A stretch of DNA of 64,000 bases from an uncultured Prevotellaceae bacterium (GTDB taxonomy: Bacteria; Bacteroidota; Bacteroidia; Bacteroidales; Bacteroidaceae): assembly GCA_902776665.1 (NCBI GenBank), contig CACYQZ010000002.1, forward strand, positions 74,329 through 138,328. Reading direction: 5' to 3'. The position numbers were made by a program, and so were the translations under genes. Numbering within the stretch: the first letter of the stretch is position 1; each line of letters opens with the position of its first letter. The notes under the pieces are model-generated. The model saw only the letters and a list, made by a program, of their open reading frames with translations, did no database searches and was not told the origin of the DNA. Of the stretch, positions 1 to 64,000 are shown piece after piece.

Positions 1-1
1 C

Positions 2-340
2 GCCGCTATCGAAGCCTCGAACATCCTCTTCGGAAAAGCCACGAAGGAAGCACTCGAAAAACTCGACGAGCAGACGTTCCTCGACGTGTTCGACGGTGTG
101 CCGCAGTTCACGATTACGAAAGACCAACTCGGACAAGTCGCCAGCGAACTTTTCACCGAAACGACGAAGGTGTTCCAAAGCAAGCGCGAGGTGCGCGAGT
201 TCCTCAAAAACGGGGCGCTGAGCCTCAACAAAGAGAAACTTGGCGACGACCGCGCCATCACTGCCGACGACCTCATCGACGGAAAGTATCTCTTGGCACA
301 AAAAGGCAAGAAAAACTACTATCTCATCACGGTGAAATAG
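2..340 (+). CDS. tyrS: Tyrosyl-tRNA synthetase, C-terminal part (5' end outside window)
   Basis: The open frame enters from the left edge and ends at TAG; about 112 codons are visible. The protein would charge tRNA-Tyr. Visible are the linker after the catalytic domain (IEASNILFGKATKEALEKL) and the S4 RNA-binding domain (roughly EVREFLKNGALSLNKEKL followed by AQKGKKNYYLITV), the order and ending typical of bacterial TyrRS. The catalytic HIGH and KMSKS motifs lie outside the window, so the assignment rests on the C-terminal third only. It is followed by tRNA-Gln, which has its own promoter. Confidence 0.88.
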   Translation, partial: AAIEASNILFGKATKEALEKLDEQTFLDVFDGVPQFTITKDQLGQVASELFTETTKVFQSKREVREFLKNGALSLNKEKLGDDRAITADDLIDGKYLLAQKGKKNYYLITVK

Positions 341-423
341 GGAATTTTCGACGTTTGGGAGGGTAAAATTCAAGTTTTTTGAAAAAAAATAAGCCGCAAT
401 CGTCGATTTTCAATTTTTCTTTG

Positions 424-431
424 TACCTTTG
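424..431 (+). promoter_or_regulatory. Bacteroidetes -7 promoter box for tRNA-Gln
   Basis: TACCTTTG matches the Bacteroidetes primary-sigma -7 consensus TAnnTTTG and lies about 20 bases before the mature tRNA-Gln 5' end. No convincing -33 element was identified. Confidence 0.65.
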
Positions 432-449
432 CAGCCGCAAAACGCAGAT

Positions 450-520
450 TGGGTGATGGTGTAATGGTAACACTACAGGTTTTGGTTCTGTCATTCTGGG
501 TTCGAATCCCGGTCACCCAA
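450..520 (+). tRNA. tRNA-Gln (anticodon TTG)
   Basis: A 71-nt cloverleaf: acceptor TGGGTGA pairs with TCACCCA, discriminator A; the anticodon stem ACAGG/TTCTGT region encloses loop TTTTGGT with anticodon TTG; the T arm contains GGTTCGAATCC. CCA is not encoded. It has its own -7 box. Confidence 0.93.
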
Positions 521-583
521 CACGCAAAGAGTTAGACATTGTCACCGTTTCAGACGTGAGTTTGGAACGGTTTTTTTGTGTTT

Positions 584-1186
584 TCAATCGATTTTTTCGG
601 GATTCTGACCGTAAAAATGGCGGGCAAATTCCCAAATGACGATGCCGGCGGCGACGGAGACGTTCAGCGAATGTTTCGTGCCGAACTGTGGAATTTCCAA
701 ACAACCGTCGCAAGCATCGACAACGCTCTGGCTGACGCCCTTGACTTCGTGGCCGAGGACGAGGGCAACGCCTTTTTTCGATGAAGAATGAAGGATGAAG
801 GATGCAGGGGATTTTTCGAGTTTCGAGGAAGGATTTTCGATAGAAAAAGGAAGTTTGACGGAACCTTCGGCTTGTTCGACGGCATAGATGGTGAAATGCT
901 GTCGTTTCAGTTCGGCGACGGCTTCGTCGGCAGTCTTGAAATAGCGCCACGCGACGGAATCCTCGGCTCCGAGGGCAGTTTTGTGGATTTCGTTGTGGGG
1001 CGGTGTAGCTGTGATGCCGCAGAGATAGACCGCCTCCACGCGAAAAGCGTCGCAAGTGCGGAAAACGCTGCCGACATTGTAGAGCGAGCGCACATCGTCG
1101 AGCACGACCACGAGCGGCAGTTTTTCGGCCTCGTGGAACTCATCGACTGTCAGCCGGTTCATTTCAAGGATGTTCAGTTTGCGCAT
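584..1186 (-). CDS. TrmH/SpoU-family RNA 2'-O-methyltransferase
   Basis: A 200-residue SPOUT methyltransferase that would use S-adenosylmethionine to methylate a ribose 2'-OH in tRNA or rRNA; the exact substrate cannot be told. The three family motifs are present: LDDVRSLYNVGSVFRT (about residues 29-44), ALVLGHEVKGVS (141-152) and IPQFGTKHSLNVSVAAG (165-181), which form the SAM-binding trefoil knot. It begins 13 bases inside the end of sufE, so the two are probably co-transcribed. Residues about 117-138 are an unusual Ser/Lys-rich insert encoded by DNA that resembles an intergenic ATGAAGGATGAAGGATG-type repeat, placed between motif 1 and motif 2. Confidence 0.88.
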   Translation of the reverse strand: MRKLNILEMNRLTVDEFHEAEKLPLVVVLDDVRSLYNVGSVFRTCDAFRVEAVYLCGITATPPHNEIHKTALGAEDSVAWRYFKTADEAVAELKRQHFTIYAVEQAEGSVKLPFSIENPSSKLEKSPASFILHSSSKKGVALVLGHEVKGVSQSVVDACDGCLEIPQFGTKHSLNVSVAAGIVIWEFARHFYGQNPEKID

Positions 1187-1614
1187 TGTTCTACATTCTC
1201 TAAAGCAATCGTTCGAATCCGTTTCACCATCGACAACAGACCGTTGGAGCGCGTCGGCGAAAGGTGTTCGTGGAGTCCGATTCGTTCGATGAAATAAAGG
1301 TCGGCGTTGAGCACGTCCTCGGGTCGTTGGTCGTTGAGCACGCGCAACAGCAGCGCCACGATTCCCTTCACGATGAGCGCGTCGCTGTCGGCCTGTAAGT
1401 GCATCACTTTCTCGCCATTTTCCTCGCTGCTCGTTTCACACTGCACCCACACGCGGCTTTGGCAACCGTCGATCAGGTTTTGTTCGGTTTTATACTGCTC
1501 GGGCAGCGGTTCGAGTTCGCCACCCAAGTCGATGAGCATCTGGTATTTGTCCATCCAATCGTCGAGGCACTCAAACTCCTCGATAATTTCGTCTTGTCGT
1601 TCGTTAATTGTCAT
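1174..1614 (-). CDS. sufE: SufE-type cysteine desulfuration protein
   Basis: SufE accepts persulfide sulfur from the cysteine desulfurase SufS for Fe-S cluster assembly. The 146-residue protein carries the sulfur-accepting cysteine in LIDGCQSRVW (Cys51). The start is placed at the ATG giving MTINERQDEI because the frame remains open further upstream only through a promoter-like TACTTTTG box at 1635-1642; a longer 175-codon reading is unlikely. It overlaps the start of the downstream methyltransferase gene. SufS is not in the window. Confidence 0.9.
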   Translation of the reverse strand: MTINERQDEIIEEFECLDDWMDKYQMLIDLGGELEPLPEQYKTEQNLIDGCQSRVWVQCETSSEENGEKVMHLQADSDALIVKGIVALLLRVLNDQRPEDVLNADLYFIERIGLHEHLSPTRSNGLLSMVKRIRTIALENVEQCAN

Positions 1615-1634
1615 ATTTTTCCGTTTTTCGAGCG

Positions 1635-1642
1635 CAAAAGTA
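1635..1642 (-). promoter_or_regulatory. -7 promoter box for sufE
   Basis: On the minus strand TACTTTTG matches TAnnTTTG and lies 20 bases before the sufE ATG. It decides the choice of the shorter sufE start. Confidence 0.65.
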
Positions 1643-1692
1643 CGACATTTTTTAAGAATATCATCATTTTTTAGTGCTTTTTTGCGAAAACA

Positions 1693-1724
1693 TTTGCCCA
1701 TCTCATCATTTTGTGCTAACTTTG
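1693..1724 (+). promoter_or_regulatory. Promoter of the fumarate reductase operon
   Basis: TTTG (1693-1696) and TAACTTTG (1717-1724) are spaced by 20 bases, matching the Bacteroidetes -33/-7 arrangement. The leader to the first ATG is about 70 bases. Confidence 0.7.
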
Positions 1725-1796
1725 TTCGCTGAAATGGATAAACATACCTGAAAATAAGTATTTAACATTTAATAATTTATTTAAAATCAATCATTT

Positions 1797-2534
1797 ATGT
1801 GGTTAATCAATTCATCAATTGGTAGAAAAGTTGTAATGTCCGTCACGGGCGTTGCGCTGATTCTGTTCTTGACCTTTCACGGTTGTATGAACGTGGTGGC
1901 GCTGTTCTCGAAAGACGGTTACAACATGATTTGCGAATTTCTGGGTGCCAACTGGTATGCCGTCGTGGCAACGATTGGCTTGGCGGCACTCGCAGTGATT
2001 CACATTGTGTTCGCCTTCATCCTGACGATTCAAAATCGTCGTGCACGTGGTGGAGAGCGTTATGCGGTGACGGACAAGCCGTCGAAAGTGGAATGGGCCT
2101 CGCAGAACATGCTTGTGCTGGGTCTGATTATTCTGCTCGGACTGCTGCTCCATCTCTACGATTTCTGGTACAACATGATGTTTGCCGAACTGTTCCCGGG
2201 TCTGGTGACTCCGATGGTGAATGCTGCCGGCGAGGCCATCAAGCCTCACGATGGTTTCGAATTCATCAAGGTGACGTTTAGCAATCCTGTCATGGCCGTG
2301 CTTTACATCGTTTGGCTCGTGGCCATCTGGTTCCACCTCTCCCACGGTTTCTGGTCGGCAATGCACACGCTGGGCTGGAACGGTAAGACTTGGGAATGCC
2401 GTTGGAAACTCATCGGTCTGATTTACACGACGCTGCTGATGTTGCTGTTCGTCGTGGTGGTTCTGGGCTTCGCCTTCGGCTGTGCGCCGTCGCTCTGTGA
2501 AGCCTGCAACGGTGCTGCTGCCTGCGGTGCTTAA
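1797..2534 (+). CDS. frdC: Fumarate reductase / succinate dehydrogenase cytochrome b subunit
   Basis: A 245-residue integral membrane subunit (b558 family) that anchors the flavoprotein and Fe-S subunits and passes electrons between menaquinone and the Fe-S protein. Five hydrophobic segments are visible. Candidate heme-ligand histidines occur in LTFHGCMN, VIHIVFAF, LLHLYDFWYN and WFHLSHGFWSAMHTLGW. The C-terminus is cysteine-rich (CAPSLCEACNGAAACGA). It is the first gene of the frd operon, followed by the flavoprotein gene after a 43-bp gap. In anaerobic Bacteroidales this complex works mainly as a quinol:fumarate reductase making succinate. Confidence 0.93.
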   Translation: MWLINSSIGRKVVMSVTGVALILFLTFHGCMNVVALFSKDGYNMICEFLGANWYAVVATIGLAALAVIHIVFAFILTIQNRRARGGERYAVTDKPSKVEWASQNMLVLGLIILLGLLLHLYDFWYNMMFAELFPGLVTPMVNAAGEAIKPHDGFEFIKVTFSNPVMAVLYIVWLVAIWFHLSHGFWSAMHTLGWNGKTWECRWKLIGLIYTTLLMLLFVVVVLGFAFGCAPSLCEACNGAAACGA

Positions 2535-2577
2535 CCATTTAACTTTTTAATTTTTCAACGATTTAATTTTGAAAAAA

Positions 2578-4560
<1,983 letters not shown>

Positions 4561-4564
4561 TTTC

Positions 4565-4579
4565 AGGTTTTAAGGTTGT
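4565..4579 (+). repeat. Left arm of inverted repeat around the four-helix-bundle gene
   Basis: AGGTTTTAAGGTTGT here is matched on the opposite strand at 4983-5005, where the reverse complement begins AGGTTTTGAGGTT and ends GGGTTGT. The pair flanks the inserted gene on either side. Confidence 0.5.
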
Positions 4580-4600
4580 ATGGTTTAAAGGTTTTAAGAG

Positions 4601-4975
4601 ATGGGACCGCATAAGAATTTGGTAGTCTGGCAAAAGAGTATGGAACTGGTCGAAAACATTTACCAGTTAACGACTCGTTATCCGAAGTCTGAGACTTACG
4701 GACTCGTCAGCCAAATGCGTCGTTGTGCGGTATCAATCCCATCGAATATTGCCGAAGGATATGGTAGAGGCTCAAATGCCGATTTAGTTCATTTTCTCTA
4801 CTTCGCTTTAGGTTCTTCTAATGAGTTGGAAACACAGATTATCATATCAAGGACCCTTTCTTACATAGATGATTCTGAAGCTGATAAATTAGAAAATATG
4901 AACAATGAAGTGATGAAGATGCTGAATTCTCTTATTTACAAAAGAACGCATTCGGATACTTCCATCCAATCCTAA
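4601..4975 (+). CDS. Four-helix bundle protein (23S rRNA intervening-sequence family)
   Basis: A 124-residue protein of the family found in 23S rRNA intervening sequences and scattered through many bacterial genomes. The signatures NLVVWQKSMELVENIY near the start and RRCAVSIPSNIAEGYGRGS in the middle are characteristic, followed by two further helices. The molecular function is not established; relatives act as small helical RNA/DNA-binding scaffolds (for example Avd of diversity-generating retroelements). It sits between frdA and frdB, is more AT-rich than both, and is bordered by imperfect inverted repeats (4565-4579 and 4983-5005), so it looks inserted into the operon. Confidence 0.85.
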   Translation: MGPHKNLVVWQKSMELVENIYQLTTRYPKSETYGLVSQMRRCAVSIPSNIAEGYGRGSNADLVHFLYFALGSSNELETQIIISRTLSYIDDSEADKLENMNNEVMKMLNSLIYKRTHSDTSIQS

Positions 4976-4982
4976 TAACCTC

Positions 4983-5005
4983 ACAACCCGATAACCTCAA
5001 AACCT
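4983..5005 (-). repeat. Right arm of inverted repeat around the four-helix-bundle gene
   Basis: Read on the minus strand this begins AGGTTTTGAGGTT, differing by one base from the left arm over 13 bases, and ends in GGTTGT. It lies just before the frdB start codon. Confidence 0.5.
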
Positions 5006-5014
5006 TATACAATT

Positions 5015-5773
5015 ATGGCAAAGAATATCAGTTTTACAATTAAGTACTGGAAGCAGAACGGCCCACGCGAAAAAGGCCATTTTGAGTCCCGCGAGATGAA
5101 GAATATCCCCGACGACACCTCGTTCCTCGAAATGCTCGACATCCTCAACGAAGAGCTTATCAACGAGGGCAAGGAGCCGTTTGTCTTCGACCACGACTGC
5201 CGCGAAGGAATCTGCGGTATGTGCTCGCTCTACATCAACGGCACGCCCCACGGCAAAACCGAGCGCGGTGCCACCACCTGCCAGCTCTATATGCGCCGCT
5301 TCAACGATGGCGACGTCATCACCGTCGAACCGTGGCGCTCGGCAGCCTTCCCCGTGATCAAGGACTGTATGGTCGATCGCGGTGCCTTCGACAAGATTAT
5401 CCAGGCCGGCGGCTACACCTCGATTCGCACTGGTCAGGCACAAGACGCCAACGCCATCCTCATCCCGAAAGAGAATGCCGACGAGGCAATGGACTGCGCC
5501 ACCTGCATCGGTTGCGGAGCCTGCGTCGCCGCTTGTAAGAACGGCTCGGCCATGCTCTTCGTATCGTCGAAGGTCAGCCAGTTGGCACTGCTGCCGCAGG
5601 GTCGTCCCGAGGCCGCCCGTCGCGCCAAGAAAATGGTGATGCGAATGGAAGAACTCGGTTTCGGCAACTGCACGAACACTCGTGCCTGCGAAGCCGTCTG
5701 CCCGAAGAGCGAATCCATCGCCAACATCGCCCGACTGAACCGCGAGTTCATCAAGGCTAAGTTGGCGGATTAA
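5015..5773 (+). CDS. frdB: Fumarate reductase / succinate dehydrogenase iron-sulfur subunit
   Basis: A 252-residue electron-transfer subunit. The N-terminal ferredoxin domain carries CREGICGMC and a later Cys (GATTCQLY) for the 2Fe-2S cluster; the C-terminal domain carries [14 protein letters not shown] and CEAVCP for the 4Fe-4S and 3Fe-4S clusters. It completes the frdC-frdA-frdB set, with the unrelated four-helix-bundle gene between A and B. A strong hairpin follows the stop codon. Confidence 0.95.
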
Positions 5774-5780
5774 CATCCAT

Positions 5781-5816
5781 AGCCCCAGTCTCCATCTCAA
5801 AATAGAGGCTGGGGCT
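5781..5816 (+). terminator. Hairpin terminator after the frd operon
   Basis: AGCCCCAGTCTC pairs with GAGGCTGGGGCT (12 pairs including one G-T) around a short AT-rich loop, starting 7 bases after the frdB stop. No long T tract follows, so termination may be incomplete. Confidence 0.65.
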
Positions 5817-5850
5817 ACTTCATTTGTAATAAAATTTCAAAAGTAGAACA

Positions 5851-6378
5851 ATGAAAAAATTTTATCTTTCAGCCATCGTTCTGATGATGGCTTTTGTATT
5901 TGTTTCGTGTAACAATGATGATGACGACAACCCAACAGTAGATAAAAGACTGGTTGGTACATGGTATAGCACCACTGTCGAATTGTGGGAATATAAAAAA
6001 GATGTGCTTGTTAGCCATTGGAAATACATTGATGACGGTAAATCGACACGAATTTACGAAATCAAAAATGGTAAGGATACAGGAGAATATCACGATCAAT
6101 TAAATTATGAAGTTTGGTGGGATGAACTGACATTCCATTCAAATGGCGTAGTTACTGTCAACGGTAGTTATGGTGAAAGTTACAGTAGTACATTCGTTAC
6201 CTCAGATGGTGTGATAAAAAATACCGATAGTAGTAATGGTGAGGTATTTCAGATCCCATATGAAATCAAGGACGGGATTCTGATTTTTACGAACGACAAA
6301 AGAAAGGACTACGACGAAGATGGTTATTCCTATTATTCAATCACTCATTATCAGAGGGGAAGTTATCCCGGTAAATAA
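5851..6378 (+). CDS. Small lipoprotein, lipocalin-like, function unknown
   Basis: A 175-residue protein with a lipoprotein signal (hydrophobic segment ending LMMAFVFVSC, then an Asp/Asn-rich linker). The mature part starts with LVGTWYSTTVELW and ends with an ITHYQRGSYP strand, the pattern of small Bacteroidales lipocalin-like lipoproteins where LxGTW opens the barrel. The gene is clearly more AT-rich than its neighbours, which suggests recent acquisition. No enzymatic motif is visible. Confidence 0.75.
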   Translation: MKKFYLSAIVLMMAFVFVSCNNDDDDNPTVDKRLVGTWYSTTVELWEYKKDVLVSHWKYIDDGKSTRIYEIKNGKDTGEYHDQLNYEVWWDELTFHSNGVVTVNGSYGESYSSTFVTSDGVIKNTDSSNGEVFQIPYEIKDGILIFTNDKRKDYDEDGYSYYSITHYQRGSYPGK

Positions 6379-6413
6379 TTGAAGTGAAAACGTCATTTCT
6401 CAACCTCGAAAAT

Positions 6414-7034
6414 ATGGCGCGAAGCACGGCGGAAGTGGAATTTCATCCGCTCAAGCCGTTTTTGCCGAAGAACGCGAAGGTGCTGTTTCTCGGCAGCTTT
6501 CCACCGCAGCGGAAACGGTGGTCGATGGACTTCTTCTACCCGAACTTCATCAACGACCATTGGCGCATCGAGGGACAGATTTTCTTCGGCGACCGCAACC
6601 ATTTCGTCGATGAGCGCGAAAAACGGTTCCGACAGGAGGAAATCGTGGCATTTTGCCAAGAAAAAGGTATCGCTTTTTTTGACACTGCGACCGCCATTCG
6701 CCGAACGAAAGACAATGCGTCGGACAAGTTTCTGGAGGTGGTTGAACCCACCGACATTCACGCTCTGTTGCAACAGATTCCCCATTGCCGCGCCATCGTC
6801 ACAACGGGCGAAAAGGCGACGGAAACCATCTGCCAGACGCTTGGGATTTCCGACATTCCGAAGGTCAATTCCAGCGTTGCCATTCCTGGCGGTCGTTCGC
6901 TCGTGCTCTATCGACTTCCGTCGTCCTCTCGCGCCTATCCACTCGCATTCGACAAGAAAGTGGAGGCATACCGCAAAATGTTTGAATCAATCCACATCAA
7001 CGATGAAAGATTTTCCCCATCAAATGACGGCTGA
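6414..7034 (+). CDS. Uracil-DNA glycosylase superfamily protein
   Basis: A roughly 206-residue protein with features of the UDG superfamily: VLFLGSFPPQRKRWSMDFFY near the N-terminus (the phosphate/uracil-binding loop with the conserved G-S-F-P core) followed by ND.WRI, and a C-terminal LYRLPSSSRAY segment in the position of the DNA-intercalating loop. It would excise a damaged or mismatched base. The ATG at 6414 was preferred because conserved sequence starts soon after; an in-frame GTG at 6384 is possible. Its end overlaps the following alkyltransferase-like gene by 32 bases, making a two-gene DNA-repair unit. Confidence 0.72.
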   Translation: MARSTAEVEFHPLKPFLPKNAKVLFLGSFPPQRKRWSMDFFYPNFINDHWRIEGQIFFGDRNHFVDEREKRFRQEEIVAFCQEKGIAFFDTATAIRRTKDNASDKFLEVVEPTDIHALLQQIPHCRAIVTTGEKATETICQTLGISDIPKVNSSVAIPGGRSLVLYRLPSSSRAYPLAFDKKVEAYRKMFESIHINDERFSPSNDG

Positions 7035-7338
7035 ACAGGCGCGGAGGTTTCGCGACGACGTGCTGAACATCGTCGGCCAGATTCCGCGTGGAAAGGTCAC
7101 AACCTACGGCATCATCGCCGCGTGGACGGGGTGGCCGAGCCACTCGCGAATGGTCGGTCGCACGTTGGGCTACACGCCCGAGGCCGCCGAATTGCCCTGC
7201 CATCGTGTTGTCAATAAAGAGGGTCGAACGGCACCCGGATGGGGACAGCAGCGCCCGTTGTTGGAGGACGAAGGTGTCCGTTTCAAGGCCAACGGGCGCG
7301 TGGATATGAGTCGATTTTTGTGGGAACCCAATGTATAA
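7003..7338 (+). CDS. MGMT / alkyltransferase-like DNA repair protein
   Basis: A 111-residue single-domain protein matching the C-terminal half of O6-alkylguanine-DNA alkyltransferase: IPRGKVTTYGIIA (helix-turn-helix and Tyr finger), SRMVGRTLG (Arg finger) and LPCHRVV with the alkyl-acceptor Cys retained, unlike alkyltransferase-like proteins that carry Trp there. It is shorter than full Ogt/Ada enzymes because the N-terminal domain is absent. It overlaps the glycosylase gene, suggesting translational coupling. Confidence 0.85.
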   Translation: MKDFPHQMTAEQARRFRDDVLNIVGQIPRGKVTTYGIIAAWTGWPSHSRMVGRTLGYTPEAAELPCHRVVNKEGRTAPGWGQQRPLLEDEGVRFKANGRVDMSRFLWEPNV

Positions 7339-7351
7339 ATAAAAAATTCTG

Positions 7352-8281
7352 ATGGCATACTTAGGTGAATTGATTTCCATCGGCGTGGCGTTTTCGTGGA
7401 CGGCAACGGCATTGCTGAGTGAATTTGGCTCGAAACGGTTGGGCAACCTGACGCTGAACGTGCTGCGAATGGCATTGGCACTGCTGTTTTCGATGGCGAT
7501 GTTCTGGGTGGTGACGGGAGTGCCGTTGCCCTCTGGTGGCACGATGGAAGCCTACGGGTGGCTGCTGTTGTCGGGACTCGTGGGCTATGTCATCGGTGAT
7601 TTCTGCCTTTTCCAGTGTTACATCATCATTGGGTCGCGCTACGGACAACTTTTCATGACGCTTGCACCCCTTGCCGCCGCATTCATGGCATGGATAACGT
7701 TGGGACAAGAGATGACGATGATGAGCATTGTGGCGATGGTGGTGACGCTGTTCGGTATCGGAATTTCGGTACTCGGACGGGGCGAACGCCACAAAGTAGC
7801 GCTAAAACTGCCCCTCAACGGCGTACTTTTCGCCATCGGAGCGGCTCTTTGTCAAGGAATTGGACTGGTGTTGAGCAAAATTGGTATGGACCATTACGAA
7901 ACATCGGCTGTGGCCAACACACCTTCGTGGATGATTCCTTTCAGTGCGAATTTCTTCCGTTGCATTGCTGGAATCGTTGGTTTTACGCTGTTGCTTTATT
8001 TCCGCGAGGGTTTCTCGCCACTTCGCGATGCCCTGCACGACCGCAAAGGACTTTCCGTCGCCACCGCCACCACCATTTTTGGTCCATTCGTTGGTGTGGC
8101 CTTCTCGCTGATGGCTCTTCAATACACCGCCGCCGGCATTGCCTCGACGCTGATGGCGATGACACCCATCATCATTCTCCTGCCGTCGTATTGGCTTTTC
8201 CACACGAAAATCACGTGGCGATCCGTGCTGGGTGCCGTCATTTCAGTGATTGGCGTTAGTTTGTTTTTCCTTTCGAAATAA
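7352..8281 (+). CDS. DMT-superfamily (EamA) transporter
   Basis: A 309-residue protein with about ten hydrophobic segments arranged as two EamA repeats; the second begins near LPLNGVLFAIGAALCQGIGL. Family members export or import amino acids, sugars or other metabolites; the substrate cannot be read from the sequence. Recognisable repeat ends include LAAAFMAWITLGQEMTMM and GIASTLMAMTPIIILLPSYW. It follows the repair genes by 13 bases and converges on yifB. Confidence 0.85.
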   Translation: MAYLGELISIGVAFSWTATALLSEFGSKRLGNLTLNVLRMALALLFSMAMFWVVTGVPLPSGGTMEAYGWLLLSGLVGYVIGDFCLFQCYIIIGSRYGQLFMTLAPLAAAFMAWITLGQEMTMMSIVAMVVTLFGIGISVLGRGERHKVALKLPLNGVLFAIGAALCQGIGLVLSKIGMDHYETSAVANTPSWMIPFSANFFRCIAGIVGFTLLLYFREGFSPLRDALHDRKGLSVATATTIFGPFVGVAFSLMALQYTAAGIASTLMAMTPIIILLPSYWLFHTKITWRSVLGAVISVIGVSLFFLSK

Positions 8282-8287
8282 TTTTTT

Positions 8288-9835
8288 TCAAATTCCCCGC
8301 TCTGCCCAATCGCCTCGGTCGAGTTGGCGGTAGCCGATGGCTTCGGCGATGTGATGCGACAAGACTTTTTCGGAATTTTCAAGGTCGGCGATGGTGCGGG
8401 CGACTTTTAAGATGCGGCTGTAGGCACGGGCACTGAGCGACAACCGTTCCATCGCCATTCGCAGCATCTGAACGCCGGCGTCGTCGGGCTCGGCATAGAG
8501 GTGAATCATCTTCTCGGTCATCTGCGCGTTGCAATGCACGGCCTTGTGGTCGCGGAATCGTTCTTCCTGTCGCTGACGGGCTTTTACGACACGGTCGCGA
8601 ATCTTTTCGCTGGGCTCGCCGGGCGCAATTTTCGAGATGTCCTTGAACGGCACGGGCGTGATTTCAATCTGGATATCGATGCGGTCGAGCAGCGGACCGG
8701 AAATGCGCGACATATAACGCGCTCGTTGGCCGGGCGTACAGACGCACTGGTGGGTTGGGTCGCCGTAGTAGCCGCACGGACAAGGGTTGCACGAGGCCAC
8801 AAACATAAACGAACAGGGCAAATCCAACGAATATTTGGCGCGGCTGATGGTGATGTGGCGGTCTTCGAGCGGTTGGCGCAGCACTTCGAGCGTCTGTTTG
8901 TTGAATTCTGTGAGTTCGTCGGCAAAAAGTACGCCGTTGTGGGCGAGGGAAATCTCGCCAGGCTGCGGATTCGAGCCGCCTCCGACGAGTGCGACCTCCG
9001 AAATCGTATGGTGGGGCGCACGGAACGGTCGTTGCGAAATCAACGTGGCATTGCGACCGAGTTTGCCGGCAATCGAGTGGATTTGCGTGGTTTCAAGGCT
9101 TTCGGCCAACGACAACGGCGGAAGAATGCTCGGCAATCGTTTCGCCATCATCGACTTTCCCGAGCCCGGACTGCCAATCATGATCATGTTGTGTCCACCT
9201 GCCGCTGCCACTTCGAGAGCGCGCCGCGCCGCTTCCTGACCGCGCACATCCGAGAAATCGAGGTCGAAATGCGCCTGTTGCTCGTAAAATTCGCGTCGCG
9301 TGTCGATGTGAAGTGGTTCGAAAGCCTGTCGGCCCGACAAAAAATTGATGACATCCTGCAACGACTCCATGCCATAAACCTCAAGGTTATTGACCACGGC
9401 GGCCTCGCGCACGTTCTGAACCGGCACGAGAAGCCCTTTGAACTGCTCTTTCCGCGCTTTGATGGCGATGGGCAGGGCACCGCGAATCGGCTGCAACGAC
9501 CCGTCGAGGCTCAGTTCGCCGACAATCATATAGCGTTCCAGTTCCTCGCAGACGATGCTTCCACTGGCAGCCAGAAGTGCGACGGCGAGGGGCAAGTCGA
9601 ACGACGAACCCTCTTTGCGCAGGTCGGCAGGTGCCATGTTCACGGTGATGTCGCCGTGCGGAAACTTGTAGCCCGTCTGCTGCAACGCGGCGGCGATGCG
9701 GTCGCGACCCTCGCGCACGGCCTTGTCGCCGAGTCCGGTGAACCGATACATCACCCCCGGATTCATACTCACTTCGATGGTGACCGTTGTCACCTCAAGG
9801 CCGTTCACTGCCGCGCAATAGGTCTTTACCAGCAT
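8288..9835 (-). CDS. yifB: YifB/ComM family Mg-chelatase-like AAA+ ATPase
   Basis: A 515-residue protein of the ComM/YifB family; ComM is a hexameric helicase that aids branch migration during natural transformation. Seen in order: an N-terminal Lon-like domain (MAPADLRKEGSSFDLPLAVA), Walker A GSPGSGKSMMAKRLP, Walker B GVLFADELTEF and a C-terminal Mg-chelatase domain with a zinc-finger-like CNPCPCGYYGDPTHQC. The length is typical. The stop codon is TGA, relevant to the question whether UGA is read as sense in this genome. Confidence 0.93.
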   Translation of the reverse strand: MLVKTYCAAVNGLEVTTVTIEVSMNPGVMYRFTGLGDKAVREGRDRIAAALQQTGYKFPHGDITVNMAPADLRKEGSSFDLPLAVALLAASGSIVCEELERYMIVGELSLDGSLQPIRGALPIAIKARKEQFKGLLVPVQNVREAAVVNNLEVYGMESLQDVINFLSGRQAFEPLHIDTRREFYEQQAHFDLDFSDVRGQEAARRALEVAAAGGHNMIMIGSPGSGKSMMAKRLPSILPPLSLAESLETTQIHSIAGKLGRNATLISQRPFRAPHHTISEVALVGGGSNPQPGEISLAHNGVLFADELTEFNKQTLEVLRQPLEDRHITISRAKYSLDLPCSFMFVASCNPCPCGYYGDPTHQCVCTPGQRARYMSRISGPLLDRIDIQIEITPVPFKDISKIAPGEPSEKIRDRVVKARQRQEERFRDHKAVHCNAQMTEKMIHLYAEPDDAGVQMLRMAMERLSLSARAYSRILKVARTIADLENSEKVLSHHIAEAIGYRQLDRGDWAERGI

Positions 9836-9850
9836 AATCTACCCGTTTTT

Positions 9851-10357
9851 TCAGTTCGTTTTGTGCTTGAATTTCACTTCGCTGAGGTCTGCGTTGGCTT
9901 TTTCGATTTTTTTCTTGAGATTTTCTTTGTAATCCACCATTTTTTGATGCAATTCCGCGTCGCTCAGGGCGAGCATTTCGGCGGCGAGAATGGCAGCATT
10001 AAGCGCACCGTTCACCGCGACCGTCGCCACGGGGATTCCAGGCGGCATCTGTACGATGCTGAGCAGTGCGTCGAGACCATCGAGCATCCCTTTGATGGGC
10101 ACGCCGATGACGGGCAACGTGGTTTGTGCGGCGATGACGCCAGGCAATGCGGCAGCCATTCCGGCGCCTGCGATGATGACTCGAACACCGCGTTCAGCGG
10201 CATTTTTGGCGTATTGTTCGACGGCGTCGGGCGTGCGATGGGCCGAAAGAGCCTGCATTTCAAACGGAATCCCCATTTCGTCGAGGAAAGCGGCAGCCTT
10301 TTCCATAACCGGCAGGTCGCTGGTGCTGCCCATGATAATACTAACAATCGGATTCAT
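9851..10357 (-). CDS. purE: N5-carboxyaminoimidazole ribonucleotide mutase
   Basis: Class I PurE converts N5-CAIR to CAIR in purine biosynthesis. The motif SIIMGSTSDLPVM at the N-terminus, SAHRTPD and the glycine-rich AGAGMAAALPGVIA segment bind nucleotide and phosphate. The 168-residue length is usual. The ATG giving MNPIVSIIMG was chosen over an in-frame TTG five codons upstream. The C-terminus has a lysine-rich extension. The gene lies 15 bases from the yifB start and ends in TGA. Confidence 0.93.
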   Translation of the reverse strand: MNPIVSIIMGSTSDLPVMEKAAAFLDEMGIPFEMQALSAHRTPDAVEQYAKNAAERGVRVIIAGAGMAAALPGVIAAQTTLPVIGVPIKGMLDGLDALLSIVQMPPGIPVATVAVNGALNAAILAAEMLALSDAELHQKMVDYKENLKKKIEKANADLSEVKFKHKTN

Positions 10358-10359
10358 GG

Positions 10360-10425
10360 TTTTATTTGACAATTTGACTATTTTACGATTTGACTATTTT
10401 ACGATTTGACAATTTCACTTTTTCA
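10360..10425. repeat. AT-rich low-complexity intergenic repeat
   Basis: The unit ATTTGACTATTTTACG occurs twice in direct orientation with partial copies on both sides. Similar strings occur near 37680-37715 and 55785-55815. Confidence 0.55.
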
Positions 10426-11113
10426 CCTTTTCAATCAACTCCCTCATTCCCTCGCTGGCACCTTTTTGGATATGCGTCAGATTCGGGATGTTGCTGGTTG
10501 GTACATCGTCGGGGTCGATGAGGAAAATCGGTGTTCCAGCCTTGACATAATGCGCCAGTCCGGCAGCGGGATAGACGTTCAGCGATGTGCCGATAATCAC
10601 CAAAATATCTGCTTCGCTGACGACCTCGGCGGCAGGGCCAATCATCGGGACACTCTCACCGAAAAACACGATGAACGGGCGCAACAGCGAACCGTCGCCA
10701 GCCTTTTCGCCCTCAGCCACTTCGCAATTGTCTTCCGTCAGTTCGCGCACATAACGCTCGTCGAATTGATCGTCGGAAGAGCAGACTTTCGTCAGTTCGC
10801 CATGCAGGTGAATCACGCGCTTCGAACCCGCCTTTTCGTGCAGATTATCAACGTTTTGCGTCACCACTGTCACGTCGAAATCGTCTTGTAACGCAGCAAT
10901 CAAACGATGCCCCTCGTTCGGCTCGGCGGCGAAGAGTTTTTTACGCAGTCGGTTGTAAAATTGATTGACCAAAACAGGGTCGGCCAGCCATCCTTCGTGG
11001 CTCGCCACCTGCTCAACGGGGAAATCCTCCCACAATCCGCCGGCTCCGCGAAAAGTCTTGAATCCGCTTTCCACCGACATTCCGGCACCCGTCAAAAAAA
11101 CAATCTTTTTCAT
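10415..11113 (-). CDS. cobB: NAD-dependent protein deacylase (sirtuin)
   Basis: A 232-residue sirtuin that would remove acyl groups from lysines using NAD+. The motifs FLTGAGMSVESGFKTFR (NAD binding), VVTQNVDNLHEKAG (catalytic-site loop) and VIHLHGELT with the catalytic His are present, as is the late IIGTSLNVYPAAGL. The structural zinc site is degenerate: the pairs of cysteines usual for the family are mostly missing in the segment after the catalytic His. Between it and purE lies a low-complexity ATTTGACTATTTTACG repeat. Stop codon TGA. Confidence 0.9.
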   Translation of the reverse strand: MKKIVFLTGAGMSVESGFKTFRGAGGLWEDFPVEQVASHEGWLADPVLVNQFYNRLRKKLFAAEPNEGHRLIAALQDDFDVTVVTQNVDNLHEKAGSKRVIHLHGELTKVCSSDDQFDERYVRELTEDNCEVAEGEKAGDGSLLRPFIVFFGESVPMIGPAAEVVSEADILVIIGTSLNVYPAAGLAHYVKAGTPIFLIDPDDVPTSNIPNLTHIQKGASEGMRELIEKVKK

Positions 11114-11231
11114 ACGCTGATAGAATGGTTTTTAGGTACTATTTTTCCCGATTTTCGGGTTGATTCTGCTTAATATTCCACAAAAATAATCATTTTTCCC
11201 GAAATAATGCACAACAATCACAGAAAAATTG

Positions 11232-11239
11232 TAACTTTG
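11232..11239 (+). promoter_or_regulatory. -7 promoter box for the FKBP cluster
   Basis: TAACTTTG matches TAnnTTTG and lies about 60 bases before the ATG of the first FKBP gene. Confidence 0.65.
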
Positions 11240-11299
11240 CACACATATTTTTACAGATTGACGAATTTTAAGCAAAATTTTGAACGAAAAATCAAGAAA

Positions 11300-11905
11300 A
11301 TGGACAAAGTTAGCTACGCATTGGGCATGGGCATCGGTCGTCAGTTGAACGACATGGGTGCCAAGAGCTTGAACATCGACGATTTCGCACAGGCCATCAA
11401 GGACGTTCTGGCTGGTGGAAAAACGCAGTTGGACGCTCACGAGGCGCAGGTCGTCGTGCAAGAATTTTTCCAAAAACAGGAAGAAAAACAACGTGCTTCG
11501 GCTGCCGAGCGACACAAGGCATTGAAGGCGCAGGGAGAACAATATCTGGCTGAAAACGGCAAGAAAGACGGCGTTGTGACGCTGCCGAGCGGCCTGCAAT
11601 ATCAGGTACTGCAAGAAGGTAACGGTCGCAAGCCGAAAGCCACCGACCAAGTGAAGTGCCACTACGAGGGAATGCTCGTCGATGGCACGCTGTTCGACAG
11701 TAGCATCCAGCGCGGTGAGCCCGCCACGTTCCCGTTGAACGGCGTGATTGCCGGATGGACGGAAGGCCTTCAACTGATGCAGGAAGGCGCGAAATACCGC
11801 TTCTTCATCCCCTATCACTTGGGTTATGGCGAGCGCGGCGCAGGCGCGTCGATTCCTCCCTTCGCAGCGTTGGTGTTCGACGTTGAACTGATTGAAGTGA
11901 TTTAA
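11300..11905 (+). CDS. FKBP-type peptidyl-prolyl isomerase, cytoplasmic type
   Basis: A 201-residue protein with an N-terminal dimerisation helix domain (SYALGMGIGRQLNDMG..., about residues 4-90) and a C-terminal FKBP domain (VTLPSGLQYQVLQEG to the end). It catalyses cis-trans isomerisation at proline bonds. It lacks a signal peptide, unlike the two FKBP genes that follow. Active-site-like features VDGTLFDSS, GWTEGLQLM and YHLGYGERG are kept. It is the first of three tandem FKBP genes. Confidence 0.9.
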   Translation: MDKVSYALGMGIGRQLNDMGAKSLNIDDFAQAIKDVLAGGKTQLDAHEAQVVVQEFFQKQEEKQRASAAERHKALKAQGEQYLAENGKKDGVVTLPSGLQYQVLQEGNGRKPKATDQVKCHYEGMLVDGTLFDSSIQRGEPATFPLNGVIAGWTEGLQLMQEGAKYRFFIPYHLGYGERGAGASIPPFAALVFDVELIEVI

Positions 11906-11941
11906 TAAATTTATAATTAACAATTAACCATTAACAAAACA

Positions 11942-12844
11942 ATGAAAAAATTGACATTTGTAGCCGCTATGGCTATTGCTGCCGCCATGTTCACATCGTG
12001 CGGCAACGGAACCCCGAAAGCCAATCTGAAGAGTGATGTCGATTCGATGAGCTATGCCATCGGTCTGACGCAGACACAGGGTCTGAAAGAGTACCTCGTC
12101 GATCGTCTGCAAATCGACACGGCCTACATGAACGACTTCATCAAGGGTCTCAACGACGGTGCCAACGCCGGCGACGACAAGAAAAAGGCTGCTTACTACG
12201 CCGGTATTCAAATCGGTCAGCAGATTTCCACGCAGATGATGCCTGGCATCAACCGCGAAGTGTTCGGAAACGACTCCACGAAGACCATCTCGCTGAAGAA
12301 TTTCATGGCTGGATTCGTTGCTGGAACCACAGGCAAGAACCAAATGATGGACATGGACAAGGCTCAACTCGTCTCGGAATCGCTCATGCGCAAGGTGAAG
12401 GCTGAAACCGCTTTGCAGGAGTTCGGTGCGAACAAAGAGGCTGGTGAGAAATTCCTCGCTGAAAACGGCAAGAAGGAAGACGTGAAGACGCTTGAGGTCG
12501 AATACGACCAACTCGACGGCACGAAAGGCAAGTCGTTCATCCAGTACAAAGTCATCAAGGAAGGTAGCGGCGCCATGCCGAAAGACACTTCGATGGTGAA
12601 GGTTCACTACGAAGGAAAGACCATCGACGGCAAAGTTTTCGATAGTTCTTATGGTAAAGAGCCCGCCGATATGCGCGTGAATCAGGTTATCAAGGGCTTC
12701 ACGCAGGCTCTCGTCCACATGCCCGAAGGTTCGATTTGGGAAGTCTATATTCCGCAGGAACTGGCTTACGGCGAGCGTCAGGCACGTGAAATCCAGCCGT
12801 TCTCGGCCCTGATTTTCAAGATTGAACTGCTGAAAGTCAATTAA
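11942..12844 (+). CDS. FKBP-type peptidyl-prolyl isomerase lipoprotein (Mip/FkpA-like)
   Basis: A 300-residue protein with a lipoprotein signal (MKKLTFVAAMAIAAAMFTSC). The N-terminal helical domain (SMSYAIGLTQTQGLKEYL) is the Mip/FkpA type used for dimerisation, and the C-terminal FKBP domain includes IDGKVFDSSYG and VIKGFTQALVHMPEG. It probably folds envelope proteins on the periplasmic face. It lies 36 bases after the cytoplasmic FKBP gene and 13 bases before the next one. Confidence 0.9.
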   Translation: MKKLTFVAAMAIAAAMFTSCGNGTPKANLKSDVDSMSYAIGLTQTQGLKEYLVDRLQIDTAYMNDFIKGLNDGANAGDDKKKAAYYAGIQIGQQISTQMMPGINREVFGNDSTKTISLKNFMAGFVAGTTGKNQMMDMDKAQLVSESLMRKVKAETALQEFGANKEAGEKFLAENGKKEDVKTLEVEYDQLDGTKGKSFIQYKVIKEGSGAMPKDTSMVKVHYEGKTIDGKVFDSSYGKEPADMRVNQVIKGFTQALVHMPEGSIWEVYIPQELAYGERQAREIQPFSALIFKIELLKVN

Positions 12845-12857
12845 TCGTTAGACATTC

Positions 12858-13835
12858 ATGAAAAAAATCGCATTATTGGCCGTTGCCTTCGTGCTGAGCG
12901 CATCGTTCTGTATGGCGGACACGACCAAGAAAAAAACAAAGAAAAAGCAATCGGAGGCGGCTACCGTCTCCGACTGCTGTGTTGTGCCGCCCCTCGTGCT
13001 GACCAACCCCGACGACTCGCTGAGTTATGCCGCAGGAAAGGCCGCCACGCAGGGACTTCTTCCCTATCTGCAACAGCAGATGAAGGTCGATACGGCTTAC
13101 ATGGCCGACTTCGCAAAAGGCTATGCCGAGGCAGTCAAAAAGGCCGAAGACCCGAAATTCGCCGCCTATCTCGCAGGAACGCAAATCGCCCAGATGGCGA
13201 AACAGCGCATTTTCCCGGGTATGAAAGGCGAATTTGAGGGTTCGAAGGTCGAAATCAACGAGGATTTGTTCCATCGCGGTTTTGTCGCTTCGCTCACGAA
13301 AGACAACAGCGTCTATACCGATTCTGCCGCCCAAACCTTTTTCGAAGAGAACCTCAAGAGGGTGAAAGAAGAGATGAATGCGGCCTACAAGGCTGAAAAT
13401 GCCGCGTGGATGGCTGAAAATGCCAAGAAAGAAGGCGTTGTGACGCTGCCGAGCGGTCTGCAATACAAGGTTTTGACGATGGGAACGGGCGAAAAGCCGC
13501 TGGCCGAGCAGACGGTCGAGGTGAAATACGAAGGAAAAACCATCGACGGCAACGTCTTTGACAGTTCCTACAAGCGCAATCCGCAGACCTCGAAATTCCG
13601 CTGCAACCAAGTCATCAAAGGCTGGACCGAGGCATTGCAACTGATGCCCGTCGGTTCGAAATGGGAACTCTACATCCCGCAGGAATTGGCCTATGGCGAG
13701 CGTCAGGCAGGTCAAATCAAGCCGTTCTCGACCCTGATTTTCACGGTTGAGTTGGTGGACATCGTTTACGATGACGATGCATCGCAAACAGCCATCGGAA
13801 GCACTGCAAAAAAGAACGATTCAAAGAAAAAATAA
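12858..13835 (+). CDS. FKBP-type peptidyl-prolyl isomerase, periplasmic
   Basis: A 325-residue paralogue of the preceding gene, with a Sec signal (MKKIALLAVAFVLSASFCMA), a lysine-rich linker, a Mip-type helical domain (SLSYAAGKAATQGLLPYL) and an FKBP domain (IDGNVFDSSYKR, VIKGWTEALQLMPVG). It ends with a lysine/serine tail. The shared phrases DTAYM.DF.KG and AYGERQA with its neighbour show tandem duplication. Four bases after its stop is the TTG start of the next gene. Confidence 0.9.
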   Translation: MKKIALLAVAFVLSASFCMADTTKKKTKKKQSEAATVSDCCVVPPLVLTNPDDSLSYAAGKAATQGLLPYLQQQMKVDTAYMADFAKGYAEAVKKAEDPKFAAYLAGTQIAQMAKQRIFPGMKGEFEGSKVEINEDLFHRGFVASLTKDNSVYTDSAAQTFFEENLKRVKEEMNAAYKAENAAWMAENAKKEGVVTLPSGLQYKVLTMGTGEKPLAEQTVEVKYEGKTIDGNVFDSSYKRNPQTSKFRCNQVIKGWTEALQLMPVGSKWELYIPQELAYGERQAGQIKPFSTLIFTVELVDIVYDDDASQTAIGSTAKKNDSKKK

Positions 13836-13838
13836 GTT

Positions 13839-15617
13839 TTGAAACCTTTTGATTTAAAATCGAATCTGCAGGCGGTTCACGAGCACTTTCCAGCCTCCGA
13901 CTACCGCCCGCTCATCGGCATCACGGGCAACCACATGGATGGAAATGCTGCCTTGTGCGACCCGTACTACGAACAGGTCATCAAGGCAGGTGGAACGCCC
14001 GTGGTAATTCCGCCGACTGCCGACAAAGGGGTTCTCGTCAATGTGTTGGAGCACATCGACGGCCTTTTGCTCAGCGGTGGAGCCGACTACAATCCGCTTT
14101 GGGGCGGCGAACAGCCTGCGCCGAAACTCGGTGGCATCAATTCACGGCGCGACTTGTCGGAACTGCTGCTGACGCGCCTTGCCTACAACCGCCAAATTCC
14201 GATTTTCGGCATTTGTCGGGGTATGCAGACGCTTGCGATGGTCCTCGGCGGCCACGTCGCGCAGGACATTTCTTCCACAGCGACCATTAAGCATTCGCAG
14301 GAATGTCATCGGTCGGAACCGACGCACTCGGTCGTCATCGAACCCGACAGCGAATTGGCCGAGATTTACGCCTCCGAAAAGACTTCTGATGCGGAAAAAA
14401 CGACGATTTTTGTCAATACACTCCACCATCAGGCCGTCGATAACGCGGGCGATCGCTTCCGCGTTACGGCGAAGGCTCCCGACGGCACCATCGAGGCGAT
14501 GGAAAGCACCGAGCACAAGGCGATTCTCGGTGTGCAATGGCATCCGGAATGGCTCGAAGAGGAAGGTCGGAAATTGTTCCGATGGCTCGTCAATCAGGCG
14601 TATAACTATCACACTGCCAAGCGGTTACACCATCGCGTCTTGACGCTCGACACCCATTGCGACACGCCGATGTTCTTCCCACAAGGCATCCATTTCGAAC
14701 AGCGCGACGAGCGCATCCTTGTCGATTTGCACAAGATGACCGAGGGCAGGATGGACGCTGTGATTATGGCGGCTTATCTGCCGCAGCCGAAAATGGGCGA
14801 GACTTTCTCTTCGATGGCACCGCACACCGCCCGATACACGCCCTGTTCCTACGCTCACAGCATTTTCGACCAAATCGAAACCATCGTCGAGCAAAACAAG
14901 CAGTATCTGAGCCTCGCCCGCACGCCTGCCGACCTCTACGAAGACAAGCGAAAAGGCCGCAAATCCATCGTTTTGGCCATCGAAAACGGTCTGGCGCTCG
15001 AGCACGAACTCGAAAACGTAAAACGGTTCGCACAGCGTGGCGTGGCCTATATCACGCTCTGCCACAACGGCGACAACGATATCTGCGACTCGGCGAAGGG
15101 TTGCAACACGCACAACGGCGTGAGCACTTTCGGCGAACAGGTGATTCGCGAAATGAACCGCCACGGTATTATGGTTGACCTCAGCCACGCGGCAGAAAAG
15201 AGCTTTTATGACGCTTTGGACATCAGTGCGACGCCCATCGTCTGCAGCCACTCGAATTGTCGTGCGCTCTGCGACCATCCGCGCAACCTCACCGACGACC
15301 AACTCCGCCGACTCGCCGAGAAGGGTGGTGTGGCGCACACGACGCTCTATGCGGGGTTCCTCCGCAAAGACGGTCAGGCGTCGATTCTCGATGCCATCGA
15401 CCACCTCGAACACGCCATCAACGTGATGGGCATCGACCACGTCGGCATCGGCACCGATTTCGACGGCGACGGCGGTGTCACGGGCTTTGCCGATGCTTCG
15501 GAAGCCCTGAATTTCACGCTCCACCTGTTGCGTCGGAAATACAGCGAACAGGATATTCGCAAAATCTGGGGCGGCAACTGGCTGCGCGTGATGGCGGAAG
15601 TGCAGAGGAAAGGTTAA
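13839..15617 (+). CDS. Fusion: gamma-glutamyl hydrolase-type GATase (C26) + membrane dipeptidase (M19)
   Basis: A 592-residue two-domain hydrolase. Residues about 20-265 form a class I glutamine amidotransferase of the peptidase C26/PuuD type with the nucleophile Cys in FGICRGMQ and the His-Glu pair in VQWHPEW. Residues about 270-590 are a renal-dipeptidase-like M19 domain with zinc ligands in LDTHCDTPMF, VDLSHAAEKS, IVCSHSNCRAL and the DHVGIGTDFDG active-site Asp. It would hydrolyse gamma-glutamyl compounds and dipeptides. No signal peptide is visible. The start is a TTG four bases after the preceding stop, needed to include the conserved RPLIGITGNHMDG. Confidence 0.9.
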   Translation: MKPFDLKSNLQAVHEHFPASDYRPLIGITGNHMDGNAALCDPYYEQVIKAGGTPVVIPPTADKGVLVNVLEHIDGLLLSGGADYNPLWGGEQPAPKLGGINSRRDLSELLLTRLAYNRQIPIFGICRGMQTLAMVLGGHVAQDISSTATIKHSQECHRSEPTHSVVIEPDSELAEIYASEKTSDAEKTTIFVNTLHHQAVDNAGDRFRVTAKAPDGTIEAMESTEHKAILGVQWHPEWLEEEGRKLFRWLVNQAYNYHTAKRLHHRVLTLDTHCDTPMFFPQGIHFEQRDERILVDLHKMTEGRMDAVIMAAYLPQPKMGETFSSMAPHTARYTPCSYAHSIFDQIETIVEQNKQYLSLARTPADLYEDKRKGRKSIVLAIENGLALEHELENVKRFAQRGVAYITLCHNGDNDICDSAKGCNTHNGVSTFGEQVIREMNRHGIMVDLSHAAEKSFYDALDISATPIVCSHSNCRALCDHPRNLTDDQLRRLAEKGGVAHTTLYAGFLRKDGQASILDAIDHLEHAINVMGIDHVGIGTDFDGDGGVTGFADASEALNFTLHLLRRKYSEQDIRKIWGGNWLRVMAEVQRKG

Positions 15618-15653
15618 AGGGTTAAAAGGTGAAAAAGTTAAAAGGTTAAAAAG

Positions 15654-16736
15654 GTGAGAAAAATTTTTCTGATACTCCTCGTTGTCGCTTTGGCGGCGCT
15701 TGCCATTGCGATTTATCTGCCTGCGATTCTCTCGATGTTTCGCGACGAAGAACCGCTTGTTGAAGATGTTGCGCCCGTCGGTCCGTCGTTTTCAGCCGAT
15801 TCTGCCTATGCTTTTTGTCAGGCGCAGTGCGATTTCGGCTCTCGTGCGATGAACACCGAGGGCCACGAGCGTTGCAAAGATTGGATCATCGAGAAATTCA
15901 AGCAATACGGCTGTGTTGTCACGACGCAACAGACCGACATCAAGGGTTACGACGGCACCGTTCTCCACGCAACGAACATCATCGCCCGTTTTCGTCCAGA
16001 ACTGACGACGCGCATCCTGCTCTGCGCCCATTGGGACAGCCGTCCCTGGGCCGACAACGACCCCGACGAAGCCAATTGGCGCAAACCGATTCTCGCCGCC
16101 AACGATGCCGCATCGGGTGTCGCCGTGATGCTCGAAATCGCAAGATTGCTCTCCTCAGAAAACACTCCAACACCTACCACCCAACACCTACCACCCAACA
16201 CCCAACACCCAACACCTACCACCCAACACCCAACACCCACCATCGGCATCGACTTCATCTGCTTCGACGCTGAGGACTGGGGCACGCCGCAATGGGAAGA
16301 AAACCACGCAGAAAGCGATAACAGTTGGGCTTTAGGTTCGAATTATTTCGCTCAAAACCTGCCCGAACGCTATGAGGTGCGCTATGGAATCTTGCTCGAT
16401 ATGGTTGGCGGACAGGGTGCGAAGTTCTATCAGGAACAAATTTCGCTGCATTTCGCCTCGGCCATCGTCGAAAAAGTGTGGCGAGCCGCCGAACAAGCCG
16501 GTTTTGCGAGTTATTTCCCGAAAACAACAGGCGGTCAAATCAACGACGACCATTTCCCGTTGAACCGCTATGCGCGGATTCCCACCATCGACATCATTCC
16601 CTACTATCCCGACTGTCCGCAAAGCACTTTCGGTCCGACGTGGCATACCCTCAACGACGATATGCAGCACATCGACCGCAACACCCTCAAAGCTGTCGGA
16701 CAAACCATCGTACAAGTCATCTGGACAGAACAATAA
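15654..16736 (+). CDS. M28-family peptidase, glutaminyl-peptide cyclotransferase-like
   Basis: A 360-residue exported zinc enzyme starting at GTG with a membrane-anchoring N-terminus (IFLILLVVALAALAIAIYL). The M28 metal-binding pattern is visible: LCAHWDSRPWAD (His and Asp), NDAASGVAVMLEIA (bridging Asp), CFDAEDWG (Glu-Asp) and the late TWHTLNDDMQHI (His). This set, with the Trp-rich AHWDSRPWAD, matches bacterial glutaminyl cyclases, which form N-terminal pyroglutamate; peptidase activity is an alternative. Residues about 172-198 are a Pro/Thr/His insert encoded by tandem ACCCAACACCTACC-type repeats, absent from the catalytic core. Confidence 0.85.
   Translation: MRKIFLILLVVALAALAIAIYLPAILSMFRDEEPLVEDVAPVGPSFSADSAYAFCQAQCDFGSRAMNTEGHERCKDWIIEKFKQYGCVVTTQQTDIKGYDGTVLHATNIIARFRPELTTRILLCAHWDSRPWADNDPDEANWRKPILAANDAASGVAVMLEIARLLSSENTPTPTTQHLPPNTQHPTPTTQHPTPTIGIDFICFDAEDWGTPQWEENHAESDNSWALGSNYFAQNLPERYEVRYGILLDMVGGQGAKFYQEQISLHFASAIVEKVWRAAEQAGFASYFPKTTGGQINDDHFPLNRYARIPTIDIIPYYPDCPQSTFGPTWHTLNDDMQHIDRNTLKAVGQTIVQVIWTEQ
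16150..16240 (+). repeat. In-frame low-complexity tandem repeat inside the M28 gene
   Basis: Repeats of the units AACACCTACCACCC and AACACCCAACACCC, read in frame as Pro/Thr/His/Gln. Similar CACTCCACACTTCACACTCC-type repeats occupy the spacer after the gene (16735-16788). Confidence 0.8.
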
Positions 16737-16788
16737 CACTCCACACTCCTCACTCCACACTTCACACTCCACACTTCACACTCCACAA
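16735..16788 (+). repeat. Low-complexity CACACTCCACACTT repeat in spacer
   Basis: Degenerate tandem copies of CACACTCCACACTT fill the gap between the M28 stop codon and the next ATG. The style matches the in-frame repeat in the preceding gene. Confidence 0.7.
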
Positions 16789-16789
16789 A

Positions 16790-17422
16790 ATGCCCTACAC
16801 CCCCCAAGAAGAACATTGGAACGCCCGAAGCCACGCCATCGGCATCGTGCTCGCCATCGTTGTGGGCATCGTGTTTTTTAGGAAATCCATCGAAAATGGC
16901 GATTCGTGGGTAGTTTTCGGCGTTGCGCTCTACCTGTTCGGAATGTTGTCGAGTTACATTTCCTCGACGCTCTACCACAGCACACCGCTCGAATCGCCCC
17001 GAAGAGAACTCTTGCGCCGTTGGGACCACGCCGCGATTTATTGGTTCATCGCCGGTTCTTATTCGCCCATCGTGCTCGGTCCGATGCGTCACGAAGGCGC
17101 ATGGGGCTGGTCGGTATTCGCTTTCGTGTGGACAGCCGCCATCGTCGGCACCATCGCCACCTTCCGCCGACTGAAAAGCCACAGCCACCTCGAAACCGTC
17201 TGTTTCTGTCTGATGGGACTCAGCATTCTCGTCGCCTTCAAACCCCTTCTCCACTGCGTTTCCACCGCCACCGTCGCGTGGATCATCGCCGAAGGCGTCT
17301 GCTACATCACCGGCGCTGTTTTCTATTCGACCCGCCGCCGATTCATGCACACTGTCTTCCACTTTTTCGTCCTCGCCGGCACCATTTGTCATATTCTTGC
17401 CGTGTGGAACATTCTGAAATAA
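16790..17422 (+). CDS. Hemolysin III / PAQR-family membrane protein
   Basis: A 210-residue protein with seven hydrophobic segments. Family motifs are visible: the N-terminal ARSHAIGIVLA, SSTLYHST, RRWDHAAIYWFIAGSYSP in the second and third segments, and a late FMHTVFHFFVLAGTICHILAV whose histidines align with the zinc site of PAQR receptors. The real role of the bacterial proteins (lipid homeostasis or a putative hydrolase) is not settled. The ATG after the low-complexity repeat was chosen, since the longer frame translates that repeat. Confidence 0.88.
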   Translation: MPYTPQEEHWNARSHAIGIVLAIVVGIVFFRKSIENGDSWVVFGVALYLFGMLSSYISSTLYHSTPLESPRRELLRRWDHAAIYWFIAGSYSPIVLGPMRHEGAWGWSVFAFVWTAAIVGTIATFRRLKSHSHLETVCFCLMGLSILVAFKPLLHCVSTATVAWIIAEGVCYITGAVFYSTRRRFMHTVFHFFVLAGTICHILAVWNILK

Positions 17423-17428
17423 AGATTT

Positions 17429-18637
17429 TTATTCCTGCTTCTTTAACTTGTTCTGCATGACAACGGCGCAAGAAGCATCGCCCGTAATCGACATGACCGT
17501 GCGACCCATATCGACAATGCGATCGACACCCGCCACAATCGCCACACATTCCACAGGAATCTGCGCCGACGCAAACACCATCGCCATCAATGCCAGCGAA
17601 CCGCCTGGAATGCCCGGCGTGCCAATGGAAGCGATGGTTGAGGCAAAGGCGATGGAAAAATACTGATGGAGCGTCAGGTCGATGCCACAGCAAGTCGCCA
17701 TAAAGACCGATGCCACACCGAGGTAAATCGCCACGCCGTCCATGTTGATGGTCGCACCCAACGACAACACAAAATTGCCAATATCCTTGCGAACACCCAT
17801 CTTCTCCGTGCATTTCATCGTGTAGGGCAGAGTGGCGACCGACGAATCGCTCGAAAAAGCAAACAACATCGCAGGCTGCAACTCCTTGAAAAACCTGATG
17901 GGCGACAGTCCACCCAACAGATAGACCAGCGAGGAATAGACACAAAAGGCATGAACGCTGAAACAGAAATAGGCCAGAGCGATGAGTGCCGCGTAAGACC
18001 CCAAGACACTCGGTCCGTTGGAAACGACCACAGGCGTAAGCATGCAGAAAACCCCGTAAGGAGCCAGCGCCATGATATAAGAAAGCACCTTCGAAACAAC
18101 AGCATTGCTACTGAGCGTAAGTTTTCGAATCGGTTCCCCAACCTCACCCACATGCACCATCGCCACACCAAAGAAAATGGCAATCACAATGACTTGAATC
18201 ATCGTCATGTTGGTCAGCGGAAGCATGATATTCTCAGGAAACATGTTCACAATCTGATCCATGATGCTGAAATCAGGCACTTCAACCGTCGTCGTGTTTT
18301 TGCTCAAATCGACATGAATGAGGGGAAGAAAGCCTTTCATCAACGTCGAAGTCACCAGTCCGAGCGTCACGGCAATAATCGTTGTAAACATGAAATAGAG
18401 CAACGTCCGCAATCCCAGCCTGCCCACCTTCGACACGTCGTTCATCGACAAAATGCCGGCCATGATGGAAAACAACACCAACGGCACCACGATGAACTTC
18501 AGCAAGTTCAGAAAAATGTTTCCAAACGGCTTGATGTATTCATTCACGAAATCGGCATGGCCCTGCAGCAAAATGCCGGCGAAGACAGCCAAAACAAGTG
18601 CAATGGCAATCTGGTTGGTTAGCGATAGTTTCTTCAT
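17429..18637 (-). CDS. Dicarboxylate/amino acid:cation symporter
   Basis: A 402-residue member of the DAACS (GltP/DctA) family that imports glutamate, aspartate or C4-dicarboxylates with protons or sodium. The two hairpin and core motifs are present: FAFSSDSSVATLPYTM (HP1 serine-rich loop), LGATINMDGVAIY (transmembrane 7) and GTPGIPGGSLA (HP2). About eight membrane segments are seen. The ATG giving MKKLSLTNQI is chosen because a TATCTTTG promoter box sits 20 bases upstream, inside the longer reading frame. Confidence 0.92.
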   Translation of the reverse strand: MKKLSLTNQIAIALVLAVFAGILLQGHADFVNEYIKPFGNIFLNLLKFIVVPLVLFSIMAGILSMNDVSKVGRLGLRTLLYFMFTTIIAVTLGLVTSTLMKGFLPLIHVDLSKNTTTVEVPDFSIMDQIVNMFPENIMLPLTNMTMIQVIVIAIFFGVAMVHVGEVGEPIRKLTLSSNAVVSKVLSYIMALAPYGVFCMLTPVVVSNGPSVLGSYAALIALAYFCFSVHAFCVYSSLVYLLGGLSPIRFFKELQPAMLFAFSSDSSVATLPYTMKCTEKMGVRKDIGNFVLSLGATINMDGVAIYLGVASVFMATCCGIDLTLHQYFSIAFASTIASIGTPGIPGGSLALMAMVFASAQIPVECVAIVAGVDRIVDMGRTVMSITGDASCAVVMQNKLKKQE

Positions 18638-18656
18638 GTTGGTTAGTTTTATGGTG

Positions 18657-18664
18657 CAAAGATA
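18657..18664 (-). promoter_or_regulatory. -7 promoter box for the symporter gene
   Basis: TATCTTTG on the minus strand matches TAnnTTTG and decides the symporter start. Confidence 0.65.
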
Positions 18665-18728
18665 CAAAAAATCCGCGCAACTCTTTCGAGCCACGCGGAT
18701 TTTTCTGTTGATGATGTCGAAGACTTGA

Positions 18729-20663
18729 TTACTTCACTTCCTCGAAATCAGCGTCTTGCACTTCGTCGTTGGGATTCGACTGGGTCTGCTGACCGCCTTG
18801 GAAGCCGGCACCGCCGTTGAACGGGTCCTGGCCGCCGAATCCTGCACCGCCGGGCTGTGCGCCTGCCTGCTGATACATCTTGGCTGAGGCTGCCTGCATC
18901 ACGGTGTTGAGGTTGTTGATGGCGTTGTCGATGGCGGCAATGTCGCCCGACTTGTGAGCGTCTTTCAACTGCTGCACGGCGGCTTCGACATTGGCTTTCT
19001 CGTCGCCGAGTTTGTCGCCATTCTCGTTGAGGAAGGTCTCGGTCGAGAAAATCATCGAGTCGGCCTGATTGAGCTTATCGACGCGCTCGCGCTCCTTCTT
19101 GTCGGCCTCGGCAAACTGCTCGGCTTCGGCCTTCATACGGTTGATTTCGTCTTCGCTCAAGCCGCTGCTGGCCTCGATGCGGATGGCTTGTTCCTTGCCG
19201 GTCGCCTTGTCCTTGGCCGACACGTTGAGAATACCGTTGGCATCGATGTCGAAGGTGACTTCAATCTGGGGCACACCACGACGTGCGGGGGCGATTCCTT
19301 CGAGGTTGAACTGGCCAATCGACTTGTTCTGAGCTGCCATCGGACGCTCGCCTTGCAACACGTGGATGGTGACGGCGGTCTGGTTATCGACGGCGGTCGA
19401 GAAGGTTTCCGACTTCTTGCACGGAATGGTCGAGTTGGCATCAATCAACTTCGTCATCACGCCACCGAGCGTCTCGATTCCGAGCGTCAGCGGAGTCACG
19501 TCGAGCAGCACGATGTCGCCCACGCCGCCTTCCTTGTTCAGAATAGCACCCTGAATCGATGCACCGACAGCCACCACTTCATCGGGATTCACACCCTTCG
19601 ACGGCTCTTTGCCGAAATAGTTCTTCACGAGCGTCTGCACAGCAGGAATACGGCTCGAACCACCCACGAGAATCACTTCGTCGATGTCGCTGGTCGAGAG
19701 TTTGGCGTCGCGCACGGCGTTCTGGCAGGGCACGAGGCAAGCCTGAATCAGCGAGTGGGCGAGTTGCTCGAACTGGGCGCGTGTGAGCGTCTTTACAAGG
19801 TGCTTCGGCACACCGCCTTCTGCCGAGATATACGGCAGGTTGATTTCGGTCGTCGTGGTCGAGGAAAGTTCGATTTTCGCCTTCTCGGCAGCCTCTTTCA
19901 GGCGTTGCATTGCCATCGGGTCTTTCGACAGGTCGATGCCTTCGTCAGACTTGAATCCGCCGACGAGCCAGTCGATGATGACTTGGTCGAAATCGTCGCC
20001 ACCGAGGTGGGTGTCGCCATTCGTCGAGAGCACTTCAAACACGCCACCGCCGAATTCGAGAATCGAAATATCGAACGTACCACCACCGAGGTCGAACACG
20101 GCGATTTTCATATCCTTGTTGGCCTTATCGACACCGTAGGCCAGGGCTGCAGCCGTCGGCTCGTTGACGATGCGCTGCACGTTCAGACCGGCAATCTGTC
20201 CAGCCTCTTTCGTGGCCTGACGCTGCGAGTCGCTGAAGTAAGCAGGCACGGTGATGACGGCGTCGGTCACTTCCTGTCCGAGGTAGTCTTCAGCGGTCTT
20301 TTTCATCTTCTGGAGCACCATCGCCGAGATTTCCTGCGGCGTGTATTTGCGTCCGTCGATATCGACACGCGGATAACCTGCCTCGTTCACAACCGTGTAG
20401 GGCACGCGCTCGGCCTCTTTGCGGGCCTGCTCGTAGGTTTCACCCATAAAACGCTTGATGCTGTACACCGTGTTTTTCGGGTTTGTAATGGCCTGACGCT
20501 TGGCAGGGTCGCCCACCTTGCGCTCGCCTTCTTTCACAAAACCAACCACCGAGGGAGTTGTGCGCTTGCCCTCGCTGTTGGCGATTACTACTGGCTCGTT
20601 GCCCTCAAACACGGCAACGCAACTGTTGGTAGTTCCTAAGTCAATTCCAATAATTTTTCCCAT
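18729..20663 (-). CDS. dnaK: Chaperone DnaK (Hsp70)
   Basis: A 644-residue Hsp70 that binds exposed hydrophobic peptides in an ATP-controlled cycle with DnaJ and GrpE. Seen: the N-terminal [33 protein letters not shown], the [13 protein letters not shown] adenosine motif, substrate-domain [11 protein letters not shown], and a C-terminal Gly/Gln-rich tail ending in [15 protein letters not shown] acidic residues (QDADFEEVK). dnaJ and grpE are not adjacent. A sigma-54-like element with TGTCA repeats lies upstream. Confidence 0.97.
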
Positions 20664-20744
20664 AATCGTATGATTTTTAATTGTTTATATTTCATTTTTT
20701 TTCTTGATTTCGACGATTTTTCGAATCATCGACAATTCCTTGAT

Positions 20745-20761
20745 AACAAATGCCGTGCCAA
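20745..20761 (-). promoter_or_regulatory. Sigma-54-like -24/-12 promoter element upstream of dnaK
   Basis: On the minus strand TTGGCACGGCATTTGTT fits the sigma-54 consensus TTGGCACGnnnnTTGCT except for GT in place of GC at -12. It lies about 80 bases before the dnaK ATG. Upstream are four TGTCA pentamers (plus-strand TGACA at 20763, 20785, 20796, 20804) that could bind an activator. Confidence 0.5.
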
Positions 20762-20868
20762 CTGACACGTTTGGCTGAAAATGGTGACACAATTCTGACA
20801 TTTTGACACGAAAACACGAAAAAAGAGCGACTTTTCAGCCGCTCTTGTCATTGGATTTTGACGGAATT

Positions 20869-21888
20869 TTATTCGGAAATGGCCGCCATAATCTTCGTTT
20901 CGAGTTCCTCGCAAAGTTCGGGATTGTCTTTGAGCAGGGCTTTCGTGGCATCGCGACCCTGCGCGAGTTTCGAGTCGCCATAGCTGAACCACGAACCCGA
21001 TTTCTGGATGATGCCGTATTCCACGCCGAGGTCGAGAATCTCACCGATTTTCGAGATGCCCTCGCCGAAGGTGATTTCAAATTCTGCCTTGCGGAACGGC
21101 GGTGCCACCTTGTTTTTCACGACTTTCACGCGCACCTGATTGCCCACGACTTGGTCGCCGTCTTTCAGCGACGTGACGCGACGGATGTCGAGGCGCACCG
21201 AAGCGTAGAATTTCAGGGCATTTCCGCCCGTCGTCGTCTCAGGATTGCCAAACATCACGCCGATTTTCTCGCGCAACTGGTTGATGAAAATGCAGGTGGT
21301 GTTCGTCTTGGCGATGGTCGAGGTCAGTTTGCGCAGGGCCTGACTCATCAGTCGGGCGTGCAGACCAACGGCCGAATCGCCCATGTCGCCCTCGATTTCC
21401 TTCTTCGGCGTGAGCGCAGCCACCGAGTCGATGACGATGATATCCACAGCCGAGGAGCGAATCAGTTGGTCGGCAATTTCGAGCGCCTGCTCGCCGTTGT
21501 CAGGCTGGGCAATGTAGAGGTTGTCAATATCGACACCGAGTTTCTGGGCATAGAAACGGTCGAAAGCGTGCTCAGCGTCGATGAATGCGGCGATTCCGCC
21601 CGTTTTCTGACATTCGGCAATGGCGTGGATGGCGAGCGTCGTCTTACCGCTCGACTCCGGACCATAAATCTCGATGATTCGGCCTTTCGGATAGCCGCCC
21701 ACGCCCAGCGCAGCGTTCAGTCCGAGGCTTCCCGTCGGAATCACATCAACGTTTTCTATCTGTTCGTCGCCGAGTTTCATAATGGAGCCTTTTCCGAAGT
21801 CTTTTTCAATCTTCGACATCGCGGCTTGCAACGCCTTCAGCTTCTCGCTGTTGGGGTTCACGGTGGTGGTTTCTTTTTCTTTTGCCAT
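20869..21888 (-). CDS. recA: Recombinase RecA
   Basis: A 339-residue recombinase that forms filaments on ssDNA and promotes strand exchange. Visible: Walker A in [13 protein letters not shown], the FIDAEHAFD catalytic-Glu segment, the L1/L2 loops including [21 protein letters not shown], and [10 protein letters not shown] (Walker B). The length is normal for Bacteroidales. It has its own -7 box and is transcribed away from pckA. Confidence 0.97.
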
Positions 21889-21927
21889 AGTGGTTGGATG
21901 TTTTAATCAGTTAAAAAAAATCTCTCG

Positions 21928-21935
21928 CAAAATTA
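21928..21935 (-). promoter_or_regulatory. -7 promoter box for recA
   Basis: TAATTTTG on the minus strand matches TAnnTTTG, 40 bases before the recA ATG. Confidence 0.6.
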
Positions 21936-22061
21936 CGAAAATTTTGTCGATTGGCAAAAAATATTTTCGTTTTTTTATCTTTTTAAGCCGAAAAACCGAC
22001 GAATCAAAAACCTTGTAAAATTTATTCGAGATATTTTTGCCTGTGTATCAAGAATTTTTTG

Positions 22062-22069
22062 TACCTTTG
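22062..22069 (+). promoter_or_regulatory. -7 promoter box for pckA
   Basis: TACCTTTG matches TAnnTTTG; the leader to the pckA ATG is about 60 bases. The spacing to the nearest upstream TTTTTG is longer than ideal. Confidence 0.6.
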
Positions 22070-22133
22070 CACCCTGAAAATAAAAAGATTCAGATTTCAG
22101 GATATACATTCACTTAAAAAATAAAAAAAATCT

Positions 22134-23756
22134 ATGGTTACATTCGACAAATCAGTATTGGAGAAGTACGGTATTACCGGTACTACTGAAGTGGTCTATA
22201 ACCCCTCGTACGAGCAACTCTTCGAGGAGGAGACCAAGGAAGGACTTGAGGGCTTTGAGATTGGTAAGAACACCGAACTCGACGCTGTGAACGTGATGAC
22301 GGGCATCTACACGGGTCGCTCGCCTAAGGACAAGTTCATCGTGATGGACGAGAACTCGAAAGACACCGTTTGGTGGACTTCCGACGAATACAAAAACGAC
22401 AACCACCCCGCTTCCGAGGAGACTTGGAAGGCCGTGAAAGACATTGCCAAGAAAGAGCTGAGCAACAAGCGCCTCTTCGTCATCGACGGTTTCTGCGGTG
22501 CCAACGAAGACACGCGCATGGCCGTTCGCTTCATCATGGAAGTGGCTTGGCAGGCTCATTTCGTGAAGAATATGTTCATCCGTCCGACGGAGGCCGAACT
22601 CGAAAACTTCACACCCGACTTCATCGTCTATAACGCTTCGAAGGCGAAGGTTGAGAACTATCAGGAACTCGGCTTGAACAGCGAGACCGCCGTTGTCTTC
22701 AACGTGACCTCGAAAGAGCAGGTGATCATCAACACTTGGTATGGCGGCGAAATGAAGAAGGGTATGTTCTCGATGATGAACTACTTCCTGCCGCTGAAGG
22801 GCATTGCTTCGATGCACTGCTCGGCCAACACCGATATGAAGGGCGAGAACACCGCTATCTTCTTCGGTCTGTCTGGTACTGGTAAGACAACGCTCTCGAC
22901 CGACCCGAAGCGCCTTTTGATTGGCGACGACGAGCACGGATGGGACGACAACGGCGTCTTCAACTTCGAAGGTGGTTGCTATGCAAAGGTCATTAACCTC
23001 GACAAGGACTCTGAGCCCGACATCTACAACGCCATCAAGCGCGATGCCCTGCTGGAGAACGTGACGGTGGCCGAAGACGGCAAAATCGACTTCGCCGACA
23101 AGAGCGTGACCGAGAACACCCGCGTTTCCTACCCCATTGAGCACATCGAGAAAATCGTGCTGCCCGTAGCCGGCAAGAGCGCAGGTCCCGCAGCGAAGAA
23201 CGTCATCTTCCTCAGTGCCGACGCATTCGGTGTGCTGCCTCCCGTGTCGATTCTCGACCCCGAGCAGACGAAATACTACTTCCTCAGCGGTTTCACGGCT
23301 AAACTCGCCGGTACCGAGCGCGGTATCACCGAGCCCACTCCGACCTTCTCGGCTTGCTTCGGTCAGGCATTCCTCGAACTGCATCCCACGAAATATGCCG
23401 AGGAACTCGTCAAGCGCATGGAAAAGAGCGGTGCAAAGGCTTATTTGGTGAACACCGGTTGGAACGGCACAGGCAAGCGCATCTCTATCAAGGACACGCG
23501 CGGCATCATCGATGCCATCCTCGGCGGTGCCATCCTGAACGCACCTACGAAGAAGATTCCTTACTTCAACTTCGAGGTTCCCACGGAACTTGAGGGCGTT
23601 GCCACTAACATCCTTGACCCGCGCGACACTTACGCCAACCCCGCCGAATGGGAAGAGAAGGCGAAGGATCTCGCTGGCCGCTTCATCAAGAACTTCAAGA
23701 AGTACGAAGGCAACGACGCTGGCAAGGCTCTCGTGGCTGCCGGTCCGCAGTTGTAA
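22134..23756 (+). CDS. pckA: Phosphoenolpyruvate carboxykinase (ATP)
   Basis: A 540-residue enzyme interconverting oxaloacetate plus ATP with PEP, CO2 and ADP. In succinate-forming Bacteroidales it mainly runs towards oxaloacetate, feeding the fumarate reductase encoded at 1.8-5.8 kb. Visible: [15 protein letters not shown], the [18 protein letters not shown] metal-site region, the kinase-1a motif [11 protein letters not shown], the kinase-2 segment [11 protein letters not shown] and the C-terminal [13 protein letters not shown]. The length is typical. A strong terminator follows. Confidence 0.97.
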
Positions 23757-23782
23757 AAAGAGTAGTTGGATTTATCAAAAAG

Positions 23783-23819
23783 GAGGTCGTGTCTGTTATT
23801 TTTGACACGACCTCTTTTT
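23783..23819 (+). terminator. Rho-independent terminator of pckA
   Basis: GAGGTCGTGTC (23783-23793) pairs perfectly with GACACGACCTC (23804-23814) around a 10-base T-rich loop, followed by a run of T. Confidence 0.9.
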
Positions 23820-23843
23820 GTATGATGTCAGAGTAGAATTTGA

Positions 23844-24395
23844 TTAAAAATGGATGTTTTTGTCCTCGATATTTTTAAAACTCGCCACATACATACCCTT
23901 ATAGAAATAATGGTATAAAGCATAGCTTATTTCCTTTTGGGTTTTGCCCAACAAAGAAATATAAAAGGCATCAATGTACTTCGATCTCCTTTTTGTACCA
24001 TGCTCATCTGCGTCAATCATCAACATCGGATAATGCGGACTCAATGACTTAAAAATATCATCGTAAATGTTGGAAATCACCAACAATTCCAAGCCTTTTT
24101 CATGGCAAAATTGCTTCAGTCTAATGGGAGAAACACAATTGTCTGAAGTGCAAAAAGGCGTATAGTCATACACGATGACTTTCTCGTGTGTCGAAAGAAA
24201 TTCCTTCACTTGCGCCACCGTCACCTCATAAACGTAAGAATAATCTTGAATGTCAGAAATCCGTCCGTCGCATTTGACAACTCTTTCCTGCTGCTTTTGC
24301 GACAAATGGGAATAGCCCGATGTCAAACCTGCCAACTGTATGCAAGATGTAATGGTGAGCACCATGAAAACGATGGATAAAAAATGGCATTTCAT
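23844..24395 (-). CDS. Putative lipoprotein, possibly thioredoxin-fold, function unknown
   Basis: A 183-residue protein from the ATG giving MKCHFLSIVF, with a lipoprotein signal ending VLTITSC. The middle, KVIVYDYTPFCTSDNCVSPI followed by RLKQFCHEKGLELLVISN, has the order strand, cysteine-containing turn, helix, strand seen in thioredoxin-like proteins, but the cysteines are not a CxxC pair, so this is only a suggestion. It is AT-rich compared with its neighbours. The frame is open further upstream, but that part looks like the remnant of a different lipoprotein. Confidence 0.6.
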   Translation of the reverse strand: MKCHFLSIVFMVLTITSCIQLAGLTSGYSHLSQKQQERVVKCDGRISDIQDYSYVYEVTVAQVKEFLSTHEKVIVYDYTPFCTSDNCVSPIRLKQFCHEKGLELLVISNIYDDIFKSLSPHYPMLMIDADEHGTKRRSKYIDAFYISLLGKTQKEISYALYHYFYKGMYVASFKNIEDKNIHF

Positions 24396-24515
24396 GACGG
24401 CACTGTTATAGTCGGCAACGAACTGAAGTCGCTGCCGCATCCGCTTCCCTCTGCAACTTGCAAGTAGGGCGAGCAACAGAAATAAGCCGAGATATGTCTT
24501 CCGATGGTGCTTCAC
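24396..24515 (-). pseudogene. Remnant N-terminus of another lipoprotein fused in frame upstream
   Basis: The 40 codons before the preferred start encode a complete lipoprotein signal (LGLFLLLALLASC) and RMRQRLQFVADYNSA, which resembles the start of Bacteroidales TPR-type sensor lipoproteins. It then runs straight into the second signal peptide. Two lipoboxes in one frame are best read as a truncated gene abutting an intact one. Confidence 0.4.
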
Positions 24516-24544
24516 GGTACAGAGATTATTTCAACGGTACTTAG

Positions 24545-24616
24545 TACTCCCTCCGAGAATCGAACTCGGATCTAATCTTTAGGAGAGACTTGTTCTATCC
24601 ATTGAACTAAGGGAGC
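24545..24616 (-). tRNA. tRNA-Arg (anticodon CCT)
   Basis: A 72-nt cloverleaf on the minus strand: acceptor GCTCCCT/AGGGAGT with a G-T closing pair and discriminator A; anticodon stem AGTCT/AGATT with loop CTCCTAA, anticodon CCT (reads AGG); T arm CCGAGTTCGATTCTCGG. A TACCTTTG box lies 15 bases upstream. Confidence 0.92.
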
Positions 24617-24630
24617 AGTGTTTCTGGGTG

Positions 24631-24638
24631 CAAAGGTA
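24631..24638 (-). promoter_or_regulatory. -7 promoter box for tRNA-Arg
   Basis: TACCTTTG on the minus strand, 15 bases before the mature tRNA 5' end. Confidence 0.65.
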
Positions 24639-24698
24639 CAAAAAAAATATGCAAAACGCAAAATGATTGACCATTTTGCGTTTTGCACAGATGTTTTT

Positions 24699-27233
24699 TT
24701 ACTTTACGACGACTTTACGTCCGCCGACGATGTAGATGCCCTTCGGCAACTTCGTGGAGAGGATTTTCCTTCCTTGCAGGTCATAGACGTTCTGGTCGTT
24801 GGGTGTCGTTTCTTCGTTCAACTCAATGCCTGAAGGCGTCCAATCGGTTTCCTCGGGCGAGCGGAGGATATAGAGTTCTTCGATGATTTCGGAACCGGTG
24901 GGATGCGTGCCGTAGATGGCATAGATGTTGAAACGCTTGTCGGTGAGGTCGCTCGGAACGGTGATGCCCTTGACGCCCAGCACGTTGTAGAGTCGGGCGA
25001 TGCGGTTCTCGTCATCGTCGAGCACGAAGATGTTCTTGTCGCGCAACAGCGGTGTCTTTTCCACAACCACATAGTCGGCATAGTAGCGCGGCGAGAGGTC
25101 CGTAGCCTTCAAGGCCGTCGGTTGAACTTCGCTGCCCTCGGTGACGGTGAGGTCGGAGGCCGGTTTCGTCGGCGAGAACTGCGGCATGTTGTTGAGATGC
25201 TGCAATTTTCCGATGAGTTTACCACTGACGATGTCGTTTTGCTTAAGGCTGAGGCCCGTCTTGTTGAGGACGATGGCACCCGTTGCGTCGCGGACGTAGA
25301 TGTCGTTTTGATAGACATAGAGCACTTCCGCATTTTCGAGTGAGAGAATCGACTCCTGACCCTCGTCGAAGGCTTTGAAGGCGGCGATTTGGTTGGTTTC
25401 GGGCAGTGTCGCCACGGTGACCTCGCACGAGGCTGTAACGCCGTTGTTGCTCTCGACGGTGATGGTCGTTGTGCCTTCGCTCACGCCGTGGATATTGCCT
25501 TCCTGATCGACGGTGACGATGCTTTCGTCAGCCGATTTCCACGTGAGTGTGTAACTGACGTATTCGGGCACAGCCTTGACAGGGAGTTGCTGTGTGATGC
25601 CAGTGGGTAGAGCATAGGTTTCGGGCAGAATCAGTTCGCGCAGCACATAGGTGTTTTCAATGCCGAAACTGATGACGCCATTTCGCTCTGTGATGTTGAT
25701 CAGACCGAATTTTGTCTCTTTTCCAGCCCAAGTCAGCAGATTGGCGGGCGAGGTGACGTTGTTGAGCGTGGTGACTCTTCCAGTGCCAGGGTAGGGATCG
25801 GCAGCCGCAGCACCATTGTTTCCTCGTGCGCGTACCAATACATAATAGTTGTGGGCAGGATTGTCATTGACATTGTTTTGGCTCCACACCGACGTGTTGG
25901 TGGAATCGACGCGGAAAACGAGCAGGCCGTGCCCTGGCAGATAGGTGTCCCAACGCGTATTCTGTCGGTTTTCAAGAATGAAAAACTCTTTATTGACAGG
26001 TGTGTTGATGCGGAAGCCCGTGTTGCTTTCGTTGACTCGTTCGAGCGAATACTCGCCTTCCTCTTCGATGACTTGGGGTGTAGCCCAACCTGCCATGTAA
26101 CGCTCGAAAAGCGAATAGCCGGCAGGTGTGCGCGAATTGTTCAGATAGCCGCCACCAGCCATCAGCGACCAGTTGGCCGGATGGACGCTCTGTCCGCCAC
26201 CCTCGGCATAGTCGGTGTCGTAAAAGTCGGGCAGTCCAAGCACGTGGCTGAACTCGTGGCAGATGGTTCCGATACCATCGATGTCGCGACCAGTTTCGCG
26301 TCCACGAAGTTCCGTCGAACAAGCATAGCGGTTCAGATAGACGCCGTCTTTCCTGATTTTATAGCCTGTCGAAGGGTTGTAGATGTAGTAAGCGTGAGGC
26401 CATACGAGGCGGCTGTCGTTGCCAGTGACGTGCGAGCCGTGACCGGCGAAAATGAAGTAAATCATATCGACATTTCCGTCCTTGTCACCGTCGTAGTCGG
26501 CAAAATTGACATTGGCATCAATCGCATTACAAGCATCGACCGTCATCGTCACTGTTCTTTTCGTACCATTGGAATAATACTTGCTTCGGTCTATTTTCAC
26601 AGGACCGACAATGTCGAACTGCGGTGTGAAAACGCCCATCGAATTGTCGCGGAAATAATCGACAACGGAGCCCGTGCAGGGTATTCGCGTGTTCTTGTAG
26701 TCGTAGTAGCCCGTGAAATTCTCCTTTTTAATCAAGTCTGTGACGACTTCGGTGTAGTTCTCCTGATCGAACTCGCAGTCGTTGAACTCGACGAGCACGA
26801 CCAGTCCGCGAAACTTCGTGTAGTCGTAAATTGGTGCGCGATGCTTTTGCGAAGCCTTTCGGCGAAGGGTATATTCCTCGTTTTTCACCTTGACGGCCTG
26901 CTCCGTCATCTTTGGTTTCAGGTATTTCCGCGTAGCGGCGAGGAACGCCCGTTCCTTGCTTTGGCGCATCGGCTCGTCGTGTGCGATTTGGTTGCTCGGA
27001 ACCAGTTCGCCCTCGGCATTTTGCTGGGCATAGACGTAGAAACCCTGTTCGTTGCGCACGATGGAATAACCATCTTCGGTTACGTTGAAATGGAGGAACT
27101 CATCGCCAATAAGGCGGATGGTGAGTTCTGTGCCGTCGGGCTGTTTCACCTTGGCCGTAGTGCCTTCGGCGGGGATGGCCTTCATTTGCGAACAGACGGC
27201 AATCGTCAGTAGAATCAGTAGAAGTCGTTTCAT
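24699..27233 (-). CDS. Secreted M6-family metalloprotease with C-terminal sorting tail
   Basis: An 844-residue exported protease. After the signal peptide (RLLLILLTIAVCSQMKA) comes a propeptide region and a catalytic M6 domain with the zinc motif CHEFSHVLGLPDFYDTDY (HExxHxxGxPDxYD). A Big2-like Ig domain follows (YTLTWKSADESIVTVDQEG), then further beta domains, and the tail VYDLQGRKILSTKLPKGIYI typical of exported Bacteroidales proteins. ATG at 27233 was preferred over an in-frame TTG. It may degrade host or dietary proteins at the cell surface. Confidence 0.9.
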   Translation of the reverse strand: MKRLLLILLTIAVCSQMKAIPAEGTTAKVKQPDGTELTIRLIGDEFLHFNVTEDGYSIVRNEQGFYVYAQQNAEGELVPSNQIAHDEPMRQSKERAFLAATRKYLKPKMTEQAVKVKNEEYTLRRKASQKHRAPIYDYTKFRGLVVLVEFNDCEFDQENYTEVVTDLIKKENFTGYYDYKNTRIPCTGSVVDYFRDNSMGVFTPQFDIVGPVKIDRSKYYSNGTKRTVTMTVDACNAIDANVNFADYDGDKDGNVDMIYFIFAGHGSHVTGNDSRLVWPHAYYIYNPSTGYKIRKDGVYLNRYACSTELRGRETGRDIDGIGTICHEFSHVLGLPDFYDTDYAEGGGQSVHPANWSLMAGGGYLNNSRTPAGYSLFERYMAGWATPQVIEEEGEYSLERVNESNTGFRINTPVNKEFFILENRQNTRWDTYLPGHGLLVFRVDSTNTSVWSQNNVNDNPAHNYYVLVRARGNNGAAAADPYPGTGRVTTLNNVTSPANLLTWAGKETKFGLINITERNGVISFGIENTYVLRELILPETYALPTGITQQLPVKAVPEYVSYTLTWKSADESIVTVDQEGNIHGVSEGTTTITVESNNGVTASCEVTVATLPETNQIAAFKAFDEGQESILSLENAEVLYVYQNDIYVRDATGAIVLNKTGLSLKQNDIVSGKLIGKLQHLNNMPQFSPTKPASDLTVTEGSEVQPTALKATDLSPRYYADYVVVEKTPLLRDKNIFVLDDDENRIARLYNVLGVKGITVPSDLTDKRFNIYAIYGTHPTGSEIIEELYILRSPEETDWTPSGIELNEETTPNDQNVYDLQGRKILSTKLPKGIYIVGGRKVVVK

Positions 27234-27312
27234 TTTTGTCAAAATTTTTGTTGTCGGTTATTAGTTATTGTTTACGGTTTAATTTCTAATGATTTTAAAA
27301 AAAATACGGCGA

Positions 27313-27320
27313 CAAAGGTA
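27313..27320 (-). promoter_or_regulatory. -7 promoter box for the M6 protease
   Basis: TACCTTTG on the minus strand, about 80 bases before the ATG. Confidence 0.6.
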
Positions 27321-27436
27321 CTGATTATAATTGAAATGTGCAAATTTTTGTAGATTTTTTCGTTTTTTCTTTTTTTGTAGATTTTTTTTGGAGTTGAAAT
27401 TAAACGATTCGCCCGTTCTTACGTCTTATGTTGGAT

Positions 27437-29995
27437 ATGAATCGATTGATATTTTCTTCGATGCTGCTGTTGTGGACATTGGTGGCATCGGCTCAGAGTG
27501 TAGTAAAAGGTCGTATTTTAGACAAGCAGACGCTTGAACCGTTAGGGTTTGTGGCCGTGAAAGTGTTGCAGCAAGGCAATGGAACCCTTGTGAAAGGTTC
27601 GGTTTCCGACACCGAAGGCAATTTTTCGATTGACGGCCTTGCAACGGGTAGTTACGCGTTGGAAGTAACGTATGTCGGCTACAAGCCGGTCACGCGACAG
27701 TTTTCGCTCAGCGACCGCAATCGCACGCAAAATTTCGGCGTCATCCACCTCGCGGAAGACTCGAAACAGTTGAAAGAAGTGACGGTGACGGGTCAGCGGT
27801 CGTCGATGAAGTTGGAGGTCGATCGCAAGTCATTCGACGTGTCGCAACTCGTCACGAATGCCGGTCAGTCGGCATCGGAGGCGTTGGAAAACATCCCGTC
27901 GGTCGAGGTCGATAACGACGGCAACATCTCGCTGCGCGGCAATTCGAGCGTCGAAGTTTGGATCAACGGTAAGGCCAGCGGTCTGACCACCGACAACCGT
28001 GCCCAGATTCTGCAACAACTGCCTGCCGAGAGCATCGAGCGCATCGAGGTCATCGACAATCCGTCGGCGAAATTCTCGGCGGAAGGCTCTGCCGGCATCA
28101 TCAACATCGTGATGAAGAAAGACCTGAAACCAGGCTATTACGGCAGTGTGCAGGTCGGTGCCGACACGCGAGGCGGTGCCAACACGAGTTTCAACATCAA
28201 CTATAATTCGCCGAAATGGGACGGCTACGCCAACATCGGCTATCGCCATCGCGAGGGCAAGGGTCGCAGTCAGAGCGAGCAACTTTTCCTCAAGACGAAC
28301 CAGTATCAGTGGTACGAGGGCGAGAGTTCCAACAAGGGAAATGGTCTGTTCGGACGTGCCGGAGTGACGCTCCACGCCACGAAAAAAGACGATTTTTCGC
28401 TGTCGGGCATGATGATGCGAGGCCGACCCAGCGGACATGAGTTCACACCCTATCACTACGGGGTGCTCAGCGGTTCGGAAGGGCTGAATCCATCGACGTT
28501 CGACGATTTCGACTTCGGCAGCCTGACACCGACGCATATCATGACCCGCGAAACCAGTTCGAAGGGCAAAATGAATATGCTTTATGGCGAGTTCAACTAC
28601 CGCCATTCCTTCGCCGACCGCCATTATCTCGACTTCGTCGTGGGCTATCACAAATGGAAGGCCGACAACGACAATTTCTATCGCGACTCGACGCAATATT
28701 TCAACACTTTGCCGCCGATTCCGACGACCTATAGCTACCAAAGCCGTCCGATGCACATGAACAACCGCACGTGGGAGGTGAAACTCGACTACGAGAACCC
28801 GATTTCCGAGCGATTCCAACTTCAGGCAGGCTATCAGGCACGTTTCTCGCACGAAAACACGCCGCAGGAGTCGTTCATCGACAAAGAGAACTGGGACGGA
28901 CACGCTGCCGTTGAGGATAAGAAATTTTTCAATCGCTTCATCTACGACATGGACGTTCACGCCCTCTACACGACACTGACTTGGAAGTTAGGAAAGTTCG
29001 GCGTGATGGGCGGACTGCGCGGCGAATACTGGCGCGTGAACACCGAGAGTTACACGTGGGAACAGGAATACCAGCCGACCGCCGACAACCGTCCGACACC
29101 CTTCAAGAAGGACTATTTCCAGTTGTTCCCGTCGCTGTTCCTGTCGTACCAACTCACCGACAACGACCAATTGCAACTGAACTACACGCGCCGTCTGCGT
29201 CGTCCGTGGGGCGGACAACTCAACTCGTTCCGCGACACCCGCGACGCCACCACCGTGTCGTTTGGTAACCCCGAACTCACGCCGGAATACAGCAATTCGT
29301 TCTCGCTGAACTACCTGAAAACGTGGACGGAACACTCGATGATGATTTCCGCCTACTATCGTCCGACCACCGACGTGATGCAGCGCATCAACTGGCAGAA
29401 TCCCGCCGACGGACTTTTCTATTCGACCAGCAAAAACGTGGCGAAGAGCATGTCTTCGGGCTTCGAGGTGACGGTGAAGAACAAACTTTTCCGCATTCTC
29501 GACCTCACGACTTCGGCAAACGCCTATTATTATAAACTCGATGGTTTCCAGTATGTCATTGACGGTCAGACCGTTACGGGCGAAGAACAGTCGCGATTCA
29601 CGTGGAATGCACGCATGATTGCCTCTGTGATGCTGCCCTACGACCTTTCCGTCCAACTCACGGGTAACTATCGTTCGCGTCAGGTCATCACGCAGGGTTA
29701 TCGCAAGCCCGGCTACGGCCTCGACTTCGGTCTGCGCAAGCATTTCCTCGACAAGAAGTTGATGCTCGCCATTTCGTGCCGCGACGTGCTCGACTCGCGC
29801 CGTTGGGAGAACATCACCGAGAGCGAAACCTTCCTGCGCCACCAGTTGAACCGTCGCCGCTCGCGCACGGTGAACTTCACGCTGACCTACAACTTCGGTA
29901 ACATGAAGCCCAAGCGCAGACCCGGACAGGGCATGCAGGGCGAGGAGATGGACGACCCGTCGAGCAACTACAGCGGGGCCGGCATCGAAGATTGA
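27437..29995 (+). CDS. Outer-membrane beta-barrel receptor (TonB-dependent type, carboxypeptidase-like N-domain)
   Basis: An 852-residue outer-membrane protein. After the signal peptide (SMLLLWTLVASAQS) comes a carboxypeptidase-regulatory-like domain (VKGRILDKQTLEPLGFVAVKV...YVGYKPVTRQF), a plug (LENIPSVEVDNDGNISLRG, SIERIEVIDNPSAKF) and a large barrel of the outer-membrane beta-barrel family. The C-terminus after the last strand is Arg/Gly-rich. It has no SusD partner nearby, so the substrate is unknown. An ATG three codons upstream is an equal start candidate. It converges on the pyridoxamine kinase gene; the two stop codons abut. Confidence 0.9.
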   Translation: MNRLIFSSMLLLWTLVASAQSVVKGRILDKQTLEPLGFVAVKVLQQGNGTLVKGSVSDTEGNFSIDGLATGSYALEVTYVGYKPVTRQFSLSDRNRTQNFGVIHLAEDSKQLKEVTVTGQRSSMKLEVDRKSFDVSQLVTNAGQSASEALENIPSVEVDNDGNISLRGNSSVEVWINGKASGLTTDNRAQILQQLPAESIERIEVIDNPSAKFSAEGSAGIINIVMKKDLKPGYYGSVQVGADTRGGANTSFNINYNSPKWDGYANIGYRHREGKGRSQSEQLFLKTNQYQWYEGESSNKGNGLFGRAGVTLHATKKDDFSLSGMMMRGRPSGHEFTPYHYGVLSGSEGLNPSTFDDFDFGSLTPTHIMTRETSSKGKMNMLYGEFNYRHSFADRHYLDFVVGYHKWKADNDNFYRDSTQYFNTLPPIPTTYSYQSRPMHMNNRTWEVKLDYENPISERFQLQAGYQARFSHENTPQESFIDKENWDGHAAVEDKKFFNRFIYDMDVHALYTTLTWKLGKFGVMGGLRGEYWRVNTESYTWEQEYQPTADNRPTPFKKDYFQLFPSLFLSYQLTDNDQLQLNYTRRLRRPWGGQLNSFRDTRDATTVSFGNPELTPEYSNSFSLNYLKTWTEHSMMISAYYRPTTDVMQRINWQNPADGLFYSTSKNVAKSMSSGFEVTVKNKLFRILDLTTSANAYYYKLDGFQYVIDGQTVTGEEQSRFTWNARMIASVMLPYDLSVQLTGNYRSRQVITQGYRKPGYGLDFGLRKHFLDKKLMLAISCRDVLDSRRWENITESETFLRHQLNRRRSRTVNFTLTYNFGNMKPKRRPGQGMQGEEMDDPSSNYSGAGIED

Positions 29996-30805
29996 TTAAA
30001 AATGATGTAAAAACTGCTCAACAAGGATACCTCGATACTTGTCATCGAGGTCTTTGTTGAGGCTGATGAGGCGCGAAACGGCGTCCATCGTCTGTCGTGT
30101 GGCTTCTTTCAAGGGCTTTCCGTTGAGCAGGTAGCCGATGAGAAAAGCAGAGAAGAGGTCGCCCGTGCCGTGGAACTGACCGGGGATTTCCTCGTAGTTG
30201 AGTTGGAAAAATTCGTTGTCGAGATGGTTGAAACCGACAACGCAATGCTGTCCGTCGATGATGCAACTGGTAATCAACACCGATTTCGCACCGATTTCCT
30301 GCATTTTTTTGAGCATCTGGCGCGCCTCGTCGGCACTGATGCCGCTTTTCTGGTAGGGAATGCCCGTAAGCAGGGCGGCTTCAGTGTAATTGGGGAAAGT
30401 GAGGTCGGCCACTGCCACCACGCGCCGCATAATCTCGACTTGTTGCATCGAAAGGCCGTTGTAGAGGCTTCCGCCGTCGCCCATCACGGGATCGACGAAG
30501 ATTTTCGTTCCTCCAGCGGCCTGCTCGCGGCAGTAATCGCTGACGAGTTGCGCCTGTTCCTCAGAGTACATATAACCCGTGCAAATGGCGTCGCTGCGGA
30601 ATCCGAGTTGTTTCCAGACGGGCAGCGTGCCACGGATGTAGTCGGTGGTGTCGAGTACGTTGAAAAGGCCGTAATTAAAGGTGTTCGAGACGAGCGCCGT
30701 CGGCAATCCATAGGCCGAATGACCCAGATACGACAGCACGGGCATCATTGCTCCCATGCCGACCTTGCTGTGTCCGACCATGTCGTTGATGAGAAGTACT
30801 TGCAT
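29996..30805 (-). CDS. Pyridoxal/pyridoxamine kinase (ribokinase-like)
   Basis: A 269-residue kinase of the PdxK/PdxY group that phosphorylates pyridoxal, pyridoxine or pyridoxamine in the vitamin B6 salvage pathway. Visible: the N-terminal VLLINDMVGHSKVG, IFVDPVMGDGGSLY and the anion-hole/catalytic motif FHGTGDLFSAFLIGYLLNG with the catalytic Asp. It lies 3 bases downstream of the HIT gene in what looks like a greA-HIT-kinase transcription unit. Confidence 0.88.
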   Translation of the reverse strand: MQVLLINDMVGHSKVGMGAMMPVLSYLGHSAYGLPTALVSNTFNYGLFNVLDTTDYIRGTLPVWKQLGFRSDAICTGYMYSEEQAQLVSDYCREQAAGGTKIFVDPVMGDGGSLYNGLSMQQVEIMRRVVAVADLTFPNYTEAALLTGIPYQKSGISADEARQMLKKMQEIGAKSVLITSCIIDGQHCVVGFNHLDNEFFQLNYEEIPGQFHGTGDLFSAFLIGYLLNGKPLKEATRQTMDAVSRLISLNKDLDDKYRGILVEQFLHHF

Positions 30806-30808
30806 CGT

Positions 30809-31198
30809 TTAGAAATTCTCCCGAATTTTCGCAGCCGCCTCTTCGAATTGCTCAGGCGTGAGTTTCAGTTTTTCGCGACGGAAATCGGCATCGCCTTCCG
30901 ACTGCATCGGAATCAGGTGGATATGGGCGTGGGGCACTTCGAGTCCGAGCACCACCTGCGCCACTTTCTTGCACGGAAAAGCCTTTCCGATGGCCGTGGC
31001 GACGCGCTTGGCGAAAATTTGCATCTCGGCCAGTTCCTCGTCGTCGAGGTCGAAATAGTAATCAACTTCGCGGCGCGGAATCACGAGTGTGTGACCCACG
31101 ACGAGCGGATTGATGTCGAGAAAAGCGTAGAATTTCTCGTTTTCGGCGCATTTGTACGAGGGAATCTCGCCTGCGGCAATTTTGCTGAATATAGTCAT
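30809..31198 (-). CDS. HIT-family nucleotide-binding hydrolase
   Basis: A 129-residue Hint-like protein. The signature HAHIHLIPM (His-x-His-x-His) near residue 90 supplies the catalytic histidine, and TIFSKIAAGEIPSYK opens the domain. Family members hydrolyse adenosine 5'-phosphoramidates or related nucleotides. The histidine triad's upstream LVIPRREVDYYFDL is also typical. It sits between greA and the B6 kinase gene. Confidence 0.92.
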   Translation of the reverse strand: MTIFSKIAAGEIPSYKCAENEKFYAFLDINPLVVGHTLVIPRREVDYYFDLDDEELAEMQIFAKRVATAIGKAFPCKKVAQVVLGLEVPHAHIHLIPMQSEGDADFRREKLKLTPEQFEEAAAKIRENF

Positions 31199-31234
31199 AA
31201 CAATTTACAATTTACAGATGTACTAAGTACAATT

Positions 31235-31699
31235 TCAAATCGAAATATTGTCAATTCTGAGTTTGATGGTTCCACGCGGCACCTGGATTTCAGCCGTGTC
31301 GCCCACTTTCTTGTTGAGCAGACCCTGTGCGATGGGCGTGGTAATCGAGATTTTGCCCTCGCGGAGGTTGGCTTCTTGCTCGCTGACGATGGTGTACTTC
31401 ATCTGCTGACCCGTCACGAGGTTCGTCAGTTCCACCTTCGAGAGAATCTGCACCGCGTCAGCGCTCAGGCGCGACGTATCGACGATTTTCGCGTCGGCAA
31501 TCGTGCGTTTCAGTTGGTTGATTTTGTCTTCGAGGTGGGCCTGTGCCTCCTTCGCTGACTCGTATTCAAAATTCTCGCTCAGGTCGCCCTTGTCGCGTGC
31601 TTCGGCGATGGCTGCCGAGGCTTTCGGTCGCTCGATTTCCTCGAGTCTTTTCAGTTCGGCTATCAGTTTGTCGTAGCCTTCTTTTGACATGTATGCCAT
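31235..31699 (-). CDS. greA: Transcription elongation factor GreA
   Basis: A 154-residue factor that rescues backtracked RNA polymerase by stimulating transcript cleavage. The N-terminal coiled coil contains the conserved ARDKGDLSENFEYESAKEAQ loop with the acidic tip residues, and the C-terminal FKBP-like domain ends in the usual VPRGTIKLRI. The length is normal. It has its own -7 box 150 bases upstream. Confidence 0.95.
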   Translation of the reverse strand: MAYMSKEGYDKLIAELKRLEEIERPKASAAIAEARDKGDLSENFEYESAKEAQAHLEDKINQLKRTIADAKIVDTSRLSADAVQILSKVELTNLVTGQQMKYTIVSEQEANLREGKISITTPIAQGLLNKKVGDTAEIQVPRGTIKLRIDNISI

Positions 31700-31847
31700 A
31701 ATCTTATGCTTTTAATGTATTGATTATCAATTCGTTTTGCGCAAGCAGAAAAAAAGAAAATCCCGACAAATTCTGAATGTCGGAATCGATGCCTTTGGAT
31801 ATGGCTTTTTCTATGTTTCTTCTTTCGTTTTGCGCTGTTATCGTGGG

Positions 31848-31855
31848 CAAAGGTA
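31848..31855 (-). promoter_or_regulatory. -7 promoter box for greA
   Basis: TACCTTTG on the minus strand about 150 bases before the greA ATG; it implies a long leader. Confidence 0.55.
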
Positions 31856-31965
31856 TGGACTTTTTTTGAATTGAGCAAGTTTTTCACGAAAAAAAACGAA
31901 AAACAGCCCGAAAACCAACGTTTCAGGCTGTTTCTATCGTATCGAAAACGACGATGTTCGTCGCT

Positions 31966-34317
31966 TTAGAAGTCAAAGTCGTGGTCGAGCGTGTCGTTGA
32001 AGTCGCGGGGCTCGCGCTCTTCAAACGATTCGCGGTTTTCCTCGAAATTCTTCTGCGTTTCGAAGGGGCGACCTCCCTGACGGAAGTTGTTGCGCTCGCC
32101 CTGCTGACGGCGGTCGTTGCGACGGTCGCCCTGACGGTTGTTAGGACGCTCGGGACGCGGACGACGCTCACGCTCCACATAACCCTCGGGTTTCGGGATG
32201 AGCACGCGGTGCGAGAGTTTGTACTTGCCCGTCTTCGGGTCGATGTCGAGCAGTTTCACGTTGATTTTGTCGCCTTCGTGCAGACCGGCTTCTTCGACGC
32301 TCTCCAGACGCTTCCAGTCGATTTCGCTGATGTGGAGCAGACCGTCTTTGCCGGGCATAATCTCGACGAAGCAGCCGTAGGGCATCACCGAGCGTACAAC
32401 ACCCTCATAGACCTCGCCCACCTCGGGAACAGCCACGATGGCCTTGACCTTGCGGATGGCAGCGTCGATGCTGTCGCGGTCGGGAGCGGAAACCTGCACC
32501 TTGCCCACACCGTCGATTTCGTCGATGACGATGGTGGCGCCGGTGTCTTCCTGAATCTGCTGGATGATTTTTCCGCCCGGGCCAATGACGGCACCGATGA
32601 ATTCCTTGGGAATGTCGAACTGCTCGATGCGCGGCACGTGCGGCTTGAGGTCGGCACGCGGCTCGGCGATGGTGTCGGTGAGGCAGTTCAGAATGTGCTC
32701 ACGACCGGCTTTTGCCTGCATCAGAGCCTTTTCGAGGATTTCAAACGACAGTCCGTCGCACTTGATGTCCATCTGCGTAGCAGTCAGACCGTCGCGTGTG
32801 CCGGTGGTCTTGAAGTCCATATCGCCGAGGTGGTCCTCGTCGCCGAGGATGTCGCTCAGCACGGCGAATTTATCCTCGCCCGGGTTCTTAATCAGACCCA
32901 TGGCGATGCCCGAAACGGGCTTTTTGATGGGAACACCAGCGTCCATCAGTGCCAGCGTGCCGGCGCAAACGGTTGCCATCGACGACGAGCCGTTCGACTC
33001 GAGAATCTGGCTCACCAGACGAATGGTGTAGGGGAAATCTTCGGGAAGTTGGCCTTTCAGACCGCGCCAAGCGAGGTGGCCGTGGCCGATTTCGCGACGA
33101 CCGACGCCGCGCTGTGCCTTCGCCTCACCCGTCGAGAACGGCGGGAAGTTGTAGTGCAGCAGGAACTTCATATAGCTCTTGTCGAGCACGTCATCGACGA
33201 GTTTTTCGTCGAGTTTTGTGCCGAGCGTACAGGTCGAGAGCGACTGCGTCTCACCACGCGTGAAAATGGCACTTCCGTGAGGCATCGGCAGCGGTTCCAC
33301 TTCGCACCAAATCGGGCGAATCTCGTCGGTCTTACGACCATCGAGGCGGATGCCTTCGTCGAGAATGCATCGGCGCATCGCATCGCGCTCTACGTCGTGG
33401 TAGTAGCGGTCGATCATGGCAGCCTTTTCGTCGAGTTCGTCTTCGCTGAGCGAAGCGTTTTCGGCGGCATATTTCTCCTTGAAATCTTCGCGAATCTTCT
33501 CGAAAGCCTCTGCACGGGCGTGCTTCTCGAGCGCCTGCTTCGTCACGTCATAGACCGACTGATAGAGTTCTTTCGACATGCGCTCGCGCAGTTCTTCGTC
33601 GTTCACTTCGTGGTCGTACTCGCGCTTCACATCGACACCCAGTTCCTTCGAAAGTTCTACTTGCAGGGCGCACATCGGCTTGATGGCGTCCATCGCCACT
33701 TTCAGGGCCTGGAGCAGGTCTTGTTCGCTCACTTCCTTCATCTCACCCTCGACCATCATGATGTTTTCAGCCGAGGCACCGACCATGATGTCCATGTCGG
33801 CCTCTTTCATCTGCTGGAAAGTGGGATTGACGACAAACTCGCCATTGACACGAGCCACGCGAACCTCACTGATGGGGCACTCGAAGGGAATATCCGAGCA
33901 AGCGAGGGCTGCCGAAGCTGCAAAACCAGCCAATGCGTCGGGCTGGTCCACGCCGTCGGCCGACAGCAGCATCACGTTCACATACACCTCGGCGTGGTAG
34001 TTGCCGGGGAAGAGCGGACGCAGCACACGATCGACAAGGCGACTGGTGAGAATCTCGTTGTCGCCCGGCTTTCCTTCGCGCTTGGTGAAACCGCCGGGGA
34101 AACGGCCGGCAGCACTGTACTGTTCACGATAATCCACCTGTAAAGGCATGAAATCTGTTCCTGGGACTGCATCTTTTGCGGCGCAGACAGTGGCGAGGAG
34201 TACGGTGTTGTTCATACGGAGAACAACGCTTCCGTCGGCCTGCTTTGCCACTTTTCCGGTTTCAATTGTGATGGTTCTTCCATCAGGCAATTGAACACTT
34301 TTCGTAATTACGTTCAT
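31966..34317 (-). CDS. pnp: Polynucleotide phosphorylase
   Basis: A 783-residue trimeric 3'-5' exoribonuclease that phosphorolyses RNA. Two RNase PH-like domains ([20 protein letters not shown]; the second with [15 protein letters not shown]), the central helical domain, a KH domain ([20 protein letters not shown]) and an S1 domain ([18 protein letters not shown]) are visible in order. The C-terminus is an Arg/Asn/Gln-rich tail ([19 protein letters not shown]) of the kind that binds RNA. It is the last conserved gene before the accessory island. Confidence 0.96.
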
Positions 34318-34394
34318 CTAAAAAACTTTACTTTTTTCTTATAAAACATCTAAAAAAACTTCTATTGAACCTGCGATTTTCGCAAATTCGGGCG

Positions 34395-34402
34395 CAAAGT
34401 TA
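34395..34402 (-). promoter_or_regulatory. -7 promoter box for pnp
   Basis: TAACTTTG on the minus strand about 80 bases before the pnp ATG. Confidence 0.6.
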
Positions 34403-34497
34403 CACAAAAAAGCCTAAACCGCAAAGATTTAGACTTTTTAATTGCTTTAATTATTGTTTTTTATGATTTAAGGGTGTATTTGTAGAGAGTTACATTT

Positions 34498-36279
34498 TTA
34501 TTGGATGACGACTTTCTTTCCGTTGTGGATATAGATGCCGGGCTTGGTCGGACGCTTCGAGAGTTTCTGGCCCGAAATGGTGTACCACGACGATTTCGTT
34601 GACTGGTTGCCGGCAGCGAGGGTGCCGATGGAGTCGGGGTTGTCGGTCATGGTCAGGGTGAAGGGCTTGGAAATGTCTTTCAGGCCTCACCACTGGTCAT
34701 CGACGGCCTGAATGGTTCCCTCGATGGCATCGCCGACCTTGAATCCCTGCTGCACGAGCAGATCGCCATTCATTCTGAATTCGAGGTGGAAGGGATTGCA
34801 GTTCTTGATGGTGGACTCGAAGTTGTCGTTGTCGAAGGGAATCCATTCGCCATCCACCAGCACCTCTGTTCCGGGGAAGAGGAAGACAACGCCCTTGTAC
34901 CATCCTTTCTCAAGGCTCGAAACCTGACCCGAAGCAATTTCGGCGGGCATCTGAATCGACGGCCTTTTTCCTTCCGTTTCGTTGATAGCCATACCGTATT
35001 TTACAAAGGCTCTGGCATAATTGTAGAGTGGAAGAGATACTGTCTCTGGCTGGTGAAGATAGGATCCATCACTCTGAGCTATACTAATGGTATCATTAGT
35101 ATCTCAGTCTCCATTTAGGTCAAATCTAACTTTGTCTCTATCTGCTGTAGCGTATACCATCTTTAGTAGTTCGCTCGCACCATCTATATCTGCGAAGTTC
35201 TTAGCAAACGCTGATAGATTTGATGCATTATGTTGGGTTGCATCAGAATTAGCATAGTCTCAGCTTGCAGATAGAGCCCATCCAGAATATAGATCAAGAC
35301 ATGGAGCGGTACGTCCAGCGGCCATGGACATTTCATTAAATCCTACAGGAAATAAGGAACTTTCACCAGTTTTGTGTGTTTTATCGACATCTCCATTTTT
35401 ATTTGTGGCTACAGTGACTATTATATGATTATCAGGATCGGTGTTTTTATCTGAATTAGCCCCAGATGCAGTACAAATGTAACTTCAATTTTCATCTTCC
35501 ATTTCATACTCTTTATTATATATTTTATTTCTAAGTGTTCAACTTACTGGTCAAATATTTCCTCAGCTTGCAAAAATAATAAAGTTTTCTGAGGGAGATA
35601 CATTAACATATTTTAACATATCTTGTATCTCTTTCTTTTTTTTAGTACTAGATATCACAGATTCTCAAAAAATATTTATACTGTTTGGATTGTCTTCACA
35701 AAACTTCTTTAAAGATTCATATGCAGTAAATCGATCTGTTATAACATACTTATCTAAATGTGAGCATGTTAATTCTCTTCGACTTCGTGGCATACCTGCA
35801 TGTTTTGATGATTCTATTATACTTCATCATATCACTTCATAGTTGTCATATCAGAGTGGAGCCTCTCGTATCGTACCTACATTTATCCTACTCATCAGCT
35901 GCTGATACTGCTCAGGAGAGTAGTCTCATGCTCCATACTTGTACATCATATCACTAATCCTAACATTCTCAGCTATCCCTAGATGCTCTATAGTCTCGTA
36001 CTTATCCCCAACTCTATGTTTTAACAAAATAGGCAAAATTTCCTCAGGCTTTAGGTTTGTAATCTCAACCGGTGAATACTGCTTGGTGTCAGTGTCGGCA
36101 GGCAGTGCGCACAAGCCCGTGAACATGGCAGAAGATGAAAGAATGGCTGTGCAAAAATATTTGGCTGAAAGAGTTCCTACACTCTTTCAACCACTAAAAA
36201 TAGCGGAAGTTTTCAGTCCTTCTCTGGTGTGGAGAAGCAATTGGCGGAACTGGTTGCCCAGTTTCAGTTTTCAAATCAT
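34498..36279 (-). CDS. Secreted protein read through in-frame TGA codons (TGA = Gly), subtilase-like features
   Basis: From an ATG at 36277-36279 (or 36124-36126) to TAA at 34498-34500 the frame has no TAA or TAG but many TGA codons: plus-strand positions 36271, 36187, 35926, 35851, 35827, 35824, 35665, 35563, 35551, 35539, 35485, 35260, 35104 and 34687. Reading TGA as Gly gives sensible protein: FASGGNIGPVSGT, ENGSYICTASG and DLNGDGDTNDT (a calcium-loop pattern needing Gly). A hydrophobic stretch (KYFCTAILSSSAMFTGLCAL) may be a signal peptide. FASGGN and MSMAAGRTAP vaguely recall subtilisin motifs, but a clear catalytic triad is not seen. The C-terminus (WYTISGQKLSKRPTKPGIYI) is a Bacteroidales sorting tail. 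DNA between about 34985 and 36070 is AT-rich with ata/aga/cta codons unlike the host; the 3' part is host-like. A standard-code annotation would see only fragments. Confidence 0.7.
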
Positions 36280-36675
36280 AGGCTTTTCTTTTGTCTTTTT
36301 CGAGCCTTGTCCTTTTCGTAGTGCTTGCTTTCGAGGGTTAGGAATCGGTCCTATCGCGGAACGGCGTCTTCTTTACCATGTGCCTATCTATGGATGGCAG
36401 CCTTGCTAACTTGCCTATATATCCCTATACAGCATAATATAGCATACTTTTCATTCCCCATCCTTGCACCCGTCGCTCCCTGGCCTTCCTCTTCCACCGT
36501 CGCGGGCTGTGAACGCAGATAAACGCTACCCCCGCCGTGGCCTCTTCCGCACGCTTGCGAGCAGGACTGCTCGGTTTGTCTTTTTTTTGGAAAAAGCGCA
36601 AAAACGCAATTTTCCGCCACAAAGTTACGAATTGTCTTTGATTCCGCCAAATTTTTTCGCAGTTTTTTCAAAAAA
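36280..36675. other. Stretch without recognisable gene upstream of the recoded frame
   Basis: No convincing CDS on either strand. On the minus strand stops interrupt the recoded frame above about 36360. An AT-rich patch (36410-36455) with TATAGG and TATATT-like strings could hold a promoter for the minus-strand gene. The adjoining 36460-36560 is GC-rich with short self-complementary pieces such as GCGGG...CCCGC. The end of the foreign tract probably lies here. Confidence 0.5.
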
Positions 36676-36676
36676 A

Positions 36677-36709
36677 TTTTGCTTGTGTCGGTTTTTTTTG
36701 TTACTTTTG
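36677..36709 (+). promoter_or_regulatory. Promoter of the toxin-antitoxin pair
   Basis: TTTTG (36677-36681) and TACTTTTG (36702-36709) with 20 bases between fit the Bacteroidetes -33/-7 pattern, 29 bases before the antitoxin ATG. Confidence 0.65.
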
Positions 36710-36737
36710 CAGACGGAAATCAAAGTTGTTTGAAAAA

Positions 36738-36983
36738 ATGTGCAGGTATAGTATTGCAATTGACGATGCCGTGATGGAAATGGTGAGGCCCTCCATCGCA
36801 GCCGGAATGGACGAGGATACGTGGGTGCAGCTTCAGGTGGAAATGTTGTTTTCACAGATGGCGGCATCTCGCAGAAGTGCGTCTTTTGACGATGAATACA
36901 TGAAGAATCTGATTCATTTGTCTGCTCCCGCGTGGAAAGGCGTCCGGGATGCCGACAAGTGGGTTCGTGAATTGAGGGGTTAG
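36738..36983 (+). CDS. Putative antitoxin partner of a PIN-domain toxin
   Basis: An 81-residue protein (RYSIAIDDAVMEMVRPSIAA...). Its helical N-terminal part followed by SFDDEYMKNLIHLSAPAWKG and a C-terminal WVRELRG resembles small antitoxins that wrap around VapC-type toxins; the family is not identified with certainty. It ends 2 bases before the PIN-domain gene, the usual antitoxin-first order, and has its own Bacteroidetes promoter. The ATG at 36738 is preferred to an in-frame TTG. Confidence 0.65.
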   Translation: MCRYSIAIDDAVMEMVRPSIAAGMDEDTWVQLQVEMLFSQMAASRRSASFDDEYMKNLIHLSAPAWKGVRDADKWVRELRG

Positions 36984-36985
36984 TC

Positions 36986-37435
36986 ATGGCGAAGGCAGTT
37001 CTTCTGGATAGTGGTTTTTTGATTCGGCTGATGAATCCCGACGAGCCGCTTCATAGCGTGGCTTTGGACTATTTCAAGCAATACATCACTAGTGGTGTTG
37101 CCTGCAAGGTTTCTACCATTGCTTTGGCAGAATATGGCGTGAAGGGCGATTTGCGTTTTTTGCCTACGCGTTATTTGCAATATGTGCCATTCCTTTATAG
37201 TCATGCCGAGGTGGCAGCTAAATTTATGCGTGAGGTTGTTGAGGCCAAGCAAAAGCGTGGCGCAGTGATTCAGCCTCGCGTCGTTATTCCCAACGATACG
37301 AAAATGTTCGCACAGGCGAGTGCCGACCCCGATGTTTTCGCTTTTGTATCGGCAGATTCAGAGGCTAAAAAAGTTTATGACCTGTTGGAAAACGCAAATT
37401 TTGAATTTGTGAATATTCGAGAGAACGACAAATAA
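36986..37435 (+). CDS. PIN-domain protein, VapC-like toxin
   Basis: A 149-residue PIN-domain protein, the ribonuclease fold of VapC toxins, which often cleave initiator tRNA or rRNA. The first acidic residue is in VLLDSGFLIRLM, a second conserved acidic position in STIALAEYGV, and DPDVFAFVSADSEAKKVYDLL carries the C-terminal Asp set. It follows the small antitoxin gene directly. Its neighbourhood with two odd tRNAs is noteworthy because VapC enzymes commonly act on tRNA. Confidence 0.75.
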   Translation: MAKAVLLDSGFLIRLMNPDEPLHSVALDYFKQYITSGVACKVSTIALAEYGVKGDLRFLPTRYLQYVPFLYSHAEVAAKFMREVVEAKQKRGAVIQPRVVIPNDTKMFAQASADPDVFAFVSADSEAKKVYDLLENANFEFVNIRENDK

Positions 37436-37451
37436 TCAGTTTTTTCCATGA

Positions 37452-37513
37452 AAATCAAAAGTTATACTTGCGATTTTCCTGCAAAATCCAAAGTTATACT
37501 TGCGATTTTCCTA
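37452..37513 (+). repeat. 32-bp-spaced direct repeat with internal inverted arms
   Basis: AAAGTTATACTTGCGATTTT followed by CCT occurs at 37459-37481 and again at 37491-37513, each preceded by AAAATC. Within each copy AAAATC and GATTTT form inverted arms around AAAGTTATACTTGC. The unit lies between the PIN-domain gene and the tRNA promoter. Confidence 0.75.
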
Positions 37514-37661
37514 TTTTTTTTCGTTTGAAAAGTATCGTTATTTTTTTTGTATCTCCAAATTTTTGCGCAGTTTTTTATGGAAAAACGACTGTGTTTTCCT
37601 GAAACACTCTACTCGTTAAGTATTTTTAACAAATGGGGGGGTAGTTTTTAGTATTTATTAT

Positions 37662-37669
37662 TATCTTTG
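37662..37669 (+). promoter_or_regulatory. -7 promoter box for the tandem tRNA-like genes
   Basis: TATCTTTG matches TAnnTTTG about 50 bases before the first tRNA, so the tRNAs look host-expressed. The spacer to the tRNA contains two near-copies of CAAATTGTCAATTGA-type low-complexity sequence. Confidence 0.65.
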
Positions 37670-37719
37670 CAACGGAATATAAATTGTCAATTGAAAATAG
37701 TCAAATTGTCAATTGATTT

Positions 37720-37810
37720 GCGGGTGTAGTGTAACGGCAGCACACAAGATTTCAGATCTTGACGGAGCATTTCCATTGCTCAGGCGCGGGTTCGACTCCC
37801 GTCACCCGCT
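37720..37810 (+). tRNA. Atypical tRNA, anticodon TCA (reads UGA), Gly-type acceptor, long variable arm
   Basis: A 91-nt cloverleaf: acceptor GCGGGTG/CACCCGC (7 bp) with discriminator T; D arm GTG/CAC around TAACGGCAG; anticodon stem CAAGA/TCTTG with loop TTTCAGA, anticodon TCA; a 24-nt variable region with stem GAGCA/TGCTC around TTTCCAT; T stem GCGGG/CCCGT with TTCGACT. G1-C72, C2-G71, G3-C70 and U73 are the known glycine identity set, but glycine tRNAs normally have short variable loops. The 7+5 arms and 3-bp D stem are not those of tRNA-Sec. G37 after an A36 anticodon is unusual. It could serve the TGA-rich frame 1.5 kb away. Confidence 0.75.
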
Positions 37811-37817
37811 CGACGAT

Positions 37818-37908
37818 ACGGGCTTAGTGTAACGGCAGCACACAGGTTTTCGGGGCCTGACGTTCGGTTTCCAACCCGACTGAGGCGGTTCGATTCCGCC
37901 AGCCCGTG
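37818..37908 (+). tRNA. Atypical tRNA, anticodon TCG, long variable arm, tandem with the TCA tRNA
   Basis: Also exactly 91 nt with the same plan: acceptor ACGGGCT/AGCCCGT, discriminator G; identical D arm (TAGTGTAACGGCAGCACA); anticodon stem CAGGT/GCCTG with loop TTTCGGG, anticodon TCG (reads CGA); a 24-nt variable arm with a roughly 5-bp stem and the shared TTTCCAA loop; T stem GGCGG/CCGCC. A long variable arm is not expected on tRNA-Arg. A1-U72 with G73 recalls tryptophan tRNAs, and G73 plus a long arm recalls serine, so the charged amino acid is uncertain. It begins 7 bases after the first tRNA and ends 4 bases before a start codon. Confidence 0.75.
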
Positions 37909-37912
37909 CGAG

Positions 37913-38905
37913 ATGAGTGTAATTCAGCAACCGAACCCGAAAGATAAATTCAAGCGTTGGGAAGACCCGTTGTTCAACGATCTTCGCAAGATATTCTCGC
38001 GCTATCAACTTCGGGAGGTGATGACCCACAGCAGTTTCTATGAAGAGGAAGGCAAGGGCAACAGCCGCTATGTGTTCGCCGGGCAGTATGTGTTTCGCGG
38101 TCAGGTGGCCGAGGTGCTCTACCGCTATGCCGTGGGCGAGGGCACGCGGTTGCAGCAGATTCTGGGCAACCTGTTCCGTCAGGAGCGTTTGGAGCGGCTT
38201 TTTGGCGAGTGGCAGCTGCGGCAGTTCGTTCGCTTCGGCGAGAACTTCAAACTGGAGACCCACCGCCACATCTTCGTCTATGCCCTTTTCGGCTACGTCT
38301 CGACCCTCGACGACGACCTGCGCCAGTGGTTTATTACCAAATACATCATCAACGACGATGCGAGGCATCTGTTTCGCCATCGTCAGCGCAACGTGAACCT
38401 CTTGGCGCAGGCCGACGAGATGGTGCGCCGCACCGACGGGCGACGGTTGGCACTCGAAATGGAACAAACTGAAGAAGGCCTGCACAGGGCGAAGGCCGTA
38501 CTGTCGGACGGTTCGGTGCTCTGCGAGGCCGAGAGCAAGAGTTGGCGCTACGCCCGCACGAAGGCCACGAAGATGGCGCTGAACATGCTGGCGACGCCGT
38601 CGCGTAAGATGATGCTGTCGAACCCGGCGTATCAGGCTCGCGTGCGTGCGCGATTAGAAGAGGTCAAGGCGAAGCGCAAGGCCGAGATTGAGGCTCGCGA
38701 CGCTGCGAAGGAAGAACTTCGCCTGCAAAAGAAAGAAGCCCGCAAGGTGTTGGCCCGCATCCGCGATGCGAAGCGTCGTGAGAGTCAGGCAGCCGCGAAG
38801 ATTCGCAAGGCCGAGAATGCTCGTCGTGCCGCCATCAAGGCCGCGAAGGAGGCTCGTCCGATGAGTGCGAACAAGCGTCGTTTTTTGGAGGATAAGAAAA
38901 AGTGA
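37913..38905 (+). CDS. Catalytically dead RNase III-like protein with dsRNA-binding domain and basic coiled coil
   Basis: A 330-residue protein. Residues about 20-145 follow the RNase III fold (REVMTHSSFYEEE, then SRYVFAGQYVF in place of the ERLEFLGDAVL signature, and HIFVYALFGYVSTLD in place of the ADTVEALIGGVFLD helix). All four metal-binding acidic residues are replaced (for example Gln for the Asp of LGD). Residues about 160-227 are a dsRNA-binding domain (AKAVLSDGSVLCEAESKSWR then ARTKATKMALNML). The rest is a Lys/Arg/Ala-rich coiled coil. The fold plus dsRBD without catalysis recalls mitochondrial ribosomal protein mL44. Only CGAG separates its ATG from the tRNA 3' end, so it is probably cotranscribed with the tRNAs. 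Stop codon TGA. Confidence 0.78.
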   Translation: MSVIQQPNPKDKFKRWEDPLFNDLRKIFSRYQLREVMTHSSFYEEEGKGNSRYVFAGQYVFRGQVAEVLYRYAVGEGTRLQQILGNLFRQERLERLFGEWQLRQFVRFGENFKLETHRHIFVYALFGYVSTLDDDLRQWFITKYIINDDARHLFRHRQRNVNLLAQADEMVRRTDGRRLALEMEQTEEGLHRAKAVLSDGSVLCEAESKSWRYARTKATKMALNMLATPSRKMMLSNPAYQARVRARLEEVKAKRKAEIEARDAAKEELRLQKKEARKVLARIRDAKRRESQAAAKIRKAENARRAAIKAAKEARPMSANKRRFLEDKKK

Positions 38906-38969
38906 TGGGGTTGGAATCATTTTAAAACATTTTTTCATCATATTTTGTCATCATTTCGTCTTTTTTCTG

Positions 38970-38977
38970 TATTTTTG
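38970..38977 (+). promoter_or_regulatory. -7 promoter box for the TlpA-like lipoprotein gene
   Basis: TATTTTTG matches TAnnTTTG about 30 bases before the ATG. Confidence 0.6.
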
Positions 38978-39005
38978 CACCAAAATTCAAGTGGAAAACT
39001 AAGAA

Positions 39006-40193
39006 ATGAAGAATATGAAAAGAAATTTTGCAAAGATTTTGATGGGCGCGGCAGCATTTTCGACCGCGCTGGTGATGAGTTCGTGCACGGGCGACCAGTT
39101 CCGTGTGAGCGGTGAAATCACCGAGGCGAAAGACTCGGTGCTGTATTTGGAAAATATGAGTTTGAGCGGTCCGGTGAAGGTCGATAGCGTGACGCTCGGC
39201 GAGAGCGGTGCTTTCTCGTTCAGCGGTAAGGCTGCCGACGCGCCTGAGTTCTATCGGTTGCGCATCGCGAACCAAATCATTAACCTCGCTGTGGATTCCA
39301 CGGAGCAAATCGAGGTGAAGGCGCAATATCCGACGATGTCGGCGGTGTATGACGTGACGGGCTCGGAAGAATGCGCGAAAATCAAGGAACTAGCACTGTT
39401 GCAGATGGGTTTGCAGCGTCAGGTCGATGGAATCGTCAGGGCGCCCGAATTGGGCATCGATGCCGTCAGAGACAGCCTTTCGAGGGTGCTCGATGGTTAT
39501 AAAAAGCATATCAAAGAGGATTATATTTTCAAGGAACCAATGCGCGCTTACGCCTACTATGCGCTGTTCCAGACCGTGCGCCTCGGACAGATGGAATCGC
39601 TGGTTTTCGACCCGCGAGCCAACGAACAGGACGTAAAAGTTTTTGCTGCCGTCGCCACGTCGTGGGATACCTATTATCCCGATGCTGAGCGCGGAAAGAA
39701 CCTTCACAACATTGCCATCGAGGGAATGAAAAACGTGCGCATCGTGCAACAGCAGCAGGCCGAACTTCAACTCGACCCCGACAAGGTGAATGTGTCGAAC
39801 ATCATCGATGTTGCCTTGCTCGACAACAAGGGCCAAATGCGCCGTCTGACCGACCTGAAGGGAAAGGTCGTGCTGCTCGATTTCCACGTTTTCGCCACGA
39901 AGGAATCGACCGCCCGCGTGATGGAACTGCGCGACATTTATAATAAATACCACGCGCAAGGCTTTGAGATTTATCAGATTTCGCTCGACCCCGACGAACA
40001 TTTCTGGAAGACGACCACCGCCGCGCTGCCGTGGATTTGCGTGCGCGACGCGAGAGGTTCGCAGAGCGAATCGGTGATACAATACAACGTGCAGAGCGTC
40101 CCGACCTACTTCCTCGTCACGCGCAACAGCGACCTGCACAAGCGCGACGTGCAAATCAAAGACCTTGACGCGGAAATTCGGGCGTTGCTGTAG
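39006..40193 (+). CDS. TlpA/AhpC-like thioredoxin-fold lipoprotein lacking CxxC (DUF4369-type N-domain)
   Basis: A 395-residue lipoprotein (signal ending STALVMSSC). The N-terminal beta domain (FRVSGEITEAKDSVLYLENM) is the DUF4369 type that precedes thioredoxin domains in Bacteroidetes. The C-terminal domain has the thioredoxin-like LTDLKGKVVLLDFHVFATKE, EIYQISLDPDEHFW and the cis-Pro VQSVPTYFLV, but where family members have WCxxC this protein has FHVFATKEST, with no cysteine. It therefore cannot be a classical thiol-disulfide oxidoreductase. Confidence 0.8.
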   Translation: MKNMKRNFAKILMGAAAFSTALVMSSCTGDQFRVSGEITEAKDSVLYLENMSLSGPVKVDSVTLGESGAFSFSGKAADAPEFYRLRIANQIINLAVDSTEQIEVKAQYPTMSAVYDVTGSEECAKIKELALLQMGLQRQVDGIVRAPELGIDAVRDSLSRVLDGYKKHIKEDYIFKEPMRAYAYYALFQTVRLGQMESLVFDPRANEQDVKVFAAVATSWDTYYPDAERGKNLHNIAIEGMKNVRIVQQQQAELQLDPDKVNVSNIIDVALLDNKGQMRRLTDLKGKVVLLDFHVFATKESTARVMELRDIYNKYHAQGFEIYQISLDPDEHFWKTTTAALPWICVRDARGSQSESVIQYNVQSVPTYFLVTRNSDLHKRDVQIKDLDAEIRALL

Positions 40194-40205
40194 CATTTTG
40201 GAGGG

Positions 40206-40718
40206 ATGAAGAGGATTTTGATGACGGGATGGATTCTGGCGGTCTGCTTGCGGATTGAAGCGCAGACATTCAGTTTGGAAGCGGTGAGCGACAGCCTGAG
40301 TCGGCTCGTTCTCACGACCGATTCCACCTGCGACCGATGGGATTTGCCCTATCCTGTCTATCAGTTTCAGGTGGGCGACATCGACGGCGACGGAAGCATC
40401 GACGCGATGGTCGGAGTCATCAAAAAAACGCGGTTTCATCGGGAAATGGGCCGTCGATTGTTCATTTTCAAGAACCATCGCGGACGAGTCCGACCGCTTT
40501 GGATGGGGTCGAAACTCGGTGGGCAGTTGGAGGATTTCCGCTTCGTCGATGGCGTGGTTCGCGCCTTGGAATCGACCCGCGACGGAAAATACGTCGTTTC
40601 CGACTATCGTTGGGAGGAGTTTGGGCTGATTTTCGCCCATTTCATCGAGAAAAATATCAAACAAAAAGACCAAGCCTATGAAAAATTTCTTGACAATGGC
40701 ATTCGTCCTGCTGATTAG
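40206..40718 (+). CDS. Exported protein with a DxDGDG calcium-loop motif, function unknown
   Basis: A 170-residue protein with a signal peptide (MTGWILAVCLRIEAQT). The core QVGDIDGDGSIDAMVGVIK matches the acidic loop of FG-GAP/VCBS-like or EF-hand-like repeats; the following LGGQLEDFRFVDG is consistent with a single beta-propeller blade. No enzyme motif. Its last 41 bases overlap the start of the following DUF3160 gene, and the two are probably translated together. Confidence 0.6.
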   Translation: MKRILMTGWILAVCLRIEAQTFSLEAVSDSLSRLVLTTDSTCDRWDLPYPVYQFQVGDIDGDGSIDAMVGVIKKTRFHREMGRRLFIFKNHRGRVRPLWMGSKLGGQLEDFRFVDGVVRALESTRDGKYVVSDYRWEEFGLIFAHFIEKNIKQKDQAYEKFLDNGIRPAD

Positions 40719-43113
40719 CATCGGCGGCAGTGCCCAGAAAGCTGGAAAACACGTTTACATCCCTGGCAACGGCCATTTGGATGTGGAGCAATTCATCAAA
40801 CCCATCGACACGCGGATGGACATCAGCCGTTTGTCGCTGGCCGAACTGCGAATTTTGCGCAACGCCTTTGCTGCACGGCAAGGATTCGCCCTGAAAGATG
40901 CCGATCTGCGCCATATTTTTATGCAAACATCGTGGTACGACTCGCTCGTTTGGAATCAATACGACATTTCTGACAACCCATCTATCCATCAGTCTTTCAG
41001 CGACTGGACTTTTTTTAGTGGCTACACCGAATACGACCAACCAGTGAAACTGACACCTGCCGAGCGAGCCTTCATTCGCAAGATTCAAGACCGCGAACAG
41101 GCGCTGAATTGGAGCGGTGACAAGAATTTGCCCGAAGGTCATCGTTTTCGCACTGACAACATCCTGAATCCCTTCCAACTCGAAACGTTCGACCCGCAAC
41201 TCAAGGACGCGCTCGGTCGCAATAGTTTTGCCATCGTTCCCGGTCGGAAAGTCCAACTTTTCCACGTTTATGAGAAAAACGACTATTCCGATTTCCCGTC
41301 GTTTGTCACCACCGACCTCTACCTGCAACTTTTCCACCTTTATTTCGACTGTATGGTGCGCGAAATGGAGCAGAACGGACTGGCGCAGGCCGTCGAACGC
41401 TTCTGTCGGGCGATGAAAAGTCAGACGACGGGTTGGAATCAGGCTTATTTCACGATTGCCGAAGCACTCATCACGGGTGCTCAGCCGCAGGTCGCTGACA
41501 ACGAATTTCAACAGCAAATTCTCGATGAAATCGGCAAAATTCAACGCTCAGAAGACGATTTTTCAGAATTTCTCGACTATCGACTCGTGAAATTTTCCTA
41601 TTCGCTCTTCCGTCCGCGAGGCCACTACACGCGCAACGAAACTCTGGGTCGTTATTTCCGTGCGATGATGTGGCTGCAACACGTTCCTTTTGGCACCGAC
41701 AAGCCCCAACAACTGCAAAATGCCCTGATTCTCGCCGATGTCATTGGAAAAAGCGATGAATTGCGCCGCGTTTATCAGCAACTTTTCGAGCCGATGACCT
41801 TCCTGTTTGGCCAACCCGACAATCTCACCATTCTGCAAGTCTATGACGAAATTCAGAAAATCGGGTTGCCCATCGAAAAGCTGTTGAAAAACAAGAAAAA
41901 AATGGCCGAAATTCGGAAAAATCTCGATGAAATGGGCGAAAATCAAACCCGAATCCGTCCGAAATTTGAATTTACAAGCCACGTGAAAATCAATCTGATG
42001 CCGCAACGCTATATGCCCGACGCCGAGGTTTTGAACGAAATGATTGATGCGACGGGAAATCCCACGCGTCGCAGAGTGCCCAGTGGTCTCGATGTGTTTG
42101 CCGCCTTGGGCGTGGGAATGGCCGAGCAGATTCTCACGGGCGAAATCAAGGTGCAGGAAGCGTGGCCCGATTTCCAACCGACCCTGGCGAAGATGAAGGC
42201 GCGAATACAGCAAATCGACTGGAACGAAACGCTGTCGAACCGCTGGCTGAGCGGTCTTGTGGCGATGCAAGACACCGCTTTCTATCTGCACAATATGTAT
42301 AATCGTGAGCCCGACAACCAACTGCCCGATTTTATGCGCACCGAACAATGGGCGAAGAAAAACCTGAATACGGCGCTTGCCTCGTGGGCCGAGCAGAAAC
42401 ACGACGCGATTCTCTATGCCAAGCAGCCGATGGGTGCCGAATGTGGTTCTGGTGGACCGCCTCACCCTGTCGTGAAAGGCTATGTCGAGCCGAACATCGC
42501 GTTTTGGAAGCGTGCCGTCGCGTTGAACATCGCCATCGAGGATTTTCTGGAGAAATATCAGTTGAAAACGCCGAAAATCTTGTCTGCCTCCGAGCGAATC
42601 AGCGAACTGGCCGAGTTTCTGCTGAATGTCAGCCGAAAAGAGATGAAATGGGGTGGGGCAATCACCGACGAGGAATACAAACAGATAGAAATCATCGGTT
42701 CCACCGTCGAATACATCTCGCTCGACCTGATTCGCCAGCCTGACCAGTATCTTGACGGCTGGGACAATGTGGAGGGTGCCGACCGCTCGGTGGCTTGCGT
42801 GGCCGACGTCTATACCGCCAATGCCGTCAACAATCCGAACAAGTCGATTCTCTACGCCGCGACGGGACCTGCCTACGAAATCTATGTGGCAGTGGATATT
42901 GCAGGCGAACGCTATCTGACGCGTGGTGCCGTGCTGTCGTATCGCGAATTTGAGCGACCGCTTGGCGAACAACGACTCACCGACGAGGAATGGCAACAGC
43001 AGTTGAAGCAATCGCCCGACCGCGGTGTGCCAGCGTGGATGAAGGAAATCACCTTGCCGCTCGACGAAGAATTGAAAGACAATGAAGAATTTTTTTATAG
43101 CTCTGGGTGTTAG
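40678..43113 (+). CDS. DUF3160 protein with N-terminal YARHG domain
   Basis: An 811-residue exported protein (signal FLTMAFVLLISIGGSAQ). Residues about 40-90 form a YARHG domain (RLSLAELRILRNAFAARQGF...FMQTSWYD), thought to act outside the membrane. The large remainder is DUF3160, with FPSFVTTDLYLQLFHLYFDC and a conserved GGPPHPVVKGYVEPN near residue 600. The biochemical role is not known. It overlaps both the gene before (41 bases) and the CapA-like gene after (32 bases), so the set behaves as one operon. Confidence 0.82.
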   Translation: MKNFLTMAFVLLISIGGSAQKAGKHVYIPGNGHLDVEQFIKPIDTRMDISRLSLAELRILRNAFAARQGFALKDADLRHIFMQTSWYDSLVWNQYDISDNPSIHQSFSDWTFFSGYTEYDQPVKLTPAERAFIRKIQDREQALNWSGDKNLPEGHRFRTDNILNPFQLETFDPQLKDALGRNSFAIVPGRKVQLFHVYEKNDYSDFPSFVTTDLYLQLFHLYFDCMVREMEQNGLAQAVERFCRAMKSQTTGWNQAYFTIAEALITGAQPQVADNEFQQQILDEIGKIQRSEDDFSEFLDYRLVKFSYSLFRPRGHYTRNETLGRYFRAMMWLQHVPFGTDKPQQLQNALILADVIGKSDELRRVYQQLFEPMTFLFGQPDNLTILQVYDEIQKIGLPIEKLLKNKKKMAEIRKNLDEMGENQTRIRPKFEFTSHVKINLMPQRYMPDAEVLNEMIDATGNPTRRRVPSGLDVFAALGVGMAEQILTGEIKVQEAWPDFQPTLAKMKARIQQIDWNETLSNRWLSGLVAMQDTAFYLHNMYNREPDNQLPDFMRTEQWAKKNLNTALASWAEQKHDAILYAKQPMGAECGSGGPPHPVVKGYVEPNIAFWKRAVALNIAIEDFLEKYQLKTPKILSASERISELAEFLLNVSRKEMKWGGAITDEEYKQIEIIGSTVEYISLDLIRQPDQYLDGWDNVEGADRSVACVADVYTANAVNNPNKSILYAATGPAYEIYVAVDIAGERYLTRGAVLSYREFERPLGEQRLTDEEWQQQLKQSPDRGVPAWMKEITLPLDEELKDNEEFFYSSGC

Positions 43114-43963
43114 CATTTTGTTCACGGGCGACATTCTGCTCGACCGTGGCGTGCGACCCTACCTCGACCGAGGTGGAATGAGTCGTGTGATTCCCGATGA
43201 AACCGCCGATTTTATGCGCTCAGCCGATATTGTCGTGGGCAATCTTGAATGTCCAGCCACGAGCATCGAGGCCCCAGCGTTCAAGCGATTCGTTTTTCGC
43301 GCCGAACCGCGTTGGCTCGACAGTCTTCGCGCCTACGGTTTTACCCATTTGAACCTCGCCAACAACCACAGCGTTGATCAAGGACGGAACGGACTTCGCG
43401 ACACACGCCAGAACATCGTCAAGGCTGGACTGGTGCCCGTCGGAGCCGATTCCACGATGGCAGCTGCCTCGCAGGCCGTTTTGCTCGCGTCGTCGCCTCG
43501 AAAAGTGTGGTTGCTCGCCAGCAATCGCCTGCCGTTGGAGAGTTTCGCCTATTTGTCCGACCGCGAAAGCGTCAGTCAGGAGCCGTTCGACACGCTGCTC
43601 CATCGCGTAAAAACCTTGAAAAATGCCGATTCCACCGCTGTTGTCATCGTTTCGTTGCACTGGGGAGCCGAGCATACGCTGAAGCCTGTGCCGCAGCAGC
43701 AACTCGAAGCCCACGCACTGATTGACGCCGGTGCCGATGCCATTGTCGGGCACCACACCCACACGCTGCAAACCATCGAAAAATACCGCGAAAAACCGAT
43801 TTATTACAGCATCGGCAACTTCATTTTCGACCAAGACAAACCGCTGAATACGCAGGCCTGCGTCGTGCGATTTTTCGTCACGGAAAGCGGTGTTGAGGCC
43901 GAAACCATCCCCATAGAAATCAAAAATTGTGCCCCAATCATCCAAAAATCACGAAGAATATGA
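43082..43963 (+). CDS. CapA/PgsA-family poly-gamma-glutamate-type metallophosphatase
   Basis: A 293-residue protein of the CapA family, a metallophosphoesterase fold linked to poly-gamma-glutamate capsule synthesis and other envelope functions. The motifs LFTGDILLDRGVRPYL, VVGNLECPAT, LNLANNHSVDQG, VSLHWGAEH and VGHHTHTLQ (metal ligands) and the closing SIGNFIFDQDKP are all present. An N-terminal hydrophobic stretch may direct export. The stop overlaps the NUDIX start as ATGA. Confidence 0.88.
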   Translation: MKNFFIALGVSILFTGDILLDRGVRPYLDRGGMSRVIPDETADFMRSADIVVGNLECPATSIEAPAFKRFVFRAEPRWLDSLRAYGFTHLNLANNHSVDQGRNGLRDTRQNIVKAGLVPVGADSTMAAASQAVLLASSPRKVWLLASNRLPLESFAYLSDRESVSQEPFDTLLHRVKTLKNADSTAVVIVSLHWGAEHTLKPVPQQQLEAHALIDAGADAIVGHHTHTLQTIEKYREKPIYYSIGNFIFDQDKPLNTQACVVRFFVTESGVEAETIPIEIKNCAPIIQKSRRI

Positions 43964-44505
43964 CGAAACATTGTTTGGAAAAATTCCGCTACTGCCCCGT
44001 GTGCGGAAGTCCTGATTTTCAGGAGAATAACGTGAAAAGCAAGAAGTGCCGCGCCTGTGGTTTTACGTATTATTTGAATCCGAGTGCCGCGACGGTGGCG
44101 GTGATTGTCCGCGAAAATTCGACCGGTGAGCACGAGCTCCTCGCCGTGCGCCGTGCGAAAGATCCAGCGAAGGGCACACTCGACCTTCCAGGCGGTTTTT
44201 CCGACTTCGACGAGACTTCCGAAGAGGGAGTCATTCGCGAAGTTTTCGAGGAAACGGGCTTGCAAGTCGTTGAAACTCAGTTTCTTTTCTCACTTCCGAA
44301 CCGTTACGTCTATAGTGGTCTCGAAATTCCGACGATGGATATGTTTTTCCGTTGCGAAGTCGCCGAAATCGAAGGTGCCCACGCGATGGACGATGCCGCC
44401 GAACTGCTCTGGATTCCGCTCGACAACGTCAATCCCGACGATTTCGGCCTGATTTCCATTCGCAAGGGAGTCGAAATGCTTTTGCCAATCCTCAAAAACG
44501 GCTGA
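43960..44505 (+). CDS. NUDIX hydrolase with N-terminal zinc ribbon
   Basis: A 181-residue protein: an N-terminal zinc ribbon (YCPVCGSPDF...KKCRACGFTYY) like that of NADH pyrophosphatase, then a Nudix domain with the box GGFSDFDETSEEGVIREVFEE TG arrangement (G-x5-E-x7-REVxEE). It probably hydrolyses a nucleoside diphosphate derivative such as NADH. The start overlaps the preceding stop (ATGA), supporting translational coupling. It ends in TGA. Confidence 0.88.
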   Translation: MTKHCLEKFRYCPVCGSPDFQENNVKSKKCRACGFTYYLNPSAATVAVIVRENSTGEHELLAVRRAKDPAKGTLDLPGGFSDFDETSEEGVIREVFEETGLQVVETQFLFSLPNRYVYSGLEIPTMDMFFRCEVAEIEGAHAMDDAAELLWIPLDNVNPDDFGLISIRKGVEMLLPILKNG

Positions 44506-44576
44506 AAATCGTCGAATCGGAATCGTAAATAAAGTTAAAAAACCGATGAATCGGGTGAAATTCGAGGTTTTTAGAC

Positions 44577-44584
44577 TAATTTTG
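44577..44584 (+). promoter_or_regulatory. -7 promoter box for the AAEx transporter gene
   Basis: TAATTTTG matches TAnnTTTG, 26 bases before the ATG. Confidence 0.6.
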
Positions 44585-44610
44585 CAAGACAATGTGTGCA
44601 GTCATAGAGA

Positions 44611-46272
44611 ATGGAATGGATTAACGGACTTTTCACCACGCCATCGGCTTTGCAGACGGTGGTTGTGCTGTCGCTGATTTGCTCGGTGGGACTTGCCTTA
44701 GGAAAAGTGCGCATCGGCGGAATTTCGCTGGGCGTGGCTTTCGTGTTTTTCATCGGCATTCTGGCCGGACACCTTGGTCTTCGCGTCGATGCGCAGATGC
44801 TCGACTATGCCCAGACTTTCGGCTTGGTCGTGTTCGTTTATATGCTCGGACTGCACGTCGGCCCCAACTTTTTCGGTTCGCTGCGCCACGAGGGCATGGA
44901 ACTCAACCTGTGGAGTTTCGCCATCATCGCCATCGGCACACTGATGACGCTCGGCATGGTGGCGCTGACGAGCGTAAGCCTGCCCGACTTGGCCGGTGTA
45001 CTCTGCGGTGCCACGACGAATACACCGGCGCTCGGTGCCGCTCAACAAGCCCTTTCGCAACTCGGAATTCCGTCGGGTTCGGCGGCTTTGGCAACGGCTG
45101 TGACCTATCCGCTCGGTGTGCTCGGCGTGATAATCGTCATGGTGCTGATTCGTCGCTTTTTCGTGAAGCCCGAAGACCTTGAACTGCGCCACGACGAGGC
45201 CGAGGACAAGACCTACATCGCGCAATATGTCGTCGTCAATCCCGCTTTGGACGGGAAAAGCGTCGCGGAAGTGTCGGCGTTGTCGCACATGCATTTTGTG
45301 ATTTCGCGTATCTGGCGCGACCGCCAAGTGCTTGTACCACAGGCAGATACGATGATGAAACTCCACGACAACATCATGGTGGTGACGAACAAAGACGACG
45401 CTTCGACACTCGAAATGCTGTTTGGCGAGAAGTCGGAAACCGACTGGAACGAAGAGAAAATCGACTGGAACCACGTCGATTCGAAGGTCGAGAGCCGAAT
45501 TTTGGTGCTTTCGCGCCGCGTTTTGAATGGAAAACGGCTCGGACAACTGCAACTCCGCCACACTTACGGCGTGAATGTCAGTCGGGTGACGCGTGGCGAC
45601 GTGAAACTGCTGGCGACCGACTCGCTGCGACTGCAATATGGCGACCGCCTCGTCGTCGTGGGCGAACCGAAAGCCCTCGACCAAGTGGAAAGTTTCCTCG
45701 GGAATGCCGTTCAGACGCTCCACGAGCCGAATGTGGCAGCCATTTTCCTCGGTATCATCCTCGGTTTGGCGCTCGGTACGATTCCTCTGTCGCTGCCAGG
45801 AATGTCGGCACCTGTCAGACTCGGCATCGCCGGCGGTCCGATTATCATGGGCATCATCGTCGGGTCGCTCGGTCCGCGTGTCCATTTCATCAGTTACACC
45901 ACGCGCTCTGCCTCGCTGATGCTCCGTCAGTTGGGACTTTCGCTCTACCTCGCCTGCCTCGGCCTCGACGCTGGTCGCGACTTCTTCCAAACCGTGTTGC
46001 GTCCCGAGGGTGTGTTGTGGATTGGCTTGGGCTTCCTGCTCACCGTCGTGCCCATTCTGATTGTCGGTCTGGCAGCCCTGCGCACGCGTCGCTACGACTA
46101 TGGTACGATTTGCGGCATTCTCTGCGGTTCGATGGCCAATCCTATGGCACTCGGCTACGCCGCCGACACAACGAAAGGCGACTCATCGAGCATTGCCTAC
46201 GCGTCGGTCTATCCGCTCGGAATGTTCATCCGCGTCATCATCGTGCAAATGCTCATCGTTTTCCTCGCTTAG
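44611..46272 (+). CDS. AspT/YidE-type transporter with two RCK_C (TrkA_C) domains
   Basis: A 553-residue membrane protein of the aspartate:alanine exchanger family: two homologous halves of about five membrane segments each (first with YMLGLHVGPNFFGSLR and GATTNTPALGAAQQAL; second with GPIIMGIIVGSLGP and CGSMANPMALGYA) flanking two cytosolic RCK_C domains (residues about 200-370). Members exchange amino acids or other anions; the substrate is unknown here. The duplicated layout and length match the YidE/YbjL group. Confidence 0.88.
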   Translation: MEWINGLFTTPSALQTVVVLSLICSVGLALGKVRIGGISLGVAFVFFIGILAGHLGLRVDAQMLDYAQTFGLVVFVYMLGLHVGPNFFGSLRHEGMELNLWSFAIIAIGTLMTLGMVALTSVSLPDLAGVLCGATTNTPALGAAQQALSQLGIPSGSAALATAVTYPLGVLGVIIVMVLIRRFFVKPEDLELRHDEAEDKTYIAQYVVVNPALDGKSVAEVSALSHMHFVISRIWRDRQVLVPQADTMMKLHDNIMVVTNKDDASTLEMLFGEKSETDWNEEKIDWNHVDSKVESRILVLSRRVLNGKRLGQLQLRHTYGVNVSRVTRGDVKLLATDSLRLQYGDRLVVVGEPKALDQVESFLGNAVQTLHEPNVAAIFLGIILGLALGTIPLSLPGMSAPVRLGIAGGPIIMGIIVGSLGPRVHFISYTTRSASLMLRQLGLSLYLACLGLDAGRDFFQTVLRPEGVLWIGLGFLLTVVPILIVGLAALRTRRYDYGTICGILCGSMANPMALGYAADTTKGDSSSIAYASVYPLGMFIRVIIVQMLIVFLA

Positions 46273-46338
46273 CGTCGTGAAAATGTTAGAGTTTGTTATA
46301 TTTTGCGCCACTTTCTTTGTAAAATAGGGAAAAATACC

Positions 46339-46346
46339 TATTTTTG
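46339..46346 (+). promoter_or_regulatory. -7 promoter box for the 46.4-48.3 kb gene pair
   Basis: TATTTTTG matches TAnnTTTG, about 45 bases before the ATG. Confidence 0.6.
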
Positions 46347-46392
46347 CAGCCCATAAAACATTGAATGACAAATCAATAAAAAATAAAAGACG

Positions 46393-46809
46393 ATGAAAAA
46401 ATTATTTTTGACTTTGGTCGTTGCAGTCGCCACGGTGATGACTGCCAACGCAGCCTCCATCGAAAGTCTGATTATCCAGCAAAACGATGGCACCAGGTAC
46501 ACGTTTAACCTTTACGGTGAAGAAGAAGACAATGTTCCCATCACCATTACGTTTGAAAACGGGAACCTGATTGCGTCGCAAAACGGACAGCAGACGACAC
46601 TCGAACTGAGCAGCCTGAGCAAGATGTTTTTCGGTGCGATAACTGGCATCCAGACCATTTCCGACGGTTCGGAAACAGCCGATATATTCGATATTCAAGG
46701 CCGTCGCGTGGCAACGAAAATGCACCTGAAAGACCTGCAAAATCGGCTTCCAAAGGGCGTTTATCTCGTGAAAAATGGCGGTAAGACCGTGAAAATGACC
46801 ATCAAATAA
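46393..46809 (+). CDS. Small exported protein with Bacteroidales sorting-type tail
   Basis: A 138-residue exported protein (signal MKKLFLTLVVAVATVMTANA). The body is a short beta-rich region (SLIIQQNDGTRYTFNLYGEE) and the end, IFDIQGRRVATKMH then LPKGVYLVKNGGKTVKM, matches the C-terminal tail seen on several exported proteins in the window. The following gene starts 18 bases later, so the two may be expressed together. No enzyme motif is visible. Confidence 0.7.
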   Translation: MKKLFLTLVVAVATVMTANAASIESLIIQQNDGTRYTFNLYGEEEDNVPITITFENGNLIASQNGQQTTLELSSLSKMFFGAITGIQTISDGSETADIFDIQGRRVATKMHLKDLQNRLPKGVYLVKNGGKTVKMTIK

Positions 46810-46827
46810 TAAGAAAAATAGTCGATT

Positions 46828-48330
46828 ATGAAATATTTCTACACCATTTTACTTGCTGTGCTGACGCTGCCCGTCAGCGCACAGACCGTGACTGTCAAAA
46901 CTGGACAGGTATCTTACATTCACGACGGTTTTATTGCAGGCGATATGCCGTTTAGCACCGACGGCACAACGCTCACCGTCGAGGGAAAGGCTTACAACAT
47001 TGCCGATATTACGAGCATAGTGGTCGATTTCTCGCCGGTCAAAGATGACATTGTCGAAGTCAAATACAACGGCGCGACGGCCTCGGTCGTTGTGTCGGGC
47101 GACATTGCAAAATACCTCACGGTGACGGTTTCGGGTGCCGATGTCAGCGTCGTGCAAGACCCCTCGCTGCAAAGCGAAGTGACCTACACGCTGTCGGGTT
47201 CGTCGTCGAACGGCTCGTTTACGACCAACGGCGACTTTAAAATCAACCTTATCATGCGCGCACTGACGCTGACGAGCAGCAACGGACCAGCCGTCAACAT
47301 TCTCAACGGAAAGGCCAACAACGTGGTTCTCGTCGGCGATAACACATTGAGCGACGCGGCGGGCGGCATCCACTCGGCCACGCTCTATTTCGACGGTCAT
47401 CCCACCATTTCGGGTGCAGGAACACTCACGCTGCGCGGATTGACGAAGCACGCCCTCGCCACCGACGAGCATTTCCTGCTCTCGGGCGGCACCATCAACG
47501 TGGCGCAGGCTGTCGGCGATGGTTTCCACATCAACGAGCGCTTCCAAATGGACGGCGGCACGGTGAACATCACGGCGGCTGGCGACGGCATCGACGTGGA
47601 ATTTCGCGGTGTGAACAAAGGAACGAAAGACCTATATCCGAAAAACGGTTTCATCGAACTGAATGGCGGCACGTTGACCGTTGCGACGAATGGCATCGCC
47701 ACGAAAGCCATCAAAGCCGATAGCACCATCGTCATCGTAGGCGGAAACATCACCGCCACGACTTCGGGCAATTCCACCTACGACAGCCTGAAAAAAGATA
47801 CGTCGAGTCCTTCGGCAGTGAAAGCAGGCGGTGCTTTCACGATGACAAATGGCACACTCACCGCCACGAGCACCGGTTCGGGCGGCAAGGGCATCAACGC
47901 CACCGACGACGTGACGATTTCGGGTGGTAACGCCTACATCACAACGACGGGTTCACTCTACGAATATGGTTCGCTCGATTCGAAGCCGCAGGGCATCAAG
48001 TCCGACGGCAACATCATCATTTCGGGCGGTCAGGTTTTCGTTTGCGCAGGCGACGAAGACAGCAAGGCGACATCATTCAAACCTGGCAAAGACGGCATTT
48101 TCGTCATCAACGCTGGCACGCTCATGGGCGTTTCGGCCAAGATGCCGACCGTCGATTCCTCTTCGAAGCAAACTTCAACGAAATATACGAAAGTGAATGT
48201 CGTTGGCGGACAGACACTGAGTTACAATGACGTGACCTACACCGTGCCTGCCAACTACAACATTCCGTCGGCCAATGTCATCGTGTCGAAAGGTTCAACC
48301 ACCGTCTTTTCAGGTGCTCCCAAGCGATAA
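46828..48330 (+). CDS. Exported carbohydrate-binding-domain protein (DUF4353-like), beta-helical
   Basis: A 500-residue exported protein (signal YFYTILLAVLTLPVSAQ). Repeated short beta motifs (DNTLSDAAGGIHSATLYFDG, GTLTLRGLTKHALATDEHF, GGTINVAQAVGDGFHINERF, GGTVNITAAGDGIDVEF) indicate a right-handed beta-helix of the type annotated as carbohydrate-binding domain-containing protein. The N-terminal KTGQVSYIHDGFIAGDMPF resembles the short protein just upstream, suggesting a shared module. Role in glycan binding is plausible but not shown. Confidence 0.75.
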   Translation: MKYFYTILLAVLTLPVSAQTVTVKTGQVSYIHDGFIAGDMPFSTDGTTLTVEGKAYNIADITSIVVDFSPVKDDIVEVKYNGATASVVVSGDIAKYLTVTVSGADVSVVQDPSLQSEVTYTLSGSSSNGSFTTNGDFKINLIMRALTLTSSNGPAVNILNGKANNVVLVGDNTLSDAAGGIHSATLYFDGHPTISGAGTLTLRGLTKHALATDEHFLLSGGTINVAQAVGDGFHINERFQMDGGTVNITAAGDGIDVEFRGVNKGTKDLYPKNGFIELNGGTLTVATNGIATKAIKADSTIVIVGGNITATTSGNSTYDSLKKDTSSPSAVKAGGAFTMTNGTLTATSTGSGGKGINATDDVTISGGNAYITTTGSLYEYGSLDSKPQGIKSDGNIIISGGQVFVCAGDEDSKATSFKPGKDGIFVINAGTLMGVSAKMPTVDSSSKQTSTKYTKVNVVGGQTLSYNDVTYTVPANYNIPSANVIVSKGSTTVFSGAPKR

Positions 48331-48366
48331 TTTATTCAAAAATCAAATAGTTAAAACAAAATTCGT

Positions 48367-49275
48367 ATGAAAAAAGTATTGACGACGGCGCTCGTGCTCG
48401 CATTGACCAGCATGACCGCAAGTGCACAACTCTTGTACAAAATTTCGGGCAACGGCTTGGAAAAGCCCTCGTACATCATCGGTACGCACCACTTGGCCAA
48501 CGTGGGCTTTGTCAACCAAATCAATGGCGTGACCGAAGCCCTGACCGAGACCGACCAAGTCTATGGCGAACTGGTTTGGGACACAATGACCAACATCGAC
48601 AGTCTAAAAGCCGTGCAGAACGCCATGACGCTGCCTGCCGGAAAAACCATCAAAGACTATCTCACACCCGATGAATACAAGCGTCTCGACGCATTCATGG
48701 TCGCCAAAATGGGCACGGGCTTGAGCAATCCGATGGTGGCTTCGAAAATGGGCAACCTGACACCGATGGCACTCGTCACGCAGTTCCAACTGCTGCTCTA
48801 TATGACGAAGCACATGGGCGAATTCGACCCGTCGAGCACCTTCGACCAGTATTTCCAGGCTCAGGCGAAGAAAAACGGACTGCCCTGCGGTGGTTTGGAG
48901 ACTCTTCAGAAGCAAATCGACGTGCTTTACAAGGGCAAGCCGATGAGTCGGCAGGTCGAGGAACTGATGTGCTTCATCGACAACGAAAATTTCAATTCGC
49001 AGATGATGGAAGACCTCACTTCGGCCTTCTATGCACAAAACCTTGAGACGCTGAAGCAGGTGATGGATCGCAAACTCGGCGGCAAGTGCGACTCGACGCC
49101 CGAGGAAGAAGACATGCTCATCAACAACCGCAATGCCGACTGGGTGGAAAAAATGCCTGGAATCATGACTTCGAAGCCGACTTTCTTCGCTGTTGGTGCG
49201 GCTCACCTCCCTGGCGAAAAGGGCGTTTTGCAACTGCTGCGCAACGCCGGTTACACCATTGAAGGAGTGCGATAA
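48367..49275 (+). CDS. TraB/GumN family protein
   Basis: A 302-residue exported protein (signal TTALVLALTSMTASAQ). The TraB/GumN hallmark is an N-terminal YIIGTHHLANVGF (GTxH) and a late FAVGAAHLPGEKGVLQLLRN (GxxHLxGxxGxxxLL), believed to form a tiki-like metal-dependent protease site. Family members are found in secretion or surface roles. It precedes the MATE gene, which starts directly after its stop. Confidence 0.87.
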   Translation: MKKVLTTALVLALTSMTASAQLLYKISGNGLEKPSYIIGTHHLANVGFVNQINGVTEALTETDQVYGELVWDTMTNIDSLKAVQNAMTLPAGKTIKDYLTPDEYKRLDAFMVAKMGTGLSNPMVASKMGNLTPMALVTQFQLLLYMTKHMGEFDPSSTFDQYFQAQAKKNGLPCGGLETLQKQIDVLYKGKPMSRQVEELMCFIDNENFNSQMMEDLTSAFYAQNLETLKQVMDRKLGGKCDSTPEEEDMLINNRNADWVEKMPGIMTSKPTFFAVGAAHLPGEKGVLQLLRNAGYTIEGVR

Positions 49276-50658
49276 GTGTCGAAACGGAGCGAGGAACTCT
49301 TAGCTCACATTCGTGAGGGACGGACGATGACGCGAAACGAAAAGCTTCGCCTCATCGTCAGTCTTTCTATACCTTCGATTCTGGCGCAAATCTCCGCGAC
49401 GGTGATGTTTTTCATCGATGCGGCGATGGTCGGCCACCTCGGAGCGCGTGCCACGGCGGCCATCGGCCTTGTCGAATCGACCACGTGGCTCATGGGCGGC
49501 TTGGCTTCGGCAGCGTCGCTCGGTTTTTCGGTGCAAGTCGCCCATTTCATCGGTGCCAACGACTTCGAAGCCGCTCGGCGCGTGCTCAGACAGTCGTTGG
49601 TGTGCTGTTTTCTGTGGAGTCTGATGATTTCACTCGTCTGCATCGCCATCCACAACCAACTTCCCTATTGGCTCGGCGGAACGGAGGAAATCGCCCACGA
49701 TGCCTCGCTCTACTTCGTTTTAATCGGTGTTTTCGGCATTTTCTTCCAAATGGAAGGCTTGGGCGGCTCGATGCTGAAAAGTTCGGGCAACATGAAAATT
49801 CCGTCGATACTGAACATCATGATGTGCGTGCTCGACGTTGTTTTCAACTACTTTTTCATTTACATCTTCGACATGGGCGTGAAAGGTGCGGCGCTGGGAA
49901 CGGGACTGGCCGAACTGATTACCGCCATTCTGATGCTGTATTTCCTGCTCGTGCGGTCGGAAATACTGTCGTTGAAAGGTCGTCGCGGGTCGTTCTTCCC
50001 GAAGGCCGAAACGGTGAAAACCGCTTTCAAAATCGGTGCTCCGATGGCGTTGCAACACGTTTTGAACGGCGGTGCATACGTCGTCAGCACGATGATTGTG
50101 GCACCGCTCGGAACCATCGCCATCGCCGCCAATTCGCTCGCGATTACGGTCGAAAGTCTCTGCTATATGCCTGGATTCGGCATTGCTGAGGCCGCCACGA
50201 CCCTCGTCGGACAGAGCATCGGCGCCGGTCAGCGGATGCTGACGCGGTCGTTTGCCTACATGTCGGTGGGGTTGGGCATCGCCATCATGACCGTGATGGG
50301 CGTTTTCATGTGGGTTTTCGCGCCCGAACTTATCGCGTGGATGTCGCCCGTCGATGAAGTCATTGCGCTGGGCGCACATGTCTTGCGCATCGAGGCGTGG
50401 GCCGAGCCGATGTTTGCCGCGTCGATTGTCGCCAACGGCGTGTTCATCGGCGCTGCCGACACGCTGAAACCCGCTATCATGAGCCTCACGTCGATGTGGT
50501 GTGTGCGCCTGTCGCTGGCCGCTCTGCTTGCCCGCGACTACGGACTTCCTGGCGTTTGGATGGCGATGGCCATCGAACTGACGCTGCGCGGAATCATGTT
50601 CCTCGTCCGTCTTTTCGGAGAAAAATGGAATCGTCACCATCTTCCATCGAAATTGTAA
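49276..50658 (+). CDS. MATE-family multidrug/metabolite efflux transporter
   Basis: A 460-residue membrane protein with about twelve hydrophobic segments in two halves. MATE features include SIPSILAQISATVMFFIDAAMVGHLG near the start and a matching second-half GAPMALQHVLNGGAYVVSTMI followed by AEAATTLVGQSIGAG. These antiporters export drugs or metabolites against Na+ or H+. The frame begins at GTG directly after the preceding stop; an ATG 17 codons later would also give a full transporter. Confidence 0.9.
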   Translation: MSKRSEELLAHIREGRTMTRNEKLRLIVSLSIPSILAQISATVMFFIDAAMVGHLGARATAAIGLVESTTWLMGGLASAASLGFSVQVAHFIGANDFEAARRVLRQSLVCCFLWSLMISLVCIAIHNQLPYWLGGTEEIAHDASLYFVLIGVFGIFFQMEGLGGSMLKSSGNMKIPSILNIMMCVLDVVFNYFFIYIFDMGVKGAALGTGLAELITAILMLYFLLVRSEILSLKGRRGSFFPKAETVKTAFKIGAPMALQHVLNGGAYVVSTMIVAPLGTIAIAANSLAITVESLCYMPGFGIAEAATTLVGQSIGAGQRMLTRSFAYMSVGLGIAIMTVMGVFMWVFAPELIAWMSPVDEVIALGAHVLRIEAWAEPMFAASIVANGVFIGAADTLKPAIMSLTSMWCVRLSLAALLARDYGLPGVWMAMAIELTLRGIMFLVRLFGEKWNRHHLPSKL

Positions 50659-50719
50659 TTTTTTTTCCTAAAAAAATGAAAAAAAGTTGGGAAAATTGAT
50701 TTTTATGGCATTTTTTTTG

Positions 50720-50727
50720 TATTTTTG
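50720..50727 (+). promoter_or_regulatory. -7 promoter box for the AraC-type regulator
   Basis: TATTTTTG matches TAnnTTTG, 20 bases before the ATG. Confidence 0.6.
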
Positions 50728-50746
50728 CAGCAAATTTTGATGAATT

Positions 50747-51616
50747 ATGAGAGAAATGAAAAAAAATCACCCATTAGAATTGATGTCCGACGAAATTGAA
50801 CGTCGCGGATTAGTAGTTCTTGACAACGTAACGAGGATGCCGATTTACAATGAGCCCTATGTCTCGCCCCACCTTGTTGTGTGCCTGTGCCATCGCGGTT
50901 CGATGCGCGGTAAGTACGACATGCGCAACATTGAATGGCACCCCCACGACATTGCCGCCATTTATCCCAACCACGTGATTGTGAGCGAAGACACCAGTTC
51001 CGATTTTCTGGTGTCGCTCGTGGTGATTTCTGCAAAGTTTTGGGAGAAATTCCGCACGCGCTATTCGTTCCGCACCCATTTTGAAGTGCAGATGAACCCC
51101 TCGTTCAGCGTCACCGACGACCAGTATTACTGTTTTACGAACATTTACCGAACGCTCAACACCATCAGCATGATTGATGCGCCCGAGCGCGACGAAATCT
51201 TGATTTCTCAAATCCACACGCTGGCGTTGCTGATGAATTTCTATAAAATGCAAAATGGTAGCAAGGAACCAGAAAGTGTCAATGCCAGCAAGCAGTTGGT
51301 GGCACGATTCTACGACGAACTCGTGAAGAATTTCCGCACGAGTCGCGAGGTGAGTTACTACGCCGACCTGCTTTGTCTGTCGCCCAAATATTTCGGCACG
51401 GTCATCAGAAAAGAGACGGGCGTGGGAGCCGGCGAATGGATTTCTCGCTACGTCATCACGCAGGCCAAAACGATGTTGCGCAGTAGAATGGACCTCTCCA
51501 TCCAGCAAATCAGTTTCGACCTCGGTTTCCCCAACCAGACGATTTTCTCCCACTATTTCAGAAACCACACGGGAATGTCGCCGAAAGACTATCGGAAGAG
51601 CGATGCCATCGTTTGA
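50747..51616 (+). CDS. AraC-family transcriptional regulator
   Basis: A 289-residue regulator. The C-terminal 100 residues hold the two helix-turn-helix motifs of AraC proteins: REVSYYADLLCLSPKYFGTV with RKETGVGAGEWISRYVITQA, then IQQISFDLGFPNQTIFSHYF with RNHTGMSPKDYR. The N-terminal part is a cupin-like sensor domain of unknown ligand. Its targets are not identifiable; neighbouring genes are a MATE transporter and a coiled-coil protein. Stop codon TGA. Confidence 0.92.
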   Translation: MREMKKNHPLELMSDEIERRGLVVLDNVTRMPIYNEPYVSPHLVVCLCHRGSMRGKYDMRNIEWHPHDIAAIYPNHVIVSEDTSSDFLVSLVVISAKFWEKFRTRYSFRTHFEVQMNPSFSVTDDQYYCFTNIYRTLNTISMIDAPERDEILISQIHTLALLMNFYKMQNGSKEPESVNASKQLVARFYDELVKNFRTSREVSYYADLLCLSPKYFGTVIRKETGVGAGEWISRYVITQAKTMLRSRMDLSIQQISFDLGFPNQTIFSHYFRNHTGMSPKDYRKSDAIV

Positions 51617-51694
51617 CAGAATGATTTCAACAAGATAAGAAAATGCCGAAACGCTTGAAAGGGAGTAGGCTCCATCTATCAAAATTGAGAAAAG

Positions 51695-52306
51695 ATGAAT
51701 ACTGAAGAAATCAAGAACATGGAAGAGAAGGTTGAGGACGCTGTTGCCGAAACCGCTGAAAATGTTTGCGAATGCGCTGAAAACGCTTGCGAATGTGCTG
51801 AAAAAGAAGCTTGCGAATGCGCTGAAAACGCTTGCGATTGCGCTGAAAAGGCCGTAGAAGACGTCAAGGAAGAAGTTGCTGAAAATGTCGAGGAAACCAA
51901 AGACGCCATCGCCGATAAGGTTGAGGAAGCCAAGGAAAAAATTGGCGAGGCAGTCGATTCCATCAAGGACAAAGTCAACGACGTCATCGACGACATCAAC
52001 AAGAACGAGACTGTGCAAGCCGTGCGCGAAAAGGCAGAAGAAGCCGTTGATACCGTTCGAGAGAAAGTGAGCGATGTCATCGACGACCTCAGCAATAACG
52101 AAACCGTGCAGGCCGTGAAGGAAAAGGCTGGCGAGGCAGTTGAAACCGTCAAGGACAAAGTTGGCGATATGCTCGACGACCTCAGCAAGAACGAGTCGGT
52201 GCAGGCCGCTAAGGAAAAAGTCAGCGAGACCATCGAACAGGCTGCTCAGGAGGTGAAAAAAAGCAACCTCTTCGGCAAACTGAAGGGATGGCTCGGCCTG
52301 AAGTAA
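51695..52306 (+). CDS. Repetitive amphipathic coiled-coil protein with Cys-rich CECAENA repeats
   Basis: A 203-residue highly charged, Glu/Lys/Ala/Val-rich protein without signal peptide. Residues about 22-52 contain repeats of the form CECAENA with eight cysteines in pairs, and the rest is built from roughly 37-residue repeats (ETVQAVREKAEEAVDTVREK, ETVQAVKEKAGEAVETVKDK) followed by SNLFGKLKGWLGLK, an amphipathic C-terminus. The pattern recalls LEA/apolipoprotein-like and YtxH-type stress proteins. Function unknown; the cysteines could bind metal or cross-link. Confidence 0.7.
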   Translation: MNTEEIKNMEEKVEDAVAETAENVCECAENACECAEKEACECAENACDCAEKAVEDVKEEVAENVEETKDAIADKVEEAKEKIGEAVDSIKDKVNDVIDDINKNETVQAVREKAEEAVDTVREKVSDVIDDLSNNETVQAVKEKAGEAVETVKDKVGDMLDDLSKNESVQAAKEKVSETIEQAAQEVKKSNLFGKLKGWLGLK

Positions 52307-52329
52307 TTTACTAAGATAAAAATTTGACA

Positions 52330-55128
52330 ATGAAAAAGTTTTTAGCAACCATTCTCCTGTCATTCACCGTGATAGGAGGAGTTTTCGCGCAGTCGAGCGA
52401 ACCCCTTTCCGAACTCACCAACCAAATGATGAGCATGTCAACCGATTATGCTCAGACGCTGACGACGGGTCAGTGGTATGTGATGTTCGACCGTGGCACG
52501 CAGCCCAACAAGCACGGCTACGTCTATGAAAGGGCCTCGTCGCACACGCTTTACAACACAGCGACGGCTCCGAACGGCATGGCATCGGCCAATGCCCATT
52601 ACCTGATGCGACTCGTCGATGCCGGCGACGGCAAATTCTACATCCAGACGGGTCTGGGCAACTACATCGGAACCATCAACCATCGTGAAAACGTGCCCGT
52701 GACGGCTCAGCCGCAGGAGAAACTCATCGTCGAGAAAATTGCCGCCACAGTCGGCCATTTCTACGTGCAAAGCAGTTCTACCAACGTGGTTCTCAATGCC
52801 AACGACGTGGGCAGCGGCGATGCCACAGTGGTGGGTTGGAACTCGACCGTTCCGACGGAAATCAATGGCAACAACGACTTTGCCTTCTTCCCCGTGACGC
52901 TGACCGAAGTTGATGAGAGCATCGCCCTGTTTGAGGGCAATGTCACCGTCAAGCGTGGCTATCAGACCTGTGGACGCGGCAACACCAATTCGCTGATGCT
53001 CCGTATGGATGTCGAACCGATTCAAACCATCACCGACGCCACCTTCACCGTGAGCCTGAATGCCACGACAAGGGCAAACATCAGCAGTCTCTACATCTAT
53101 GAGACCAATTCCACGGAATTCATCGCCAACATTCCGTCGTCGCCGCTGGGCACCACCGACGAAATCGGCAGCACTGCCAGCGTCAACATCGGCAGAGTGA
53201 CCGCCGGCAAGCACTATTTCTGGCTTTGCGCCACGGTGAAAGACGATGCGGAACTCGAAAAAATCCTCGAGGCCAATCTGACGAAGATTTCCTACACTTG
53301 CGCTGGTAAAACGAACGAACTCAACGTGGCGTCGGTTGGCAAACCTGCACGTCAAGGCATGAAGGTGTTCGACCAGCAGCATTTCGTGTTCCGTCCGACG
53401 AGCGACAACTGCCGTTTCTATCGCATTCCCGCGATGATTGTTGACCAAAACGGCGACATTGTCGTGTCCATCGACAAGCGCTACAACAGCAATGCCGACC
53501 TCGGCGGCCATAAAATCGACGTGATTTCGATGCGCAGTGAAGACGGCGGTCGCACGTGGAAAAACAAGGTGAACGTGGCAGTGGGCGACGGCTATACGAT
53601 GGCTTACTACGGTTACGGCGACCCGGGTTTGGCACGCGCTGAAAATGGCGACCTGATTTGTTTGATGGCAGCCGGTAGCAAGCGCTGGGGTGCCGACAAC
53701 ACCAACGGTATGAAATACACCGGTCTGGCTATTAGTAGCAACAACGGAAAGTCGTGGACGTTGACGAAAAACCTCTTCGATTCGTCGAAATTCTACGATG
53801 AATACAGCAGCGACGGCAAGTTTAGCATGTCGAACTATTTCACGACTTCGGGCAAGGGCCTGACCACCAACGACGGTGTCATCATGTTTGCGACAAACTG
53901 CCGTAAGGTGGGCGACGGAACGAACCTCGTGTGCATCATCTATTCGACCGACAACGGAAACTCGTGGCGTCTGAGCAAATCGACGGCTTACACGGGCGGT
54001 GACGAGTCGAAACTCGAACAACTCAACGACGGCAGCCTGCTGCTCAGCGTACGCCAGAGCGGAAATCGCGGTTGGAACACCGCCACCTACTCGAAAAATG
54101 CCGATGGAACGGTGACTTTCAAGTGGGGATCGCAGTATCGCACGGACGACATTTGGGGTAATGCCTGCAACGCCGACATTCTCTACTACAAGCGCAGAAC
54201 GGTCGATGGCAAGGACATCATGCTCCATTCGTACATCAACACGAACGGACGTGAAAGTCTGCAGATGACGATGAGCCTCGATGGCGGAAAATCGTGGACG
54301 AATGTCTATAACATCCAGCCCAATGGTTCGTGCTATTCGACAATGGTGAAACTGCCCAACGGCAATGTTGCCCTGCTCTACGAAGATGAGTCGTACAGTG
54401 CCGATAACGGCTACGCCATCAACTTCGTGACGATTACCGAGGAGCAAATTCTCGTGTGGTACGACGAAATCAAGGGCGATGTCGAGAATCCGACGGTGAA
54501 AGTCGTGGAACACGGCAACGACAATGGCTCGGCACCTTGGGTGACATGGCAGGAGACTATCTCTGGCAACTGGGCGAAGAAATTCACCACGACGACCGCC
54601 TCTGGTCTGTCGGGAGTGGTGGTTACGATGGGTCACAACGCTTTCAACCGCCAGACGAGCTACGGACAGCGTGTGGTGTGCATCAAACCGTCGGCTGCCG
54701 GAGCGCAAAACGACGTTTTCACGATTACCGCGCCCGAGGGCTATCTGATTGAGAGCTACAGCATCGGCGGCTATTTCAACACGAGTGCCGAAACCTACAC
54801 GCTGACGGCTGAAAACGGCTCAAGCGTCGAACTCAACAAGAACAAGTCGCAGCAGAATCCGCCTAATTTCCTGACGATGGATGTCAATGCAAAGAGCACG
54901 ACGGTCAGAATGTCGAACAACAATTCGACGAACAACAGCTATGCGATTATCACGCAGTTCATCGTCAAGTTGAAGTTAGACGACACCTCGGCCATCGGCG
55001 ACGCAATTCGCCACGAAACCCCTGCCGACAACGCCATCTACGACCTGCAAGGTCGCCGCGTGACGCAGTCGGGCAAGTTACCGAAGGGCATCTACGTGCA
55101 GCAAGGACGGAAGTTTGTCGTGAAGTAA
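52330..55128 (+). CDS. Exo-alpha-sialidase (GH33) with C-terminal sorting tail
   Basis: A 932-residue exported sialidase that would release terminal sialic acids from host glycans. After the signal peptide (ILLSFTVIGGVFAQS) come N-terminal beta domains, then the GH33 propeller with the FYRIPA motif (catalytic arginine) near residue 360 and four Asp boxes: SEDGGRTW, SSNNGKSW, STDNGNSW and SLDGGKSW. The tail IYDLQGRRVTQSGKLPKGIY is the sorting type seen elsewhere in the window. ATG at 52330 was preferred over an in-frame TTG two codons earlier. Confidence 0.92.
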   Translation: MKKFLATILLSFTVIGGVFAQSSEPLSELTNQMMSMSTDYAQTLTTGQWYVMFDRGTQPNKHGYVYERASSHTLYNTATAPNGMASANAHYLMRLVDAGDGKFYIQTGLGNYIGTINHRENVPVTAQPQEKLIVEKIAATVGHFYVQSSSTNVVLNANDVGSGDATVVGWNSTVPTEINGNNDFAFFPVTLTEVDESIALFEGNVTVKRGYQTCGRGNTNSLMLRMDVEPIQTITDATFTVSLNATTRANISSLYIYETNSTEFIANIPSSPLGTTDEIGSTASVNIGRVTAGKHYFWLCATVKDDAELEKILEANLTKISYTCAGKTNELNVASVGKPARQGMKVFDQQHFVFRPTSDNCRFYRIPAMIVDQNGDIVVSIDKRYNSNADLGGHKIDVISMRSEDGGRTWKNKVNVAVGDGYTMAYYGYGDPGLARAENGDLICLMAAGSKRWGADNTNGMKYTGLAISSNNGKSWTLTKNLFDSSKFYDEYSSDGKFSMSNYFTTSGKGLTTNDGVIMFATNCRKVGDGTNLVCIIYSTDNGNSWRLSKSTAYTGGDESKLEQLNDGSLLLSVRQSGNRGWNTATYSKNADGTVTFKWGSQYRTDDIWGNACNADILYYKRRTVDGKDIMLHSYINTNGRESLQMTMSLDGGKSWTNVYNIQPNGSCYSTMVKLPNGNVALLYEDESYSADNGYAINFVTITEEQILVWYDEIKGDVENPTVKVVEHGNDNGSAPWVTWQETISGNWAKKFTTTTASGLSGVVVTMGHNAFNRQTSYGQRVVCIKPSAAGAQNDVFTITAPEGYLIESYSIGGYFNTSAETYTLTAENGSSVELNKNKSQQNPPNFLTMDVNAKSTTVRMSNNNSTNNSYAIITQFIVKLKLDDTSAIGDAIRHETPADNAIYDLQGRRVTQSGKLPKGIYVQQGRKFVVK

Positions 55129-55150
55129 GCTTCGATTCTTGTAAAGAAAA

Positions 55151-55181
55151 AAGTCTCAGTTTGCGCTGAGACTTTTTTTTG
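55151..55181 (+). terminator. Rho-independent terminator after the sialidase gene
   Basis: AAGTCTCAG (55151-55159) pairs with CTGAGACTT (55166-55174) around TTTGCG, followed by a T run. The A run on the other side could also serve the convergent FKBP gene. Confidence 0.9.
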
Positions 55182-55196
55182 TTGAAATCGACAGGA

Positions 55197-55784
55197 TTAT
55201 TTGATAATATCCTTCAACATCATGTCGAAAATGAGGACGGAATGACCAGGAACACCTGCCGACGAATTGCCTGCGGTTCCGTAGCCCAGATTGGCGGGAA
55301 TATAGACTTCCCAGCGGTCGCCGCAGTGCATCTGCTGAAGGGCAGTGGCAAAGCCGTCAACGATGTTGCTCGAGACGCGGAAACCGCGTGCTGCAGCCGT
55401 TTTTGGGTTGAAATCATCGACAAACGATTGGTCGAAGACGAAGCCCGTCGGATAACTCGTCGAAGGCAGCAACCGACCCGAGTAGATGACGGTGACGCTG
55501 TCGGTGTAGAGCGGCGAAACGGTTCCCTCGCCCTTCTCGATGACGCGCACGACGATGTGGTCGGTGCTTTGTGCATTGTAGTCGGTGGGCAGTGACCATT
55601 TCCGAATGGCCGTCCACGGATTTCCAAGGGTTTTCTCTGTCGCCCTTTGGTAGAGCGCATTGAAATATTTGTCGTTGTTTTCCTGCCAGTTGGGGAATTC
55701 CTCGACCGTGTCGTTTTCCTCGCTACAAGCCACGAACAGCGTTGTCAGGCAAGCGAGGGAGAATAGAAAGAGGACTCTTTTCAT
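55197..55784 (-). CDS. FKBP-type peptidyl-prolyl isomerase lipoprotein
   Basis: A 195-residue lipoprotein (signal ending ACLTTLFVAC). The FKBP domain is a distant one: VTVIYSGRLLPS, FDQSFVDDF, VVDGFATALQQMHCGDRWEV-like core (IVDGFATALQQMHCGDRWEV) and IPANLGYG. It is less conserved than the FKBPs at 11-14 kb and may be a foldase of restricted function. It lies alone between the sialidase terminator and glyS. Confidence 0.8.
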   Translation of the reverse strand: MKRVLFLFSLACLTTLFVACSEENDTVEEFPNWQENNDKYFNALYQRATEKTLGNPWTAIRKWSLPTDYNAQSTDHIVVRVIEKGEGTVSPLYTDSVTVIYSGRLLPSTSYPTGFVFDQSFVDDFNPKTAAARGFRVSSNIVDGFATALQQMHCGDRWEVYIPANLGYGTAGNSSAGVPGHSVLIFDMMLKDIIK

Positions 55785-55827
55785 TTGACGATTTGACTAT
55801 TTACTATTTTACAATTTAGAGGGGGCT

Positions 55828-57366
55828 TTAATTCTTTTTCAGCAACGATGTGAGTGAAACTCTATCTTCGATGATGTTGCGGAGTTGGCTGATGTCCACG
55901 CGCTCCTGCTTCATCGTGTCGCGCTCGCGCAGCGTCACCTTTCCGTCGGTGAGCGTGTCGTGATCGACGGTCACGCAGAAGGGCGTTCCGATGGCATCGT
56001 GGCGGCGATAACGCTTGCCGATGGTGTCTTTTTCCTCGTAATGCGTGTTGAAATGGAAGCGCAAGTCATTGACGATTTCGCGGGCCTTTTCGGGCAGTCC
56101 GTCTTTCTTCACGAGCGGGAAAACAGCACATTTCACGGGTGCCAGAGCCTCGGGAAGCCGCAAAACGACGCGTGTTTCGCCGTTTTCGAGTTGTTCTTCC
56201 TGATACGAGTGGCACATAATCGTGAGGAACATTCGATCGACGCCAATCGAGGTCTCGATGACATAAGGAACGTAACTTTCGTTGGTCTCGGGGTCGAAAT
56301 ATTTGATTTGCTTTCCAGAGAATTTCTCGTGCTGCGAAAGGTCGAAATCGGTGCGCGAGTGGATGCCCTCGACCTCCTTGAAACCGAAGGGCATACGGAA
56401 TTCGATGTCGGTGGCGGCATTGGCGTAGTGCGCCAGTTTGTCGTGGTCGTGGAAACGGTAGTTTTCGGCTCCGAACCCCAGTGCTTGATGCCATTTCATA
56501 CGCGCCTGCTTCCAGTGGTTGAACCAGTCGAGTTCGGTGCCGGGCTTCACGAAGAACTGCATTTCCATCTGTTCGAACTCGCGCATACGGAAAATAAACT
56601 GTCGGGCGACGATTTCGTTGCGGAAAGCCTTTCCGATTTGGGCGATGCCGAAAGGCAACTTCATACGACCCGTTTTCTGCACGTTCAGATAGTTCACAAA
56701 AATTCCCTGAGCCGTTTCGGGACGCAGATAAACCTTCATTGCGCCGTCGGCTGAGGCTCCCATTTCCGTGGCGAACATCAGGTTGAACTGGCGCACGTCG
56801 GTCCAATTTCGCGTGCCGCTGATGGGGCAAACGATTTCCTCGTCGAGAATGATTTGCTTCAGTGCTTCGAGGTCGGGACCCTGCATCGCGGCGGCGAAAC
56901 GCTCGTGCAAAGCGTCGCGCTTCTGCTTGATTTCAGCCACGCGGGGCGACGTTGCGAGGTATTGCGCCTCGTCGAAAGCATCGCCGAAACGCTTGCGGGC
57001 CTTCGCCACTTCCTTCTCGATTTTCTCGTCGTATTTCGCCATTTGCTCCTCGATGAGCACGTCGGCGCGATAGCGTTTTTTCGAGTCGCGGTTGTCGATG
57101 AGCGGGTCGTTGAACGCATCGACGTGGCCCGACGCCTTCCAAATGGTCGGATGCATAAAGATAGCCGAGTCGATACCGACAATATTCTCGTTGAGCAACA
57201 CCATCGACTGCCACCAATACTGCTTGATGTTGTTTTTCAGTTCCACGCCGTTCTGTCCGTAGTCATAGACTGCACCGAGTCCGTCGTAGATGTCGCTCGA
57301 TGGGAACACGAAGCCATATTCCTTGCAATGGCTCACAATTTTCTTGAAAACATCTTCTTGTGCCAT
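55828..57366 (-). CDS. glyS: Glycyl-tRNA synthetase, dimeric type
   Basis: A 512-residue class II synthetase of the alpha2 (eukaryote/archaea-like) type used by Bacteroidetes; it charges tRNA-Gly. Visible: motif 1 region SSDIYDGLGAVYDYG, motif 2 KAFRNEIVARQFIFRMREFE and motif 3-like IETSIGVDRMFLTIM, with the C-terminal anticodon-binding domain (KCAVFPLVKKDGLPEK). Its presence is relevant because the odd tRNA(UCA) at 37.7 kb has glycine-type acceptor ends. It has its own -7 box. Confidence 0.95.
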   Translation of the reverse strand: MAQEDVFKKIVSHCKEYGFVFPSSDIYDGLGAVYDYGQNGVELKNNIKQYWWQSMVLLNENIVGIDSAIFMHPTIWKASGHVDAFNDPLIDNRDSKKRYRADVLIEEQMAKYDEKIEKEVAKARKRFGDAFDEAQYLATSPRVAEIKQKRDALHERFAAAMQGPDLEALKQIILDEEIVCPISGTRNWTDVRQFNLMFATEMGASADGAMKVYLRPETAQGIFVNYLNVQKTGRMKLPFGIAQIGKAFRNEIVARQFIFRMREFEQMEMQFFVKPGTELDWFNHWKQARMKWHQALGFGAENYRFHDHDKLAHYANAATDIEFRMPFGFKEVEGIHSRTDFDLSQHEKFSGKQIKYFDPETNESYVPYVIETSIGVDRMFLTIMCHSYQEEQLENGETRVVLRLPEALAPVKCAVFPLVKKDGLPEKAREIVNDLRFHFNTHYEEKDTIGKRYRRHDAIGTPFCVTVDHDTLTDGKVTLRERDTMKQERVDISQLRNIIEDRVSLTSLLKKN

Positions 57367-57395
57367 AAAATTTTCTGTTTTTACGAATTACGCTG

Positions 57396-57403
57396 CAAAT
57401 TTA
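57396..57403 (-). promoter_or_regulatory. -7 promoter box for glyS
   Basis: TAAATTTG on the minus strand matches TAnnTTTG, 30 bases before the glyS ATG. Confidence 0.6.
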
Positions 57404-57441
57404 CTGCGATTTTCGCGATTTTCCAAATTTTACGGCCTTTT

Positions 57442-59595
57442 TTACATCGTTCCCGTGGCATTGGGCACTTGCTCCTGCTCCGACTTTTTCTCCATAAAAT
57501 CGTTTTTGATGCGGCTCTTGTGCTCCTTCGCTTTTACGCCTTGCTTGCCGAAGGTGTAGCTGACGCTCACCATCATCTGCGAAACGGGCACGCGGATGTG
57601 CTGCATCTGCGTGTGGTCGCGATCCTTGTGGTACATGTCCATACTGATGGCACCTCGGTCGTGCAGGCCGGTGATGCCGATGATGGCGACGTTCAGGCGC
57701 TTGTCAAGAAAATCTTTCGAGAGGTTCGCCACAAGCAGTTCGTAGCCCGACATCCAGCCCTGCAACGTGTAACTCTTCGTGTTCAGAATGGCGTTCAGAC
57801 CGAGTTTAAAGTCGGAGGGCAGCGTCTGTTGCAGTCCGGCCATCAGATTGGCGTGCCAGCCGCTGTTTTTCATATCGAGTGCGCTACTGCGCAGGTCGGT
57901 GTAGTCGAGTGCGCCGTTGAGCATCAGTCGGGTGTTTTTCGTGGCGAGCCAGTTCACGAAGGCCGTCAGCGAGGTGTTTCGCCACTTCGCCACGTTGCCG
58001 TAAGTTAGGTTGAGCAGGTTGTCCTTGATAAATCCGTACATCGCGATTTGATTGTTCGTGAAACTCTGTCGAAGACCGAGATTCAGCATAAATTTCTGCG
58101 AGAAACTGCTGTAGGAAAGACCGATATTGTGCATTTTCTCGACATCGAGGTTGGGATTTCCGTAAGTGACGACGGTGGGTGTGTGGCGGTCGATGTAGGG
58201 ATTCAGATAGCTGATACCCGGACGCGAAAGGCGCAGGTTGTAGGTCAGTCCGATGTTTTTCGTCATCGACGGCGAGAAACTCAGCGACGCCGACGGTACA
58301 AGATTGCCGTAGTTGCTCTTGAAATCGGTGCCTGCACCGCGCTCGTACTCTACTTTCTGCCACGTGTGTTCGTAGCGCAGACCGGCCTTCGTCGCCAGTT
58401 TCCCGAATTTCGCCTCGTGCTCGGCATAGGCGGCAGCGATGTCGTTGCCGTGGTGGTATTCCATCGCCTCCGACCACGATCGATTGCTGCGCAAAATGTA
58501 TTTTCCACCCAGATTCAACGTCTGATTGGCAGCGATGGGCGTTGTATAGTCGAATTGCAGCGTTTGTTCGAGCGATTTTGGCCTGTTTTCCAAGTAAATA
58601 TCTGGCATCGGCGCCTCGTAATGCTGTTCGTCGATGAGTTTCTGGGGCGTATAGGAAAGTTGGTACGACAGCGTCAGATAGCGGTTGCGCTCGGGCGAGA
58701 AGAAGTGCTGCCAGTCGGCTGAGGCGTTGAACGAAGTGTTCTTCATTTTGACGCGGTCGAAGTAGGTGTATTCTACCTGATTCTGTCTGACAATGGGGTT
58801 CGACTCCATCTTGGCCGTGAAGTCCGTCACGCTCACCGCCGCACTCACCACGTTCAACGAATCGATGTCGTAAGACAGGCTGAGATTGCCCATCACACCG
58901 GGAACACGCTGCTTGGAGTTTTGGAAATAATGCGAGCGCCCCCCGTCGGCGAACGACTCGCGGTCGAGCGTGGTTTCCATTTTTTGCCACTGATGGAAAG
59001 CCATTGCGTTACCCGATGCCGAGAGTTTGCCCTGCTGCGACGAGAACCAAACACCACCGCCAACGCGTTGGTTGCCCACTTGTGCCCGCACGGTGCCCGT
59101 CGTGCCGTTGACTTGCGCTGCACCGCCGCCCGGCTGCTTCGCCAGCACGATGTTGAGCACGCCCACGGCACCCTCGGCATCGTATTTCGCACCCGGATTC
59201 GTGATGACTTCAATCTTCGCCACTGCCGCCGCAGGCATCATCTTGAAAATCTGCGACGCATTCTGCGAGAACATCGGGTTCGGCTTGCCATCGACATACA
59301 CCTTGAACGCCGACGAACCGTTCACCGTGATGTTGTCCTGTCCATCGACCGTCACCATCGGCACTTTGCGCAGCATATCGAGCACGGTTGAAGACTTCGA
59401 GTCGTTGTCGGCAGCCACGTCGTAGGTCATTTTGTCGGCTTCCATTTTCACCATCGGTTTGGCGGCAGTGACCGACACTTCGCCAATCGACAGCGAGTCA
59501 TACACGGCATCGAGCGAGTCGAGATTCACCTGTGCCGTGGCTGCCGGAATCGACAGCCAGAGGGCACACGAAAGAGAGAGAATAGTCTTTTTCAT
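57442..59595 (-). CDS. Outer-membrane beta-barrel protein (TonB-dependent-receptor-like)
   Basis: A 717-residue outer-membrane protein with signal LSLSCALWLSIPAATAQ. The plug is visible (SIGEVSVTAAKPMVKMEADK, LDMLRKVPMVTVDGQDNITV, AVAKIEVITNPGAKYDAEGA) followed by a barrel of the same family as that at 27.4 kb, but without the carboxypeptidase-like N-terminal domain. The C-terminus (DFMEKKSEQEQVPNATGTM) extends beyond the last strand. No SusD gene is adjacent. ATG at 59595 is chosen because the signal peptide starts there. Confidence 0.87.
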   Translation of the reverse strand: MKKTILSLSCALWLSIPAATAQVNLDSLDAVYDSLSIGEVSVTAAKPMVKMEADKMTYDVAADNDSKSSTVLDMLRKVPMVTVDGQDNITVNGSSAFKVYVDGKPNPMFSQNASQIFKMMPAAAVAKIEVITNPGAKYDAEGAVGVLNIVLAKQPGGGAAQVNGTTGTVRAQVGNQRVGGGVWFSSQQGKLSASGNAMAFHQWQKMETTLDRESFADGGRSHYFQNSKQRVPGVMGNLSLSYDIDSLNVVSAAVSVTDFTAKMESNPIVRQNQVEYTYFDRVKMKNTSFNASADWQHFFSPERNRYLTLSYQLSYTPQKLIDEQHYEAPMPDIYLENRPKSLEQTLQFDYTTPIAANQTLNLGGKYILRSNRSWSEAMEYHHGNDIAAAYAEHEAKFGKLATKAGLRYEHTWQKVEYERGAGTDFKSNYGNLVPSASLSFSPSMTKNIGLTYNLRLSRPGISYLNPYIDRHTPTVVTYGNPNLDVEKMHNIGLSYSSFSQKFMLNLGLRQSFTNNQIAMYGFIKDNLLNLTYGNVAKWRNTSLTAFVNWLATKNTRLMLNGALDYTDLRSSALDMKNSGWHANLMAGLQQTLPSDFKLGLNAILNTKSYTLQGWMSGYELLVANLSKDFLDKRLNVAIIGITGLHDRGAISMDMYHKDRDHTQMQHIRVPVSQMMVSVSYTFGKQGVKAKEHKSRIKNDFMEKKSEQEQVPNATGTM

Positions 59596-59727
59596 TGTTT
59601 TTTTATGATTTTGATTCGTTTTTTGATGATTTGACGCACGAAACCGCTGGAAAACTACACGATTTTGAGCGAAATTTCCTGTTTGACGGAAATCTCGCCC
59701 AAAAAGTTGCAAAGGTCGGTCTTTTTT

Positions 59728-60192
59728 TTAGTTTTTGAGAGCCTGACCTTTTTCTACGCGAATCCAGAGTTCCTTACCCTGCTTGCCATTGCCGGGCAAC
59801 GTGTAGGAAACCTGCATGAACTTCCCGTTTTCCAAAAGATGGAATGTCAGTTCATTGTCTTTTCCTGTTGAACTTTCGTCCGTGAGAATCGTTTCGAGAT
59901 GTTCCACAAACGTGCTGTCCGACATCACCTTCCACGAACCCGATACGTAGATGGTTGCCAGTGCGTTCTTATCGAGTGCCATATTGCTGAACGAGCCGTC
60001 CTTGTTCAGAATCTTGAACTGAGGCACCGCAAACATCTGCGTTTTTTCTTCCTGATTCATCACCACGCACTGCTGCCAGATGCCAGCCAGTTGCTCAACT
60101 TGCGGACTGCATTTTCCGCACTTCTTGTCTTTTTGTGCCATTGTAGGCAGGGCCAGCATCAACAGCATAGCCACGAAAAATTGCTTTTTCAT
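59728..60192 (-). CDS. Small exported protein, DUF4488-like
   Basis: A 154-residue exported protein (signal MKKQFFVAMLLMLALPTMAQ). The LAGIWQQC motif and the following beta-rich FKILNKDGSFSNMAL and YVSGSWKVMSDSTFVEHLET fit a small lipocalin-like fold annotated DUF4488. It shares the LxGxW opening with the lipoprotein at 5.9 kb. It lies downstream of the GntR regulator gene and may belong to the same transcript. Function unknown. Confidence 0.65.
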   Translation of the reverse strand: MKKQFFVAMLLMLALPTMAQKDKKCGKCSPQVEQLAGIWQQCVVMNQEEKTQMFAVPQFKILNKDGSFSNMALDKNALATIYVSGSWKVMSDSTFVEHLETILTDESSTGKDNELTFHLLENGKFMQVSYTLPGNGKQGKELWIRVEKGQALKN

Positions 60193-60256
60193 ACGATTGT
60201 AGTTTTTAAGTTGTAAATAAATGAATAATAATAATGATGATAAAAATATCAACCTT

Positions 60257-60610
60257 TTAACCTTCCAACTGCCACGCACGGTCGATGTCGCCGATGTCGA
60301 GCCCAAGCAGTCGCATTTGTCGGAACAGTTCGGGCAGCGTCTGTTGGCGGAAAACCTCGCGACGGCGTTGCAGAATCTGCTCACGGGCGTCGGGCGCAAC
60401 GAAATAGCCCAGTCCGCGCTTGTTGTAGATGACGCCCTCGCGAGCCAAATGCTCGTAGGTTTTCACGGCGGTGTTCGTATTCACTTCGAGCATCACGGCA
60501 TATTCGCGCACGCTCGGAATACGGTCGTCGGACTTGTAGGTTCCGGCGAGAATCTCGTCGCAGAGGCGGTCGGCCATCTGCATATATATTGCTTTGTCGT
60601 TGGTGAACAT
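60257..60610 (-). CDS. GntR-family (YtrA-type) transcriptional regulator
   Basis: A 117-residue regulator: an N-terminal winged helix-turn-helix (IYMQMADRLCDEILAGTYKS, RIPSVREYAVMLEVNTNTAV) and only a short C-terminal helical stretch, the layout of the YtrA subfamily, which usually represses an adjacent ABC transporter. Here it is the third gene after an ATPase and a membrane protein. A palindromic site at 62458-62481 next to their promoter is a candidate operator. ATG at 60610 starts the conserved part. Confidence 0.9.
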   Translation of the reverse strand: MFTNDKAIYMQMADRLCDEILAGTYKSDDRIPSVREYAVMLEVNTNTAVKTYEHLAREGVIYNKRGLGYFVAPDAREQILQRRREVFRQQTLPELFRQMRLLGLDIGDIDRAWQLEG

Positions 60611-60621
60611 TTTTTCTCTTT

Positions 60622-61539
60622 TTATCGGATCAACTTGATTTTCTTGCACGCAATTTGCCGACGACAGAAAAGCCGATATGACAGCCAGAGGAATACGATG
60701 CTAAGGATTGATAGAACAATGCCCATAACTCTTACGAATGGTGAAATGTAGGTTTCTGTAGCGAAGTGGATGAATTCTTCTTTGCCCAAAGATTCTTTAA
60801 GTTTTCCTATACTTTCAATTACTTCAGGATGGGATTTGAAATATCCCATCATACTGAATGCGAAGCCGATGATGAGGATGAAATATATTCCTAACAAAAT
60901 GAGAGCCATATAGAGCCAAGGCGTGCGACGGAAAATCGTGCCAAAAAATATTGGTGTCGCTATCGTAAATACAATCGTGATAAATCTCATCAAATGCATT
61001 TCGGTCATCGAAGAGAAAAGCCCCATTTTTATAGTTTCTATTACTACGTAATTTTCTGAATCGTAATTAAGTTGCGTCAATAATTTGAGCGGTTTGATGT
61101 CAAAAATCCATCCGATGGCCGAAGAGAATAAAATCGCTAGATTTAGGGTAATATAGACAAGCACAACGCAGACGACGACATAAACCACGCGGCTCAGCCA
61201 TTTCTCGGCACTCGTCGCAGGCAACGTCAAGTAGCGGATTTCGCCACTTTGACTCGAAATGTTTGAAAAAACATAGCACGGAATGATGAGCGTGAAGAGT
61301 CCGACGATGATGGTCGGCAACCTCAGAGCATTGATGGCGATGGCCTCGTTTTGAGTGATATTTGGAAAAGTCTTTTGAATATCACCCGCTGTCGGAATGA
61401 CGGAGGTGTAGAACAGCAACCAGGCAACAACGCCCAAGAATATCAGCGACAGAATCAGAAGATTTGTCTTTTTCGTTTCATCAAAATGCAGGCAGAGCAA
61501 CTGCCAAAAACGTTTGATATTGAATTGATTAGTTTTCAT
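60622..61539 (-). CDS. ABC-transporter-associated membrane protein
   Basis: A 305-residue protein with about six hydrophobic segments, beginning with a cytosolic NQFNIKRFWQLLCLHFDE. It resembles permease-like partners of YtrB-type ATPases, though no strong motif is present. It lies between the ATPase gene (44 bases upstream) and the GntR gene (11 bases downstream), so it almost certainly forms the membrane part of this ABC module. The substrate is unknown. Confidence 0.75.
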   Translation of the reverse strand: MKTNQFNIKRFWQLLCLHFDETKKTNLLILSLIFLGVVAWLLFYTSVIPTAGDIQKTFPNITQNEAIAINALRLPTIIVGLFTLIIPCYVFSNISSQSGEIRYLTLPATSAEKWLSRVVYVVVCVVLVYITLNLAILFSSAIGWIFDIKPLKLLTQLNYDSENYVVIETIKMGLFSSMTEMHLMRFITIVFTIATPIFFGTIFRRTPWLYMALILLGIYFILIIGFAFSMMGYFKSHPEVIESIGKLKESLGKEEFIHFATETYISPFVRVMGIVLSILSIVFLWLSYRLFCRRQIACKKIKLIR

Positions 61540-61583
61540 AACGATTTTGCTTTTACTTTTTTACCTTTTTACTTTTTTACCTT

Positions 61584-62426
61584 TTAAATTTTCCCTTTCA
61601 CCGCCGCATTAAACAGCAACTCGAGGTTCACCGTCGTTTCCTGTCCGTCGCGATTCTCCACGATGACAGCCTTGCCCTGCGGTGTCGGCTCGGCATAGAG
61701 CACTTCGTCGTCGCCCTCGCCCATCGGACGATATTGGAACGCGAAACGCTGCTGCAAATCGGCGATGGAAGCATCCAAGAGAACGCTCTGGCGCGGCTCT
61801 TCATCGACATTTGACGGCAAATCGAGAATGACAACGTGGTCGAGCAGCGAATCGACATCGTGAACCTGATGCGTCGAGACAATCACGGTCTGGTCGGGCT
61901 GCACATAGCGTGCCAGCATCTTTCGGAACAGACTTTTTGCAGGAATGTCGAGGCCGTTGGTCGGCTCGTCCATCAGCAGTACGCGGCACTGCGTCGCCAA
62001 CGCGAAACTCACGAAAATCCGCTTTTTCTGACCCAGAGAAAGACCCGTGAGCCGCGTGTCCATATCCATCTCGAAGTCTGCGAGACAACCGTCGAGCACT
62101 TCCTGGCTGAAGCGCGGATAGAACGGCGCATAGAACTGCACGAAGCGGCGCAGTGTCTTGTTCGGCAATTCAAACTCGTCGGGCATAAAAAACAGGTTTT
62201 CGAGCAGTGCAGGCTCGCGAAGGCGCGGCTCGTGCCCGTTGATGGCGATTTTTCCGCCTTTCGGATGCAAAAGGCCCGAAAGCAGGTGGAGCAACGTGGT
62301 TTTTCCGGCACCGTTCTTGCCCAGCAAACCGTAGATTTTACCCTCGTCGAACGACAATGACAAACCGTCGAAAACCTTCTCCGACTTCTTGTCATACTGA
62401 TAACTGATGTTTTGAATGTCAATCAT
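61584..62426 (-). CDS. ABC transporter ATP-binding protein
   Basis: A 280-residue ATPase: Walker A GLLGKNGAGKTTLL, signature TGLSLGQKKRIFVSFAL, Walker B CRVLLMDEPTNGLD and the His switch VSTHQVHDVD. The signature LSLGQ is a slight variant of LSGGQ. The C-terminal part (about residues 215-280) is a regulatory extension. It is the first gene of the ATPase-permease-GntR operon. Confidence 0.93.
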   Translation of the reverse strand: MIDIQNISYQYDKKSEKVFDGLSLSFDEGKIYGLLGKNGAGKTTLLHLLSGLLHPKGGKIAINGHEPRLREPALLENLFFMPDEFELPNKTLRRFVQFYAPFYPRFSQEVLDGCLADFEMDMDTRLTGLSLGQKKRIFVSFALATQCRVLLMDEPTNGLDIPAKSLFRKMLARYVQPDQTVIVSTHQVHDVDSLLDHVVILDLPSNVDEEPRQSVLLDASIADLQQRFAFQYRPMGEGDDEVLYAEPTPQGKAVIVENRDGQETTVNLELLFNAAVKGKI

Positions 62427-62457
62427 AATTATATAATAATGTGTAAAACCTCATTTT

Positions 62458-62481
62458 AGTGTACCACTTTAATAGTATACT
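62458..62481. promoter_or_regulatory. Candidate YtrA/GntR operator
   Basis: An imperfect palindrome with arms AGTGTAC and GTATACT (6 of 7 positions matching) separated by 10 bases. It lies immediately downstream of the ABC operon's -7 box, where a bound repressor would block transcription. Confidence 0.55.
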
Positions 62482-62482
62482 G

Positions 62483-62490
62483 CAAAGGTA
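62483..62490 (-). promoter_or_regulatory. -7 promoter box for the ABC/GntR operon
   Basis: TACCTTTG on the minus strand about 57 bases before the ATPase ATG; it abuts the palindrome at 62458-62481. Confidence 0.65.
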
Positions 62491-62600
62491 TGACGAAATT
62501 TTACAACCGCCAAATTTTTTAATAAATTTTAACTATCATTCTTTTTCTCGCCCTCTGAAAGTTTTTTGGAATTTCTGATGTCAGTTTGAGAATATATTTA

Positions 62601-62608
62601 TATCTTTG
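62601..62608 (+). promoter_or_regulatory. -7 promoter box for tnaA
   Basis: TATCTTTG matches TAnnTTTG, 43 bases before the ATG. Confidence 0.6.
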
Positions 62609-62650
62609 CAGGCGAAAAACGACAATCAATAAACTATTAAACCTAAATTT

Positions 62651-64000
62651 ATGGAAATACCATTTGCAGAGGCGTGGAAGATCAAGATGGTCGAACCACT
62701 CCGAAAGAGCACACGCGAAGAGAGAGAACAATGGCTCAAGGAAGCCCATTACAATGTGTTTATGCTGAAGGCCGAGCAGGTCTATATCGACTGCCTGACC
62801 GACTCTGGAACGGGCGCGATGAGCGACCGCCAATGGGCCGAGTTGATGCTGGGCGACGAGAGTTATGCCGGTGCGACGTCGTTCTACAAGTTCGAGTCGG
62901 TGGTGCAGCGCATTTTCGGTTTTAAGTACGTGATTCCGACGCATCAGGGTCGTGCTGCCGAGAATGTTCTGTTCTCCTACCTCGTGAAAGAGGGTAATGT
63001 CATCCCCGGAAATGCCCATTTCGACACGACGAAAGGCCACATCGAGTCGCGCAAGGCGAAAGCCATCGACGTGACCATCGACGAGGCGAAGGACACGCAG
63101 AAGGAACTGCCGTTCAAGGGCAATGTGTCGCTCGAAAAACTCGAGAAAGTGCTCGTGGAAAACAAGGGAAACGTGCCGTTTATGGTGCTGACGGTGACGA
63201 ACAACACCGTGGGCGGACAGCCAGTTTCGATGCAGAACATCCGCGAAACGTGCGAACTGTGCCACAAATATGGTGTTCCTGTCGTGATGGACTCGGCCCG
63301 ATTTGCCGAAAATTCCTATTTTATTAAGTTGCGCGAAGAGGGTTATGCCGATAAGAGCATCAAGGAAATCGCCCGCGAAATGTATAGTTACGTCGATGCG
63401 ATGACGATGTCGGCCAAGAAAGACGGACTGGTGAATATGGGCGGTTTCATCGCGACGAACAACAAGGATTGGTACGAGGGCGCGAAACTTTTCTGTATTC
63501 CTTTCGAGGGGTTTATTACTTACGGCGGTATGAACGGTCGCGATTTGAACGCGCTGGCGGTGGGTCTCGACGAAAACACCGAGTTCGATATGCTCGAAAC
63601 GCGCATCCGACAGGTGCAGTACCTCGCTGCGAAACTCGATGAATACGGTATTCCCTATCAGCGTCCCGTCGGCGGTCACGCGCTGTTCATCGATGCCGAC
63701 AAGGTGCTGTGCAATGTGCCGAAGGAGGAATTTCCGGCACAGACGCTCACCTGCGAACTCTATCTCGAAGCAGGCATCCGAGGCTGTGAAATTGGCTATA
63801 TTTTGGCCGACCGCGACCCTGTGACACGCGAAAATCGCTTCGGTGGACTTGACCTGTTGCGCCTGTGCATTCCGCGTCGCGTCTATACCGACAACCACAT
63901 GAACGTGATTGCGGCTGCGTTGAAAAATGTCTATGACCGTCGCAACGAAATTACACGCGGCGTCGCCATCGAGTGGGAAGCCCCGCTGATGCGGCACTTT
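62651..64000 (+). CDS. tnaA: Tryptophanase (3' end outside window)
   Basis: A PLP-dependent beta-eliminating lyase that would convert tryptophan to indole, pyruvate and ammonia. 450 codons are present and the frame is open at the window edge, only a few codons short of the expected end. Visible: YIDCLTDSGTGAMSD, PTHQGRAAEN, VMDSARFAEN and AMTMSAKKDGLVNMGG with the PLP lysine. The C-terminal GIRGCEIGYILADRDP resembles tryptophanase rather than tyrosine phenol-lyase, which has an Arg (MERG) at the corresponding substrate-binding spot, so tnaA is preferred. Confidence 0.87.
   Translation, partial: MEIPFAEAWKIKMVEPLRKSTREEREQWLKEAHYNVFMLKAEQVYIDCLTDSGTGAMSDRQWAELMLGDESYAGATSFYKFESVVQRIFGFKYVIPTHQGRAAENVLFSYLVKEGNVIPGNAHFDTTKGHIESRKAKAIDVTIDEAKDTQKELPFKGNVSLEKLEKVLVENKGNVPFMVLTVTNNTVGGQPVSMQNIRETCELCHKYGVPVVMDSARFAENSYFIKLREEGYADKSIKEIAREMYSYVDAMTMSAKKDGLVNMGGFIATNNKDWYEGAKLFCIPFEGFITYGGMNGRDLNALAVGLDENTEFDMLETRIRQVQYLAAKLDEYGIPYQRPVGGHALFIDADKVLCNVPKEEFPAQTLTCELYLEAGIRGCEIGYILADRDPVTRENRFGGLDLLRLCIPRRVYTDNHMNVIAAALKNVYDRRNEITRGVAIEWEAPLMRHF

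What the first reader, a model, noticed from the sequence alone, without database searches (positions are those of the whole stretch)
34498..36279. A gene with 12-14 in-frame TGA codons that becomes a coherent protein only if UGA means glycine
I translated the minus strand codon by codon. From 36126 down to 34498 there are 543 codons with no TAA or TAG, but 12 TGA; an upstream in-frame ATG at 36279 adds two more. The frame never shifts. Several TGA positions demand Gly rather than Trp: the calcium-loop pattern DLNGD-x-DTNDT, the FAS-x-GN stretch, and the consecutive pair in YEVI-xx-SII. TGG is used separately for Trp in the same gene. UGA-to-Gly is the code known for Absconditabacteria and Gracilibacteria, not for Bacteroidales. 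Standard annotation would miss the gene entirely.
Basis: partly seen in the sequence, partly recalled or inferred. Interest (0 to 1): 0.95.

Follow-up and report, generated by a model that had tools for sequence, protein, structure and literature searches.

The report
Second genetic code inside ordinary bacterium
A bacterium that otherwise uses the normal genetic code carries a gene in which, as in its relatives, the stop word UGA falls mainly where other family members have glycine, beside two oddly shaped transfer RNA genes, a predicted RNA-binding protein and a folded RNA leader, which together would likely let the cell read this gene by a second code otherwise known from a distant bacterial group.

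Summary
In detail: window 36279-34498 (-) has 593 codons with 14 UGA and no internal UAA/UAG. In a codon alignment of 32 family members UGA faces mainly glycine; CGA in the recoded copies behaves like tryptophan, not arginine. The host keeps RF2, ends 31 of 119 long ORFs on UGA and uses CGA as arginine, so both codons have two meanings in one cell. A folded, covarying leader RNA without Rfam match precedes the gene; 16 of 16 leader-bearing loci have AUG 87-109 nt on, with UGA at codon 3 or 4. The leader model also found an unrelated UGA-containing gene, with SR1 relatives, beside the same cassette in another genome of the order. Best reading: a patchily spread module that would let Bacteroidales translate Absconditabacteria-code genes, probably message by message. 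Decoding, charging and leader function are untested; eight paper searches showed no such system.

The parts
34498..36279 (-). Recoded gene, 593 codons, 14 UGA (read as Gly), 4 CGA (probably Trp), ends on TAA; predicted secreted subtilisin-fold protein
36271..36279 (-). AUG-AUU-UGA start: UGA at codon 3, the pattern shared by leader-bearing loci
   Evidence: 16 of 16 leader-bearing loci have AUG-(N3)1-2-UGA 87-109 nt after the leader
35029..36093 (-). Low-GC middle (codons 63-417, GC 0.36) holding 11 of 14 UGA and 4 of 4 CGA; flanking parts have GC 0.46 and 0.53
34960..36051 (-). Subtilisin-fold domain (model residues 77-440)
36380..36534 (-). Core of the conserved folded leader RNA in front of the recoded gene (sequence similarity reaches further 5')
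37720..37810 (+). tRNA, anticodon UCA, Gly-type acceptor (G1:C72, C2:G71, G3:C70, U73), hairpin variable arm with UCC in a 7-nt loop
37818..37908 (+). tRNA, anticodon UCG, Trp-type acceptor (A1:U72, G73), hairpin variable arm with UUCCAA
37913..38905 (+). 'CL1': 330-aa RNase-III-like protein with dsRNA-binding-like domain and a long helix; catalytic acidic motif replaced; starts directly after the tRNAs

Best explanation
A 593-codon gene with 14 in-frame UGA codons sits 1.4 kb from a tandem pair of tRNA genes with anticodons UCA and UCG and Gly-like and Trp-like acceptor ends, and this pair is predicted to let a standard-code Bacteroidales cell read UGA as glycine and CGA as tryptophan in such genes only, likely with the help of the folded leader RNA in front of the gene and the RNase-III-like protein encoded directly behind the tRNAs. 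Shown from sequence: the open frame, the amino-acid meaning of UGA and (less strongly) of CGA, the tRNAs and their conservation, the linkage of the tRNAs with the protein gene, the covarying leader, the AUG-N-UGA start, the retained RF2 and the normal use of UGA and CGA elsewhere in the same genome. Inferred: that host GlyRS and TrpRS charge the two tRNAs; that the tRNAs outcompete RF2 and the Arg tRNA only on leader-bearing mRNAs; that the protein binds leader and/or tRNA (its RNase III active-site residues are replaced, so it would bind, not cut); that UGA at codon 3 is a gate which stops translation at once when the cassette is silent. Inferred origin: code and gene content match Absconditabacteria (SR1), with which such genes were probably exchanged more than once. 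The host's order is itself inferred from named relatives.
For: UGA=Gly. CGA: in 44 CGA cells of the 22 recoded non-SR1 copies (window included) the other sequences have W 0.154 and R 0.040, against R 0.357 at CGT and 0.428 at AGA in the same copies; the 3 SR1-like copies agree (W 0.164, R 0.008, n=9), while standard-coded copies have R 0.129, W 0 (n=8). tRNAs; 13 UCA tRNAs (12 distinct) keep 26 pairs at 100% with 7 pairs changed on both sides. Acceptor ends match tRNA-Gly and tRNA-Trp of another genome of the order, G044, and the identity criteria of PMC8629427 (passages). Protein gene CL1: directly downstream on the same strand in 15 of 15 loci with the long-arm UCA tRNA among 39 sources, otherwise only as a fragment in the L033 remnant; present in 2 of 60 genomes, the host itself and G032. 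Leader: 16 of 64 sources hit, none of the SR1-like, standard-coded or control ones; 39 pairs, 16 changed on both sides, 0 of 500 shuffles as high on four measures, 6 of 500 on the fifth. Independent test: the model built on 13 leaders hit L146 (77.6 bits), between CL1 and an unrelated ORF with 3 UGA whose relatives include a protein named candidate division SR1 bacterium. Start: AUG-(N3)1-2-UGA in 16 of 16; 0.004 expected per 160 nt. Two meanings in one cell: RF2 present, UGA ends 31 of 119 ORFs, CGA as Arg once in pnp and five times in an ORF that ends on UGA. Purifying selection.
Against: No expression, charging or protein data. Of the 21 recoded non-SR1 loci, 10 show no long-arm tRNA in the stretch held; several end at contig edges, and one of those genomes, UBA3289, has the cassette on another contig. 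L049 has a CGA in a strongly Trp column but only the UCA tRNA in view; two CGA cells lie in columns with Arg (L054 0.7, L048 0.29). The likelihood over all CGA columns did not resolve CGA (best Ile -11.0, Trp -20.8, Arg -21.4); it mixed in standard-coded copies and variable columns. The one CCG tRNA (L046) has A at position 20 by my count, an Arg element in the criteria of PMC8629427, so its Trp identity is doubtful. G390 has tRNAs and a divergent CL1 but no leader in 12 kb and no relative of the gene; L057 has tRNA and CL1 beside only a remnant of the gene. About half of the residues facing UGA are not Gly (Ser, Ala, Asp, Asn, Glu follow). The roles of protein and leader rest on linkage. The confidence below is for the code with the tRNA pair as decoder; message specificity alone is put at 0.45 (the section on the most novel reading).
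Confidence: 0.78

Rival explanations
1. The tRNA pair is a plain general suppressor set (same code and tRNAs as above, but not message-specific): whenever it is expressed, UGA and CGA are partly misread everywhere, and the recoded gene is just the beneficiary. Leader and CL1 only control transcription, stability or processing.
For: Fits the tRNAs and the UGA and CGA columns and needs no new mechanism; phages use suppressor tRNAs (PMC10746230, passages).
Against: The host keeps 31 of 119 UGA stops and CGA as an Arg codon, so general misreading should be costly; UGA stops are no rarer than in three congeners without the cassette (12 of 79, 16 of 78, 5 of 67). CL1 and the leader are conserved along with the tRNAs.
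Confidence: 0.3
2. Binning or assembly artefact: an Absconditabacteria gene joined to Bacteroidales contigs.
For: SR1-like contigs carry the same family (L038, L051, L064) and the middle of the gene is AT-rich.
Against: Standard-code genes flank the window gene on both sides; no other recoded ORF was found in the window or in the remaining 101 kb of its contig; the arrangement recurs in many MAGs; the long-arm tRNAs are absent from the two SR1-like genomes searched, and CL1 and leader from the SR1-like loci; the C-terminal tail recurs in ordinary host genes.
Confidence: 0.03
3. Decaying pseudogene whose stops happen to be UGA.
For: Standard annotation would break it.
Against: No internal TAA/TAG against 26 expected, purifying selection and shared UGA sites, linked tRNAs.
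Confidence: 0.02
4. UGA encodes selenocysteine; ARAGORN labels the tRNA SeC.
For: Anticodon UCA, long variable arm.
Against: Gly columns, 14 sites in one gene, U73 and a 7+5 acceptor arm; no selB over cut-off in 7 of 7 genomes.
Confidence: 0.01

Closest known systems
Genetic code 25 with CGA/CGG=Trp (Absconditabacteria, SR1)
   Same: UGA=Gly and CGA=Trp (PMC8629427, passages); homologous genes in genomes of about 1.1 Mb whose fetched stretches are recoded throughout
   Different: Here the code is used by single genes in a genome that keeps RF2 and the standard meanings; the tRNAs are long-arm, whereas the SR1-like UCA tRNA is an ordinary 74-mer
Selenocysteine insertion (SelB, SECIS, tRNASec; recalled)
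   Same: Works-like: UGA given a second meaning in chosen mRNAs, UCA tRNA with extra arm, cis RNA element, candidate RNA-binding partner
   Different: Standard amino acids, many sites per gene, two codons at once, 5' leader, no SelB over cut-off
Code-switching phages with suppressor tRNAs; theta ribozymes beside phage tRNAs (PMC10879173, abstract and passages; PMC10746230, passages)
   Same: Suppressor tRNA carried near recoded genes in a standard-code host
   Different: Chromosomal, no viral match; UGA=Gly plus a sense codon; the leader precedes the gene, not the tRNA
RNase III and RNase-III-fold mitoribosomal chains (6zm5_c, 3j7y_c; the name mL44 is recalled)
   Same: Fold match of CL1
   Different: CL1 lacks the acidic catalytic residues and has a long C-terminal helix

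Membership tests
Code 25 genome | UGA=Gly throughout the genome | tested here: not met
   Only this recoded gene found in 165 kb of the contig; UGA ends 31 of 119 ORFs there
Code 25 genome | RF2 lost | tested here: not met
   prfB over cut-off in 5 of 5 cassette-bearing genomes searched; not in G060 or G061
Code 25 genome | UGA=Gly within the gene | tested here: met
Selenocysteine system | SelB elongation factor | tested here: not met
   0 of 7 genomes over the family cut-off
Selenocysteine system | tRNASec with G73 and extended acceptor arm | tested here: not met
   U73, 7+5 pairs; G73 and the 13-bp acceptor domain of tRNASec from PMC7609411 passages
Phage code switch | Viral genes or viral contig around it | tested here: not met
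   No match in viral contigs or phage records
tRNA-Gly | G1:C72, C2:G71, G3:C70, U73 | tested here: met
   13 of 13 UCA tRNAs
tRNA-Gly | Anticodon NCC | tested here: not met
   UCA; UCC lies in the variable-arm loop instead
tRNA-Trp | G73 with A/G1:U72, no A20 | tested here: met
   9 of 9 UCG tRNAs have G73 and A/G1:U72 and C or U at position 20 by my count; the one CCG tRNA has A20
tRNA-Trp | Anticodon CCA | tested here: not met
   UCG or CCG; CCA lies in the variable-arm loop
RNase III | Fold | tested here: met
   Foldseek E 7e-6 to 7e-4 for 35 chains, model mean pLDDT 75; Pfam Ribonucleas_3_3 below cut-off
RNase III | Catalytic acidic motif | tested here: not met
   Consensus GNSRYVFAGMFVFKG in 46 sequences at the place of NERLEFLGD (motif recalled)
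Subtilase (S8) | Fold | tested here: met
Subtilase (S8) | Asp-His-Ser triad | tested here: inconclusive
   H160 (90% or more) and S345 (invariant) conserved; Asp and geometry not checked

The most novel reading that the evidence does not exclude
A bacterium runs two genetic codes at once, sorted by mRNA. A 5' leader RNA and a dead-RNase-III protein, together with two tRNAs that carry the Gly and Trp anticodon loops displaced into their variable arms, form an adaptor that opens a private code (UGA=Gly, CGA=Trp) on chosen messages, gated by UGA at codon 3, so that genes from Absconditabacteria can be used without rewriting them.
Probability: 0.45. Interest if true: 0.99.

Novelty: categorically new. 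Interest (0 to 1): 0.96.

Why it matters
No system is known to me in which a standard-code cell keeps a transferable kit for reading another phylum's code, giving a stop codon and a sense codon second meanings gene by gene. If true it shows that a changed code is not a wall against gene transfer, offers a natural route by which codes could change, and supplies parts (leader, tRNAs, RNA-binding protein) for message-specific code expansion. It also shows how such genes get misread: databases print W at the UGA sites.

Tried and rejected
Selenocysteine, phage code switching, pseudogene decay and binning artefact were tested and rejected or left as minor rivals. Pfam and NCBIfam gave no family above cut-off for the recoded protein; weak names far below cut-off (PL28; an effector kinase for L036) were ignored. 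No sequence match to solved structures for the recoded family; for CL1 only two weak ones. Rfam gave nothing near a gathering score for the leader (best STnc560, 13.8 bits against 55). Plasmids gave no match to CL1 or leader. The likelihood for CGA did not resolve, so I used a count on recoded copies only. Rows dropped: L061 and L067 from the codon alignment; L050, L055, L057, L060, L063 and L065 also from the tree, as short. Scripts call ORFs mechanically, so codon and stop counts contain some false ORFs. One search was meant to read the RF2 gene in L140, but its longest-ORF rule picked a neighbouring ORF (acyl-CoA-synthetase-like by motifs recalled). A kissing pairing between the leader loop GGGA and UCC in the tRNA arms (three base pairs) was thought of, not tested. 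Paper one search (mL44) returned nothing useful.

Full report
OBSERVATION. The minus-strand frame 36279-34498 is open for 593 codons except for 14 TGA; it has no TAG and one terminal TAA. With its base composition about 26 TAA/TAG would be expected. The rest of the window looks ordinary: no other recoded ORF was found in it (at least 200 codons, 4 TGA) or in the remaining 101 kb of its contig (at least 150 codons, 3 TGA). The host's order, Bacteroidales, is inferred from named relatives; many of the loci bear ruminant-gut titles.

WHAT UGA MEANS. The gene has 56 relatives at E up to 0.01 in the protein database; many print W at its UGA sites, and a 98%-identical entry shows W there, as expected if the same DNA was read with UGA=Trp. 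DNA-level evidence came from 33 loci in genome contigs. 24 of the 33 hold six or more in-frame TGA, 9 hold 0 to 3. Three of the 24 (L038, L051, L064) lie on contigs whose fetched stretches are recoded throughout, in two 1.1-Mb genomes without prfB over cut-off; in one of them the UCA tRNA was seen, an ordinary 74-mer (L114). I call them SR1-like; their records say only 'uncultured bacterium', so the label is inferred. With TGA, CGA and CGG masked, Gly makes up 0.53 of the residues facing TGA, and a likelihood over 109 columns gives Gly +50, next Ser -17.

WHAT CGA MEANS. In the 22 recoded non-SR1 copies (21 loci plus the window) CGA faces Trp 0.154 and Arg 0.040 in 44 cells; the 3 SR1-like copies are alike (n=9); standard-coded copies have Arg 0.129 and no Trp (n=8). 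In the strongest columns the others are mostly TGG-coded Trp (0.83 and 0.64). Two cells lie in columns with Arg (0.7 and 0.29). The first likelihood attempt did not resolve CGA. Absconditabacteria are reported to use UGA=Gly and CGA/CGG=Trp (PMC8629427, passages), so the gene appears to be written in their code.

THE tRNA PAIR. ARAGORN finds two tRNAs at 37720 and 37818, both also tRNA by Rfam. The first has anticodon UCA and G1:C72, C2:G71, G3:C70, U73, as tRNA-Gly; the second has UCG and A1:U72, G73, as the tRNA-Trp of G044, another genome of the order. Both carry a hairpin variable arm. 13 UCA tRNAs keep all 26 pairs with 7 pairs changed on both sides, two of them in that arm. The loop holds UCCA in 13 of 13 UCA and 10 of 10 UCG/CCG tRNAs, in 5 of 5 further ones not used for those alignments, and in the G032 remnant. 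In the UCA type UCC sits where an anticodon would sit in a 7-nt loop; the idea that this is a displaced Gly (or Trp) anticodon is mine and untested. The UCG partner is present in 11 of 15 loci with the UCA tRNA; L041, L048, L049 and L057 show only UCA.

THE COUPLED PROTEIN. Directly after the tRNAs lies a 330-aa gene (CL1). It is downstream on the same strand in 15 of 15 loci with the long-arm UCA tRNA among 39 sources; elsewhere only a fragment joined to a tRNA remnant occurs, in L033. Among 60 genomes, own included, only G000 and G032 have it; 255 homologues exist at E up to 0.001, 120 listed. Its model (mean pLDDT 75) has an RNase-III-like part, a dsRNA-binding-like part and a long helix; PDB matches are RNase III, Dicer-type and mitoribosomal chains. 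The acidic catalytic residues are replaced (motif recalled). I infer an RNA-binding, non-cutting protein.

THE LEADER. Upstream of the recoded genes lies a conserved RNA: by BLAST in 15 loci including the window; 13 aligned leaders give 39 pairs, 16 changed on both sides, with 0 of 500 shuffles as high on four of five measures and 6 of 500 on the fifth. The model hits 16 of 64 sources: the 13, two cut by contig ends (L037; L035 at only 17 bits, E 0.11, though clear by BLAST), and L146, which was not used to build it. It hits none of the SR1-like loci, the standard-coded loci or the control stretches. The 7 of 21 recoded non-SR1 loci without it (L043, L050, L054, L055, L058, L060, L063) have the gene's 5' part cut by, or lying beyond, the contig edge. 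In L046, L048 and L056 the leader precedes a neighbouring paralogue. In 16 of 16 leader-bearing loci AUG-(N3)1-2-UGA follows at 87-109 nt and opens the long frame, UGA at codon 3 in 14 and codon 4 in two; where several in-frame AUGs exist I took this one. SR1-like copies have their first UGA later (codon 18 in L051, 38 in L038).

INDEPENDENT TEST. The tRNA pattern occurs in 3 of 393 genomes of the order: the host, G102 and G390. The last two have no relative of the window gene. In G102 the leader model lies between CL1 and an unrelated 245-codon ORF that starts AUG-AUA-CUU-UGA and has 3 UGA. Its 34 relatives include entries named candidate division SR1 bacterium and Patescibacteria group bacterium. 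Against 32 of the 34, one UGA site has no counterpart, one faces mainly W (5) and G (4), one Q (7), W (5) and K (4); its one CGA faces R 22, W 5, which fits CGA=Trp only if the relatives' R is also CGA. In G390 no leader was found in 12 kb.

TWO MEANINGS IN ONE CELL. The host has RF2, ends 31 of 119 long ORFs on UGA (congeners without cassette 12 of 79, 16 of 78, 5 of 67), and uses CGA as Arg, once in pnp and five times in an ORF that itself ends on UGA. A generally misreading tRNA pair would be costly, which is why I favour message-specific decoding, with leader and CL1 as the selecting parts. This step is inferred.

ORIGIN AND FUNCTION. In the protein tree (27 rows) the 4 SR1-like rows need 4 changes, at least 3 forced by well-supported branches, with L038 next to a recoded Prevotella copy, L051/L064 next to L052/L053, and L173 next to standard-coded copies, so the gene probably crossed the phylum border repeatedly; the direction is open. 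The family is patchy on both sides (3 of 79 genomes around and including G060). The protein has a subtilisin fold and a tail shared with other host proteins. It is probably secreted; its target is unknown. The cassette was not found in viral, phage or plasmid collections. Of nine paper searches eight bore on this and listed no description of such a system; only listings and, for five papers, passages were seen.

Noticed in passing
window 36738-37435 (+): Two small closely spaced ORFs (81 and 149 codons) between leader and tRNAs, laid out like a toxin-antitoxin pair; no Pfam match.
   Followed up: partly
L033 4394-4882 (G032, same genus): Remnant cassette: UCA tRNA cut within the T-arm and joined to the last 138 residues of CL1, as if by a deletion.
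   Followed up: partly
L046 1820-1911; L146 416-507: Further long-arm tRNAs: one with CCG anticodon (Trp-type acceptor but A20), one degenerate tRNA-like stretch between the UCG and UCA tRNAs.
   Followed up: partly
window 37720-37908 and relatives: UCCA in the loop of the variable arm of all 29 long-arm tRNAs read (remnant included), resembling the anticodon loops of tRNA-Gly(UCC) and tRNA-Trp(CCA).
   Followed up: partly
L036 9613-9787, L042 9585-9754: Extra hairpin-like insert at the same place of the leader RNA.
   Followed up: no
L036, L043, L046, L048, L056: Second recoded paralogue beside the first; the leader precedes the downstream one in L046 and the upstream one in L048 and L056.
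   Followed up: partly
L045 and L058: Both from MAG UBA3289: recoded gene with leader on one contig, recoded gene plus tRNAs and CL1 on another, so one cassette may serve distant genes.
   Followed up: no
L147 (G390): Divergent cassette: tRNAs and a 34%-identical CL1, no leader or recoded gene seen in 12 kb.
   Followed up: partly
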